A stretch of 51,809 nucleotides of DNA, taken from positions 1-51,809 of the forward strand of contig JALSQW010000012.1 of the NCBI GenBank assembly GCA_026985095.1. The letters are read 5' to 3'. This document shows, in pieces, positions 1 to 51,809 of the stretch (position 1 is its first letter; every line of letters starts with the position of its first letter). A program made the translations under genes and the position numbers. The notes under the pieces are model-generated. The model was not told the DNA's origin, ran no database searches, and saw nothing but the letters and a program-made list of their open reading frames with translations. The DNA is from Acidimicrobiia bacterium (lineage in GTDB: Bacteria > Actinomycetota > Acidimicrobiia > Spongiisociales > UBA5794).

Positions 1-1195
1 GGACGTCGCCGGGGTTCCCGTAATAGAACGACGTCACCGGATCGGTCGACCCGAGCCCGGACCGTACCGTCCACCGACCCTGCGCGTCCACGAACCCGAC
101 CCCATCGCAGACCGCCCCATCGGGGCAGGTGCCGGGGATCGGCGCGGCGGGGCCGACCCGCAAGGGGCCGGGGGCGAACCAGTCGGTCAGCGGCCATCGG
201 TACGTCGTGGTGGCCCCGGCCGTGGCGTCCTTCCATCCGGGTGAGATCGTCTGGCCGTCCCATACCCGCCAGTCCGTCTCCTTGTCCTGGTTGAACCAGA
301 CGAAGGCGGCGACCTGCGGGTCGGCGGCGAGGAAGGCGAACAGATCCCTCACCCATTGGGCTTGATCGCCACCGCAGGACGCCCGACGGGGCGCGGCGGT
401 CTGGGCGACGACGATCGGTTTGGTCGGGTCGATCGCCCGCAGCTCGGCGATGGGGCCGCTCATCACCCAGCTCACCGGATCCCAGGCGTTCCCGACGCAG
501 GTACCGAAGTTGTAGCCGGAGAACGCGAGCACGTCGACGTAGGCATCGCCCGGGTAGTAGTCGGCGAGGGCACCACAGCCCGGTGATGTCCACCCGTTGG
601 GAGCGAAGGCGAACCGGACCTGTGTCTCGTCGATCCCCCGGCTGCGGAACTCGGCGACGAACTTCCTGAACGCCACCTTGAAGTTCCCCGGGTCACACCC
701 ATATCGCGTCCACGAGCCGTTGGCTTCCTGGAGCGGCGCGACGATCAGGTTCGGGGCTGGACCTCCCGCGAACTCCGGCAGGTCGAGGTACTGCTGGACG
801 TGCGACACCCACTCGGCGATGTCCGCGTCGTGGGCGCCCGAGGCGATCGACGCCGCCGTCGCGTCCACCACGACGTTGGCGAACGGCGTCGCCCTCCCCC
901 GCCAGACCTCGGCGAGGAGCTCGCGGGTGTTCGACCAGGTCGAGGTCTGGACCCCCTGGTTCTCGGTGACGACGTGGAAGGTCCCGCCGAAGGTCACCCG
1001 GTCGCCGGCGGCCCGAGCCAACGCGTCGAGGTCGGAGGCGGCGAAGAAGGACTCCGAGTAGATGCCCGACTCGATGGTGCCCTCTGCGACGACCTCGGCG
1101 GCGGACACCGGCAGGGCCGGCACGGCCCATGCGGCAACGGCCAGCAGCGCCGCCACGGCACGGGCGACGAACGATGAGAAACGAGTTGGCGCCAT
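1..1195 (-). CDS. Secreted GH26-like glycoside hydrolase with C-terminal FG-GAP-like module (C-terminus beyond left edge)
   Basis: 398 codons are visible and the gene continues past the left edge. ATG at 1195 starts a signal peptide (hydrophobic residues about 10-32, ending VSAAE). Residues about 37-315 look like a GH26-type (beta/alpha)8 domain, the family of endo-beta-mannanases and related enzymes. APLQEANGSW matches the acid/base region (E157), and FSGYNF and VWFNQDKETDW match other family blocks. The strand expected to carry the nucleophile reads KPIVVAQTAAP, so Q265 stands where GH26 enzymes usually have Glu. From about residue 357 a linker (CPDGAVC) leads into GFVDAQGRWTV and FYYGNPGDV, the start of the repeat module found complete in three other genes here. 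It is divergent from the aldolase gene. The fold is fairly sure; hydrolytic activity is not. Confidence 0.8.
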   Translation of the reverse strand, partial: MAPTRFSSFVARAVAALLAVAAWAVPALPVSAAEVVAEGTIESGIYSESFFAASDLDALARAAGDRVTFGGTFHVVTENQGVQTSTWSNTRELLAEVWRGRATPFANVVVDATAASIASGAHDADIAEWVSHVQQYLDLPEFAGGPAPNLIVAPLQEANGSWTRYGCDPGNFKVAFRKFVAEFRSRGIDETQVRFAFAPNGWTSPGCGALADYYPGDAYVDVLAFSGYNFGTCVGNAWDPVSWVMSGPIAELRAIDPTKPIVVAQTAAPRRASCGGDQAQWVRDLFAFLAADPQVAAFVWFNQDKETDWRVWDGQTISPGWKDATAGATTTYRWPLTDWFAPGPLRVGPAAPIPGTCPDGAVCDGVGFVDAQGRWTVRSGLGSTDPVTSFYYGNPGDV

Positions 1196-1249
1196 CGGTG
1201 GGAGGATCGGCGTTTCTGTGGGGGAACTTGAGTGAGGCCGGTCACGCCG

Positions 1250-1255
1250 AGCGTA
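1250..1255 (-). promoter_or_regulatory. Putative -10 element for the GH26-like gene
   Basis: The minus strand reads TACGCT, fitting a TAnnnT -10 hexamer. A start site about 7 nt downstream would give a leader of roughly 48 nt before ATG 1195. No clear -35 was found. The plus strand carries the same hexamer 35 bp away, as expected for a divergent promoter pair. Confidence 0.35.
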
Positions 1256-1289
1256 CCCGATGCCCCGCATACGCCAACTCGCCGGCCGC

Positions 1290-1295
1290 TACGCT
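1290..1295 (+). promoter_or_regulatory. Putative -10 element for the aldolase gene
   Basis: TACGCT on the plus strand lies 32 nt upstream of ATG 1328. A purine-rich GGAG ribosome binding site at about 1319-1322 sits 5-6 nt before the start codon. The identical hexamer serves as a candidate -10 before glyA and the GH26-like gene. Confidence 0.4.
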
Positions 1296-1327
1296 GCCCG
1301 ACTCCAAGGGCCCGACCCGGGAGAGAC

Positions 1328-2188
1328 ATGCAGATGCGATCACTGTCGGCGCACGACCTGTTCACCGAAGCGGACCGGCGAGGACAGCGCGCCGTCCCAT
1401 GCATCGACGTGGCCGGCGGCAATGCCGACATCATCGAGGCGATCTGCACGCGCCTCGCCACCGCTGGGGTCTGCGCGTTCTTGTCCTCCACTCCGGCATC
1501 CATCGACGCCTACCTTGGGCTGGAGCACTTCCGGGAATCCATCGAGCTCGCCCGCCGTCGCCACGGCGTGTACGCGGCGCCCCATCTCGACCATGCCGAA
1601 GATCCCTACGACGTCGAACGCGCGCTGGAGACGGGGATCCGGTCGGTGATGTTCGACGGTTCGCTGCTTGCGTTCTCACAGAACGTGGCGCGGACTCGAT
1701 CGATCGTGGCCCGAGCGCACGCCATGGGTGCCTCGGTGGAAGCCGAGCTGGGAGCGATCGGCGGCAAGGAGGACCCCGGAGAACCCACCGTCGCCCGCAA
1801 CGTCGACCCTGGCGAGGCAGTGCGGTTCCTCGAGCGAGCGACCCCTGATCTGTTCGCACCGGCGATCGGAACGGTCCACGGCCGGAGAGGCGCCGAGGCG
1901 CACATCGATTGGGAGCTCGTCGACCGCCTCGTTGCCGACCTCGGCGGGGTCCCCCTGGTTCTGCACGGCACCACGGGGCTACCCGACGACCACGTCCGTC
2001 GGCTCGTCGCCCTCGGGTTCCGGAAGGTGAACTATGCCACCGTCATCCGGGACGCGTTCGTCTCGGGCGTCGCCGAGGCCCTCTCCGGCGACGGTGCAGC
2101 TCCCCGACCCCAGGAGCTACTCGCCGGGGGTCGGCAGGCGGTCGCTGCCGCGGTCGATCGGATCCTCGAGGTCGTGGCGATGCGCTGA
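1328..2188 (+). CDS. Class II (zinc) fructose/tagatose-bisphosphate aldolase family protein
   Basis: 286 residues, the usual size of the GatY/KbaY/Fba class II aldolases, which cleave or form ketose bisphosphates using Zn2+. Visible family blocks are APHLDHAED (the Asp-His pair with a zinc-binding His), SVMFDGS, VEAELGAIGGKED, FAPAIGTVHG (second zinc His), PLVLHGTTGL (third zinc His and phosphate loop, usually HGGSG) and KVNYAT. The altered phosphate loop, HGTTG, suggests the substrate may differ from fructose-1,6-bisphosphate. ATG 1328 is preferred over an upstream in-frame ATG because GGAG sits 5-6 nt before it. The last 72 nt overlap the 3' end of the converging polymerase gene. Its position beside polysaccharide genes hints at precursor supply or catabolism, but no substrate can be assigned. 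Confidence 0.82.
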   Translation: MQMRSLSAHDLFTEADRRGQRAVPCIDVAGGNADIIEAICTRLATAGVCAFLSSTPASIDAYLGLEHFRESIELARRRHGVYAAPHLDHAEDPYDVERALETGIRSVMFDGSLLAFSQNVARTRSIVARAHAMGASVEAELGAIGGKEDPGEPTVARNVDPGEAVRFLERATPDLFAPAIGTVHGRRGAEAHIDWELVDRLVADLGGVPLVLHGTTGLPDDHVRRLVALGFRKVNYATVIRDAFVSGVAEALSGDGAAPRPQELLAGGRQAVAAAVDRILEVVAMR

Positions 2189-3472
2189 CATGCTCCCCCG
2201 ACCCCCGATGTACAGGCCTGCGGCGAACCACAGGGTCGGCTCGAACAGCACCGTCTGGGTGAAGGCGGCGACGAGGGCCACGGCCAGAGCGATCGCCCCC
2301 AACGTGCCCCGGCCCCGCCGAACGACGGTCCCCGCCAGGAGCGCGAACCCGACGAACCCGACGATGCCCGTCTCGCCGAGGAGCTCCAGACCCAGGTTGT
2401 GCGGCTCCTGCACCCCTTCGAGCGCCCACCCGGTGCCGAGCCCGATCCCGAGGATCGGATGCGTCCGGAACGCCTCGACGTACCATGGCCACACGACCCG
2501 CCGGGTGTCGACCTCCCCCAGATCGGCGCCCAGCCCCCCGGCGTCACCGGCGTCGAGGCTGACGTTCTGATCGAGACGGAACGCCACCTCGGTGGCGAGA
2601 TCCGCTCCAACCCCCACCCGATCGACCGCAGCCAGGAACCCGACCATCACCACCGCGACACCCGCTGCGGCGATCGCGACACGCCCGATGCGGCCGGCGG
2701 GAACACGGTCCTTGACGACGAGCACGACCGACGTGATCGCCATCGCGACGGCGAACCCCATCCATCCGGTCCGACTCATCGTCATGAACGTCGCCACCGC
2801 CAACGATCCCACCACGGCGCCGTCGAGCCACCACCGCCGGGATCCGCGACCACGGGCCGCCGCCACCACGGCGAGCGACGCCCACAGGTTCGTCCAGGCG
2901 GCGGCGTAACCGGGATCCTGATGCCAGTTGGTCACCGCGACGAAGCCCTCGGTGAGGTAGGCCGGCTTGAACACCCGAGCGACCAACGGCAGACCGTCGA
3001 CCGTCTCGATGGCGGATGCGCCGACGCCTCCGACGGCCACGATCGCCAGCACGAACCCGGTGACGCCCAGCACGGCCGCCGACCAGAACACGACGCGAAG
3101 GACTCGATCGGACATCCCGGGCTCCTCGATCGTCCTGGCGACCACGAGCATCACCGCGATACCGACCCCCAAGGCGAGGGACAACCGGAGGAACCGGCCG
3201 TGGAACCCGGAGACGAACCATCCCGCCCCGACCGTCGCCAGGAAGACGGCAGCGGCTCCTGACACCCACGGATCCCACGGCCACCGCCGGCGTCGAAGCC
3301 CGTCCGCCACGTCGATCCCCACCACGATCACCAACACCACGAGGAACGGTTTCCATGCGATCCAACCTCGCACGAAGACCGTGTGCAACGGCAGGACCGC
3401 CACCATCGCCAACGACAGCCACCGTCGCACCTCGAGGGCGACCGACGGCTGCGCGACGGCCGTCGCGGTCAC
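2117..3472 (-). CDS. O-antigen ligase/polymerase family membrane protein (Wzy-like)
   Basis: 451 residues with about ten or eleven predicted transmembrane segments. Near the C-terminus is the typical Wzy/WaaL loop: FRTHPILGIGLGTGW, then QEPHNLGLELLGETGIVGF, with the His-Asn pair common in this superfamily. Such proteins polymerise lipid-linked repeat units or ligate glycans to an acceptor at the outer face of the membrane; sequence alone does not separate the two roles. The start is GTG at 3472, inside a GTGA overlap with the stop of the upstream flippase, so the pair is probably translationally coupled. The last ~25 residues follow the final membrane span and are encoded where the gene overlaps the converging aldolase gene. 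Confidence 0.82.
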   Translation of the reverse strand: MTATAVAQPSVALEVRRWLSLAMVAVLPLHTVFVRGWIAWKPFLVVLVIVVGIDVADGLRRRRWPWDPWVSGAAAVFLATVGAGWFVSGFHGRFLRLSLALGVGIAVMLVVARTIEEPGMSDRVLRVVFWSAAVLGVTGFVLAIVAVGGVGASAIETVDGLPLVARVFKPAYLTEGFVAVTNWHQDPGYAAAWTNLWASLAVVAAARGRGSRRWWLDGAVVGSLAVATFMTMSRTGWMGFAVAMAITSVVLVVKDRVPAGRIGRVAIAAAGVAVVMVGFLAAVDRVGVGADLATEVAFRLDQNVSLDAGDAGGLGADLGEVDTRRVVWPWYVEAFRTHPILGIGLGTGWALEGVQEPHNLGLELLGETGIVGFVGFALLAGTVVRRGRGTLGAIALAVALVAAFTQTVLFEPTLWFAAGLYIGGRGSMSAHRHDLEDPIDRGSDRLPTPGE

Positions 3473-4725
3473 CGGGAGACCCCGATCAGGGCCAACCCCG
3501 TCAAGGCCACCAGTGCCGTCCCCTCACCCACCGCGAAGGCGACCGCCACCCGGACGATGGGCTCGGCGCCGACCACCGCCAGGGCAACACCGGCGGCGGC
3601 CAATGCCAGTCCCCACGCCAGCGCGAGACGCCGGGTCGTGCCCCGAGCCACGAAGATCTGGGTGGTGAACAGCCCCGCGAGGCCGGCGCCGACACCGGCG
3701 GCGCCGAGCGCGGCGACGAGGCGAGTCGGGGCGAACTCCGCACCGTACAGCACCTCGACCACCCAGGGGCCGAGCATCGCCGCCGACCCCGCGAAGACGA
3801 TCCCCAGGACCCCGCCGCCGGCGCCCAACAGCACCGCCCAGCGGTCGAGGCGGGCATCGGCACCGGAACGGACCAGCTCGGTGAAGTCGGGCAGGACCCT
3901 CGCCAACAGGTTGTACGACGAGGTCATCGGCCCCCGGAACAAGGTGAAGGTGATGAAGTAGACGCTGATGGCCGCGGCGCCGCCGCCCAAGAGCCCGACG
4001 ACGATCGGGCCGCCGGCGAGCACGAACTGCGACCCGGCGTTGGCCACGACGAACCATCCGAGGAACCCGGCCGCACCGACCTGGAGGATCCCGGCCGCGT
4101 CGGTCGACCGATCGGCCCGGCGGAACGGCATCGTCGCCAGCGACGCCAACGGCGCCATCGCCATCGCCACCGCGAAGCCGACCGCGGTCGGGGCGACGAG
4201 CGCCGCCCCCGCGCCCAAGGCCACCAACGCGACCGCCTCCAGGGCGATCGCGGCCGCGTAGGCATGGAAGCGGCGGCGGCCGGCCAGGAAGCCCCGAACG
4301 ACGGCGACGACGGTCCGATCCACCGCCAGGATCCCAGCGACGAGCACGAACGCCGTCACACCACCGAAGAAGCGGTCGACGGTCAGGGCGACGAAGACGA
4401 TCGTCCCCGCCACGACGCCGACGCCGACGAGCGCCACGGCGCGCAACGTGGATCCGAGATGGCGATGGTCACCGTCGGCCAGCACCAACTGGCGGGTGAT
4501 GAGCTGCTCGACAGGGATCAGCAGAACGGTGAAACCGAGGAACCCGACCGTCCAGATGACCCCGACGGGGGCGAAACCGTCGGCACCGAGGGTGCGGCCG
4601 GCGAACACCTCGAACACGTATACGGCCATGGCGCTGAGCGCGGTGGCCGCCACGATGGCGGTGGTCCCCATGGTGGGAGACGTCGCCGGGGCGACCGTCC
4701 CCGAACCGGGCGGTGGAGCGGACAT
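3469..4725 (-). CDS. Wzx-type flippase / lipopolysaccharide biosynthesis membrane protein (MATE/MVF clan)
   Basis: 418 residues from ATG 4725, with about twelve hydrophobic segments and short basic loops (for example VRGFLAGRRRFHA), as in polysaccharide translocases that flip undecaprenyl-linked oligosaccharides. No catalytic motif is expected. An upstream in-frame GTG at 4755 would add ten residues, but a TATCGT -10 hexamer lies only 8 nt upstream of ATG 4725, so the transcript probably begins at or near this ATG and the upstream codon would not be transcribed. It overlaps the Wzy-like gene by 4 nt, giving a classic Wzx-Wzy pair. It diverges from a GT2 gene. Confidence 0.8.
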   Translation of the reverse strand: MSAPPPGSGTVAPATSPTMGTTAIVAATALSAMAVYVFEVFAGRTLGADGFAPVGVIWTVGFLGFTVLLIPVEQLITRQLVLADGDHRHLGSTLRAVALVGVGVVAGTIVFVALTVDRFFGGVTAFVLVAGILAVDRTVVAVVRGFLAGRRRFHAYAAAIALEAVALVALGAGAALVAPTAVGFAVAMAMAPLASLATMPFRRADRSTDAAGILQVGAAGFLGWFVVANAGSQFVLAGGPIVVGLLGGGAAAISVYFITFTLFRGPMTSSYNLLARVLPDFTELVRSGADARLDRWAVLLGAGGGVLGIVFAGSAAMLGPWVVEVLYGAEFAPTRLVAALGAAGVGAGLAGLFTTQIFVARGTTRRLALAWGLALAAAGVALAVVGAEPIVRVAVAFAVGEGTALVALTGLALIGVSR

Positions 4726-4733
4726 CGAGAGGG

Positions 4734-4739
4734 ACGATA
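4734..4739 (-). promoter_or_regulatory. Putative -10 element, likely leaderless start of the flippase gene
   Basis: TATCGT on the minus strand is 8 nt from ATG 4725, placing the expected transcription start on or next to the start codon. No Shine-Dalgarno sequence is present. The same hexamer is the proposed -10 of the atp operon. Confidence 0.5.
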
Positions 4740-4777
4740 CCGGCAGGCACCCCACATCGACATGGACCCGCCACAGC

Positions 4778-4783
4778 TAACCT
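4778..4783 (+). promoter_or_regulatory. Putative -10 element, likely leaderless start of the GT2 gene
   Basis: TAACCT on the plus strand is followed by 7 nt and then ATG 4791, the spacing expected for a leaderless actinobacterial mRNA. No ribosome binding site lies between them. It is divergent to the flippase -10, 39 bp away. Confidence 0.55.
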
Positions 4784-4790
4784 CGCCCGG

Positions 4791-5774
4791 ATGTCCCAGC
4801 CTTCGGTGTCGATCATCCTGCCCGTCCTCGACGAGCGGGCCACCATCGACGACGTGCTCGCCTCCCTCCTCGGCCAGGACTACGCCGGTTCCCTCGAGAT
4901 CGTCGTCGCCGACGGTGGTTCGACCGACGGCACCCGGCGACGCCTGGAGGAATGGGAGCGGCGCCTCGGAGGACGGTTGCGGATCGTCGACAACCCGCTC
5001 AAGCGACAGTCGCCCGGCCTGAACCGGGCCGCCGAGGTCGCCTCCGGCGAGATCCTCGTCCGCGCCGACGGTCACACCGTCTACGCCCCCGACTACGTCA
5101 CGCGGTCGGTGGCCGCCCTCGCAAACGGCGCCGACGCCGCCGGCGGACGCATGAACCCGGTCGGGGCGAACCGGTTCGGGCGCGGTGTCGCGGCAGCCAT
5201 GAACTCGCCGCTGACGATGGGACCGGCCCGGTTCCATCACGCAGAGGAGCCCGAGACGGTGGACACCGTGTACCTCGGGGCGTTCCGGCGCCGCGACTTC
5301 CTGGCGGCAGGCGGCTTCCGCTCCTTCCCCTCCGGCGCCGCCGAGGACGCCGACTTCTACCACCGCTGGCGCGCCGCCGGCCGCACCGTCGTCGTCGACC
5401 CGGCCATCGTCTCGCGGTACACCCCCAGAGATCGCCCCGGTCGCCTGTGGCGCCAGTACCTGGCCTACGGACGAGGCAAGGCCGAGATGTTGTGGGCCAA
5501 CGGACGGTTCCCGTCGTGGCGGCCGCTGGCCCCCCTCGCCCTGATCCTGGCGTTGATCGCCGGCGTCGTGCTGGCCGCCGCCGGCCGACCCTGGCCACTG
5601 GCAGCGGTCGTCACCGCGTGGGTCGCACTCGTCGGTTGGGTCGCGGCGACCGGTGACGGTCCGCCCATGGACACCTTCCTGGCGGCGGCCATCATGCACC
5701 TCGCCTACGGGGTCGGCCTCGTCGGCGGTCTCCTCCGCGGCCCGGCGCCGGTCAGGAGGGCCCTCGAGGGCTGA
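4791..5774 (+). CDS. GT2 glycosyltransferase, ExoA-like, with C-terminal membrane segments
   Basis: 327 residues. The GT-A fold shows VSIILPVLDE at 6-15, the nucleotide-sugar motif DGGSTDGT at 41-48, RADGH at 91-95 as the metal-binding DxD equivalent, and AEDADFYHRW at 184-193, providing the probable catalytic acidic residue. Three hydrophobic segments at about 248-265, 268-285 and 295-315 anchor it in the membrane. This layout matches ExoA-type transferases that extend lipid-linked oligosaccharides on the cytoplasmic face. ATG 4791 is chosen over an upstream in-frame start because a TAACCT hexamer ends 7 nt before it. The 3' end overlaps the next, converging GT2 gene by 23 nt. Donor and acceptor sugars cannot be read from sequence. 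Confidence 0.88.
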   Translation: MSQPSVSIILPVLDERATIDDVLASLLGQDYAGSLEIVVADGGSTDGTRRRLEEWERRLGGRLRIVDNPLKRQSPGLNRAAEVASGEILVRADGHTVYAPDYVTRSVAALANGADAAGGRMNPVGANRFGRGVAAAMNSPLTMGPARFHHAEEPETVDTVYLGAFRRRDFLAAGGFRSFPSGAAEDADFYHRWRAAGRTVVVDPAIVSRYTPRDRPGRLWRQYLAYGRGKAEMLWANGRFPSWRPLAPLALILALIAGVVLAAAGRPWPLAAVVTAWVALVGWVAATGDGPPMDTFLAAAIMHLAYGVGLVGGLLRGPAPVRRALEG

Positions 5775-6936
5775 CCTCGTCGCCGGCATGGGGCGTGTGG
5801 TACCACCCGGCGACCCGGCCGCTGACCACCCGGATCGGGATCCACAGCACACCGAGGGCAGCCAGCAGCGGGTACCGCGCCAGGTACCGTCCCGGCACGT
5901 CGTCCCGAGCCAGGAACGGCACCGGTTCGGCGATCTGGATCGCAGCCGCCACCGCCAGCGCCGGCCACGGCAACAGGAACGGACTGGACGTGATGGCCGC
6001 CGCCGCGGCCAGCACGGTCGTGATCCCGGCGACGACGGTTCGGCTCGGTTGCGCCAACCGGAGGCCCTGATCGAACAACGCCGGCGACCGGCGACGGACC
6101 GCCTCCGCCCACAGGTCGGGCACGTATCGCAACGCCACCGACCGGCGTCCCGCCATCCACCGAGCACGCTGACCGACCACGGCCGACACCTCCGTCGGCT
6201 TCTCATCGAAGATGCGCAGGTCGTGAAGCCACTCCACCCGGATCCCTTCCAGCGCCAGGCGAGCACCGAGCTCCTGGTCCTCGGTGAGCGTGTCCCCGAA
6301 GCCTCCGACCGCCGCCAGCGCCTCGGCGGTGAACACCATGCCGGTGCCTCCCAGGTCGGCGGACCATCCGAGGTTCGTGCGGGCGAGCTGCACCATCCGG
6401 TTCCCTGCCCAGTACGACAGCGCCGACGCCGTCGCCAGCGGGGACGCATCGGGATTGGAGACGTCGAGGTACGCCTGCAGCACGGCGTGGCCGGCGTCCA
6501 GCTCGTCGGCGACCCGAGCCAGGAACGTCTCCGGAACGCGGTTGTCGGCGTCGAAGACGACCAGCGCCTCATCCGCGTCGAGGGGGTGACGAGCCAGGTG
6601 CCATGCCAGGGCGGCGCCCTTGCCGCCGCCGCCGGCGGACCGCACGTCGACCCGGCTCAGACCCGCGGCGACGGCCGCTGTGTCGTCGGTGCACCGATCG
6701 GCGATCACCCACACGTCGTACCGGTCGTCGGGGTAGTCCAGGGCGCGGAGGTCGGCGAGGATCCGTTCGATGACCGTGGCCTCATCGTGGGCTGGGACGA
6801 CGACCCGGAAGCGCCGACGGCGGGATCCTTCACGGGCACGGAGACGATCGGGCCATCCCCACAGGGCCGTCACCGCGTTGTACGAGGCGAGGGTCAACAG
6901 CGCGAGCTGTGCCATCCAGGACAGGAACCGTATCAT
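5752..6936 (-). CDS. Processive-type GT2 glycosyltransferase with QxxRW motif
   Basis: 394 residues from ATG 6936. An N-terminal membrane segment (about 3-27) is followed by a GT-A domain with VVVPAHDE at 46-52, DADN at 129-132 (DxD), TED at 218-220 and QRARW at 256-260. The D, DxD, TED, Q(R/Q)xRW series is typical of processive beta-glycosyltransferases such as cellulose, hyaluronan and poly-GlcNAc synthases. Two or three C-terminal hydrophobic stretches (about 302-345 and 355-372) follow. A long glycine-rich loop (AGGGGKGAALAWHL, about 101-114) precedes the DxD. Starting at this ATG avoids a long non-conserved extension. It diverges from the epimerase gene with a 45-nt gap. It could make a homopolymer or add single residues; the motif favours processivity but does not prove it. 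Confidence 0.86.
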   Translation of the reverse strand: MIRFLSWMAQLALLTLASYNAVTALWGWPDRLRAREGSRRRRFRVVVPAHDEATVIERILADLRALDYPDDRYDVWVIADRCTDDTAAVAAGLSRVDVRSAGGGGKGAALAWHLARHPLDADEALVVFDADNRVPETFLARVADELDAGHAVLQAYLDVSNPDASPLATASALSYWAGNRMVQLARTNLGWSADLGGTGMVFTAEALAAVGGFGDTLTEDQELGARLALEGIRVEWLHDLRIFDEKPTEVSAVVGQRARWMAGRRSVALRYVPDLWAEAVRRRSPALFDQGLRLAQPSRTVVAGITTVLAAAAAITSSPFLLPWPALAVAAAIQIAEPVPFLARDDVPGRYLARYPLLAALGVLWIPIRVVSGRVAGWYHTPHAGDEVSPRGPS

Positions 6937-6945
6937 GCCGCCCGC

Positions 6946-6951
6946 AGGGTA
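6946..6951 (-). promoter_or_regulatory. Putative -10 element for the processive GT2 gene
   Basis: TACCCT on the minus strand lies 9 nt from ATG 6936 and no Shine-Dalgarno is present, consistent with a very short or absent leader. Confidence 0.35.
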
Positions 6952-6981
6952 GGCCCGCCGCCACGCTGCACCCGGAGGATC

Positions 6982-8109
6982 ATGCCCACACCCGCATCCG
7001 CCATCGAGCCGCGCGACATCATGGTCGTGCTCGGCACCCGGCCCGAGATCGTCAAGCTCGCCGGCATCGTCCGACTGCTCGGCGACACCGCGACGATCGT
7101 CCACACCGGCCAACACTACGACGGGAACCTGAGCGAGATCTTCCTGACCGAGCTCGGCCTGCCGGAGCCCGCCGTGCATCTGGGGATCGGAGGCGAACGC
7201 CGTGGCATCCAGATCGGTCTCGCCGTCGAACGACTCGACCGCCTCTTCACCGACCGCCGACCCGACGCCGTCGTCGTCCAGGGCGACACCAACACCGTCC
7301 TCGCTGCGGCGATCGCGGCCAACGCCTGTGGGGTTCCACTCGTCCACGTCGAAGCGGGATTGCGGTCCCACGATCGACGGATGCCCGAGGAACACAACCG
7401 GGTCGTCGCCGATCACCTCGCCGACCTGCTCTTGGCCCCCACGGAGGTGAACCGGTCGAACCTTCTCGCCGAGGGGATCGGCGAACGGATCACCGTCACC
7501 GGCAACACGGTCGTCGAAGCCGTCCACGAACTGCTCCCGCCACGGACCGAACGCGAGGCGCTCCTGCACCGGTTCGACGTCGAGTCCTCGGAGTTCGTCC
7601 TGAGCACCTTCCACCGTCCCGAGAACGTCGACGATCCCGACGTCCTGGCGACGATCCTCCAACAGCTCGGCCGGCTCCCGCTCCCGGTCGTGCTCCCGCT
7701 CCATCCTCGCACGACGGCGAGCATCCACGCCCACGGTCTCGGAGCGCTCCTCGACCCCCTGCGGGTCGTCGAACCGATCGGGTACCGAGCGTTCCTGTCC
7801 CTCGGTGCCGAGGCCGCGCTGTTGATCTCCGACTCCGGCGGCATCCAGGAGGAGGTATCGGTGTACAAGCGTCCCTTGATCGTGGTCCGCCGGTCGACCG
7901 AACGACCCGAGGTCCTCGGCACCTTCGCCGAACGCGTGCTACCGGGTCCAAAGATCGGCGACCTCGCCCACACCTGGCTCGAGGATCTCGACGCCCTCCA
8001 CGGTCGCCTCGCCGACATCCCCAGCCCCTACGGCGACGGCACGGCATCGAAACGCTCCGTGGCCGCCATCGAGGAGCTCTTGGCAGGGCCGCTCCGGACC
8101 GGCCCGTAG
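6982..8109 (+). CDS. wecB: UDP-N-acetylglucosamine 2-epimerase (non-hydrolysing family)
   Basis: 375 residues, full length for the WecB/MnaA family, which interconverts UDP-GlcNAc and UDP-ManNAc in the cytoplasm. Family blocks are LGTRPEIVKL, HTGQHYD, VQGDTNTVLAA, HVEAGLRSHDRRMPEEHNR, TFHRPENVD, LPLHPRT and ISDSGGIQEE. ATG 6982 follows GGAGG by only 3 nt; ATG 7021 (in IMVVLGTRPE) is a possible later start. It opens a plus-strand operon with the LegB-like dehydratase, nucleotidyltransferase, reductase and fusion glycosyltransferase. UDP-ManNAc or a derivative is therefore a likely building block. The hydrolysing relatives (NeuC/LegG) are similar in fold, so a hydrolysing role beside the LegB-like gene cannot be wholly excluded. 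Confidence 0.88.
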   Translation: MPTPASAIEPRDIMVVLGTRPEIVKLAGIVRLLGDTATIVHTGQHYDGNLSEIFLTELGLPEPAVHLGIGGERRGIQIGLAVERLDRLFTDRRPDAVVVQGDTNTVLAAAIAANACGVPLVHVEAGLRSHDRRMPEEHNRVVADHLADLLLAPTEVNRSNLLAEGIGERITVTGNTVVEAVHELLPPRTEREALLHRFDVESSEFVLSTFHRPENVDDPDVLATILQQLGRLPLPVVLPLHPRTTASIHAHGLGALLDPLRVVEPIGYRAFLSLGAEAALLISDSGGIQEEVSVYKRPLIVVRRSTERPEVLGTFAERVLPGPKIGDLAHTWLEDLDALHGRLADIPSPYGDGTASKRSVAAIEELLAGPLRTGP

Positions 8110-8136
8110 ACTCCGGCCCCAAACGGGAGGAACACC

Positions 8137-9144
8137 ATGTCCACTCCGAAGCGATTCCTGGTCACCGGCGCCGACGGCTTCATCGGCTCGCACGTGTGCG
8201 AAACGCTCGCCAGGCGCGGGCACCGGGTCACGGCGCTCGCGTACTACAACTCGTTCGGCACGTGGGGGTGGCTGGACCGGATCGACGCCGACACCACCGA
8301 TTCCATCGAGGTGGTCCTCGGCGACGTCCGCGACCCGTTCCACGTCGAGAAGGTCATGCGCGGCGCCGATGTCGTCCTCCACCTGGCCGCCCTCATCGGG
8401 ATCCCGTACTCGTACGTCGCCCCCCAGTCGTACGTCGATACCAACGTGACCGGCACCCTCAACGTCCTCGAAGCCGCGCAGCGCCTCGGCGTCGCCCGCG
8501 TGATCCAGACCTCCACCAGCGAGGTCTACGGCAGTGCACAGTTCGTTCCCATCACCGAAGCGCACCCCCTCCGAGCTCAATCGCCCTATGCCGCATCCAA
8601 GATCGGGGCGGATCAGCTCGCCTTGTCCTATCAACGGTCGTTCGGCACCCCGGTCGTCGTGATGCGACCGTTCAACACCTACGGCCCTCGCCAGTCGGCG
8701 AGAGCGGTCATCCCCACGATCATCGTGCAAGCCCTCTCCGGCGTCGAGCCGATCCGACTCGGCTCTCTCTCGCCCACCCGAGACTTCAACTACGTCGAGG
8801 ACATCGCCCGGGCCTTCGCCATCGTCGGCGAAGCCGACGGCGGCATCGGAGAGGTGGTGAACTTCGGATCCAACTTCGAGATCTCCATCGGGCAGGTCGT
8901 CGAAGCGGTGGGCGAGGCTCTGGGCCGCAGGCTCGACGTCGAGACCGAGACCCGAAGGATCCGCCCGGCCGACAGCGAGGTCGACCGGCTGTGGGCCGAC
9001 AACTCCAAGGCCCGCGAACTGTTCGGCTGGCGCCCCGAGTACGGGGGCATCGACGGCTTCCGGCGGGGGATCGCCGAGACCGTCGCCTGGTTCTCCGACC
9101 CGGTGAACCGGGCCGGATACAAGCCCGGCACCTACAACTTCTAG
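8137..9144 (+). CDS. LegB-like NDP-sugar 4,6-dehydratase (extended SDR family)
   Basis: 335 residues with an ideal GGAGG ribosome binding site 7 nt before ATG 8137. The Rossmann motif is VTGADGFIGSH (about 9-19). The catalytic region includes TSTSEVYG and the YAASK Tyr/Lys pair. Distinctive blocks are YYNSFGTWGWLD, HLAALIGIPYSY, RPFNTYGPRQSARAVIPT, LSPTRDFNYVED, SEVDRLWADNSKA and the end YKPGTYNF. By memory these match the LegB family, which converts NDP-GlcNAc to the 4-keto-6-deoxy sugar in legionaminic acid synthesis, closer than RmlB or Gmd. The usual partners LegC (aminotransferase) and LegI (synthase) are not in the window. The 4-keto product may instead be reduced by the SDR protein two genes downstream. 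Confidence 0.82.
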   Translation: MSTPKRFLVTGADGFIGSHVCETLARRGHRVTALAYYNSFGTWGWLDRIDADTTDSIEVVLGDVRDPFHVEKVMRGADVVLHLAALIGIPYSYVAPQSYVDTNVTGTLNVLEAAQRLGVARVIQTSTSEVYGSAQFVPITEAHPLRAQSPYAASKIGADQLALSYQRSFGTPVVVMRPFNTYGPRQSARAVIPTIIVQALSGVEPIRLGSLSPTRDFNYVEDIARAFAIVGEADGGIGEVVNFGSNFEISIGQVVEAVGEALGRRLDVETETRRIRPADSEVDRLWADNSKARELFGWRPEYGGIDGFRRGIAETVAWFSDPVNRAGYKPGTYNF

Positions 9145-9153
9145 GAGATCGAG

Positions 9154-9864
9154 ATGCATGCCGTCATCCTCGCCGGAGGCAAGGGAAGCCGCCTCCGACC
9201 GTTCACGTTCACCATCCCCAAGCCGCTCGTCCCGATCGGGGACATCCCCATCATCGAACTGCTCATCCGGCAGCTTTCCGTCCAGGGGTTCACGCGAGCC
9301 ACGATCTCGGTCGGCCACCTCGCCGGGTTGATCCAGAGCTTCTGCGGCGACGGCACACGATGGGGTATCCCGATCGACTACGTGTACGAAGACGAGCCGC
9401 TGGGGACCGTCGGCAGCCTGGCGCTCATCGATCGCTTCGACGACGACCGCGTCCTCGTCGTCAACGGCGACACCTTGACGGACATGAGCTTCGCCGACGC
9501 CTACCGAGGCCACTCGAGCGCCGATGCGGCGACCATCTGTGCCAGTACCCGCACCGTCGCCATCGACTTCGGGATCCTCTCCGTCGACGATGAAGCCACC
9601 TTGAGCGGGTACGCGGAAAAGCCGACGCTGGAGTATCTGGTGAGCATGGGGACGAACGTGCTGAACGTCGACGCCGTGCGCCGCCATCTCGAACGAGGGG
9701 AACGGCTCGACATGCCCGAGCTGATCGACCGTTTCCGCCGCTCCGGTGAGCGGGTTCGGGTCCACCAGCCGGATGCCTTCTGGTTGGATCTCGGTCGACT
9801 CGACGACCTCGAAGAGGGCACCCGCATCTTCACCGCCGATCCACAGCGGTTCCTCCGACCGTGA
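9154..9864 (+). CDS. Sugar-1-phosphate nucleotidyltransferase
   Basis: 236 residues with the single nucleotidyltransferase domain. It begins AVILAGGKGSRLRPFTF, the NTP-binding signature loop, followed by PKPLVPIGDIPI, EDEPLGTVGSL, VVNGDTLTD (metal-binding Asp) and YAEKPTLEY. It lacks a left-handed beta-helix, unlike the long RmlA in this window. ATG 9154 follows AGGAG closely, 9 nt after the dehydratase stop. Such short enzymes make UDP-, GDP-, CDP- or dTDP-sugars. Beside a LegB-like dehydratase, the PtmE role (GDP-GlcNAc synthesis for legionaminate) is one possibility, but the base and sugar specificity are not readable. The stop overlaps the next start as GTGA. Confidence 0.85.
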   Translation: MHAVILAGGKGSRLRPFTFTIPKPLVPIGDIPIIELLIRQLSVQGFTRATISVGHLAGLIQSFCGDGTRWGIPIDYVYEDEPLGTVGSLALIDRFDDDRVLVVNGDTLTDMSFADAYRGHSSADAATICASTRTVAIDFGILSVDDEATLSGYAEKPTLEYLVSMGTNVLNVDAVRRHLERGERLDMPELIDRFRRSGERVRVHQPDAFWLDLGRLDDLEEGTRIFTADPQRFLRP

Positions 9865-10796
9865 CCAGGGTCCTCATCACCGGAGGCACCGGTGTGCTCG
9901 GCCGGGCACTCGCCCGCTCGCTGTCACGCGTCCACGAGGTGTGGACCACGTCTCGTCGCGACACCGGCGACGACCGACATGTCGCCGCCGACCTCACCGC
10001 CGACGACGCCGCCCGAGCCATCGTCACCAGGGTCCAGCCGAACATGGTCGTGCACCTGGCGGGAACCACGCGCGGGTCGCCTCCCGAGCTCTTCGACGCC
10101 AACGTCGTGACGACCGTCAACCTCCTCCAGGCCGTCGACCCATCGACCCCCGTCATCGCCGTCGGCTCCGCCGCCGAGTACGGGCCGGGCACCGGAGATC
10201 TCATCGCCGAGACGGCACCGCTCCGGCCCGTTTCCGAATACGGGAGATCCAAGGCGGCCGGGAGCCTGGCCGCCACGGCCATCGCCCGTCGGCGCGGCAT
10301 CCCGCTCACCATCGTTCGGCCGTTCAACGTCGTCGGACCGGAGATGCCGACGACGTCTCCCCTCGGCAACATCGGAGCCCAGCTCCGGGCCGCCCAGGGA
10401 ACCTCCACCGACCGTCTCCGGACCGGCCGCCTCGACGTCGTTCGCGACTTCATCCCGATCGGGTTCGTCGTCGAGGCGCTCACCGCGGTCGTCGCCGATC
10501 CCCAACCCGATGGCGTGTTCAACATCTGCTCGGGTGTCGGGCTTCGCCTTCGGGACGTCGTCGAAGCACTCGCCGGCCGTCTCGGCGTCGCTCCCGAGAT
10601 CTGCGTCGACCCTGACCTCGCGGCCCTCCCGGCCGCCGAACGGGTCGTGGGCGACCCCGCCCGGCTGACCACGCGATACGGGATCTCGGTGACGACCGAT
10701 CCCGAGAGGGTGGCGGACGCGATCGTGGGTACCGCTCAGGCCCCTCCAGCGGTACCCTCCGCTCGCCCGACCGACACCACCACGGAAGACCGATGA
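9861..10796 (+). CDS. NAD(P)-dependent epimerase/reductase of the extended SDR family
   Basis: 311 residues from GTG 9861, coupled by a GTGA overlap to the nucleotidyltransferase. It has VLITGGTGVLG (about 4-14) for dinucleotide binding, VVHLAGTT, VGSAAEYG, the active-site YGRSK, and RPFNVVGPEMP. The layout resembles 4-keto-6-deoxy sugar reductases such as Rmd (GDP-6-deoxy-mannose) rather than dehydratases, because the TDEVYG-type block is replaced by SAAEYG. It would fit reduction of the 4-keto product of the upstream LegB-like enzyme to a 6-deoxy-N-acetylhexosamine. That link is inference from the operon. The end overlaps the fusion gene by ATGA. Confidence 0.78.
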   Translation: MTRVLITGGTGVLGRALARSLSRVHEVWTTSRRDTGDDRHVAADLTADDAARAIVTRVQPNMVVHLAGTTRGSPPELFDANVVTTVNLLQAVDPSTPVIAVGSAAEYGPGTGDLIAETAPLRPVSEYGRSKAAGSLAATAIARRRGIPLTIVRPFNVVGPEMPTTSPLGNIGAQLRAAQGTSTDRLRTGRLDVVRDFIPIGFVVEALTAVVADPQPDGVFNICSGVGLRLRDVVEALAGRLGVAPEICVDPDLAALPAAERVVGDPARLTTRYGISVTTDPERVADAIVGTAQAPPAVPSARPTDTTTEDR

Positions 10797-13700
10797 ACGA
10801 CACGCGCGACCTGGGCTACCTGAGAACGCCGACCGAGTTCCACCCGCTGGCCTCATGCCCATGGTGCGGGAACGACGAGCTCGAGCACGTCGCCACCCGC
10901 GGTGACGGACTCCCCGTCCTCGGGTGTCCTGCCTGCGCGCTCCGGTTCCTGGGAGCGCTCCCCGAGGACATCTCGGTCTTCTACGACGAGGACTACTACG
11001 TTCGGAGCCCGATACCGGGAACCGCTCCGGCCGTCAGCGGATACGAGGACTACGAGCGGTCGTTCAGCCCCTCGTCCTTCCGCTGGCTCACCTCACTGAT
11101 CTCGGGGGCCCTCGGGGGAACGGGGCGACTCTTCGATCTCGGCGCCGCCACCGGCACCTTCCTCGAGATGGCCCGCTACGAGGGGTTCGACGTCCACGGG
11201 GTGGAACTGACCGAGGAAGGCTCCGCCGCCGCCCGCGAGAAGGGTCTCGACGTACGCACCGGGATGTTCGACGCCGATGACTGGCCACCCGGATCCTTCG
11301 ATGTCGTCACTGCGCTCGAGGTCCTCGAGCACGTCACCGACCTGCGCGAGACCCTGGTCGGACTGGGCCGGCTCCTCGCCCCCGACGGGCTCCTCGTGTT
11401 CTTCGTGCCCAACGTGACCGACGAGATCATCCAGCGATACGGCGACGACGCTCTCGACTTCAACAAATCCTTCGATCACACGCTGTTCTTCAACCCGAGG
11501 GCGCTCGAGCGGATCTTCGCCGAGACGTTCGGCGAAGATGCCTTGACGCTGTTCACCGCGAACGTCGAGCAGTGGGGCCAGCAGGTGTCGTCTGCACTCG
11601 GGTTCGTCCGGAAACGGCCGAACCCCGACCGGCCCGAACGGCGCCTGTTCGACATCGTGAACGGCGACCTGGAGCCGACCATGATCGACACCCCCGACGA
11701 GGCGACCGCCGTTGCCCTCACGGCGGCCAAGTTCTTCCAACCGGAGCTCGCCGACGCAGCACTGGCCAGAGGCGAAGCGCTCGGGCTCACCGGGCCGGGC
11801 CTGGCAACGGTCCGCGCCCAGGTGCTGCGGAACCGCGGCGAGATCATCAACGCGATCGAGATCCTGGAGCCCCACATCCGGTCCGGCCGCCATCGGGACG
11901 ACCCGATCGCTCCCTCGCTCCTCGTCGAGGTGCTCGAGGACCTCATGACCCACCTCGGGATCGAAGAGCCCGGGCTCACCGCCGGTATCCGGGCGATCCA
12001 TGCCAGCTTCGACTCGAAGAACGTGTTGCGTCGCGCGCTCGCCCAGATCGAAGCCCGCGAGGAGGACCTCGTCGCGAGGGCTCAGGCGGCAGAGCGCCGC
12101 GCCAACGACGCCGAAGAACGCATCGAGGCGGAACGTCGCCGCGCCGAGGAACGCATGGAGGCGGAACGTCGCCGCGCCGAGGAACGCATCGAGGCGGAAC
12201 GTCGCCGCGCCAACGACGTCGAACGGCGTCACGCCGTGGCCATGGCCGAGTTCGGGAACCTCGAAGCCGACCTCGCCGACGTGCAGGCGAGGGCCGATGC
12301 GGCGACCGCCCGCGCCGCCGCCCTCAGCGAAGACAACGGTCGCCTCCGGGACACGCTCAACGACATCTACCGGTCCCGCGCGTGGCGACTGACGACGACA
12401 GCCTGGAAGTTGAAGGCCCTGTTGCGAGGCCGAAGGGCGCAGCGAACCGACTCGCCGGCGGCCAGGGACCACGCCGCGGGGTCCACGTCGACCCCGCGGC
12501 TTCCCGAGACGACCTTCCCGGTGACCGTGTCGGTGATCATGCCCGTCTACAACAAGGGAGACACCCTCGCGAGCTCCATCGCCAGCGTGCAAGCACAGAC
12601 GTATCGCGACCTCGAGATCGTCATCTGGGATGACGGATCGACCGACACCGCCACGAGAGAAGCCATCGACGCGGCAGCGGAACTCGACACGGTGACGGTC
12701 TTCCGAGCCGACAACCAGGGAGTGGTCCACGCGCGGAACGCCGCGATGTCGTTCGCGAGAGGCGAGTTCTTCGTCTGCCTCGATCCCGACGACCGGATCG
12801 CTCCGACCTACATCGAGAAGGCCGTCGCGTATCTTCGCAGCCACCCCGAGATCTCGATCGTGTACCCGTGGCAGCGATCGGTCGGCGACTTGGAGGAACG
12901 GTGGGAGACCCAGGATCTGGACCCCGGTCGCATCGCCGCGGTGAACCACGTCCCGGTGTGCGCGATGTTCCGGCGCGAGGTCTACACGGCCACGGGAGGC
13001 TTCTCCGACCGGATGGCGGGCGGTTTCGAGGATTGGGAGTTCTGGGCCCACGCCGCCGAGCTCGGGTTCCGCGGCCGGGTCATCCCCGAGGCCCTGTTCG
13101 AGTACGTCTACAGCAACGATCCGACCCGCTCGCGGGACGCGACCTCGCGGCACCTGTACGACGAACTGGCCGGCAGGATCGGCGCCCTCCACCCGACACT
13201 CGCCGGGGCACGAGAGCGCCCACTCGCCGGCGTCCCCGCACCCGGCCGCCTCGATCTCGCTCCCCCGGTGCTCCCGCCCGGCTCCGGTCGCCCGGTGATC
13301 CTGATGTTGCCCTGGTTCACCATGGGCGGAGCCGACCGAGTGGTGGAAGCCCTCATCGCCCATTGGCGGTCCTCAGGGAGGACGGTGATCGCGGTGACGA
13401 CGCTCGGGGTCGGGGACGGCATGGTCGACCGTTTCGAACAGCTCCTCGAGCTCACCCCATATGCGTATCACCTTCCTCACATCGTGCCCGAATCACATTG
13501 GTACGACTTCGTGGAGCGCATCGTCGACGCCCTCGGCGCCGCGACCATCGTCAACGTCGGATCCACGTGGCTCCACGACAATGCTGCACGACTGAAGCGG
13601 GCCCATCCCGAACTCCGGATCGTCGATCAACAGTTCAACGACGCCGGCCACATCGACGGCAACCGGAAGGCGGCCTCGGCCATCGACCTGACGGTCACCG

Positions 13701-14335
13701 CCTACGACGGGCTCCGCGACCGGTTCCTCGAAGACGGACGACCCGACGACCAGGTGACCAGCATCTACGTCGGCATCGAACCTGCCGCCGTCGCCGAACG
13801 GGACGCCGCTGCGGTCCTCGCCTCCTTCGGGCTCGGCGCTCCGGAACGCTTCGTCGTCTTCGTCGGTCGGCTCTCCGAAGAGAAGCGGCCCGGATGGCTC
13901 CTTCCGCTGGCCGACGAGCTCGGTCGTCACGACATCAAGACCCTCGTGATCGGAACCGGGCCCCTGGTCGAAGAGCTGGGCCCCCGTTTCGAGCGCCATC
14001 CCCATCTCGTCTGGTCGACCCACGTGGACGACGTCATGCCCATCTACGCCGCCGCCGAAGCCACGGTGCTCCCGAGCCGGGTCGAAGGCATCCCGTTGAC
14101 CGTGATGGAATCGCTGGCCGCCGCGACACCCGTCGTCGCCACCGCCGTCGGAGGCCTTCCGGAGCTGAAGGACGTTCCTGGATTGCATCTCGTCGATCCC
14201 GACGACCGCTCCGGCTTCATCCACCAGACCCTGACCGTCGTCGAGTCGCCGACGACCGACGCCGTCGCCCTTCCCGAGGAGATGACCCTCCGCGGGATGC
14301 TGGAACGCTACGACGCGGTGGTCGATCCCGGCTGA
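10793..14335 (+). CDS. Multidomain methyltransferase / coiled-coil / GT2 / GT4 fusion protein
   Basis: 1180 residues in one uninterrupted frame. Residues about 20-50 carry two CxxC pairs (C22/C25, C45/C48), a likely zinc site seen in sugar methyltransferases. A class I SAM methyltransferase follows, with DLGAATGTF at 115-123 and ALEVLEH. Residues about 420-530 form a charged coiled coil that includes three 11-residue repeats encoded at 12116-12214. A GT2 domain from about 580 shows VSVIMPVYNKGD, WDDGSTD and CLDPDDR. A GT4 (GT-B) domain from about 833 shows PWFTMGGADRVVE, VGRLSEEKRP and PSRVEGIPLTVMESLA, with the conserved donor-binding E-x7-E type region. It ends the plus-strand operon, joined by ATGA. 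Methyl capping plus two sugar transfers on one chain would suit chain-end modification or length control, as in WbdD-type systems; this role is inference. Confidence 0.88.
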   Translation: MNDTRDLGYLRTPTEFHPLASCPWCGNDELEHVATRGDGLPVLGCPACALRFLGALPEDISVFYDEDYYVRSPIPGTAPAVSGYEDYERSFSPSSFRWLTSLISGALGGTGRLFDLGAATGTFLEMARYEGFDVHGVELTEEGSAAAREKGLDVRTGMFDADDWPPGSFDVVTALEVLEHVTDLRETLVGLGRLLAPDGLLVFFVPNVTDEIIQRYGDDALDFNKSFDHTLFFNPRALERIFAETFGEDALTLFTANVEQWGQQVSSALGFVRKRPNPDRPERRLFDIVNGDLEPTMIDTPDEATAVALTAAKFFQPELADAALARGEALGLTGPGLATVRAQVLRNRGEIINAIEILEPHIRSGRHRDDPIAPSLLVEVLEDLMTHLGIEEPGLTAGIRAIHASFDSKNVLRRALAQIEAREEDLVARAQAAERRANDAEERIEAERRRAEERMEAERRRAEERIEAERRRANDVERRHAVAMAEFGNLEADLADVQARADAATARAAALSEDNGRLRDTLNDIYRSRAWRLTTTAWKLKALLRGRRAQRTDSPAARDHAAGSTSTPRLPETTFPVTVSVIMPVYNKGDTLASSIASVQAQTYRDLEIVIWDDGSTDTATREAIDAAAELDTVTVFRADNQGVVHARNAAMSFARGEFFVCLDPDDRIAPTYIEKAVAYLRSHPEISIVYPWQRSVGDLEERWETQDLDPGRIAAVNHVPVCAMFRREVYTATGGFSDRMAGGFEDWEFWAHAAELGFRGRVIPEALFEYVYSNDPTRSRDATSRHLYDELAGRIGALHPTLAGARERPLAGVPAPGRLDLAPPVLPPGSGRPVILMLPWFTMGGADRVVEALIAHWRSSGRTVIAVTTLGVGDGMVDRFEQLLELTPYAYHLPHIVPESHWYDFVERIVDALGAATIVNVGSTWLHDNAARLKRAHPELRIVDQQFNDAGHIDGNRKAASAIDLTVTAYDGLRDRFLEDGRPDDQVTSIYVGIEPAAVAERDAAAVLASFGLGAPERFVVFVGRLSEEKRPGWLLPLADELGRHDIKTLVIGTGPLVEELGPRFERHPHLVWSTHVDDVMPIYAAAEATVLPSRVEGIPLTVMESLAAATPVVATAVGGLPELKDVPGLHLVDPDDRSGFIHQTLTVVESPTTDAVALPEEMTLRGMLERYDAVVDPG
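12116..12214 (+). repeat. Three tandem 33-bp repeats encoding an 11-residue coiled-coil unit
   Basis: Three head-to-tail copies (12116-12148, 12149-12181, 12182-12214) differ at only a few bases. Each encodes ERIEAERRRAE or a close variant, a hendecad pattern that supports a long helix. Copy number could change by slippage without shifting frame, altering the spacing between the methyltransferase and glycosyltransferase domains. Confidence 0.9.
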
Positions 14336-15360
14336 GCATCCGGGTCGAGGAACGCCTCCCGCCGATCGGCGGTTCGCAGGTTCCACGCTCGCATCCATGC
14401 CCGAGCCCGCTGAACGATCCCCTCTCGCTCCGCCCGTTCCAGGAGCGTCGATGCCGCTCGGGCGACCGCCGCCGGGTTGTCGTGCTCGGACACGAAGCTG
14501 AACCGACCGAGGACCTCGTCGTCCGCGAACAGGGCCGTCGTCCGCGACAGCAGCGCCGGTACACCGAACCAGTAGCTCTCCTGCGGCAAGAGCGGGAAAC
14601 ACTCGTAGAGGCTGACCGCCAGATTGAGATCGACCGACGCCACGAGTCTCACGAAACGATCGCGATCGATGAGGCCGTGCTCGACCACCCGGAGACGGCC
14701 GGGCAGATAGTCCACCGGAGGGATCCGGGTCACATGCGCGGTCTCACCCATCAACGCGACCGCCCCGAGCTGGGTGACGACGTTCTTCCGCCACGACGCC
14801 TCGGCGAACACCCCGATATGACCCCCCGGCCCGAGATCGTCCCTGGCGACTTCCTCCAGCTCCTCGATCGCGGCCGGAACGAACACGGCGGGTACGCCGA
14901 GGGCCGACAACGCCTCGGCCTGCCCCTCCTTGGTGAAGCCGAGGTGCTCGACGTGTCCCGACGCCGAGAGTCGAGCGATCGTCCCGATGACGGCCGACTC
15001 GCCTGCCTCCGCCCCGTGCTGAGCCATCGACGAGTGCATGAGGATCCGGAACCGTCGTCGAGGGGATTGGGCGAGAACGAACCTCTCGGTGCCCGGCGGG
15101 AAGCCGCTGACGACCACCATCTCGGTGCCGAGAGCGTCCAGGATGGCACCGACTGTGGACCCTTGTCGGTCGAGATCCGACGCCTCGACCATGGGGAGCC
15201 CCAACGCCTTCGTCGCCGAGCGGATCCCCCTCCACTCGGGGTGGCACAGCGCCACGACACGGGCGCGCCCGTCGACGGGCGCGCCTCCCAGGGTCGGATC
15301 CGAGGTCGGTCGGGACGCGGGCGACAGCAAGCGGCGGAACCGTTCACGCATCGAAGTCAC
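14308..15360 (-). CDS. Putative GT-B glycosyltransferase at the end of the rhamnose/ABC operon
   Basis: 350 residues from GTG 15360; ATG 15351 is an equally plausible start. The gene overlaps the end of rmlD by 17 nt. No signal peptide or membrane span is seen. The C-terminal half has a GT4-like pattern: HIGVFAEASWRKNVVTQ, then VASVDLNLAVSLYECFPLLPQES, resembling the donor-binding loop of GT-B enzymes, then SFVSEHDNPAAVARAA. The N-terminal half (MVVVSGFPPGTERF, FRILMHSSMAQHGAE) resembles an acceptor domain but lacks a clear family motif. Being in the same operon as rmlABCD, a rhamnosyltransferase role is a reasonable guess. Its 3' end overlaps the converging fusion gene by 28 nt, and a 24-bp palindrome lies within its 5' coding region. 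Confidence 0.65.
   Translation of the reverse strand: MTSMRERFRRLLSPASRPTSDPTLGGAPVDGRARVVALCHPEWRGIRSATKALGLPMVEASDLDRQGSTVGAILDALGTEMVVVSGFPPGTERFVLAQSPRRRFRILMHSSMAQHGAEAGESAVIGTIARLSASGHVEHLGFTKEGQAEALSALGVPAVFVPAAIEELEEVARDDLGPGGHIGVFAEASWRKNVVTQLGAVALMGETAHVTRIPPVDYLPGRLRVVEHGLIDRDRFVRLVASVDLNLAVSLYECFPLLPQESYWFGVPALLSRTTALFADDEVLGRFSFVSEHDNPAAVARAASTLLERAEREGIVQRARAWMRAWNLRTADRREAFLDPDAQPGSTTAS
15262..15285. repeat. Perfect 24-bp palindrome inside a coding region
   Basis: The half-site GGCGCGCCCGTC is followed immediately by its exact reverse complement. It lies near the 5' end of the GT-B gene, encoding about GGAPVDGRA. Its role, if any, is unknown; a no-loop palindrome could bind a dimeric protein or form a cruciform, but a GC-rich chance origin is possible. 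Confidence 0.7.
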
Positions 15361-16195
15361 CGCTCATCACCGCGAGCTGTCCGGCCACGATCTCATCGAG
15401 ACGCTCCCGATGATGGGCCAAGGGACCGAGACCGAGCCGTTCGAGGCGGCTGGTGTCCAGCGTCGCCCGCGCGGGTCGTTGCGCCTTCGTCGGATGATCC
15501 TGGCTCCGGCACGGACGGATCCGCTCCCCGCTCGAGCCGGCGGTCTCGGCGATCTCCACGGCGAGCCGGTACCACGTCGTCTCTCCCTCGTTGGCGACAT
15601 GCAGCAGCCCGGTGGTCCCCGCTCGCACGGCGTCGAGCGTCGTCGACGCCAGATCGTCGGCCATCGTCGGGCGCCCCCACTGGTCGTCGACGACCGCACC
15701 TCCCGACGTGGCGAGACGCAGCGCCGTCGTCGCGAAGCACCGATGGGTTCCCGACAGCAACCACGACGTGCGCACGACGAGAACCTCCGCGCCGCGATCC
15801 AAGGCGATACGTTCCCCTGCGACCTTGCTCTTCCCGTACACGTTGATCGGCGTCGTCGGGTCATCCTCGGAGTACGGCCCGGCGTCACCGGCGAACACGT
15901 AGTCCGTCGAGAAGGTCACCAGCCGGGATCCCGTACGGGCCGCCGCGTCGGCCAGGTTGCCGACACCCTCGGCGTTGACCGCGAAGGCCTCGTCGACCCG
16001 ATCTTCGGCGGCATCGACGTCCGTCCAGGCCGCGCAATTGACGATGAGCTCCGGCCGAACGGTCGAGACGACCGCGGAGACGGACGCGCGGTCGGTGATG
16101 TCCAGTTCCCTTCGCGACAGGTAGGTCGCCTTCGGGCCGAGGAGGCGCATGAAGGCGGCCCCGAGCTGGCCCCCGGCACCGGTCACGAGGATCAT
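15344..16195 (-). CDS. rmlD: dTDP-4-dehydrorhamnose reductase
   Basis: 283 residues, standard for RmlD, which performs the last step of dTDP-L-rhamnose synthesis using NAD(P)H. It has VTGAGGQLG (about 4-12), LDITD, NCAAWTDVDAAE, NAEGVGNLA, STDYVFAG, the active-site YGKSK, VVRTSWL and the typical GRPTMADDLA segment. ATG 16195 overlaps the rmlA stop as ATGA and was chosen over a longer frame that runs into rmlA. It sits in a wzm-wzt-rmlCBAD operon, so L-rhamnose is a predicted component of the exported glycan. Confidence 0.95.
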   Translation of the reverse strand: MILVTGAGGQLGAAFMRLLGPKATYLSRRELDITDRASVSAVVSTVRPELIVNCAAWTDVDAAEDRVDEAFAVNAEGVGNLADAAARTGSRLVTFSTDYVFAGDAGPYSEDDPTTPINVYGKSKVAGERIALDRGAEVLVVRTSWLLSGTHRCFATTALRLATSGGAVVDDQWGRPTMADDLASTTLDAVRAGTTGLLHVANEGETTWYRLAVEIAETAGSSGERIRPCRSQDHPTKAQRPARATLDTSRLERLGLGPLAHHRERLDEIVAGQLAVMSGDFDA

Positions 16196-17250
16196 CGCCG
16201 CCCGATCTCCGACCGCTCCCCCAACGAGAGCGAGATCGGCTCGTCCGGTGCCGGCCCGACGACGAAGGCGTCGACCCCCACGATCGAATCCCTCAGCGAC
16301 CATCCGCTCACGGCCGATCCGTCCATCAGGATGGACCGCTCGATCGACGCCGACTCGACCCTGCATCGGTCACCGACGGCCGTACCCGCCCGGAGCGTCG
16401 ACCCGACGATCGTCGTGTCGTCTCCGACGACGAGAGGGCCGACGAGCTCCGAGTCGACGACCGTGCATCGCCGGCCGATCGCCACGGGGCCCGAAACCGC
16501 GCACCCATGGAGCTCAGAACCGATCGTCGGCACGAGATCGGACAACACCAGCTCGTTGGCATGGAGGAGATCCTCCTTGGTGCCGGTGTCCTTCCACCAT
16601 CCGCTCACCTTGGTCGAGCGCACGGAGCGCCCATGGTCGATCAGCCACTGGATCGCGTCGGTGATCTCGTACTCCCCGCGGGCAGAGGGCTCCAGTTCGT
16701 CGAGAGCGTCCTCGATCCCGGCCGAGAAGAGGTACACGCCGACGAGCACCAGGTCCGAGGCGGGGCGAGCCGGCTTCTCCTCGAGCTTCACGACCCTCCC
16801 CGACGCGTCGAGCTCGGCGACGCCGAAGGCCGATGGGTCGGCCACCTTCTGAAGGAGGATCTGCGCGTCCGGTCGATGGGTCTCGAAATCCGCGACCACG
16901 TCGGTGACGCCCCCCTTGAGGAGGTTGTCGCCGAGGTACATCAACACGTCGTCATCTCCCACGATCGGAAGGGCGACGGACAGGGCATGGGCCAGCCCCA
17001 GCGGTGCCTCCTGCTCGACGTAGGTGATCCGAGCCCCGAAGCCCGATCCGGTGCCGAGGACCCGGCGAACGTCGGGCCCCGTCTCGGGGGAGACGACGAC
17101 CGCCAGGTCGCCGATCCCGGCCGTGACGAGATCTTCGATGCCGTACGCGATGATGGGCCGATTGGCGATCGGAACGAGCTGCTTGGCCATGGCGAACGTG
17201 ATGGGCCGCAGACGCGTCCCTCTCCCCCCGGCGAGGACGACACCCTTCAC
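16192..17250 (-). CDS. rmlA: Glucose-1-phosphate thymidylyltransferase, long form
   Basis: 352 residues from GTG 17250, whose GTGA overlaps the rmlB stop. The nucleotidyltransferase domain shows VVLAGGRGTRLRP at the N-terminus, AKQLVPIANRP, QEAPLGLAHAL, MYLGDNLL (metal-binding Asp), FGVAELD, KLEEKP and WWKDTGTKEDLL. Residues about 245-345 form a left-handed beta-helix of short hexapeptide-like turns, typical of the ~355-residue long form (TIGR01208-type) seen in antibiotic and archaeal or actinobacterial clusters and unlike the ~290-residue RmlA of enteric bacteria. It makes dTDP-glucose, the first step to dTDP-L-rhamnose. Confidence 0.92.
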   Translation of the reverse strand: MKGVVLAGGRGTRLRPITFAMAKQLVPIANRPIIAYGIEDLVTAGIGDLAVVVSPETGPDVRRVLGTGSGFGARITYVEQEAPLGLAHALSVALPIVGDDDVLMYLGDNLLKGGVTDVVADFETHRPDAQILLQKVADPSAFGVAELDASGRVVKLEEKPARPASDLVLVGVYLFSAGIEDALDELEPSARGEYEITDAIQWLIDHGRSVRSTKVSGWWKDTGTKEDLLHANELVLSDLVPTIGSELHGCAVSGPVAIGRRCTVVDSELVGPLVVGDDTTIVGSTLRAGTAVGDRCRVESASIERSILMDGSAVSGWSLRDSIVGVDAFVVGPAPDEPISLSLGERSEIGRR

Positions 17251-18218
17251 GAGACGGTCTCCCGCAGCGGCCACCACCAATCCTGGCGTTGTCGATACCA
17301 CGCCACGGTGCGGTCGAGTCCGGCGTCGAGGTCCGTGGTCGGCGCCCAGCCGAGTGCGCGGATCTTCGTCGAGTCCACCGCGTACCGACGATCGTGACCG
17401 GGTCGATCCGGTACGTGCTCGATCCACGAGTCGTCGCGCTCGAAACGCTCGAGGATCCTCCGGGCGAGCTCCAGATTGGAGACCCGGATCCCCGACCCGA
17501 CGTTGTAGATCTCGCCCGGCTTCCCGGCGTCGACGAGGAGATGGACGGCAGCGCAGTGGTCGTCGACGGCGAGCCACTCCCGTTCGTGCGACCCGTCTCC
17601 GTAGAGCGGTACCGGGCGCTCTTGGATGAGGTTCGTGACGAACAGCGGGATCACCTTCTCAGGGAACTGGTAGGGGCCGTAGTTGTTGGCACAGCGGGTG
17701 ATGATCGGCCGGTAGCCGTAGGTCCGTGCGTACGCCTCGGCGAGGAGATCCGCTCCGGCCTTGGACGCCGAGTACGGGGACGATGGCTTCAACGGCGCCT
17801 CCTCGTCCACCTCTCCTTCGGGAACCGGCCCGTAGACCTCGTCGGTGGACACCAGCACGAAGCGCGACACGCCGTGACGTCTCCCGGCCTCTAGGAGGTT
17901 CCCGGTCCCGACGACGTTCGTCTCGACGAAGCTCGCTGGACCGGCGATGGACCGATCCACGTGACTCTCGGCGGCGAAGTGGACGATGACATCGACCTCG
18001 GCCACCAGTGCGTCGACGAGCTCCATGTCCCGGACGTCGCCTCTCACGAAGGTGTGGTTGGTGGACACGTCCAGCTCTTCGACCGTCTCCCTGACGCCCG
18101 CATGGGTCAGGGCGTCGAGGTTGATCACCGACGCATCGGGCTCCCGACGCGCCAGATGTCGGATGAAGTTCGAGCCGATGAATCCGGCTCCACCGGTGAT
18201 CAGGTATCGACGGCCCAT
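17247..18218 (-). CDS. rmlB: dTDP-glucose 4,6-dehydratase
   Basis: 323 residues from ATG 18218. It carries ITGGAGFIGSNF at the N-terminus, HFAAESHVDRSI, ETNVVGTGNLLEA, VSTDEVYG with the catalytic Asp-Glu pair, YSASKAGAD (Tyr/Lys), RCANNYGPYQFPEK, and DGSHEREWLAVDDHC. These are all diagnostic RmlB signatures. It converts dTDP-glucose to dTDP-4-keto-6-deoxyglucose. It lies 25 nt downstream of rmlC and overlaps rmlA by 4 nt. Confidence 0.95.
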   Translation of the reverse strand: MGRRYLITGGAGFIGSNFIRHLARREPDASVINLDALTHAGVRETVEELDVSTNHTFVRGDVRDMELVDALVAEVDVIVHFAAESHVDRSIAGPASFVETNVVGTGNLLEAGRRHGVSRFVLVSTDEVYGPVPEGEVDEEAPLKPSSPYSASKAGADLLAEAYARTYGYRPIITRCANNYGPYQFPEKVIPLFVTNLIQERPVPLYGDGSHEREWLAVDDHCAAVHLLVDAGKPGEIYNVGSGIRVSNLELARRILERFERDDSWIEHVPDRPGHDRRYAVDSTKIRALGWAPTTDLDAGLDRTVAWYRQRQDWWWPLRETVS

Positions 18219-18243
18219 ACAGCCTTCTGGGATCCAACGCGGG

Positions 18244-18798
18244 TCAACCGTACACCTCCGCCGCGTGAAGCCCCGGAGCGTCCCGATCCGCATCCGAGAG
18301 GATCGGTGGACCATCGAGGGGCCAGTCGACGCCGATCGCGGCGTCGTCCCATCTGACCGCGCGACCCGCGCCCGGACGGTAGGGCACCGTGACCTTGTAG
18401 GTGACGTCGGCGACATCCGACAGCACGAGGAAGCCGTGGCCGAACCCCTCCGGCACCCAGACGGCCCGCGGATCGTCGTCGTCGAGGACGACACCGGCCC
18501 ATCGCCCGAAACGCGGAGACGAGCTCCGCAGATCGACGGCGACGTCGAAGATCCGTCCCCGGACGCATCGGACGAGCTTCCCCTGGGGCTCGGGCATCTG
18601 GAAGTGGATGCCGCGCAGCACGTTGCGGACCGAGCGGGAGTGGTTGTCCTGCGGCCAGTCCCGTCGGATCCCCGTGGCGGACTCGAACGCGCTCTGGTTG
18701 AACGTCTCGGTCAGGAAACCGCGCCGGTCGCGGTACACCGGTGAGCCGACCACGAGGACCTCGGGGAGGTCCGTCTCGGTCACGACGAGCCGCCCCAT
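18244..18798 (-). CDS. rmlC: dTDP-4-dehydrorhamnose 3,5-epimerase
   Basis: 184 residues, the usual RmlC cupin size. It has the conserved blocks RRGFLTETFNQSAF, QDNHSRSVRNVLRGIHFQ (catalytic His region), GKLVRCVRGRIFDVAVDLR, WVPEGFGHGFLVLSD, and IGVDWPL near the C-terminus. It epimerises dTDP-4-keto-6-deoxyglucose at C3 and C5. ATG 18798 overlaps the wzt stop by one base (TGATG), so it is translated with the exporter genes. Confidence 0.94.
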   Translation of the reverse strand: MGRLVVTETDLPEVLVVGSPVYRDRRGFLTETFNQSAFESATGIRRDWPQDNHSRSVRNVLRGIHFQMPEPQGKLVRCVRGRIFDVAVDLRSSSPRFGRWAGVVLDDDDPRAVWVPEGFGHGFLVLSDVADVTYKVTVPYRPGAGRAVRWDDAAIGVDWPLDGPPILSDADRDAPGLHAAEVYG

Positions 18799-19535
18799 CA
18801 CAGCAACCCGTCGCGGTAGGCGGCGACGATCTCGTCGGGAGGCCCGATGCCCTTGTTGTGCCCACCATCGAGGTACATGACCTTCGTCGCGAGCCCGGCG
18901 ACGAGCTCGAGATCGTGGGTGACGAGCACGACCGAGGTCCCCGATTCGATCATGGAGGTGATCCGCGCCCTCGACTTCTGCTGGAACACCGCGTCTCCGA
19001 CGGAGAGGACCTCGTCGACCACGAGCAGGTCCGGTTGCACGTCGGTCGCCACCGAGAATCCCAAGCGAGCGAGCATCCCCGACGAGTAGCTCCGGATCGG
19101 CACGTCCATGAAGTTCTCGAGGCCCGCCCATTCGGCGATCGCCGGCAGGCGGTCTTGCATGTGGTCTCGGTCCCGGCCCAGGAGCGTGCCGTACATGAGC
19201 ACGTTCTCCTCGCCGGTGAGCTCGGCGTTGAACCCTGCTCCGAGTTCGATCATCGGCGCCACCGAGCCGCGGACGACGACGCGCCCCTCGGTGGGAGGAA
19301 GCACACGGGCGATGACCTTCATGAGGGTGCTCTTGCCTGCGCCGTTGGGTCCGATGACCCCGAGAACCTCGCCCCGATCGACCCGGAACGTCACGTCCTT
19401 CAACGCCCACAGTTGCTCGTAGTGGATCTGCTTGCGCAAGGAGCGCACGGCGAACTCCTTGAGCGTTCCCGGCCGACTCCGCGCCAGCCGGTAGGCCAAG
19501 CCGATCCCACGTGCCTCGATCACCGGATCGCTCAT
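18798..19535 (-). CDS. wzt: ABC transporter ATP-binding protein for polysaccharide export (Wzt-like)
   Basis: 245 residues. Walker A is GPNGAGKST at 62-70, the signature is YSSGM at 150-154, Walker B is LLVVDEVLSVGD from 170, and a switch His lies in VLVTHDLE. An N-terminal segment (EFAVRSLRKQIHYEQLWAL) before the core is typical of Wzt/TagH-type exporters. It ends just after the nucleotide-binding domain and so lacks the extra C-terminal carbohydrate-recognition domain of O9a-type Wzt (about 430 residues). It couples to the permease encoded just upstream through an ATGA overlap and should export a lipid-linked glycan across the membrane. Confidence 0.93.
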   Translation of the reverse strand: MSDPVIEARGIGLAYRLARSRPGTLKEFAVRSLRKQIHYEQLWALKDVTFRVDRGEVLGVIGPNGAGKSTLMKVIARVLPPTEGRVVVRGSVAPMIELGAGFNAELTGEENVLMYGTLLGRDRDHMQDRLPAIAEWAGLENFMDVPIRSYSSGMLARLGFSVATDVQPDLLVVDEVLSVGDAVFQQKSRARITSMIESGTSVVLVTHDLELVAGLATKVMYLDGGHNKGIGPPDEIVAAYRDGLL

Positions 19536-20365
19536 AGCACCGCGATCAGGTTGCGCCAGCTACGGGAGAACACGTAGATCCCGACCAGGAGGGCAGCGAG
19601 GGCCGAACCGACCATGTAGGCGAAGTTCCATCCCGGAGCGAAGGCCCCTTCGTACATGAACCCACGGAAGACCACCAGGTACGAATAGAGGGGATTCAGG
19701 TAGATGACCCAGAGGAACCGATCGGGCACGATCGTGATGGGATAGAACGTCGGGGTCAGGTACGACAGGAGCTGGAGCAGCACCGCGGTGAGATCCAGCA
19801 CGTCGAAGAAGAAGACCGCCGCGGACGCGACGAGGAGCCCGACGCCTGCGCCGAGGGCGAGGAGCGACAGGACCGGGATCGGGATCAACACGACGGTCCA
19901 GGGGATACCGAGGCCGTTGGCGAGCTGCAGGATCACCAGCGGGATCAACGAGATCACGAAGTTGACCGCGGCCGCGACCGCCGCCGAGAAGGAGAAGACC
20001 TCCGGAGGGACGAAGACCTTCGAGAGGATGCCGGCGTTGTTGACGATCGCCGAGCCTGAGGCGATGACCGACTGAGAGAAGAAGGTCACCAGGAGGATGC
20101 CCGACAACAGGTAGACGATGAACGGAACCCCTGGGGTCTCGAAACGGAAGAAGTTCCCGAAGACCATCCACAAGATGAGGGTCGTGAGGAGCGGGTTGAG
20201 CAGCGTCCACCACACACCGAGGGTGGAACGCTTGTACCGGACCGTCAGGTCGCGCCGAACGAGGAGCCGAACGAGGTCCCGGTAGTCCCAGAGGTTGCGC
20301 ATCTCCGACAACAACGGGCGCCTGGCCTGATCGGAGTCGTAATACACGGCTGAGTTGGCAGGCAT
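19532..20365 (-). CDS. wzm: ABC-2 type polysaccharide export permease (Wzm-like)
   Basis: 277 residues from ATG 20365 (a TTG four codons upstream is less likely). An amphipathic N-terminal region, LWDYRDLVRLLVRRDLTVRYKRSTLGVWWTLLNPL, is the hallmark of Wzm/TagG permeases and leads into about six membrane segments. Conserved parts include the FRFETPGVPFIVYLLSG loop and the C-terminal YLNPLYSYLVVFRG. Together with wzt it forms the exporter. It is the first gene of the wzm-wzt-rmlCBAD-GT operon. A TAACCT hexamer about 58 nt upstream is the candidate promoter. Confidence 0.92.
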   Translation of the reverse strand: MPANSAVYYDSDQARRPLLSEMRNLWDYRDLVRLLVRRDLTVRYKRSTLGVWWTLLNPLLTTLILWMVFGNFFRFETPGVPFIVYLLSGILLVTFFSQSVIASGSAIVNNAGILSKVFVPPEVFSFSAAVAAAVNFVISLIPLVILQLANGLGIPWTVVLIPIPVLSLLALGAGVGLLVASAAVFFFDVLDLTAVLLQLLSYLTPTFYPITIVPDRFLWVIYLNPLYSYLVVFRGFMYEGAFAPGWNFAYMVGSALAALLVGIYVFSRSWRNLIAVL

Positions 20366-20423
20366 GGGTGGGTCCAAAGAGCGTGAGACGGGACGTTGCG
20401 CGGGAGCGATCTCGACTGCCGAC

Positions 20424-20429
20424 AGGTTA
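20424..20429 (-). promoter_or_regulatory. Putative -10 element for the wzm-wzt-rml operon
   Basis: TAACCT on the minus strand would give a leader of about 50 nt before wzm. No strong -35 was found. The 132-nt divergent gap also carries the plus-strand TACCAT. Confidence 0.4.
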
Positions 20430-20480
20430 CCAACGAGGTCGCCGAAAACCCTGTCTCCTCGCTTCGGCGGCGCCGCTCGG

Positions 20481-20486
20481 TACCAT
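20481..20486 (+). promoter_or_regulatory. Putative -10 element for the polytopic membrane protein gene
   Basis: TACCAT lies 11 nt before ATG 20498, again with no Shine-Dalgarno, suggesting a leader of only a few bases. Confidence 0.35.
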
Positions 20487-20497
20487 CCGACGATCCC

Positions 20498-21853
20498 ATG
20501 ACCCGCCGCTCATCTCCCGACCGCGCGTTCCTCTACGGGCTCCTCTCTGGAGTTCCGTTGCTGGTCTGGTGGGTGGGGTGGTTCCCCGGGTTCATGACGA
20601 GCGACTCGATCGACCAGCTCGGCCAGGCCGCACGCTTCTCGTTCGCCAACTTCCATCCCGCCTTCCACACGATCACGATCTGGGCCGTGACCCGCCTGTG
20701 GGACTCCCCGGGAGCGGTCACCTTCGTCCAGGTCCTCGTGGCGACCGGTCTGCTCGCGCTCGTCGCCCGCCGCCTCGCCGCCCTCGGCGTCCCGGTGTGG
20801 TTGGCTGCAGGCTCCATGGTCGTGGTCGCCGCCGTACCGATGGTGGCGATCACGACCATCACCATCTGGAAGGACGTTCCCTACACCCTCGCCCTCACCT
20901 GGGCGTTCACCGAGCTGCTGGCGATGGCCGCGGACCGGACGGCCTTCTGGGATGGCAGGTGGGGGCCTTTCCGGCTCGGAACAGCCCTGGGTCTGGTGAT
21001 GCTCTTCCGCCACAACGGGTGGATCACGGTCCTGTTCGTCCTCGTCGCCCTCGTCGTCGGGTTCCGACGCCGACTCGCGGGCCTCGTACCGCTGGTCGGT
21101 GCGGTCCTCGGCGTCGGGATCGTCCTCGGTGCGGCGGTGCTCAGGATCTTCCCGGTCGAGCCCTCGTCGATCGAACCGGCCGAGGTGTTCGTCTCCGACG
21201 TCGCCGCCGTCTACCGCCATCATCCCGATGCCTTCGGCGAGGTCGACCTCGAACGACTCCGGGCGGTCGCGCCCCTGGCGGTCTGGGCCGATCGGTACAG
21301 CTGCTACGACAGCACCCCGTTGGCGTTCGACCCGGCCTTCGACGCCCAGGTCATCCGTGACGACCCGTCGACCTATCGGGGCCTCGTCGCCCGCACCGTC
21401 CTGGGCAACCTCCCGACGGTCCTCAGCCACCGATGGTGCGCCGCCTCCTACTTCTTCGTCCCCGCCCAACCCGCCGACGCGTTCTTCCACCGGCCCCCGT
21501 TCGACATCCCGCCCAACACCCTGGGCTTCCGGCGGGCACCCCTCTCGGATCGTGCCTACGCCGTGACGAAGGCCATCTACATCTGGGCCGAGCCGCCCGA
21601 GCGCCTGTGGCTGACGTGGCGTCCGGCGCTGGCGATCTGGGCCGGGATCGCCACCTACCTCGGGATCGCCTTCCGCCGGCGTCTTCGACCGCTGCTGTGT
21701 CCGGGAGGCCTGATCTTGGCCCAGCTCGTCAACGCGGCCGGTACGACACCCGCCCAGGAGTTCCGGTTCGCCTTCGGCGTCTACCTCCTCTCGTTGGCGA
21801 GCCTCCCGCTGCTGTGGCTCGTCGTCCGGCCCGACGACGCCCGGATCGCCTGA
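20498..21853 (+). CDS. Polytopic membrane protein, DUF6020-like (possible GT-C type)
   Basis: 451 residues with about ten to twelve membrane segments. The first outer loop reads FPGFMTSDSIDQLGQA, followed by FANFHPAFHTITIW and then ITIWKDVPYTLALTW. By memory this PG-M-x-x-D-S...HP-x-x-HT...KD arrangement matches DUF6020-type proteins, thought to be GT-C-like enzymes. The acidic residue in the first loop resembles GT-C catalytic loops, which use polyprenyl-phosphate sugars. A large soluble section (about 235-340) carries two Cys residues (SCYDS and RWCAAS) that might pair outside the cell. The start is ATG 20498 rather than upstream in-frame codons. It is a single plus-strand gene between two minus-strand operons. 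The enzymatic role is unproven. Confidence 0.72.
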   Translation: MTRRSSPDRAFLYGLLSGVPLLVWWVGWFPGFMTSDSIDQLGQAARFSFANFHPAFHTITIWAVTRLWDSPGAVTFVQVLVATGLLALVARRLAALGVPVWLAAGSMVVVAAVPMVAITTITIWKDVPYTLALTWAFTELLAMAADRTAFWDGRWGPFRLGTALGLVMLFRHNGWITVLFVLVALVVGFRRRLAGLVPLVGAVLGVGIVLGAAVLRIFPVEPSSIEPAEVFVSDVAAVYRHHPDAFGEVDLERLRAVAPLAVWADRYSCYDSTPLAFDPAFDAQVIRDDPSTYRGLVARTVLGNLPTVLSHRWCAASYFFVPAQPADAFFHRPPFDIPPNTLGFRRAPLSDRAYAVTKAIYIWAEPPERLWLTWRPALAIWAGIATYLGIAFRRRLRPLLCPGGLILAQLVNAAGTTPAQEFRFAFGVYLLSLASLPLLWLVVRPDDARIA

Positions 21854-21863
21854 AGGCCTCCGG

Positions 21864-23573
21864 TCAGCGCCGGATCGTGAAGGTGTCGGTGGCGGTGCCG
21901 TCGACCGATGTCCAAGTGCCGGTCAGTGCGGTGTCGGACGCGGTGATGGTCAGGAACCCGGCCCCGAAGCTCGGTGTGTTCGGTCCACCGACCACCGCGA
22001 AGTACCCCGCCTCCGGATCGGACGGGTCGACGTCGTAGCCGGACCTCCCCACCCAACCGGTGATGGCGAGAACCGCACCGCTGCCGGCGGCGAACTCGCC
22101 GTCGGTGTCGACCACACACGCCGGTGTGGTGACCCCCACGTCGACACAGGCGAGCTGATGCGACCGCTGGTAGTTGTGTTCGTGGCCCTGAAGGATGAGA
22201 TCCACTCCCCGGGCGATCATGTCGTCCATCATCGCCTCGCCGATGGCACACGACTTGACACCGGCGGTCACACAGTTCTCGTGCATCCCCACGACCGTCC
22301 AGCGGCCCGCCGCCTCCGACTCGGCGATCCGAGCCCGCAGCCAGTCGCGGTGCGGGCCGGTCGTGTAGTCGTAGTCGACGCCGTCGACCGACAGGTTGGG
22401 AGCGATCATGATGACCCGCACCCCTCCGACGTCGAAGGCGTACTGGACGCCGTAGTCGCCCGACGCGCCCATCGCGTCCGGAAGGCAGGCCGCGAAGTCG
22501 CGGATGAACCCATCGACCCGCGAGTCGTCCTCGTGGTTCCCCACCACCACCTCGACGGGATGGGTCGCCCCCACGGAGTTCTGCACCATCGAGCACCACG
22601 CAGACGCCGTCGGCGTCTCATCGTAGGAAAGGTCGCCGAGCGCGAGGTGGAAGTCGGCGCCGGCGTCGCCGATCGCCGTCAACACCCGCCGAGCCTGGGA
22701 TGTGGCGCCGATGTCCCCCGCCGCGGTGAACACCACGTCGCTGCCACCGGGCACCGGGTCGGCGGGCAGGCCGAACGATCCCGCCACCGGCAGCCACTCG
22801 GTGTCTCCCCAGGGGACGATCTCGTCGGCGACGCCCTGCGTGTTGGCGTGGCGCAGATAGAACGAACGGTCGGAGGGACGGAACAGGCCCGGGGTGTCGA
22901 CCTGGTCCCCGGTCCAGTCGCCGGCGACGAACCGATCGGCGGGGTCGCCGTAGAAGAACTGCACGTCGGCCAGCCCCGGCGTGTGGGAGTTCCGGAGATA
23001 CACGAACCCGGTGGATGACCGATGGAGTCCGACGGTGTCGACACCGTCGCCGTCGAAATCACCTGCGAACGGTACGTCGCCGGGGTTCCCGAAGTCGTAG
23101 GCGATCTCCGCCGCACCGAGGCCTGCGCCGTCGTCGCCGAGACGGTTCACGATGTAGACCTTCCCCTCCGAGGCTCGATACACCGAGACGGTGTCACAAC
23201 CGTCGCCATCGAAGTCCCCGGCGATCGGAACGTCCTGCGGGTCGCCGAGGAAGTACTTGCGATCGGCGACCCCCGGCGAGTTGGAGTTCCGCAGGTACAC
23301 GTAGCCGTCACTGCGCCGGTACATCCCCGGCGTGTCGATCCCGTCGCAATCCCAATCCCCGACCAGAGGAACGTCGCCGGGGTTCCCATAGAAGAAGGAC
23401 CGCACGCCACCCGCCTCGTCGCGCAGGTACCACAGCCCTTGGGCCGGATCGACGAGCCCGATCGTGTCGGACGCCGATCCGCTGGGCGCTGCCGACGCGC
23501 CGCCGGCGGCCCCGGTCGCGAGCGCGACGGCGGCGAGGGCCACCGCGACCGGCGTGAACCCGAACGTCTTCAC
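21864..23573 (-). CDS. Secreted calcineurin-like phosphoesterase with N-terminal FG-GAP-like module
   Basis: 569 residues from GTG 23573, which has a strong AGGAGG 6 nt upstream and also overlaps the upstream GT4 stop as GTGA. Residues about 1-29 form a signal peptide. Residues about 37-268 are the shared repeat module, with Asp-rich DxDxDG-type loops (GDWDCDGIDTPG at 72-83, GDFDGDGCDT at 119-128, GDFDGDGVDT at 171-180). Residues about 278-569 form the metallophosphoesterase: D287 (AAGDIG), D314 (LGDLSY), N346-H347 (GNHE), H431 (GMHENC), H464 and H466 (GHEHNYQRS). The GHEHNYQR block resembles purple acid phosphatases. It should act outside the cell on a phosphate ester or diester, perhaps of the surface glycan. 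The substrate is unknown. Confidence 0.87.
   Translation of the reverse strand: MKTFGFTPVAVALAAVALATGAAGGASAAPSGSASDTIGLVDPAQGLWYLRDEAGGVRSFFYGNPGDVPLVGDWDCDGIDTPGMYRRSDGYVYLRNSNSPGVADRKYFLGDPQDVPIAGDFDGDGCDTVSVYRASEGKVYIVNRLGDDGAGLGAAEIAYDFGNPGDVPFAGDFDGDGVDTVGLHRSSTGFVYLRNSHTPGLADVQFFYGDPADRFVAGDWTGDQVDTPGLFRPSDRSFYLRHANTQGVADEIVPWGDTEWLPVAGSFGLPADPVPGGSDVVFTAAGDIGATSQARRVLTAIGDAGADFHLALGDLSYDETPTASAWCSMVQNSVGATHPVEVVVGNHEDDSRVDGFIRDFAACLPDAMGASGDYGVQYAFDVGGVRVIMIAPNLSVDGVDYDYTTGPHRDWLRARIAESEAAGRWTVVGMHENCVTAGVKSCAIGEAMMDDMIARGVDLILQGHEHNYQRSHQLACVDVGVTTPACVVDTDGEFAAGSGAVLAITGWVGRSGYDVDPSDPEAGYFAVVGGPNTPSFGAGFLTITASDTALTGTWTSVDGTATDTFTIRR
22770..23465 (-). repeat. FG-GAP-like module in the phosphoesterase
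   Basis: Four blades in a fixed order: a GDWDCDGIDTPG blade ending in YRRSDGYVYLRN, a GDFDGDGCDTVS blade ending in VYIVNRLG, a GDFDGDGVDTVGLHR blade, and a GDW(T)GDQVDTPGLFRPS blade that ends at the LPVAG cap. The same order is seen in the other two complete copies. Confidence 0.85.
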
Positions 23574-25144
23574 CGTCGACCTCCTGGGGATCGCCCATGG
23601 GACGGCCAATGTACCGGAGGTCGGAGAGCGACGGTGACGGGACGGTCCACCGTCCGGTCGAGCCTGCGACCGACCAGCTCCAAGAGCGTCTCGCACCGCT
23701 GGGACCACGAATGCTCCCGGAGCGCCGCCTCACGGTCGATCGGCGGGGCGGCGAGGGCAGCCCGGACGGCGTCGACGAGGTCGTCGGCGACATGCACGCC
23801 GGCGATCCCCGCGACCGCCCGGAGAGGCGGAGCGGCGACCGGGACCCCCGAGGCGAGATACTCGAACACCTTCAGGGGACTGACCGCATGCGACACGTCG
23901 GAGACGACGAAGGGCACCACTCCGACAGCGAGGCGCTGCAGGTACGCCGGGAGCTCGACGTGAGCCCGCGCCCCGAGGAAGTGGACGTTCCCCGGCAGGT
24001 CGGGGACACGCGCCGGTAGCTCGCCGATCACCACGATCTCGGCCTCGTCGAAGGTGACCGCGACCCGGCGCAACGCATCCCAGTCGAACCACGAGCCGTA
24101 CAAGGACCCGTGGTAACCGATCAGCGGGGAGTCCGTGGCCGGAAGGTCGGGTGGAGGCTCGGCCTCGCCACCGAAGACGAACTCGTCGACGGCGTTGGGG
24201 ACGATCACCGTCGTCGGTCCGGCCCCGAGGTCCGGCGCGCTCGCCACCACCGCATCCGCCGACGCCACCAGCGCCTGTTCGACCGCCGGGTCGTACCAGT
24301 CCCACCCCAACACAGGGTCGGACCACCGGTCGATGATGTCGTAGACGACCCGATAGCCGGCCTCACCGAGCCGTCCCGCGACGGCGACGAGGTCGGGATC
24401 GGGGGCTTCGACGAGCACCAACGCCCGGTCGTCGGCCCGGGCGGCCAGTTCGGACGGGTCGAACTCCCAGACGGGTCGTTGCTCCAGATCGGGATGGATG
24501 AACCGGACACCGAGGTCCGCCCCCACCGCGCCGTGGGCCGACACGAAGGTCACGTGATGGCCGCGGCGTACCAGCTCGAGGGCGATCCGCGCCCCCCGAC
24601 CGCCGCCACCGACGTCGTGCATCTCGACGAGCGACAGGACGGCGACCGACGGGCGGTCGATGCGATCGCGGCGCACCGGCCGGGTGGCCGTTCCCTCCAC
24701 CGGGACCAGGACCATCCGATGCCCGGCGTCGCGGAGACGCTCGTACACGGCGACGGCAGGCGATCCGGCGGGGACGCCCCCGACCTCGTCGAGGGCGACC
24801 CGAGACACGACCAACCCCAACGGCTCGATCAGTGGCTCTTCCACGATCGGGCCGAAACGTCGGAACGTCACCCGAGCCCGGACGATCGCCGCCACCGGGT
24901 CGGCCGCCGCATCTGTGGTCCGTGCCGCGAGCCCGCCGAGGACGTCGCCGATCACGACGCCGTCGGGGATCACCGTCGACGTCGCGCCAGGACCCACGAC
25001 CCGGAACGTGTCGGGCGTGTCGCGCACCCAACGCCGGTCGCCGGCCGCCACGTCGATGTTCGTGCGCGACCGGGCCCGGTAGCGGGCGATGCGATATCGA
25101 GAGACGATCGACCGTGGAAGGGCCCGGACGATCGCCCGTCTCAC
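23570..25144 (-). CDS. GT4-type glycosyltransferase with long N-terminal extension
   Basis: 524 residues from GTG 25144; a more upstream GTG in the same frame cannot be excluded because GGAGGT lies 14 nt before the chosen start. Residues about 1-155 match no known family. The GT-B part begins at about 160 (SVAVLSLVEMHDVGGGGRGARIA) and includes IVPNAVDEFVFG, LIGYHGSLYGSWFDWDAL, NVHFLGARAHVELPAYL and the donor-site SHAVSPLKVFEYLASGVPVAAPPL. The C-terminal half is closely related to the two tandem GT4 genes at 29139 and 30290. The stop overlaps the start of the secreted phosphoesterase gene, so both are expressed together. Confidence 0.82.
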   Translation of the reverse strand: MRRAIVRALPRSIVSRYRIARYRARSRTNIDVAAGDRRWVRDTPDTFRVVGPGATSTVIPDGVVIGDVLGGLAARTTDAAADPVAAIVRARVTFRRFGPIVEEPLIEPLGLVVSRVALDEVGGVPAGSPAVAVYERLRDAGHRMVLVPVEGTATRPVRRDRIDRPSVAVLSLVEMHDVGGGGRGARIALELVRRGHHVTFVSAHGAVGADLGVRFIHPDLEQRPVWEFDPSELAARADDRALVLVEAPDPDLVAVAGRLGEAGYRVVYDIIDRWSDPVLGWDWYDPAVEQALVASADAVVASAPDLGAGPTTVIVPNAVDEFVFGGEAEPPPDLPATDSPLIGYHGSLYGSWFDWDALRRVAVTFDEAEIVVIGELPARVPDLPGNVHFLGARAHVELPAYLQRLAVGVVPFVVSDVSHAVSPLKVFEYLASGVPVAAPPLRAVAGIAGVHVADDLVDAVRAALAAPPIDREAALREHSWSQRCETLLELVGRRLDRTVDRPVTVALRPPVHWPSHGRSPGGRR

Positions 25145-25175
25145 AGCAGCGATACGAGACCTCCGACGACCGCCG

Positions 25176-25182
25176 TAGCCTA
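25176..25182. promoter_or_regulatory. Overlapping bidirectional -10 candidate
   Basis: TAGCCTA reads TAGCCT on the plus strand (25176-25181) and TAGGCT on the minus strand (25182-25177). Both fit TAnnnT. The plus reading would serve the GT4 gene at 25232 and the minus reading the GT4 gene starting at 25144. Confidence 0.4.
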
Positions 25183-25231
25183 TCGGGGGCGCCACGTTCC
25201 GTGGTTGAATGCCCCTCCCTCCCCTGAGACC

Positions 25232-26476
25232 ATGACCCGCAACATCCTCCTCGTCACCACCACCCCCCTGTTGCCCGCCGACTCGGGCGGGCGCATCTAC
25301 ACCTGGGGCACGACCGCGCCGCTGGCCGGCCGCTTCCGCTACCACCTGCTGGCGATGGCCAACGACGCGGAGCGGGCCCAGTTCGCGCGGGACGCCGACC
25401 GGCTCGACGCCCGCTACCGCGAGGTGTTCACCACCTACACGTTCGTCGACCGTCCGCCGATCCCCGCCGACCTCGACCGGCGTCGAGTCCTGCGCCACCT
25501 CGTCGAGCACACCCGCCATGGGCTCCCGCTCATGGACGTGTCGTACTACTCGAAGGAGGCGGTGGCGACGACCCGACGGCTCGTCGCCGAACACGACATC
25601 GACCTGATCGAGGTCGACCATCTGCAGATGGCGTTCGTGCGCCGGTTCGTTCCCGAGGTGCCGGCGGTCCTGGTCAACCACAATATCGAGAGCGACCTGC
25701 ATCCCTTCTGGATGACCGACCGGTGGTCGCCTCCAGAGCTGATGATCTGGCGCGCCTTCGCCGAGATCTCCCGCCGCAACGCCCGGGCGATCGAGCTGCG
25801 GAACCGTCTCGATTTCGGCGCCAAGCTGTTCATCTCGTCGGCCGACGCCGCCCGCGTCGACGACGCCTGCCCCAAGTACCTGCTCCCCGTGCCGATGACC
25901 GCCACGCCGCGCCCGGAACCGTTCCACCCCGACCGCCTCGACATCCTCTGGCTCGGTGGCTTCGACTGGCCTCCCAACGTCGAGGGCGCCCGGTGGTTCA
26001 TGGATCACGTCTGGCCGCGCCTGTCGGAGCTGACCGACGTCCCGATCCGTCTCCGACTCGTGGGCGGGGCACCCCCGCCGGATCTCGTCGCCCACGATGC
26101 CGACCCTCGCATCGACGTTCCCGGCTACGTCGACGACATCGCGCCGTTGAAGGCGACCGCCGACGTCCTGGTCGCACCGGTCCTGTCGGGAAGCGGGGTG
26201 CGGGTCAAGACCGTGGAGGCGTTGGCGTCCGGCCTGCCCGTGGTGGCGACCAGCAAGGGCCATGAGGGACTCGACACGGTGCCCGGTCGGGATCTCCTCG
26301 TCGCCGACGATCCGGCCGCCTTCGCCGGCGAGCTGGCGCGGCTGGCGAACTCGGTGGAGCTGCGAGCAGCACTCAGCCGCGCCGCGATCACCTACGTGCG
26401 GACCCACCACGACCCGACCACGGTCGCCGCGGTCAAGGCCGAGGCGATCGAAAAGGTCCTCGGCGACGGCCCCTGA
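25232..26476 (+). CDS. GT4 family glycosyltransferase
   Basis: 414 residues from ATG 25232. The N-terminus, ILLVTTTPLLPADSGGRIYTW, is the usual acceptor-side start of GT-B enzymes related to PEP-CTERM/EpsH-associated transferases. Later blocks are LVNHNIESDLHPFW, ILWLGGFDWPPNVEGARWFMDHVWP, PGYVDDIAPLKATADVLVAPVLSGSGVRVKTVEALASGLPVVAT (donor-binding loop with Glu) and GHEGLDTVPGRDLLVADD. No membrane segment is seen, so it acts in the cytoplasm on a lipid-linked acceptor. It stands alone on the plus strand and ends 11 nt from the converging fusion gene. Confidence 0.88.
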   Translation: MTRNILLVTTTPLLPADSGGRIYTWGTTAPLAGRFRYHLLAMANDAERAQFARDADRLDARYREVFTTYTFVDRPPIPADLDRRRVLRHLVEHTRHGLPLMDVSYYSKEAVATTRRLVAEHDIDLIEVDHLQMAFVRRFVPEVPAVLVNHNIESDLHPFWMTDRWSPPELMIWRAFAEISRRNARAIELRNRLDFGAKLFISSADAARVDDACPKYLLPVPMTATPRPEPFHPDRLDILWLGGFDWPPNVEGARWFMDHVWPRLSELTDVPIRLRLVGGAPPPDLVAHDADPRIDVPGYVDDIAPLKATADVLVAPVLSGSGVRVKTVEALASGLPVVATSKGHEGLDTVPGRDLLVADDPAAFAGELARLANSVELRAALSRAAITYVRTHHDPTTVAAVKAEAIEKVLGDGP

Positions 26477-26487
26477 CCGATACGGCG

Positions 26488-29142
26488 CTACCGCGGATCG
26501 TCGAGCGCCTCGTCGATCCAGGCCGGGAAACGACCTGCCTCCTCCGGGCGCTGGCGGATCACCCGGAGGTCGGGCTCGGGAAGCGAGGCGGGGATCCCCC
26601 ACGCCGGGTCGGGGGCGACGCCCCGAACCAGAGCCGACGGCTCCCCGTGCCAGCCGGTGACGGCCACGTGCCCCGTCGCCGGTGCGTCCGGATCGACGAG
26701 CACCCAACGCCGCCACATCACGGGCGTCGATCCCGGCCCGGCGGTCGCAGCCTGCGGGTCGTCCTCCAGGGCGGCGGCCATCGCCTCGAGCGCGTCGGGG
26801 GCGACGGCGGCGGTGTCGTCCCATACGACCACGAACTTGCCCCGCGCCTCGGCTACGGCCCCGGCGACATCGGACGAACACGACCGCAACCCCCATCCCC
26901 GCGCTCGGCAGAGGGTCTCGATCCCCTCGGGGCCCGCTCCGGCGACGACGACCTCGGCGTCGTCGATGCCCTGACACCCCAGCGTCGACAACGATGTCGA
27001 TGCGCCGGTGAGGACGATCGACACCCAGGGGTACCAGGCGCGCTTGAGGTCCCGTGCGGATCGGTACAGGGTGCGGTGACGCCCGACGAGCTCCACTCGC
27101 GCCTGTTCGAACCGGGCCAGCGTGTCGATGCTCATCGAGGCACCCGAGCGGCGGTAGCGGAACAACGGCTCGTGGACCTTCGTCTGTCCCCATCCGGCCT
27201 CCAGCAGCCGCAACCACAGGTCCCAGTCCTCGTTGCCTCCCCGCATCGTCTCGTCGTATCCCCCGACGGCCTCCCATGCCTCCTTGCGGAGCACCACGCA
27301 TCCCAGCACCGAGTTCGACAGCAGCTCCATGTACGGGTTGAACGGCCGGGTGATCCAGTAGGCGTCCAGGTCACCGAAGTACCGACCGTCACAGTGGGCA
27401 TAGGCGGCGGCGTGGTCCGCGTCGAGGGCGGCGGCCAGGGTCGCGAGGTACCTGGGCTCCAGCATATCGTCGGCATCGAGAGGGACCACGAAGCGGCCCC
27501 TGGCGATGGCGATCCCGGCGTTGCGCGCCGCCGGCAACCCTCGGTTCGGCTGGCGAACGACTCGGGTGCGCGGCCATCGCAGCTCCTCGATGATGGCCAC
27601 GGTCTCCGGGTCACCGGATCCGTCGTCGACGACGACGATCTCGAAGGACGGATCGGTCTGTTCGAACACCGACATGATGGCGTCCTCCACGGTGCTTCCC
27701 TGATCGAAGCACGCGATCACCACCGTCGTACGCGGGTCGGGGATCTCCGGGAACCGCCCGTCGTCGATCTGCGCCCACACGGACCGGTACCGCCGGTCAC
27801 GTCGGCGTCGAGCTTCCTCGACCCGCCAATCGGCCACCCTCCGGAACCGGTCCTTGACCCCTTGGGGGAGGATCCGGACCGCGGCGGTCGCCAACGGTCC
27901 GGGGAGATGACGGAGAGCGGCTCCCACGGCTCGACGGAGCAGCCCCTCGGCGTCGGGCGGTGCCGTCACCGTGCCCGCCACGCGGTCCAGGGCGGCGGTC
28001 GCCAGCGCCGAGCGCGCCTCGGGCGGCCGCACCGTCACCGACCGGCCGTACGCGGCCAGCGGATCGCCCACCTCGGGGGCTCTGGCCGCCGCCAGACGAT
28101 CGAGGCGGTCAGGGTCGTCGAGCAACCCGGCGAGGGTCTCGGTCAGGTCGGGAACGGTCCCGTCGTAGCGAACGGCGCCGGTCGATTCGTCGAAGAAGGG
28201 ACGGAAGGCGGGGAGGTCGGCCACGACCAGGGGAAGGCCGAGACGTCGCACCTCGTGGGCAGCGAGGCAGAAGCTCTCGAAGCGGCTCGCCACCACGGCG
28301 ACCCAGGCACCCGCCAGCGTCGAGGCGAGACCGGCCGGACCCGGAGATGGTTCGAAGGTCACCCGGGCCCGGAGCCCCTCGGGGACCCGGGCGGCGAGCA
28401 CGTCACGCATGGAGCGGTTCTCCGCGAAACTCCATCCGTCGTGGCCGATGAACCGCAGCCTGAGCGCCGGTCGAGCGGCGAGGAGCGGCAGGGTCGCTTC
28501 CAGGAGATCGCCCGATCCCTTCGCTTCGGCGAGCCGACCGTAGGCGACGATCTCGGGAACCCGACCGCGGGAGGTGTCGGCCGGTGACACCTCGGGCACG
28601 ATCGGCGGCGCCTCGACGATGCGCCCGGTGTCGATGCCGTACCGATCGGCGACGAGGTCGGCGATCGCCGCGGAAGGGACCAGCACCGCATCGGCCATCC
28701 GGAGGCTCGCCTCCTCCATGACCCCCGCCCGGCGGAGTTCGCTCGGGGCGTCCACGCCCGCCCCCTCCAGCAGGAGATGGGTGGGACCGTGGAACCGGAC
28801 GGTGATCGGCACCGATCCCAACCCCAGCTCGTCGCGTCGGACCAGGGCCGCGAACGCCAGGCCCTCGAAGTCCTGGAACTCGATCCGGTCGACGTCTCCC
28901 CCGATGTCGGCCAGCGCCTCGGCCGCCGCCTCGCTGCGCGCGGCGAAACCCTCCCCGGTCTCGACGGTGACGATCGAGAGGCGGTCGACGGAGGCCACCT
29001 CGGCCTCACCGGCACCCACGAGCAGCACGGTCACGTCGCGGCCCGCCGCCGCGAGCCGGCCGGCGAGGCCCGCAACCAGCGTCCCCGCGCCACCGGGCGT
29101 CAACGGATCGAACTCGGTGGAGACGAAGACGATCGCGCTCAC
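26488..29142 (-). CDS. Bifunctional GT4-GT2 glycosyltransferase with a third degenerate domain
   Basis: 884 residues from GTG 29142 (GTGA overlap with the upstream GT4). Residues about 1-400 are GT4-like: FVSTEFDPLTPGGAGTLV, IVAYGRLAEAKGSGDLLEA, AVVASRFESFCLAAHEVRRLGLPLVVADLP. A basic helical linker follows (about 440-480). The GT2 domain from about 485 shows VVIACFDQG, VVVDDGSGD, NRGLPAARNAGIA, PLDADDM (DxD) and GGNEDWDLWLRLLEAGW. From about 715 a further region (VSIVLTGASTSLSTLG...GKFVVVWDDTA...) looks like a second GT2 fold missing a normal GGxxxxR/ED catalytic block. Two sequential sugar additions by one polypeptide are likely; the third part may only bind. Confidence 0.85.
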   Translation of the reverse strand: MSAIVFVSTEFDPLTPGGAGTLVAGLAGRLAAAGRDVTVLLVGAGEAEVASVDRLSIVTVETGEGFAARSEAAAEALADIGGDVDRIEFQDFEGLAFAALVRRDELGLGSVPITVRFHGPTHLLLEGAGVDAPSELRRAGVMEEASLRMADAVLVPSAAIADLVADRYGIDTGRIVEAPPIVPEVSPADTSRGRVPEIVAYGRLAEAKGSGDLLEATLPLLAARPALRLRFIGHDGWSFAENRSMRDVLAARVPEGLRARVTFEPSPGPAGLASTLAGAWVAVVASRFESFCLAAHEVRRLGLPLVVADLPAFRPFFDESTGAVRYDGTVPDLTETLAGLLDDPDRLDRLAAARAPEVGDPLAAYGRSVTVRPPEARSALATAALDRVAGTVTAPPDAEGLLRRAVGAALRHLPGPLATAAVRILPQGVKDRFRRVADWRVEEARRRRDRRYRSVWAQIDDGRFPEIPDPRTTVVIACFDQGSTVEDAIMSVFEQTDPSFEIVVVDDGSGDPETVAIIEELRWPRTRVVRQPNRGLPAARNAGIAIARGRFVVPLDADDMLEPRYLATLAAALDADHAAAYAHCDGRYFGDLDAYWITRPFNPYMELLSNSVLGCVVLRKEAWEAVGGYDETMRGGNEDWDLWLRLLEAGWGQTKVHEPLFRYRRSGASMSIDTLARFEQARVELVGRHRTLYRSARDLKRAWYPWVSIVLTGASTSLSTLGCQGIDDAEVVVAGAGPEGIETLCRARGWGLRSCSSDVAGAVAEARGKFVVVWDDTAAVAPDALEAMAAALEDDPQAATAGPGSTPVMWRRWVLVDPDAPATGHVAVTGWHGEPSALVRGVAPDPAWGIPASLPEPDLRVIRQRPEEAGRFPAWIDEALDDPR

Positions 29143-30293
29143 CGCGGCACCCGTCGTCGCCCGAGCTCGTCGAGGCGCTCGAGAACCGGCCGGATCCTGG
29201 TCCCCCATTCGGCCTCGTCCGCTTCCCGTGTCGCTGCCGCTCGGAACCCCGGATCGTCGCGATCCGCGAGGGCAGCGTCGATCGCGGCGGCGAACGCCGA
29301 CGAGCCGCTCGCGGTCCGCACCCCGGCGGTCGCGATCGCAGCCGGCAGCGGCGTGGAGACCACGGGGACGCCTGCCGCGAGGGACTCGTACATCTTCAGC
29401 GGGCTGACCGCCTCGGTCATGGTGTCGAGCCGGAACGGGATGAGGCCCACGTCGAACCGCTGCACGTAGGCGGGGATCTCGTCGCTGGGCCGCTCCCCCA
29501 GCACCGTCACGTTCTCGAGCTCACTCAGCCGCGCCGCGTGCCGTGCTGCCGGCTCGAGGACGGGCCCCACGAGCACGAAGGACCACGACGGACGCGATCG
29601 AGCCACCGCTTCGACGAGCGCGAAGTCGAACCAGTACGACAGTGCCCCGTGGTACCCGACGATGGGACCGTCGACGACGGGGAGATCCCCGGGTGGCTCG
29701 GTCCGGCGCCGGAACGCCTCGGTGTCGACCCCGTTCTCGACGACGAGCAGATCCGGCGCCTCGTGCCGGTGACGTTCGGCGAGGACGTCCAGCGAGACCA
29801 CCGTCACGTCCGCCGCGGCGACCATCGCTCCGTGATGGGCCGCGACGGTTCGTTCCGGCGCCATCCCCACCTCGTCGGGTTCGTAGATGGTGAGGTCGTC
29901 GTGGATGTCGTAGACGATCGCGGGATCGTCGAAGGCGTCGAACAGCTCGCGGAGCGGCGCGAAATGCACGTAGAGGATGACCCCCGACCTCGGCACCTCG
30001 TCGATGGTCCGGACGATCTGGACCCCGTCGACGGTTCGGGGTCCCGGCTCACGAGGATCCACGAAATAGGCGGGATGGCCGGCGCCGGCGAAGGCCTTCA
30101 TCAGGTACTGGGGGCGCTGGCGCATCACGTCCCAGCGGGCCCAGGTGGGCAGGTAGACGACGGCGCGCAGCTCGCCCGGAGCAGGACCCGCCGGGCGGCG
30201 TCGCTGGCGCAGGCGATGCCGCAGGCGGCGGGCCATCGCCTTGGGTCGCTCGGGCACCTTCGCCGTCGCCCGGCGGTACCACGGGGCCGTCAC
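29139..30293 (-). CDS. GT4 family glycosyltransferase (tandem paralogue 2)
   Basis: 384 residues from GTG 30293, overlapping both neighbours by GTGA. An arginine-rich N-terminus (RRLRHRLRQRRR) may touch the membrane. The GT-B blocks are VVYLPTWARWDVMRQRPQYL, YVHFAPLRELF, VENGVDTEAF, GYHGALSYWFDFALVEAVA, DEIPAYVQRFDVGLIPFR, and EAVSPLKMYESLAAGVPVVSTPLP. It is close to the preceding gene along its whole length, with the first block almost identical, which points to a tandem duplication. Such enzymes usually add a pyranose in a polysaccharide repeat; the donor is not known. Confidence 0.87.
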   Translation of the reverse strand: MTAPWYRRATAKVPERPKAMARRLRHRLRQRRRPAGPAPGELRAVVYLPTWARWDVMRQRPQYLMKAFAGAGHPAYFVDPREPGPRTVDGVQIVRTIDEVPRSGVILYVHFAPLRELFDAFDDPAIVYDIHDDLTIYEPDEVGMAPERTVAAHHGAMVAAADVTVVSLDVLAERHRHEAPDLLVVENGVDTEAFRRRTEPPGDLPVVDGPIVGYHGALSYWFDFALVEAVARSRPSWSFVLVGPVLEPAARHAARLSELENVTVLGERPSDEIPAYVQRFDVGLIPFRLDTMTEAVSPLKMYESLAAGVPVVSTPLPAAIATAGVRTASGSSAFAAAIDAALADRDDPGFRAAATREADEAEWGTRIRPVLERLDELGRRRVPR

Positions 30294-31351
30294 CGGGGCC
30301 CCGCCCGCAGGATCCCCAGCTCGTCCATCCGATCACGGACCGGCGCGATCCTCCTGACCCACGACGCCTCCTCCGCTGCCGCCCGCAGTTCCGTGCGCTT
30401 CGCCGGCGGCGTCGCCAACGCCGCACGCAACGCCTCCGCGAAGCGAGCGGCACCCTCGCCGATGCGCACCCCTGGTGTAGACACACAGGCGGGAAGCGGC
30501 GTGGCAACCACCGGGACTCCCGCCGCCATGTACTCGTACATCTTCAGCGGCGACACCGCCACCGTCATGTGGTCCACCACGAACGGGACCGTGCCGGCAT
30601 CGAAGCTCGCGACGAGGTCCGGGATCGCGTCGGGGCTCAGGGGCGGCAGCAGCTCCACGTTGTCGAGCCTGGCCAGATGGTCGGCACGGTCACGGACCCG
30701 CGGATCGACCGGACCGACGATCCGGAACCACACGTCCGGCATCGCCGCGGCGACCTCCTCGTACAGGTCGAAGTCGAACCAGGCGGCGATCGCCCCGTGG
30801 TAGCCGACCACCGGACGATCGTGCCTCCGGCCCCCGGACGCGGGACGGAACCGGGCGAGGTCGACACCGTTGGGAACCAGGAGGAGGTCCGGCCGTTCCG
30901 ACCGGTGCCGGTCCGCCAACACGGGAGTGGAGACCGTGACGATGTCGGCCGCGGCGATCACCTCGGGATGGTGGGCCGAGACCCGCGCCCCCCTCGGCAC
31001 ACCCACCTCGTCCGCGTCGTAGATGGACAGGTCGTCGAGGACGTCGTAGAGGACGGCGGGCGCGTCGAACCGCTCGAAGAGCCTCCGCACCGGCGCGAAG
31101 TGGACGTACAGGATCACGTCGCTCGACGGGACGCCCTCGAGGGTGGGGACGATCGTCACACCGTCCGCGGTCCGCTCCTCCCCTTCGCGGGGGTCGACGA
31201 AGTAGGCGGGATGACCCGACGCGGCGAACGCCGCCATCAGGTACTGCGGACGCTGGCGCATCACGTCCCAGCGAGCCCAGGTGGGCAGGTAGACGACCGG
31301 ACGGAGCGAACCCGGCGAGGGCGGCGGCCCGGCGGGGGACCCGAGACCCAT
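30290..31351 (-). CDS. GT4 family glycosyltransferase (tandem paralogue 1)
   Basis: 353 residues from ATG 31351. Main blocks are VVYLPTWARWDVMRQRPQYL, YVHFAPVRRLFERFDAP, VPNGVDLARFRP, GYHGAIAAWFDFDLYEEVA, PDLVASFDAGTVPFVVD and VAVSPLKMYEYMAAGVPVVATPLP. Coding-like sequence continues upstream in frame as far as the end of the M15 gene, without ATG or GTG, and a CTG at 31462 would give 390 residues beginning LAGPWRLPG, comparable with the paralogue's MTAPWYRR. The true start may therefore be non-canonical. It ends with a GTGA overlap to its paralogue. Confidence 0.83.
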   Translation of the reverse strand: MGLGSPAGPPPSPGSLRPVVYLPTWARWDVMRQRPQYLMAAFAASGHPAYFVDPREGEERTADGVTIVPTLEGVPSSDVILYVHFAPVRRLFERFDAPAVLYDVLDDLSIYDADEVGVPRGARVSAHHPEVIAAADIVTVSTPVLADRHRSERPDLLLVPNGVDLARFRPASGGRRHDRPVVGYHGAIAAWFDFDLYEEVAAAMPDVWFRIVGPVDPRVRDRADHLARLDNVELLPPLSPDAIPDLVASFDAGTVPFVVDHMTVAVSPLKMYEYMAAGVPVVATPLPACVSTPGVRIGEGAARFAEALRAALATPPAKRTELRAAAEEASWVRRIAPVRDRMDELGILRAGPR

Positions 31352-31481
31352 TCCCCGCAGGCGCGACGCCCCAGGCAACCGCCGAGCGAGACGGCGGGCG
31401 GGCTCCGGGAGCCGGGCGACGACGCCGTGCAGGCCGCCCGGGAGACGCCATGGGCCTGCCAGGGCGCCGGGCGCCGCGGCG

Positions 31482-33746
31482 TCAGGGTCCGGTCCGGAAG
31501 GACCCGACGATCGGCCTGGTGGTGCTCCCACCGTGGGCGTGGAGATGAACGACATGGTCTGCCGACCCCGGCCTGTTCGCGAGACTGATGTACCAGTTGC
31601 CGTCGGAGGGACGGAAGACGGCGACCGTGTCCGTCCCGTCGCCGTTCCAGTCGGCGGCGACAACGGTATCGCCGGGGTCACCGTACACGAACTCGATGTC
31701 GGCCGGCCCGTCGGCCTGCTCGAGCCGCAGATAGACCCGACCCGTCGACACCCGATGCAGCCCGACGTCGTCCCTGCCGTCCCCGTCGAAGTCGCCGACG
31801 AACGGCACGTCGCCGGGATCGCCGAAGGTGAACGACCGGTCGGCACTCCCGAGACCCTGGCTGCCGGAACCGAGCCGGTCGATGATGTAGACCCGATGCT
31901 CGGCCGCCCGGAAGATCGAGACCGTGTCGCAGCCGTCGCCGTCGAAATCCCCCACCAGCGGCAGGTCGCCGGGGTTCCCGAAGAAGAACTCGACGTCGGC
32001 GACCCCCTGGCTGTTGGCGTTGCGCAGGTACACGTACCCGTCCGAGCGGCGGTAGAGCCCCGGGGTGGCGATCCCGTCGCAATCCCAGTCCCCCATGAAC
32101 GGGACGTCTCCGGGGTTCCCGTAGAAGAACTCGTTCGTCTCGTGCTCGGAGGCGGGAGCGTCGGCGAGGGTCCAACGGCCACCATCGTCCACGTACCCGA
32201 TGGAGGCGCAGGTGGCCCCCGGTGGGCACTCGGGCCCCGCGTCCCACGGGATGACCGTCGCCGGAACGAACCATTCGGTCAGGCTCCCGTCGATCGCCCG
32301 GTCCCCGCCGAGGCGCACCGACAGGTTGGCACCGTCGAGGACGTACAGGTCGTCCCTCCCGTCGCCGTCGTAGTCGGAGATGAGGAGGCGCGCGCCCAGG
32401 GGGATGCCCCGGTTCAGCGGGAACGACGCCCGCTGTCCGGCGGCGGTGACGACCCGCACCTCGGGCCGGTCGCCCTTGCGCACCAGGTACAGGTCGGTAC
32501 GACCGTCGACGTCCCAGTCCCCGAGGAGCGGCGCCCACAGGTCCCGGTCGGAGGTGTCCACCAGATCGGGATCCAGCGTTCCGACCACCGAGGTGTACGA
32601 GGATGCTCCGGACCAGATGACCGCGATGGTCGGTCCGGAGCGTTGCAGGGCGACGAGATCCACGAGATAGTCGTCGTCGTAGAAGGTCAGGCCGTAGTCG
32701 TCGGCTGCCGGCACGTCGGTGTCCCACCGTGCGATGACGTCCTGGAAGCCCGACCGGTGGGACCGAACCTCGATCCGGACGGTCCCTCCCGAGTCGTCGA
32801 TGAGCCACAGGTCGGCTCGTCCGTCACCGTCGTGATCGGCCAGCAACGACTCCGTGCCGAGGTCCGCGTCGATGTCGGCGCGGTAGCCGATCCGGTCGAA
32901 GCCGGTGACCGATCCGGCGGCCTCGACCCGCGTACCGGATGGTCCCGGCAGCCATCGGACGAGGTCCGCGGAGCCGTCGCCGGACAGGTCGGCCAGGGCG
33001 AACCGGGCCCCGGGGGCGTCACCGATCACCGACGGCACCGACACCGCGACGGGGCCGAAGGGGATGGGGTTGGTCACCGGCGGGTACGGCGCCGGACGAC
33101 CCGTGTAGCCGGGGGTGGCCACCGGGCCGTTCCATGAGAAGTGCATGGCGTCCTTGACGTTGATCCACTGCCCTCCCCAGCAGAACCCCGCGGAACGCCA
33201 CAGGTCGACGAACCACGAGGGCATGTCGGTGATGAGCGTGTTGGTGCGGCTGTAAGGGTTCCGTCCGGGGTTGACATCGATGGCCGATCCGAACGCGTGC
33301 TCCGAGACCCGCGTGGTGCCGCCGACGGTGCGCCACACCCACGACGCGGCGGCGTCGATGTCGTAGAACAGCCCGTTGCTGCGGGCCTCGGCGATCTTCT
33401 GGTCGACCAGCGCCGCGGCGGGCCGCAGGCGCTCGTGGAGGTCGACGGTCTGGTCGGTGCCGAAGATCGTCCACTTGAACGTCGATCCCTGCACCTGGGC
33501 CTTCGTCCTGCCGTAGAAGTCGGCCCACGGGCCGTAGAGCACGTCGCTGGTGCGCAGATAGCCGTAGTGGTCGACCTCGGGTCGGGCGGGGCCGGCGACA
33601 CCGATGTCGCATCCCTCCGACTCGGCGAGGTTCGTCACCCCGGATCCTGCGTCGCTGGGGATGGCCATCGCAGGCACGGCCGGCACGAGGAGCCAGACCA
33701 CCAGGCCGATGAGGACCGCGAGCTTCGCTGGACGCGTCATGGGCAT
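31482..33746 (-). CDS. Secreted M15-type peptidase with FG-GAP repeats and C-terminal shared module
   Basis: 754 residues. A signal peptide spans about 1-28. Residues about 55-205 form a VanY/M15-type D-Ala-D-Ala peptidase domain: SEHAFGSAID (H150, D157) and DAMHF (H202) are the expected Zn2+ ligands, so it should cut peptidoglycan stem peptides. Residues about 235-495 hold FG-GAP/VCBS repeats (LADLSGDGSADLV, LADHDGDGRADLWL, LGDWDVDGRTDLYL, ISDYDGDGRDDLYV), likely a beta-propeller. Residues about 501-754 are the shared module, entered by CPPGATC. TAACCT ends only 3 nt before ATG 33746, so ATG 33740 (9 nt) may be the true start. It sits in the operon between the sugar-1-phosphate transferase and two GT4 genes. 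Confidence 0.87.
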   Translation of the reverse strand: MPMTRPAKLAVLIGLVVWLLVPAVPAMAIPSDAGSGVTNLAESEGCDIGVAGPARPEVDHYGYLRTSDVLYGPWADFYGRTKAQVQGSTFKWTIFGTDQTVDLHERLRPAAALVDQKIAEARSNGLFYDIDAAASWVWRTVGGTTRVSEHAFGSAIDVNPGRNPYSRTNTLITDMPSWFVDLWRSAGFCWGGQWINVKDAMHFSWNGPVATPGYTGRPAPYPPVTNPIPFGPVAVSVPSVIGDAPGARFALADLSGDGSADLVRWLPGPSGTRVEAAGSVTGFDRIGYRADIDADLGTESLLADHDGDGRADLWLIDDSGGTVRIEVRSHRSGFQDVIARWDTDVPAADDYGLTFYDDDYLVDLVALQRSGPTIAVIWSGASSYTSVVGTLDPDLVDTSDRDLWAPLLGDWDVDGRTDLYLVRKGDRPEVRVVTAAGQRASFPLNRGIPLGARLLISDYDGDGRDDLYVLDGANLSVRLGGDRAIDGSLTEWFVPATVIPWDAGPECPPGATCASIGYVDDGGRWTLADAPASEHETNEFFYGNPGDVPFMGDWDCDGIATPGLYRRSDGYVYLRNANSQGVADVEFFFGNPGDLPLVGDFDGDGCDTVSIFRAAEHRVYIIDRLGSGSQGLGSADRSFTFGDPGDVPFVGDFDGDGRDDVGLHRVSTGRVYLRLEQADGPADIEFVYGDPGDTVVAADWNGDGTDTVAVFRPSDGNWYISLANRPGSADHVVHLHAHGGSTTRPIVGSFRTGP
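31485..32246 (-). repeat. FG-GAP-like module at the C-terminus of the M15 protein
   Basis: About 254 residues with the same ordered blades as the other copies: GDWDCDGIATPGLYRRSDG, GDFDGDGCDTVSIFR, GDFDGDGRDDVGLHR, and ADWNGDGTDTVAVFRPSDG. The entry strand GYVDDGGRWTL preceded by CPPGATC matches the GH26-like protein at the left edge. Confidence 0.85.
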
Positions 33747-33749
33747 GTC

Positions 33750-33755
33750 AGGTTA
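33750..33755 (-). promoter_or_regulatory. Putative -10 element for the M15 gene
   Basis: TAACCT on the minus strand lies 3 nt before ATG 33746 and 9 nt before ATG 33740. It could provide a promoter internal to the sugar transferase operon. Confidence 0.4.
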
Positions 33756-33760
33756 TCCAT

Positions 33761-33796
33761 CGGTCGGCCAGGAACCCGGCTTTATGGCCCCGACCG
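33761..33796 (-). terminator. Imperfect hairpin after the sugar transferase gene
   Basis: CGGTCGGCC (33761-33769) can pair with GGCCCCGACCG (33786-33796) with a two-base bulge and a loop of about 16 nt. There is no U tract. It could be a weak terminator or attenuator just before the M15 gene. Confidence 0.3.
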
Positions 33797-33801
33797 GAAG
33801 G

Positions 33802-35085
33802 TCAGCGTGCCCCGAATCCGGTGAGCACGGTCCAGATCGACTTGCCGAGGATCTGGACGTCGAGCCACAACGACGCGTGCTTGACGTAGTAGAGGTCGTA
33901 GGTGAGCTTCTCGACCGTGTCGGCCTCGTCGTCCGCGTAGCCGTAGTTGACCTGGGCCCATCCGGTGACCCCGGGGCGGACCAGGTGACGGGTGCCGTAG
34001 AACGGGATAGATCGTTGGAACTGGTCGACGAAGACGGGCCGTTCCGGCCGGGGTCCGACCAGCGAGAGATCGCCGCGGAGCACGTTCCACAGCTGCGGGA
34101 CCTCATCGAGCCTGCTCTTGCGCAGGAAGCGCCCGACCGACGTGATGCGCGGATCGTCGATCGCGGCGAACTGCGGACCCGACGCCTCGGCGTCGTGGAT
34201 CATCGTGCGGAACTTGCGCAGGATGAAGCGCTTCCCGTCCTTGCCGACCCGAGCCTGCGAGTAGAGCGCAGGGCCGGCCGAGTCGATCTTCACGAGCAAC
34301 CAGACCGCCGCCGCCACCGCCAGCCACAACGGCGCGGTGAGGGTGACCCCGATCACGTCGATGACCCGCTTCACCGGGGCGTAGCCGCTCCGTGCGACGG
34401 GACGGGTCAGCTCCCATCCTTCGGCCAGATGCACCATCGGGATCCGACCGGTGTGTTCCTCGTAGACGTCGATGAGCGGTCGAACCCGGAAACCTGCGAG
34501 GTTGGAAGACGACACGAACTGGGCCATCTCGTCGCTGAGCACGGCTCGAAGATCCACCACGATCGTCGTTCCCTCCGGGAAGGGTTCCGCCGGCGGTTGC
34601 TCCCCCGGATCGAACACCGCCAGCACGTCGGTGTGGGGCGCGTCGCGAACGTCCTCGGCGAGTTGCTTCTCCTTGGTGACGATCACCATCGCCTCCTCCC
34701 ACGGCCGCTGCCGGTGGACCGCCCGGTGGGCCAACGCCAGGCCGAGCCAGACGCCGGCGGTGACGACCAGGAGCGAGCGGGACCAGTAGGCCCGGGTCGT
34801 GACGAGGCCGAAGGCCGTGAACGCCATCGCCGTGCCGACGATCGCCACGGCCCGTCCGTAGGAAGGGCGGGGAACCGCGTTCGCCCACGACCGTCGGTTG
34901 AGGTACGAACCCAACAGCGCCCCACCCACGACGAAGGCCACGAACGGCCACAGGGAGGCGCCGGCCGGGAGCTGCCAGGCCTCCGGAACGACATGCCCGA
35001 ACACCACCCAGGTCGCGACGAACAGGGCGATCACCATCGCGAGGAGGTCGCTGAGGAGGATCAGGCGAAGGAAGCGTCGTCCCAT
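33802..35085 (-). CDS. Polyprenyl-phosphate hexose-1-phosphate transferase (WcaJ/WbaP type)
   Basis: 427 residues from ATG 35085. About four N-terminal membrane segments (to about 125) are followed by a cytoplasmic domain and, from about 245, the bacterial sugar transferase domain: KRVIDVIGVTLTAPLWL, the KIDSAGPALYSQARVGKDGK loop, FILRKFRTM, SRLDEVPQLWNVLRGDLSLVGPRPE, RPGVTGWAQVNYG. This domain transfers a sugar-1-phosphate from a nucleotide sugar to undecaprenyl phosphate and starts repeat-unit synthesis. The upstream GTG 35094 is unlikely because the -10 hexamer TAGCCT ends one base before it. It heads the minus-strand operon of M15 protein and three glycosyltransferases. Confidence 0.92.
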   Translation of the reverse strand: MGRRFLRLILLSDLLAMVIALFVATWVVFGHVVPEAWQLPAGASLWPFVAFVVGGALLGSYLNRRSWANAVPRPSYGRAVAIVGTAMAFTAFGLVTTRAYWSRSLLVVTAGVWLGLALAHRAVHRQRPWEEAMVIVTKEKQLAEDVRDAPHTDVLAVFDPGEQPPAEPFPEGTTIVVDLRAVLSDEMAQFVSSSNLAGFRVRPLIDVYEEHTGRIPMVHLAEGWELTRPVARSGYAPVKRVIDVIGVTLTAPLWLAVAAAVWLLVKIDSAGPALYSQARVGKDGKRFILRKFRTMIHDAEASGPQFAAIDDPRITSVGRFLRKSRLDEVPQLWNVLRGDLSLVGPRPERPVFVDQFQRSIPFYGTRHLVRPGVTGWAQVNYGYADDEADTVEKLTYDLYYVKHASLWLDVQILGKSIWTVLTGFGAR

Positions 35086-35095
35086 GGGCGCCACC

Positions 35096-35101
35096 AGGCT
35101 A
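35096..35101 (-). promoter_or_regulatory. Putative -10 element for the sugar transferase operon
   Basis: TAGCCT on the minus strand lies 10 nt from ATG 35085, giving a leader of at most a few bases. Confidence 0.4.
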
Positions 35102-35135
35102 CCCGCAGAACACGAGAACCGTGGGAGGATCCGGG

Positions 35136-35141
35136 TATCCT
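35136..35141 (+). promoter_or_regulatory. Putative -10 element for the HIT gene
   Basis: TATCCT lies just upstream of a strong GGAGGAG ribosome binding site (35146-35152) and ATG 35157. Confidence 0.4.
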
Positions 35142-35156
35142 CCTCGGAGGAGACCC

Positions 35157-35576
35157 ATGGCCAGCATCTTCACCAAGATCATCGACGGGGAACTCCCCGG
35201 CCGGTTCGTCTGGCGGGACGACGAGGTCGTGGCGTTCCTGACCATCGCCCCGATCACCCACGGCCACACCCTGGTCGTGCCGGTCGCCGAGATCGACCAC
35301 TGGATCGACCTTCCCGGCCCGTTGCTCCACCGGCTCGCCGACGTGAGCCAGATCGTGGGTCGGGCGATCGATCGGGCCTTCTCGCCCGTCAAGGTCGGGA
35401 TGATGATCGCCGGCCTCGAGGTCCCCCACACCCACGTCCACGTGCTCCCGATCACCACCGAAGCCGACCTCAGTTTCCGCAACGCCCGCCCCGACACGCC
35501 CGCCGCCGAGCTCGACGCTGCCGCCGAGGCGATCCGCTCCGCGTTGCGGGATCTCGGCCACATGCCGGCCACCTGA
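35157..35576 (+). CDS. HIT family nucleotide-binding hydrolase
   Basis: 139 residues. ATG 35157 has GGAGGAG 4 nt upstream. It begins ASIFTKIIDGELPGRFVWRDD, as in HINT-type proteins, and contains the histidine triad VPHTHVHVLPI (about 91-101), which is the phosphate-binding and catalytic H-x-H-x-H motif. HIT proteins hydrolyse nucleotide phosphoramidates or dinucleotides. The gene diverges from the sugar transferase and is not obviously tied to glycan synthesis. Confidence 0.9.
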   Translation: MASIFTKIIDGELPGRFVWRDDEVVAFLTIAPITHGHTLVVPVAEIDHWIDLPGPLLHRLADVSQIVGRAIDRAFSPVKVGMMIAGLEVPHTHVHVLPITTEADLSFRNARPDTPAAELDAAAEAIRSALRDLGHMPAT

Positions 35577-35594
35577 CGACCGGCGCCGCCACGT

Positions 35595-35611
35595 CGCGCC
35601 CGACGGGCGCG
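35595..35611 (+). terminator. Short GC hairpin after the HIT gene
   Basis: CGCGCCC, a 3-nt loop, and GGGCGCG form a perfect 7-bp stem 18 nt after the HIT stop. No U tract follows. It may limit read-through into the SRPBCC gene. Confidence 0.35.
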
Positions 35612-35636
35612 CACCCGCGCCGCGATCGCCCGGGGC

Positions 35637-35642
35637 TATCCT
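35637..35642 (+). promoter_or_regulatory. Putative -10 element, likely leaderless start of the SRPBCC gene
   Basis: TATCCT is followed by 7 nt and then the second of two consecutive ATGs (35650), as in leaderless transcripts. Confidence 0.45.
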
Positions 35643-35649
35643 CCCGATG

Positions 35650-36102
35650 ATGCCGACCGCCACCTTCAGACACTCTGTGCACTCCCCTGCCGATGTCGAC
35701 CGGATCTGGGCGGCGTTGCAGGATCCCCGCACGTGGGAACATGTCGGTCCGGTGGAGAAGGTGTGGGATCCCGAGTTCGACGACGACGGTACCCTCGTGG
35801 GCTACCGCTGGTCGACCTCGATCGGATCGAAGGAGTACGAGGGGCATGCCCACACGGTCGAGCATCGCCGGGGCGAGTGCTTCCGGATCGATCTCGACGG
35901 CGGTGAGATGGGCGGGATCCTCGCCGCCGAGCTCAGCTCCGACGTGGACGGCACCGGCATCGACGTGACGCTCGAGATCCGCACCCAAGGGATGATGTCG
36001 TCGCTGTTGTTCCCGGCGATCCGCGGTGCCATCGCCTCAGGGTTCCCTGAGCAGGTCGAGTCCCTGACGCGTCGGATCTCGGGCCTGGAGGACGGCGCCT
36101 GA
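35650..36102 (+). CDS. SRPBCC (START-like) family protein
   Basis: 150 residues from ATG 35650; ATG 35647 one codon earlier is also possible. The N-terminal RHSVHSPADVDRIWAALQDPRTWEHVGPVEKV is the typical helix-grip start of coenzyme Q-binding/polyketide cyclase-like proteins, and LEIRTQGMMSSLLFPAIRGAIASGFPEQVESL forms the long C-terminal helix. Such proteins bind a hydrophobic ligand. No ligand can be named. It converges with atpC, leaving a 5-nt gap. Confidence 0.75.
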   Translation: MPTATFRHSVHSPADVDRIWAALQDPRTWEHVGPVEKVWDPEFDDDGTLVGYRWSTSIGSKEYEGHAHTVEHRRGECFRIDLDGGEMGGILAAELSSDVDGTGIDVTLEIRTQGMMSSLLFPAIRGAIASGFPEQVESLTRRISGLEDGA

Positions 36103-36107
36103 GTCCC

Positions 36108-36436
36108 TCAGTCCGATTCGCCCTCCGCCGCTTGGCGGAGCTCCGCGGCGAGGCGACGTGCTTCGTCGAGGTCGCCTTCGACGATCTCGGCGCGGTCGGT
36201 GAGGAGGGTCACCGTGTTGCGGAAGATCTGCAGGAACCCGCCGTGGATCCCCGCCGAGATGGTTCCGTCGGCGTGGGTGATGTGCACCGCCCCGGTGGCG
36301 AGCGCCGCCATGGTCGGTTCGTGGTCGGCGAGGATGCCGATGTCGCCCTCGGTGGTCCGAGCCGACACCATCTCGGCGTCACCCGACCAGATGACGGCCT
36401 CGGGCGTGACGATGTCGACGCGGAACGTCTTCGCCA

Positions 36437-36437
<1 letters not shown>
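36108..36437 (-). CDS. atpC: ATP synthase F1 epsilon subunit (short)
   Basis: 109 residues. The N-terminal beta-sandwich is clear (FRVDIVTPEAVIWSGDAEMV, EGDIGILADHEP, GGFLQIFRNTVTLL). After about residue 85 only one short helix (DEARRLAAELRQAAEGE) remains, so the two-helix C-terminal inhibitory hairpin of E. coli-type epsilon appears incomplete. The ATG overlaps the atpD stop by one base. It is the last gene of the atp operon. Confidence 0.93.
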
Positions 36438-38786
<2,349 letters not shown>

Positions 38787-38826
38787 GGCTCAGCAGCCTC
38801 CCCGGTGCGAGTTACGCTGCACGTCC

Positions 38827-40443
38827 TCAGACCTCGTCTTCCAGCTCTTGGGACACCACCGCGTCGCCGACGGCGTCGGCGGCCGCGTTCTCGCCGGCGC
38901 GCACCGCCACCTCGGCGGTCTCGTCGCCGTGGACCTCCGAGCCCCACGTCTCCCCGAACGCCGCGATCGCTGCTCTCAGCTCATCTTCGGGCAACTCGCC
39001 GGTGTCGGCGATCTGGGACAGCAGACCGCCGTAGCGGGCCCGCATGAACTCGCGCAGCTTCTTCTCGAAGGTCTGGACCTGGTCGACGGGGACGTCGTCC
39101 ATGTATCCCTCGGTGACGGCGAAGATCACGACCACCTGATCCTCGATCGGCAAGGGGTCGTACTGTCCCTGCTTGAGGACCTCGACCACGCGACGGCCGC
39201 GCTCGAGCTGGGCGAGGGAGGTCGCGTCGAGCTCGGAACCGAACTCGGCGAAGGCCTCCAGCTCCCGGAACTGGGCCAGGTTGAGACGCAAGGGCCCGGC
39301 GATCTTCTTCATCGCCTTGATCTGGGCGGCGCCACCGACCCGCGACACCGAGATGCCGGCGTTGATGGCCGGCCGGATACCGGAGAAGAACAGGTCGGTC
39401 TCGAGGAAGATCTGCCCATCGGTGATCGAGATGACGTTGGTCGGGATGTACGCGGAGACGTCGTTGGCTTTCGTCTCGATGATCGGCAGGCCCGTCAACG
39501 ATCCTCCGCCGAGCTCGTCGGACAGCTTGGCGCAGCGTTCGAGCAGGCGGCTGTGCAGGTAGAACACGTCGCCGGGGTACGCCTCACGCCCAGGAGGGCG
39601 CCTCAGGAGCAACGAGATCTCCCGATAGGCGACGGCCTGCTTGGACAGGTCGTCGAAGATGATCAACGCGTGCTGACCGTGGTACATCCAGTACTGGCCG
39701 ATGGCCGACCCGGCGTACGGGGCGTACATCTGGAGGGCCGAGGCGTCCGACGCCGAGGCGTTGACGACCACGGTGTAGTCCATCGCACCGACGCTCTCGA
39801 GCACGTCGACGACCTCGGCGACGGTCGAGTTCTTCTGCCCGATCGCCACGTAGATGCACTTCACGTCCTGGCCACGCTGGTTGATGATCGTGTCCACCGC
39901 GATGGCGGTCTTGCCGGTCTGGCGGTCGCCGATGATGAGCTGACGCTGCCCGCGACCGATCGGCGTCATCGAGTCGATGGCCTTGAGGCCCGTCTGGAGC
40001 GGCTCCTTCACCGGTTGACGCTGCACGACCGACGGCGCCTGGGTCTCGAGGAGCCGACGTTCGGTGGCGTTGATGGGGCCCTTGCCGTCGAGCGGGTTGC
40101 CGAGCGGGTCGACGACGCGCCCCAAGAGGGCGTCACCGACGGGAACCGACAGGACCCGTCCGGTGGAGCGGACCTCGTCGCCTTCCTCGATATGGGAGGC
40201 GTCGCCCATGATGACGGCGCCGATCGTGTCGGGGTCGAGGTTCAGGGCGACACCGATCAACCCGCCGGGGAACTCCAGCAGCTCGGACGCCATCGCGTTC
40301 GGCAGCCCAGAGACCCTGGCGACACCGTCACCGACGGATTCGACGTAACCGATGGTCTCCGCCTCGACGGACGGCGACCACCCTTCCAGGTTGGCCCGGA
40401 GCGCCGCAGCGATGTCCCCGGGGTCGAGTGTGATTTCAGGCAT
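38827..40443 (-). CDS. atpA: ATP synthase F1 alpha subunit
   Basis: 538 residues. It has the P-loop [11 protein letters not shown] (about 170-180), the [12 protein letters not shown]-type Walker B region ([33 protein letters not shown]), and the [27 protein letters not shown] motif. Length is slightly above the usual 505-515, with an acidic C-terminal tail (about 505-538) as seen in some actinobacteria. It follows atpH by 6 nt. Confidence 0.97.
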
Positions 40444-40449
40444 GGTGCG

Positions 40450-40995
40450 TCATCCCCACTGCTCTCGCAGTTCGTCGAGTTGGCTCTTGACCGACCCGTC
40501 GAACACGGTATCTCCGATCTTGGTGACGATGCCGCCGACGAGCGACGGATCGACGATCACTTTGACTTCCACCTTCCGTCCGGTCGCGCGACCGAGCGCC
40601 GCCGAGAGGCGCTCGACCTGCTCCGCGGTGAGGTCCACCGCGGATCGCACTTCGGCGACCACGGCTTCCTCGGACTGTGCGACCAGTTCTGCGAGGCGGC
40701 TCCCCACCTCGACGAGGTGCTTGGCCTGGCCTGAGGACACGACGAGCCCGAGCCCGGCGAACACGGGCAGTGACGCTCGCCGGCCGAGGAGTTCGGCGAG
40801 GATCGCGGTCTTCCGTTCGACAGGAACCCGCGGATCGGTGAGCGTCTGACGGAGCTCGGCGTTGGCATCGATGCCGTTGGCGGCCTGGTAGAACTCGTCG
40901 ACGAGCGCCTCGACATCGTCGTGAGCGCGGAACACCTCCAGCAGCCCTCGGGCGTACCCGTCGACGATCGTCGCCGATGTGGTCGCAGTGTCCAT
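40450..40995 (-). CDS. atpH: ATP synthase F1 delta subunit
   Basis: 181 residues with the family features YARGLLEVFR near the N-terminus, LTDPRVPVERKTAILAELLG, and the C-terminal KVEVKVIVDPSLVGGIVTKIGDTVFDGSVKSQLDELREQW. It is a separate protein, unlike the b-delta fusion in mycobacteria. It links the b stalk to F1. Confidence 0.95.
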   Translation of the reverse strand: MDTATTSATIVDGYARGLLEVFRAHDDVEALVDEFYQAANGIDANAELRQTLTDPRVPVERKTAILAELLGRRASLPVFAGLGLVVSSGQAKHLVEVGSRLAELVAQSEEAVVAEVRSAVDLTAEQVERLSAALGRATGRKVEVKVIVDPSLVGGIVTKIGDTVFDGSVKSQLDELREQWG

Positions 40996-40998
40996 GCG

Positions 40999-41574
40999 CT
41001 ACTGCACCCCGCCCAGGTCCTCGATGTACCGGTCGACCAAGGCCCGCTGCCGCTCGACGTCGAGGCTCTCCGCGACGAGCTTGCCGGCGATCTGGATGGC
41101 GAGGTCGGCCACCTGACCCTTCAGCTCGGCGGCGACCCGCTCCCGTTCGGCGGCGATCTCCTCCCGAGCCCTGGATCTGATGGCTTCGGCTTCGGCTTCG
41201 GCCCGGGCGACGATGTCCGCTTTGACGGCGTCGGCCGATTCGCGTGCTTCGTCGATGATCCGCGCAGCCTCCTCACGAGCACCTGCGAGCTGACTCCGGT
41301 AGTCCTCGAGCAGCGACTCGGCCTCGTGTTTGGCAGCCTCGGCGGCTTCCAACTCGGCCTTGATCGCCCCAGACCGCGCGTCGAGCGTCTGGTTGAGGGC
41401 CGGGATGACCCACTTCCAGGCGAAGAAGAACACGATCGCGAAGGCGATGAGCCCGGCGAACAGCTCTTCGGGAGCGGGAAGCAGCAGGCCGGCGCCACCG
41501 GTGGCCTCTTCTGAGATGGGCACCGGCTCGGCGGTGGCCAGCAGTGTCGCTGCCAGTGCGAACAGGTAGGGCAT
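40999..41574 (-). CDS. atpF: ATP synthase Fo b subunit
   Basis: 191 residues. The membrane anchor is FAGLIAFAIVFFFAWKWVIP (about 39-58), followed by a long charged helix with LNQTLDARSGAIKAELEAAEAAKHEAE. The first ~20 residues (MPYLFALAATLLATAEPVPI) look like a second hydrophobic or signal-like segment before the usual anchor, which is unusual but occurs in some b subunits. There is a single b gene. Confidence 0.93.
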   Translation of the reverse strand: MPYLFALAATLLATAEPVPISEEATGGAGLLLPAPEELFAGLIAFAIVFFFAWKWVIPALNQTLDARSGAIKAELEAAEAAKHEAESLLEDYRSQLAGAREEAARIIDEARESADAVKADIVARAEAEAEAIRSRAREEIAAERERVAAELKGQVADLAIQIAGKLVAESLDVERQRALVDRYIEDLGGVQ

Positions 41575-41583
41575 CGCGATCCC

Positions 41584-42649
<1,066 letters not shown>

Positions 42650-42662
<13 letters not shown>

Positions 42663-43102
42663 TCGAGTTCCCTTTCCGCGCCGTTGACGACGGCCACTGC
42701 CTCGAGGGACAGCAGCACGAGATAGCTCACGACCGCCGAGATGCCCATGGATGCCCGATCGACGCCGGTGGTGTTGGCGACCACCAGCATGGTGAGGGTG
42801 ATGAGCCCCAACCGGATCAGGAACCCGAACAAGGCGGCGGCATGATACAGGCTCAGCGAGATGCGTGCGGCCACCGACAACAGGTACCCGCCGAGGAGGA
42901 AGTTGCCCATGACGATGACGACGCCGACTGCCGCCGAAGCCGCGCCGACGGGACCGGCGAGGAGCCAGGCGACCACGACGACGACCGGCCCGACGAGGAC
43001 GCCCCGCTTGGCGATGTTGCGTCCGATGATGGCCTCGATGGGCCGAACGTCGGGGGCCGGTCGGTAGGCGGTGAGATCGTCGGGGAGATCGCGGTCAGGC
43101 AT
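42650..43102 (-). CDS. AtpI-like small membrane protein of the atp operon
   Basis: 150 residues with four probable membrane segments (about 37-58, 60-78, 88-105, 120-138) in the ATP synthase subunit I pattern, for example GNFLLGGYLLSVAARISLSLYHAAALFGFLIRLGLITLTMLV. These proteins are linked to c-ring assembly or Mg2+ handling. It starts at ATG 43102, overlapping the AtpZ-like gene by 8 nt. The exact family name is less certain than its role in the operon. Confidence 0.75.
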
Positions 43103-43406
43103 CGTATCTCGGCCGTTGTCTGGCTTGTTCTTCGAGATCCTCGGACTGTCGCCACATCCGCCAGAACCCGACGCCGATCCCGGCGATCGCCCACAGCAGG
43201 GTCATGACCGGCCGGGTGCCGAAGAGCCCGTCGAGGACGAACCCGATGAGGAGGCCGGCGACGATCGACGAGATGAAGTCGGCGCCTTCCGAGAACCCCC
43301 CGGTGATCTTGTCCTTGGGCGGCACGATGGTCGGTTTCGCGCTCGGCATCTCGTCGTTCCTGTCGGGGTCGAGTCGCTCGTTCATGGGCGGTGCCGCGGT
43401 AGCCAT
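43095..43406 (-). CDS. AtpZ/AtpI family membrane protein, first gene of the atp operon
   Basis: 103 residues, or 96 if translation begins at ATG 43385 (MNERLD). Two membrane segments separated by a short loop, FISSIVAGLLIGFVLDGLFGTRPVMTLLWAIAGIGVGFWRMW, match the AtpZ/ATPase gene 1 family. It helps assemble the Fo rotor. A TTGCCT-16-TATCGT promoter lies just upstream. Confidence 0.82.
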   Translation of the reverse strand: MATAAPPMNERLDPDRNDEMPSAKPTIVPPKDKITGGFSEGADFISSIVAGLLIGFVLDGLFGTRPVMTLLWAIAGIGVGFWRMWRQSEDLEEQARQRPRYDA

Positions 43407-43434
43407 GTGAACCGCTTCACGAGAGGCGGCCGGG

Positions 43435-43462
43435 ACGATAGTTGCACCCCGGATGCAGGCAA
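43435..43462 (-). promoter_or_regulatory. Putative sigma-A promoter of the atp operon
   Basis: On the minus strand TTGCCT (43462-43457) and TATCGT (43440-43435) are separated by 16 bp. Transcription would begin near 43428, about 22 nt before ATG 43406. It is the best -35/-10 pair seen in the window. Confidence 0.6.
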
Positions 43463-43480
43463 AATCCCCATCCGGGTGCA
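43443..43480. repeat. Near-perfect inverted repeat covering the atp promoter
   Basis: TGCACCCCGGATG (43443-43455) and CATCCGGGTGCA (43469-43480) are inverted copies differing by one missing G, with a 13-nt spacer that contains most of the -35 element. It could be an operator, or a terminator for the upstream secreted protein gene; no U tract follows. Confidence 0.65.
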
Positions 43481-43521
43481 GGCTACCCGTTCGCCGGAAG
43501 GTACCCGAATCAGGTGGCCGA

Positions 43522-45837
43522 TCAGTTCTCGCGGAGCGAGTACTCCAGCATCATGTCGGGGACCCGCGGCAGTTCCTGGCGGTTCCCTGCGCCACCGATC
43601 TGGTAGCAGGTGTAGGCGAACAGCCACGGGTCCGTGGCACTGCAGCGGATCGAGTTCGCGGTGGGGTTCAACGCGAACTCGAGCCGGAACCCAGGCTCGA
43701 CGTACTGCCGGACGGCGTTCCATGCCGACGCCGCCAGCCGGCGAGTGGCGTACGGGTCGGTGAAGTACTCGCCGGTGCCCAGCGCGTGGTCGGCGTCGAA
43801 CGAGAACGCCCCGCGCCAGCTCGCCATCCCCAGGGTCCGTCGGGTGCCGTTGTTGCGTTCGACGTTTCTGAGGGCGACGTCGTTGCAGGCGAAATCGACG
43901 CAGTGGGACATCGGGTTGCGGATGTCGAATCGATGATCGAAGTCGATCATGCCCAGGTTGACGACCGCCGGCGTCTCATCACGGCTGGCCCAGCGCTCGT
44001 AGTTGTTGGACGCGGGTCCGACGTTGAGCGACCTCGTTCGGTAGTCCCCCACCTGGTCGGAGAGTGCAGGCATCGAATAGCCGCACCCCGACGGGTTGAG
44101 CAGCACGTCGCCACCGTCGGAGGTGGCGAACGCTGCGCCGTAGTCGTTCTTGAACGAGGCGCTGAACTTCTCGTTCCCGGCGAGGTCGTAGACGGCGACG
44201 ATGAGCGTGTGGAACCTGGCGCAGACGCGCCGGTCGTGGGCAGAGTTGGAATGGATGACGAACCGGACCCAGAAGTTGCCGGTCATGTCCTTGAAGATGA
44301 ACTCCTTGAACCCGGCGTCGGGTTCGAGTTGGGGAACCCGGGCGGCGGTGTACTGGTACGGGATCTTGGGCGAACCGGGGATGAGGTCCGGGTTCGAGCC
44401 GTGTTCGTGACCGAAGGAGCACCAGTACACCGGGTCGATCTGGGGATGCCAGGTGCCGTACCGACGTCCATCGGGGCCCGTGGTCGTGTACAGATCGTGG
44501 ACCCAGGGAGGGCAGGTCGCGTTCGGGCGGGCCTCGTAGCCGTTCGGCGTCGGCGGCGCCGGCGATGGGCGGCCGTTCTCCTCGGCGAGGAGGACGAGGT
44601 ACATGCGCCGCCAGTCGCCCGAGACCTCGACGGTTCCCAGGCTCACGTCGCCGGCCGGATAGGCCTTCTCGTAGACGGTTCGGATGTCGCCATCGATGAT
44701 GACGGTGCCGCCGACGTCCCATCCCGACAGCCATGCCGCCGGGGGCTCGTCGTCCCTCCAGACGACGGCGACCCGGGCGGGTCGGTTCACGGTGAAATGC
44801 ATCCAGTCGTCACGCGGCCCGTAGTTGAGGAACTCCCATCGGGTGGACGGCGACAGTACGTCCCATCCTCCGTAGCGCCCGGGACTGTCGACGATGGCGG
44901 TGCGGTCGGGATCGGGTTCGATGTCGAGTCCCTTGCGGAAGCTCCGCGGCCAGTACTTCATGTCGCGGACCTCGATCTCGACACCCTCGGCCGTGTCGCG
45001 TTCGACGTGGTAGCGGGCGACCAACGTGCGGTCGGCGGCCGCGAGGGCGAATCCGCTCGGTGCGCGCCATCGGCCGGCGATCGGCAGCCATCCCTCGTTG
45101 CCGACCTGGAAGGACTCGTCGGCCCCACCCGACGAGTTCTCGTTCCTGAGGTAGAAGGTGCCGTTGGAGGGCCGGAAGACGCCGGGAGTGTCGATGCCGT
45201 CGCCGTCCCAGTCGCCTGCCACGTAGCGGTCCGCCGGATCGCCGAAGATCATGAGGACGTCGGCGGGTCCCGAGGTGTGCTCGTTCTTGAGGAACACCTC
45301 GCCGGTCGATGGTCGATGGAGACCGATCGTGTCGATGCCGTCGCCGTCGAAGTCGCCGACGAACGGCACGTCGGAAGGGTTACCGAAGACGTAGCTGTAG
45401 TCGGCTGGGCCGAGGGAACCGCCGTTGGGTCCGAGATGGTTGGAGATGTAGATCCGCTGCTCGGACGGGCGGTAGATGGAGACGGTGTCGATGCCGTCGC
45501 CGTCGAAGTCGCCGACGAGGGGCACGTCGGAGGGGTTCCCGAAGAAGTAGGTGATGTCGGCGACGCCTTGGATGTTGGTGTTGGTCAGATAGACGAATCC
45601 GTCGCTTCGGCGGAACAAGCCGGGCGTGTCCTCGCCGTTGCCGTCCCAGTCGCCCAGGAAGGGCGTGTCGGCCGGGTTCCCGAAGAAGAACGGCACGTTG
45701 TCACCCAGCTTCCATTGGCCTTGCTGGGGGTTGAACAGGCCGGGTTCGTCGGGTTCGGCGGCCAACGCCGCGGTACCCATGACGAGCGAGGTGATGAGGG
45801 CGGCACCCACCACGAACATGCGTCTCGAAGGTCTCAC
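43522..45837 (-). CDS. Secreted protein: N-terminal FG-GAP-like module plus unrecognised ~500-aa domain
   Basis: 771 residues from GTG 45837. An in-frame ATG at 45864 overlaps the -10 hexamer TACGAT, so it is probably upstream of the transcript; AAGGAAGG precedes the GTG by about 9 nt. A signal peptide (about 1-27) is followed by the shared module (about 31-258): GDWDGNGEDTPGLFRRSDG, GDFDGDGIDTVSIYRPSE, GDFDGDGIDTIGLHRPSTG, GDWDGDGIDTPGVFRPSNG and LPIAGRW. Residues about 265-771 match no family known to me. They include MHFTVNRPARVAVVW, WCSFGHEHGSNPDLIPG, FVIHSNSAHDRRVCARFH and several Cys residues (for example NPSGCGYSMP, HCVDFACND), hinting at an extracellular metal site or disulphides. It sits between glyA and the atp operon. 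Confidence 0.85.
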   Translation of the reverse strand: MRPSRRMFVVGAALITSLVMGTAALAAEPDEPGLFNPQQGQWKLGDNVPFFFGNPADTPFLGDWDGNGEDTPGLFRRSDGFVYLTNTNIQGVADITYFFGNPSDVPLVGDFDGDGIDTVSIYRPSEQRIYISNHLGPNGGSLGPADYSYVFGNPSDVPFVGDFDGDGIDTIGLHRPSTGEVFLKNEHTSGPADVLMIFGDPADRYVAGDWDGDGIDTPGVFRPSNGTFYLRNENSSGGADESFQVGNEGWLPIAGRWRAPSGFALAAADRTLVARYHVERDTAEGVEIEVRDMKYWPRSFRKGLDIEPDPDRTAIVDSPGRYGGWDVLSPSTRWEFLNYGPRDDWMHFTVNRPARVAVVWRDDEPPAAWLSGWDVGGTVIIDGDIRTVYEKAYPAGDVSLGTVEVSGDWRRMYLVLLAEENGRPSPAPPTPNGYEARPNATCPPWVHDLYTTTGPDGRRYGTWHPQIDPVYWCSFGHEHGSNPDLIPGSPKIPYQYTAARVPQLEPDAGFKEFIFKDMTGNFWVRFVIHSNSAHDRRVCARFHTLIVAVYDLAGNEKFSASFKNDYGAAFATSDGGDVLLNPSGCGYSMPALSDQVGDYRTRSLNVGPASNNYERWASRDETPAVVNLGMIDFDHRFDIRNPMSHCVDFACNDVALRNVERNNGTRRTLGMASWRGAFSFDADHALGTGEYFTDPYATRRLAASAWNAVRQYVEPGFRLEFALNPTANSIRCSATDPWLFAYTCYQIGGAGNRQELPRVPDMMLEYSLREN
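45064..45747 (-). repeat. FG-GAP-like module in the secreted protein between glyA and atp
   Basis: Residues about 31-258 with four blades and the LPIAG cap, in the same order as the phosphoesterase and M15 copies. It is N-terminal here, as in the phosphoesterase. Confidence 0.85.
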
Positions 45838-45862
45838 CGGTCGTCCTTCCTTCGGAACGCTC

Positions 45863-45868
45863 ATCGTA
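45863..45868 (-). promoter_or_regulatory. Putative -10 element of the secreted module protein gene
   Basis: TACGAT on the minus strand puts the transcript start near 45856, downstream of ATG 45864 and upstream of the AAGGAAGG ribosome binding site and GTG 45837. This decides the start codon. Confidence 0.5.
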
Positions 45869-45910
45869 TGGCAGGGCGCCGACGGCGTCGAGAACCAGAT
45901 CGGTGACTAT

Positions 45911-45937
45911 CCGCCGTTCCGCCCTACGGAACGGCGG
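45911..45937 (-). terminator. Strong hairpin terminator candidate after glyA
   Basis: CCGCCGTTCCG and CGGAACGGCGG form a perfect 11-bp stem with a 5-nt loop. It follows the glyA stop and the 36-bp repeats. No U tract is present, as is common for terminators in high-GC genomes. Confidence 0.6.
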
Positions 45938-45938
45938 G

Positions 45939-46062
45939 CCCCAACCCAGGGTTCACCACAACCTCCAGGGGTGTCCCCAACCCAGGGTTCACCACAACCT
46001 CCAGGGGTGTCCCCAACCCAGGGTTCGCCACGACCTCCAGGGGTGTCCCCAACCCAGGGTTC
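45939..46062. repeat. 36-bp tandem repeat, three copies plus a partial fourth
   Basis: Units at 45939-45974, 45975-46010 and 46011-46046, with 16 bases of a fourth to 46062. They are identical or differ by two bases. Each unit holds the near-palindrome AACCCAGGGTT, and each junction holds GGGG-TGT-CCCC, which can form a short hairpin. The array begins 7 nt after the glyA stop and ends beside the terminator hairpin. There are no spacers, so it is not a CRISPR array. Confidence 0.92.
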
Positions 46063-46069
46063 GGGGAGA

Positions 46070-47347
46070 TCAGGGACCGACGTAGCCGGGGAAGTCGCTG
46101 GGGTACGGAGGGAACGCGTCGAGGATCTCGTCGATCGTCTCGCGGAACTGCCCCAGTGCCTCGGGATCGGTGCGCTTTCGGAGGATCTCGACGATGAGGT
46201 TGCCGATCATCATCATCTGCTCCTGGCGCATCCCGGCGGTGGTCACCGCCGGGGTCCCGATCCGGATCCCCGAGGTGATGAAGGGTGAACGGGGATCGAA
46301 GGGGATCGCGTTGCGGTTCAGGGTGATCCCCATCTCGTCGAGCAGCGTCGCAGCTTCCTTCCCGGTGAGGTCCTTGTCGAAGCCGCGCAGATCGGCGAGG
46401 AACATGTGGTTCTCCGTCCCACCGGACACGACCCGGATGCCCCCCTCCGCGACGGTGTCGGCGAGGACCTTGGCGTTCCGCACCACCTGGGTGGCGTAGG
46501 TGGCGAACTCCGGCTCTCCCGCCAGTTTGAAGGCCAGGGCCTTGGCCGCGATCTGATGGTTGATCGGGCCACCTTGGGTGAACGGGAACACCGCCTTGTC
46601 GATCGCCTTGGCATGCTGGGCCTTCGCCAAGATGAGACCCCCGCGGGGGCCCCGAAGCGCCTTGTGGGTCGTGGCGGTGACGACATCGGCGTAGGGCACC
46701 GGGTTCGGATGGGCGCCTCCGGCGATCAGGCCGATGATGTGCGCCGCGTCGACCAGATAGATCGCGCCGACCTCGTCGGCGATGTCGCGGAAGGCCGCGA
46801 AGTCGGGGATCTGCGAGTAGGCCGAGTACCCCACCACGATCATCTTCGGACGGTGGGTCGCCGCCAGCTTGCGAACCTCCTCCATGTCGATCCGCTCGGT
46901 GTCGGGATCGACCCCGTAGGAGACGAAGTCGAACAGCCTCCCCGAGAAGGACACGGGCGAACCGTGGGTGAGGTGACCGCCTTGGTCGAGGCGCATCCCC
47001 AGGATCGTGTCGCCAGGTTCCAGGAACGAGAAGTACGCGGCCATGTTGGCCTGCGACCCCGAGTGGGGTTGGACGTTGGCATGTTCGGCGCCGAACAGCG
47101 ACTTCGCTCGATCGATGGCGAGGGACTCGATCTCGTCGACCACCGCGCATCCCTCGTAGTACCGGCGGCCCGGATAGCCCTCCGAGTACTTGTTGGCCAG
47201 AACGGATCCGGCGGCCTGCATCATGGCACGGGAGACGAAGTTCTCCGACGCGATGAGCTGGACGTGGCGTCGCTGACGGGTCACGTCCTGTTCGATCAAT
47301 CCGGCGAGGGTGGGGTCCACCTGCCCGAGCGGCGTCATGTCGGTCAT
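46070..47347 (-). CDS. glyA: Serine hydroxymethyltransferase
   Basis: 425 residues, full length. Diagnostic blocks are [56 protein letters not shown], the PLP lysine in [14 protein letters not shown], and [16 protein letters not shown]. It makes glycine and 5,10-methylene-THF from serine. A GAGGAGG ribosome binding site and a TACGCT -10 precede ATG 47347, so it has its own promoter although it follows the sua5 and membrane-protein genes on the same strand. Confidence 0.97.
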
Positions 47348-47373
47348 CGCATCCTCCTCGAAGCGCGCCCGGC

Positions 47374-47379
47374 AGCGTA
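47374..47379 (-). promoter_or_regulatory. Putative -10 element of glyA
   Basis: TACGCT on the minus strand gives a predicted start near 47367 and a leader of about 20 nt containing GAGGAGG. Confidence 0.45.
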
Positions 47380-47408
47380 GCGGCTCGGGCGACCCGACAG
47401 CTCGGCGC

Positions 47409-47906
47409 TCAACCCGCCGCGGCGGAACGATCCGTCATGACGTCGGCGAAGCCGATAGCCGGTAGCGGCACGATGGGCGCCAGCAGCGCCCAGATCGTCG
47501 CGTCCACCACTGCGACGCCGAGCAGGACCACGGCGACGAACGCCAACGCCACGAGGCGAGTCGCCATGCGCGCCGGTTCGCCGACGGGAGGGATGGCCAG
47601 CAAGCCAGGCACGCCGAGCAAGGCGATCGGCATCAGGAACGCCACGGCGGCGTTGCCGGTGATGGTCCACAGCAGGAACAGGAACGCCCCACCGCCGAGC
47701 CCCAAGGAAGCCGCACGAACGCCGACCGCCAGCGGTTCGGGCGCCCCGCAGAGCCCGGCGAGGGCGAGCACCGCCCCGATCACTCCGAGGCCACCAACGA
47801 ACAACGCGCCCCCCGGAGCAGCCGGGACCACCGCCACGGCGAACCAGAACGTCACCGAGCCGATGAGGGTCGCCACGGCGATCCCGAGCCACGACCCTCG
47901 AGGCAC
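47409..47906 (-). CDS. Small polytopic membrane protein of unknown function
   Basis: 165 residues from GTG 47906, which immediately follows the sua5 stop. About five hydrophobic segments: [71 protein letters not shown] and [25 protein letters not shown]. The remaining loops are short. No family is recognised. Its tight spacing to sua5 suggests co-expression. A longer frame exists but would run through sua5. Confidence 0.72.
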
Positions 47907-47907
47907 G

Positions 47908-48480
47908 TCAGGGACGAACGGGGCCGGAACGAAGGACCCGCTCGGTCGGCTCGGTGACGTCGACGACGGTCGATGCCTCACCGCCGGGCGCCTCGCCCGG
48001 GAGGTACACGGCGACGGCGTCGCCGAAGACCTCGCGTGCCTCCTCGACCGACGCGGCGACGGCCTGTCCCGAGACATTGGCGCTGGTGACCGCCAGCGGA
48101 CCGGTCCGACCCAACAGCTCGAGGGCGACACGGTGACGGGGGCAACGAAGTCCGACCGTGCGGCGTTCGCGATGGCCGATCCAGTCGGGGATCGACGGCA
48201 GTTTCGGGACCACGATGGTCAGTCCGCCGGGCCAGTGCGCCTCGGCGAGCTCGAGCGCCCGGTCCTCGAACACGCCGATCTGCTGGGCCTGGTCGAGATC
48301 GGCGACGAGGACGGCCAGCGGCTTGACGCCGGGGCGGCCCTTCAACTCGAACAACGTGGCCAGGGCATCCGGATCGAACGGGTCGGCAGCGAGACCGTAG
48401 AGGGTGTCGGTGGGGAGACCGACGATCGCTCCCGCGCGGATCGCCTCCACCGCGGCTTCGATGGCGGGTTCGTCGCTCAC
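47908..48480 (-). CDS. L-threonylcarbamoyladenylate synthase (Sua5/YwlC/YrdC family)
   Basis: 190 residues from GTG 48480, in a GTGA overlap with prmC; a GTG at 48519 is possible. YrdC-domain blocks are GAIVGLPTDTLYGLAADPFD, LFELKGRPGVKPLAVLV, HWPGGLTIVVP, TVGLRCPRH and GPLAVTSANVSGQ. It makes threonylcarbamoyl-AMP for the t6A37 modification of tRNAs reading ANN codons. It is the short YrdC form, without the Sua5 C-terminal domain. Its place after prmC is typical of actinobacteria. Confidence 0.93.
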   Translation of the reverse strand: MSDEPAIEAAVEAIRAGAIVGLPTDTLYGLAADPFDPDALATLFELKGRPGVKPLAVLVADLDQAQQIGVFEDRALELAEAHWPGGLTIVVPKLPSIPDWIGHRERRTVGLRCPRHRVALELLGRTGPLAVTSANVSGQAVAASVEEAREVFGDAVAVYLPGEAPGGEASTVVDVTEPTERVLRSGPVRP

Positions 48481-49316
48481 GACCTCGAATCTACCCGCCC
48501 TGCGGGCGTGTGTCTCCACACCACGAACCGTGGCCGCCCGGCGAGGTCGTCCCGCACCTCGGCCTCGCCGTCACCGAACGCCGCTGCTGCCGCCGCCGCT
48601 TGCGTCTCGCCGATCTCGCAGATCACGATCCCGCCCGGCCGGAGCCATCTCGGAGCCTCGGCGCCGATCCGACGGATGATCTCCGTGCCATCGTCTCCTG
48701 CGATCAGCGCCATCGCCGGCTCGTGCTCGCGGACCTCCGCCGGGAGTCCCGCGAACTCCGACGTGGCGACGTACGGGGGGTTGGCCACCAGCAGGTCCAC
48801 CGCCCCGCGGATCTCGGACGGCAAGGGCGCGAAGAGATCCCCGACGTGCACCGCGACGACGGCGTCGTTGGCGGCGGCGTTGACCGAAGCGACGTCGGCC
48901 GCATCCGCGGACAGCTCCGTGGCGTGCACCGTCGCCCGAGGGAACGCGCGGGCGAGCGCGATCGCCAATGCCCCACTCCCGGTGCACAGATCGACGATCA
49001 GCTCGGGAGAGCGATCGGCGAGCAGGGCAACGGCCAGCTCGAAGAGCTGTTCGGTTTCGGGTCGCGGCACGAGGACCCGAGGGTCGACCGACAGCACGAC
49101 CTCACCGAAGGGAACCGAGCCTTCGATGTACTGGAGGGGTTCGCCGGTCCGGCGGCGTCGGACCGCAGCAGCGAACCGCGCCCGCTGCTCGTCACTGAGG
49201 TCGACCCCGACGATCACCTCGGTCCGGGATCGACCCGTCGCGCTCATCATCAGACGCTCGACCTCGTGTCTGGGCAGATCACCGACGGACCCGATCAACT
49301 CGACGCTCGACGTCAT
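48477..49316 (-). CDS. prmC: Release factor glutamine methyltransferase
   Basis: 279 residues. An N-terminal helical region includes GEPLQYIEGSVPFGEVVLSVDPRVLVPRPETE, and the SAM domain has VDLCTGSGALAIALA (motif I) and the substrate-binding NPPYVA. It methylates the GGQ glutamine of release factors. It overlaps prfA by ATGA, its substrate's gene. Confidence 0.96.
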   Translation of the reverse strand: MTSSVELIGSVGDLPRHEVERLMMSATGRSRTEVIVGVDLSDEQRARFAAAVRRRRTGEPLQYIEGSVPFGEVVLSVDPRVLVPRPETEQLFELAVALLADRSPELIVDLCTGSGALAIALARAFPRATVHATELSADAADVASVNAAANDAVVAVHVGDLFAPLPSEIRGAVDLLVANPPYVATSEFAGLPAEVREHEPAMALIAGDDGTEIIRRIGAEAPRWLRPGGIVICEIGETQAAAAAAAFGDGEAEVRDDLAGRPRFVVWRHTPAGRVDSRS

Positions 49317-50389
49317 CGTGCGACGAGACGTCGCGCCGCTTCGTCGGCCATCAACGCCTCGTGGATCTCGTCGAGGTCCCCGTCGAGGATCTGGGCCAGG
49401 TTGTGCACGGTCAGCCCGATCCGATGATCCGTCACCCGGTTCTCCTTGAAGTTGTAGGTGCGGATCTTCTCCGCCCGCTCACCTGTACCCACCTGGGATC
49501 GTCGGGCCGATGCGCGCTCGCCGAGCTGTTGGTCGAGCTGGCGTTGGTAGAGCCTGGCTCGCAGGACGCGCATCGCCTTGAGCTTGTTCTGGAGTTGGGA
49601 CTTCTCGTCCTGGCACGACACGACGAGCCCGCTCGGCTTGTGGGTGATGCGCACCGCCGAGTCGGTCGTGTTGACGGACTGGCCTCCGGGCCCGGTGGAT
49701 CGGAACGTCTCGATCTCGAGATCGTTGTCGCTGATCTCGACCTCCACCGCCTCTGCCTCCGGGAGCACGGCGACGGTGGCGATCGAGGTGTGGATCCGAC
49801 CTTGCGACTCGGTCTTGGGGACCCGCTGGACCCGATGCGGACCCGCCTCGTACTTGAACCGGGAATAGGCCCCCTTGCCCTTGACGGCGAAGACCACTTC
49901 CTTGACGCCGCCGGTACCGAGCTCGGAGACCTCGATCGGCTCGACCGTCCAGCCGTGCCGTTCGGCGAAACGCTGGTACATGCGGTACAGGTCCGCCGCC
50001 CACAACGCCGCTTCGTCACCGCCGGCGGCCGCCCGGATCTCGACGATCACGTCCTTGTCGTCGTTGGGGTCCTTCGGGACGAGCTGGGCCCGCAGGCGTC
50101 GTTCCAGGCTCTCGAGCTCGGCCCGCTTGTCCTCGGCGACCTGTTCGAGGTAGGCCACCATCTCGGCGTCGGTCTCGGTCTCGGCCAGCTCGGCGGCTTC
50201 GGCAGCCTCCCGCTCGGCGTCGAGGAAGGCCCGATACGTCTCGACGATGGGTTTCAGCTCGGCGTGGCGAGCCGCGACGGGCCGGTAACGGCTCTGATCG
50301 GCCAGGACCGCCGGGTCGGCGAGTCGCGCAAGCACCTCCTCGTGCTCCTTCTCGAGCTGCACGAGCCGTTCCCTGAGCCGCTCATCCAT
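49313..50389 (-). CDS. prfA: Peptide chain release factor 1
   Basis: 358 residues. The GGQ loop is in STGPGGQSVNTTDSAVRITH, followed by SGLVVSCQDEKSQLQNK, which is the RF1 rather than RF2 pattern. The region REAGPHRVQRVP appears as YEAGPHRVQRVPKTESQGR. It overlaps the DUF1385 gene by 8 nt at its 5' end. Confidence 0.97.
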   Translation of the reverse strand: MDERLRERLVQLEKEHEEVLARLADPAVLADQSRYRPVAARHAELKPIVETYRAFLDAEREAAEAAELAETETDAEMVAYLEQVAEDKRAELESLERRLRAQLVPKDPNDDKDVIVEIRAAAGGDEAALWAADLYRMYQRFAERHGWTVEPIEVSELGTGGVKEVVFAVKGKGAYSRFKYEAGPHRVQRVPKTESQGRIHTSIATVAVLPEAEAVEVEISDNDLEIETFRSTGPGGQSVNTTDSAVRITHKPSGLVVSCQDEKSQLQNKLKAMRVLRARLYQRQLDQQLGERASARRSQVGTGERAEKIRTYNFKENRVTDHRIGLTVHNLAQILDGDLDEIHEALMADEAARRLVAR

Positions 50390-51314
50390 CGCTCATCTCC
50401 GCCGCCAACGCCCCCGGCGCCACCGGTCCGCGTTCGATGACCTCGACCTTGGCTTCGGGATCGAGTGCGGCCAGCAAGGAGGCCACGGCGACCTCCACCT
50501 GGTCGTCGGACGGTTCCTTGGTCGTGATGGCCTGGATCCAGATCCCGGGCCGAGACGCCCATGCGAGCCAACGATGGCCGGCCGCGGCGCGCAGGACCTC
50601 GTAGGAGATGCCTGCGATCACCGGGATGAGCACGATGCGGGCGCCGACCTGCCAGACGAAGGGCAACGGGGCGAGGCTGAGGAACACGACGAACGCCACC
50701 ATCGCCACGATGATGATGAACGACGTCCCGCAACGGGGATGGCGAGGGCTGTAGGCCTGGATGAAGCCGATGTCGAGCGGATCGCCGTTCTCGTACGCAT
50801 GGATGGTCTTGTGCTCCGCGCCGTGGTACTCGAAGACCCGAGCGATCTCGTCGGACCGGCCGATGAGCCAGATGTAGGCCACGACGAGGCCGATCCGGAT
50901 CGCCCCATCGATGAGGACGAACGCGAACCCCGAGTCGCCCACGAACCGCTTCAGGAAGTTCGCCGCGAAGGCGGGAGCGAGGACGAAGATCCCGACCGCG
51001 AGGGCGACCGCCAGGATCATCGTCCAGGCGATCTGGGTCTTGGTGATCTCCTCGTCCTCTTCGCCGGCGCGCTCGGCGGACCACGACAGCGCGCGGAACC
51101 CCAAGGTGAGGGATTCGCCGAGCACCATGATCCCTCGCAGGAACGGGATCCGGGCCAGCACCGATCGGCTCGACAGGGCCGGAAGCTCGTCGCAGGTGGC
51201 TTCGATGATCCCGTCGGGGCGGCGCACCGCGACGGCCCATGCCGTCGGGGCTCGCATCATGACGCCCTCGATGACGGCCTGACCGCCCACGCTGGGGGCG
51301 GGCGGACGGCTCAC
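50382..51314 (-). CDS. DUF1385 family membrane protein
   Basis: 310 residues from GTG 51314. The N-terminal VGGQAVIEGVMMRAPTAWAVAVRRPDG, the VFEYHGAEHKTIHAYENG block and PRHPRCGTSFIIIV are the family hallmarks. About four membrane spans are seen. The role is unknown; the gene commonly sits between rpmE and prfA. The AEHK and CGTS residues suggest a metal or redox site, unproven. Confidence 0.93.
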   Translation of the reverse strand: MSRPPAPSVGGQAVIEGVMMRAPTAWAVAVRRPDGIIEATCDELPALSSRSVLARIPFLRGIMVLGESLTLGFRALSWSAERAGEEDEEITKTQIAWTMILAVALAVGIFVLAPAFAANFLKRFVGDSGFAFVLIDGAIRIGLVVAYIWLIGRSDEIARVFEYHGAEHKTIHAYENGDPLDIGFIQAYSPRHPRCGTSFIIIVAMVAFVVFLSLAPLPFVWQVGARIVLIPVIAGISYEVLRAAAGHRWLAWASRPGIWIQAITTKEPSDDQVEVAVASLLAALDPEAKVEVIERGPVAPGALAAEMSDG

Positions 51315-51315
51315 A

Positions 51316-51540
51316 TCAGCTCTCCGACGTCGTCTGTTTGGACGTCTGACCGTACCGGCGCCGGAAGCGCTCGACGCGACCGCCGGAGTCCACCAGCTTC
51401 TGCTTTCCGGTGAAGAACGGATGGCATTCGTTGCACAGCTCCACGTGGAGCTCGGGCACGGTGGCGCGGGTGGTGAAGGTGTTGCCGCACGAGCACGTCA
51501 CGGTGCTCTCGACGTAGTCCGGATGGATGCCGGCTTTCAC
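51316..51540 (-). CDS. rpmE: Ribosomal protein bL31, zinc-binding form
   Basis: 74 residues from GTG 51540 with AGGAGA upstream. It begins [21 protein letters not shown] and includes CSC and CNEC, so all expected zinc-binding Cys are present, as in the housekeeping C+ paralogue. [23 protein letters not shown] is typical. Confidence 0.96.
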
Positions 51541-51568
51541 GATGCGTTCTCCTGTTCGTGGTCCTGGA

Positions 51569-51574
51569 ACTGTA
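51569..51574 (-). promoter_or_regulatory. Possible -10 element upstream of rpmE
   Basis: TACAGT on the minus strand lies between the rho stop and the rpmE ribosome binding site, suggesting that rpmE can be transcribed independently of rho. No clear -35 was found. Confidence 0.3.
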
Positions 51575-51580
51575 GCGAGG

Positions 51581-51809
51581 TCACTGACCGCTCTTGGCGA
51601 CGGTCTCGAGGAACTCGGCGTTCGACTTGGTCGTCTTGAGGCGGTCGATCAGCAGCTCCAGCGCGGCGCCGGGCTCGAGGGCCAGCAGGACTCGGCGGAG
51701 CTTCCACACCTCGGCCAGCTCCCTCCGATCGAACAGCAGCTCCTCTCGCCGTGTTCCCGACGCCTCGATGTCGATCGCCGGGTAGATGCGCTTGTCGGCG
51801 AGCTTCCGG
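51581..51809 (-). CDS. rho: Transcription termination factor Rho, C-terminal fragment (continues past right edge)
   Basis: About 75 codons are visible ending at TGA 51581-51583. The peptide [20 protein letters not shown], then [37 protein letters not shown], matches the conserved C-terminus of the RecA-like ATPase domain of Rho. The upstream part lies outside the window. Confidence 0.93.

Follow-up and report, generated by a model that had tools for sequence, protein, structure and literature searches.

An Undescribed, Predicted All-β Domain with Five Conserved Histidines in a Putatively Secreted Modular Protein of an Acidimicrobiia Bacterium

The window analyzed here, a stretch of 51,809 nucleotides from an Acidimicrobiia bacterium, encodes a protein that as a modular secreted protein is of a known kind, and that ends in a domain of 335 aa, D2, that is undescribed in Pfam, NCBIfam, PHROGs, and PDB; the lack of matches is no proof that its fold is new. 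The best explanation, to which we assign a probability of roughly 0.5, is that D2 is a secreted metalloenzyme or metal-binding domain directed at extracellular glycans. Likely metal ligands that are fixed across the family and a partner module of a type known from enzymes acting on uronic acids together provide a concrete hypothesis for D2.

Gene and Domain Architecture

The gene is an open reading frame on the minus strand (43522–45864) that encodes 780 aa from an ATG; the start at 45837 given in a preliminary description of the sequence is an in-frame GTG at codon 10 of this frame. The GC content at the three codon positions is 0.62, 0.49, and 0.88 within surrounding DNA of 69% GC, which is in keeping with a real gene. 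Its product comprises, in this order, the following parts, of which D1 and D2 were delimited by HMMs:

45760..45864, minus strand: probable signal peptide and start, residues 1–35, MFVVGAALITSLVMGTAALAA, in which charged residues lead into a hydrophobic core and then an Ala-rich end (read by eye)
45058..45750, minus strand: FG-GAP-like (integrin-like) repeat module, residues ~39–269, recognized from its motifs and from two further copies in the window
44542..45048, minus strand: D1, residues 273–441, predicted β-sandwich (AlphaFold model and VIA-align comparison)
43525..44529, minus strand: D2, residues 446–780, predicted all-β domain with five conserved His that reaches the C terminus of the protein (alignments and AlphaFold model)

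The FG-GAP-like module contains four G-D-[FW]-D-G-[DN]-G motifs (at residues 71, 118, 170, and 217). The preliminary description had regarded it as shared with proteins that carry enzymatic domains, and both points are borne out, because copies are present at 22764–23468 (60% identity), in a protein with a calcineurin-like phosphoesterase domain (Metallophos), and at 31530–32180 (57% identity), in a protein with a Peptidase_M15_4 domain and FG-GAP repeats. The latter protein matches the Pfam model FG-GAP_3, and its homology to the N-terminal module is what the window protein has in common with FG-GAP repeat proteins (PF13517/PF01839), whereas the window protein itself does not match any Pfam model at E ≤ 1. 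With copies in three proteins of the window, the module appears to be an interchangeable display module in this genome region.

The gene is located upstream of the atp genes and adjoins glyA, a neighborhood common only to one contig of the same genus (L036). Because only this contig has that neighborhood, we consider the adjacent atp operon incidental and rejected a functional link to it. A dense cluster of genes for glycosyltransferases, dTDP-sugar enzymes, and a sugar transferase at ~10793–35094 of the window has the appearance of a surface polysaccharide locus.

D1, a Predicted β-Sandwich of Known Fold

The C-terminal 510 aa had been described as a single unrecognized secreted domain of about 500 residues, possibly a new extracellular enzyme or binding domain, and indeed match no sequence model or entry in Pfam, NCBIfam, PHROGs, or PDB. 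The region is real but is composed of two domains. A known domain accounts for about one third of it, the first ~165 residues (D1), which have the fold of a domain in PDB entry 6HPD (Z 16.1); the remaining two thirds, the last 335 residues (D2), match no profile and no credible fold, and for D2 an enzyme or binding domain of a new kind remains a candidate suggested by its sequence.

In the AlphaFold model of the whole 510-residue part (pLDDT 84, pTM 0.83), D1 superposes on the C-terminal β-sandwich of the GH2 β-glucuronidase 6HPD (residues 848–990) with a Z of 16.1 and an rmsd of 2.5 over 137 residues (VIA-align), at 15% identity across the aligned residues, and on the C-terminal domain of the GH138 enzyme BP0997 (6HZE/6HZF) with a Z of 9.6 and an rmsd of 2.9–3.0 over 123–124 residues. 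VIA-align matches below these are unrelated (Z about 4). Unlike in 6HPD, D1 is joined to D2 rather than to a GH2 catalytic core, and unlike BP0997 the window protein has no GH138 catalytic domain. A D1 profile built from 22 sequences retrieved nothing among PDB sequences at E ≤ 10, so the relation of D1 to 6HPD is a likeness of fold without support from sequence. The enzymes that host domains of the 6HPD/6HZE type act on uronic-acid polysaccharides, which makes glycan recognition by D1 a reasonable guess; by analogy with these relatives, which are accessory domains, D1 probably recognizes an extracellular polysaccharide. D1 never occurs without D2 in our collected set, whereas D2 often occurs without D1; this set was gathered with queries that contain D2, so that a free-standing D1 would escape detection. 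The predicted structure of an uncharacterized protein of the algal virus Tetraselmis virus 1 (A0A2P0VNA9, from BFVD) aligns across nearly the entire D1–D2 model (Foldseek E 3.4e-8, probability 1.00), but with a low overall TM (0.22) and 13% identity.

Conservation of D2

The boundary between D1 and D2 is set by a protein (L038) belonging to a different class of the window's phylum, in which a signal peptide is followed by the last ~335 residues only. We aligned 41 members of the D2 family, with identities to the window sequence down to 18%. Ten columns are invariant in all 41 (W27, P29, C37, H43, P47, K75, H107, E178, W180, and R231; numbering within D2), and five His (H28, H41, H43, H93, and H107) are each conserved in at least 39 of the 41 (95% or more). 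The window sequence carries all five as well as W27, P29, C37, K75, E178, W180, and R231. Five of its ten His fall in the 16 of 335 columns conserved at ≥95%, an enrichment with a hypergeometric P of about 3e-5 if relatedness among the sequences is ignored. Judged from this alignment, D2 is a real, old family. Its most conserved positions map to the window as follows:

44401..44448, minus strand: core motif HPQIDPVYWCSFGHEH, with H28 (44446–44448) and H41 (44407–44409) in 40/41 and C37 (44419–44421) and H43 (44401–44403) in 41/41
44305..44307, minus strand: Lys K75 of the GFKEF motif, invariant (41/41)
44251..44253, minus strand: His H93, closing a predicted strand, 39/41, the exceptions being two paralogs with a CXXCH motif
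44209..44211, minus strand: His H107 (ARFHT), which opens the following strand, invariant (41/41)
43990..44001, minus strand: Y177-E178-R-W180 (YExW), with E178 and W180 in 41/41 and Y177 in 37/41
43837..43839, minus strand: Arg R231, invariant (41/41)

The four His/Cys-containing stretches that had been singled out in the preliminary description all occur in the protein, and only some of their residues are characteristic of the family. In GHEHG both His, and in SNSAHDRRVCARFH the last one, are invariant or nearly so; H98 is not, and the Cys residues in NPSGCGYS and HCVDFACND recur in many members without being universal. C6 and C37, each near-invariant, may be joined by a disulfide.

Structure Prediction and Search for Relatives of D2

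Because D1 filled the matches of the 510-residue model in both Foldseek and VIA-align searches, D2 was modeled and searched separately. The AlphaFold model of D2 alone, built with 41 sequences, has a pLDDT of 93.1 and a pTM of 0.92. In this model K75 (strand 74–80), H93 (86–93), H107 (106–115), D129 (120–129), E178 (177–183), and R231 (230–237) are located at strand ends, and the loop that carries H28, H41, and H43 precedes them.

No relatives of D2 outside its own family emerged from sequence comparison. Single-sequence and profile searches of PDB sequences with D1, D2, or both found nothing, a Pfam and NCBIfam scan of the 41 members gave no match above the curated cut-offs (scattered weak matches concerned one to three members each), and a PHROGs scan of four members was negative. 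A full-text literature search, which reached few subscription papers, returned no paper on the family. Comparison of the D2 model with PDB gave nothing credible by Foldseek, where the best match (E 0.048, probability 0.06) is an unrelated protein, and no credible fold by VIA-align (best Z 3.9, rmsd 5.5, 124 residues). Weak Foldseek matches to carotenoid oxygenases (probability ≤ 0.14) were dismissed as noise among β-rich proteins, and a reading of the HxH...E...H pattern as a cupin was dropped because the spacing differs and there is no match to a Pfam cupin model.

Distribution and Domain Partners

Homologs from the same bacterial family and order (47–67% identity) and from GTDB genomes together cover Acidimicrobiia, Chloroflexales, Meiothermus, Calidithermus, and other Deinococcales. 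We find D2 in 13 of 60 genomes of the window's family and order, 28 of 111 Deinococcota genomes (with six copies in one genome), 3 of 201 Chloroflexota genomes, the phylum of the Chloroflexales genome, 4 of 149 genomes of the class that includes L038, and 2 of 396 genomes sampled across the window's phylum, its own counted. The family is thus an annotation gap, as a quarter of the searched Deinococcota genomes carry it and yet it falls outside Pfam, NCBIfam, and PHROGs. In the phylogenetic tree, the D2 sequences of Acidimicrobiia form one group (support 99) that includes the window sequence, and those of Deinococcota and Chloroflexota are placed in several positions, which is consistent with old duplications or transfer. 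The gene neighborhoods in Deinococcota are varied, with no consistent partner and no consistent polysaccharide-utilization locus.

D2 is combined with a range of features for surface display (SLH, RTX, Ig-like/Big_7, a lipobox, and FG-GAP) and also makes up small secreted proteins or lipoproteins by itself. It is additionally encoded on five viral contigs; among those from IMG/VR the gene directly follows a portal gene (L107:3981-5981), follows a tail-like gene (L110:4407-5963), or is flanked by genes with ConA-like lectin domains (L111:4569-6092). Searches of plasmids and phage records gave only one weak plasmid match, in a broken gene of Miltoncostaea oceani (L058, NZ_CP064357.1) that appears to be split between frames; a second family gene (G007:C47) also seems broken, into three pieces with an internal TGA.

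Proposed Function and Alternative Readings

Taken as a whole, the sequence suggests that the window protein would be exported and then retained at the cell surface or outside the cell. The FG-GAP-like repeats would be an interchangeable display module, in the place of which relatives use SLH, RTX, or Ig-like repeats or a lipid anchor, and D1, from its fold likeness, would be an accessory β-sandwich that recognizes extracellular polysaccharide. D2 would be the working part, a disulfide-containing all-β domain in which H28, H41, H43, H93, and H107 (together with E69/D129) may bind one or two transition-metal ions. One end of an antiparallel sheet or barrel would hold the predicted site; strand order is all that suggests the clustering of these residues, and K75, E178, and R231 beside the site would be catalytic or anion-binding residues. 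Most likely D2 would cleave or modify an acidic extracellular glycan, or would act on a molecule close to it, with conservation as the evidence for a metal-dependent step.

The retention of the five His together with K75, E178, W180, R231, and C37 down to 18% identity argues for a metalloenzyme, and the resemblance of D1 to ancillary domains of a GH2 β-glucuronidase and a GH138 enzyme argues for a glycan target. The placing of conserved residues at strand ends in the model, the largely joint loss of His in two paralogs, the surface-display partners, and the neighbors of the gene on viral contigs also speak for the proposed reading. Against a metalloenzyme, no enzyme class is supported by any profile or fold match of D2, the varied gene neighborhoods lack a consistent polysaccharide-utilization locus, and the role of the conserved His could instead be to bind a structural metal. 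In the latter case, D2 might be a non-catalytic binding domain that uses its His to coordinate a structural ion (zinc or calcium-like), and the protein would attach to glycans or surfaces as an adhesin or decoration protein. The company that D2 keeps with display and binding modules (FG-GAP, SLH, RTX, Ig-like, and D1), the position of its viral copies amid virion structural and lectin-like genes, and the lack of an enzyme match are all compatible with this alternative. However, the invariant K75, E178, and R231 go beyond metal-type residues and exceed what a structural site needs, D2 also stands alone, and both other proteins of the window with the FG-GAP-like module carry enzyme domains; we consider a purely binding role rather unlikely.

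Two members of the family bear on the nature of the proposed site. These sister paralogs, from one Deinococcota genome, carry CQNCH (L087:6857-8707, minus strand) and CVSCH (L090:6718-8679, plus strand) just before K75, at the place where E69 normally stands, and both have lost H93; one has also lost H28 and H41. That His were lost jointly and a heme-type motif was gained favors the view that these His belong to one cofactor site, and the paralogs are a natural experiment on cofactor replacement. They also lend some weight to D2 as a redox domain (an oxidase, an oxygenase, or an electron transfer domain) in which the His would bind copper or iron, which an HxH together with further His would suit, and c-type heme would replace the site in the two paralogs. 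Yet the motif is heme-c-like by sequence and CXXCH by itself does not prove heme, profile and fold comparisons linked D2 to neither cupredoxins nor LPMOs nor known oxygenases, and no Met-rich or N-terminal-His copper signature is seen in it; a redox domain is quite improbable.

Least probable of all is that D2 belongs, as a highly diverged member, to a known β-barrel superfamily such as that of the lipocalin-like domains (AttH/CrtC type) in fungal Diels-Alderases and in kievitone hydratase: the top six VIA-align matches all have that fold and are Fsa2, Phm7 (twice), CghA, another pericyclase entry, and kievitone hydratase, but their scores (Z 2.6–3.9, rmsd 4.7–6.3, 116–125 residues) are within noise and the best Foldseek match is to none of them. 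The pericyclases Fsa2, Phm7, and CghA are intracellular fungal enzymes. The strand arrangement of their lipocalin-like domains is weakly similar to that of D2, although the likeness is not significant and the conserved residues differ; it is at most a hint, from the model, of a barrel topology in common.

The reading of D2 as a metalloenzyme or metal-binding domain can be extended further: the domain would define a new family of extracellular enzymes in which both the fold and the five-histidine metal center are new, the family would be spread among Actinomycetota, Deinococcota, Chloroflexota, and phages, and one lineage would have swapped the metal site for c-type heme. This extended form is a tentative proposal that we consider doubtful as a whole.

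A Conserved C-Terminal Asparagine

Conservation of the D2 family extends to the last residue of the protein:

43525..43527, minus strand: C-terminal Asn, directly after D2, conserved across the family

The window protein terminates in ...SLREN, and 35 of the 41 aligned sequences end in Asn. Most of the exceptions are shortened in the alignment or extended (by RTX or other sequence); the others comprise two proteins with a final Asp, copies that are broken or truncated, and the protein of one viral contig (L111). The final Asn is kept even in members with 18–25% identity.
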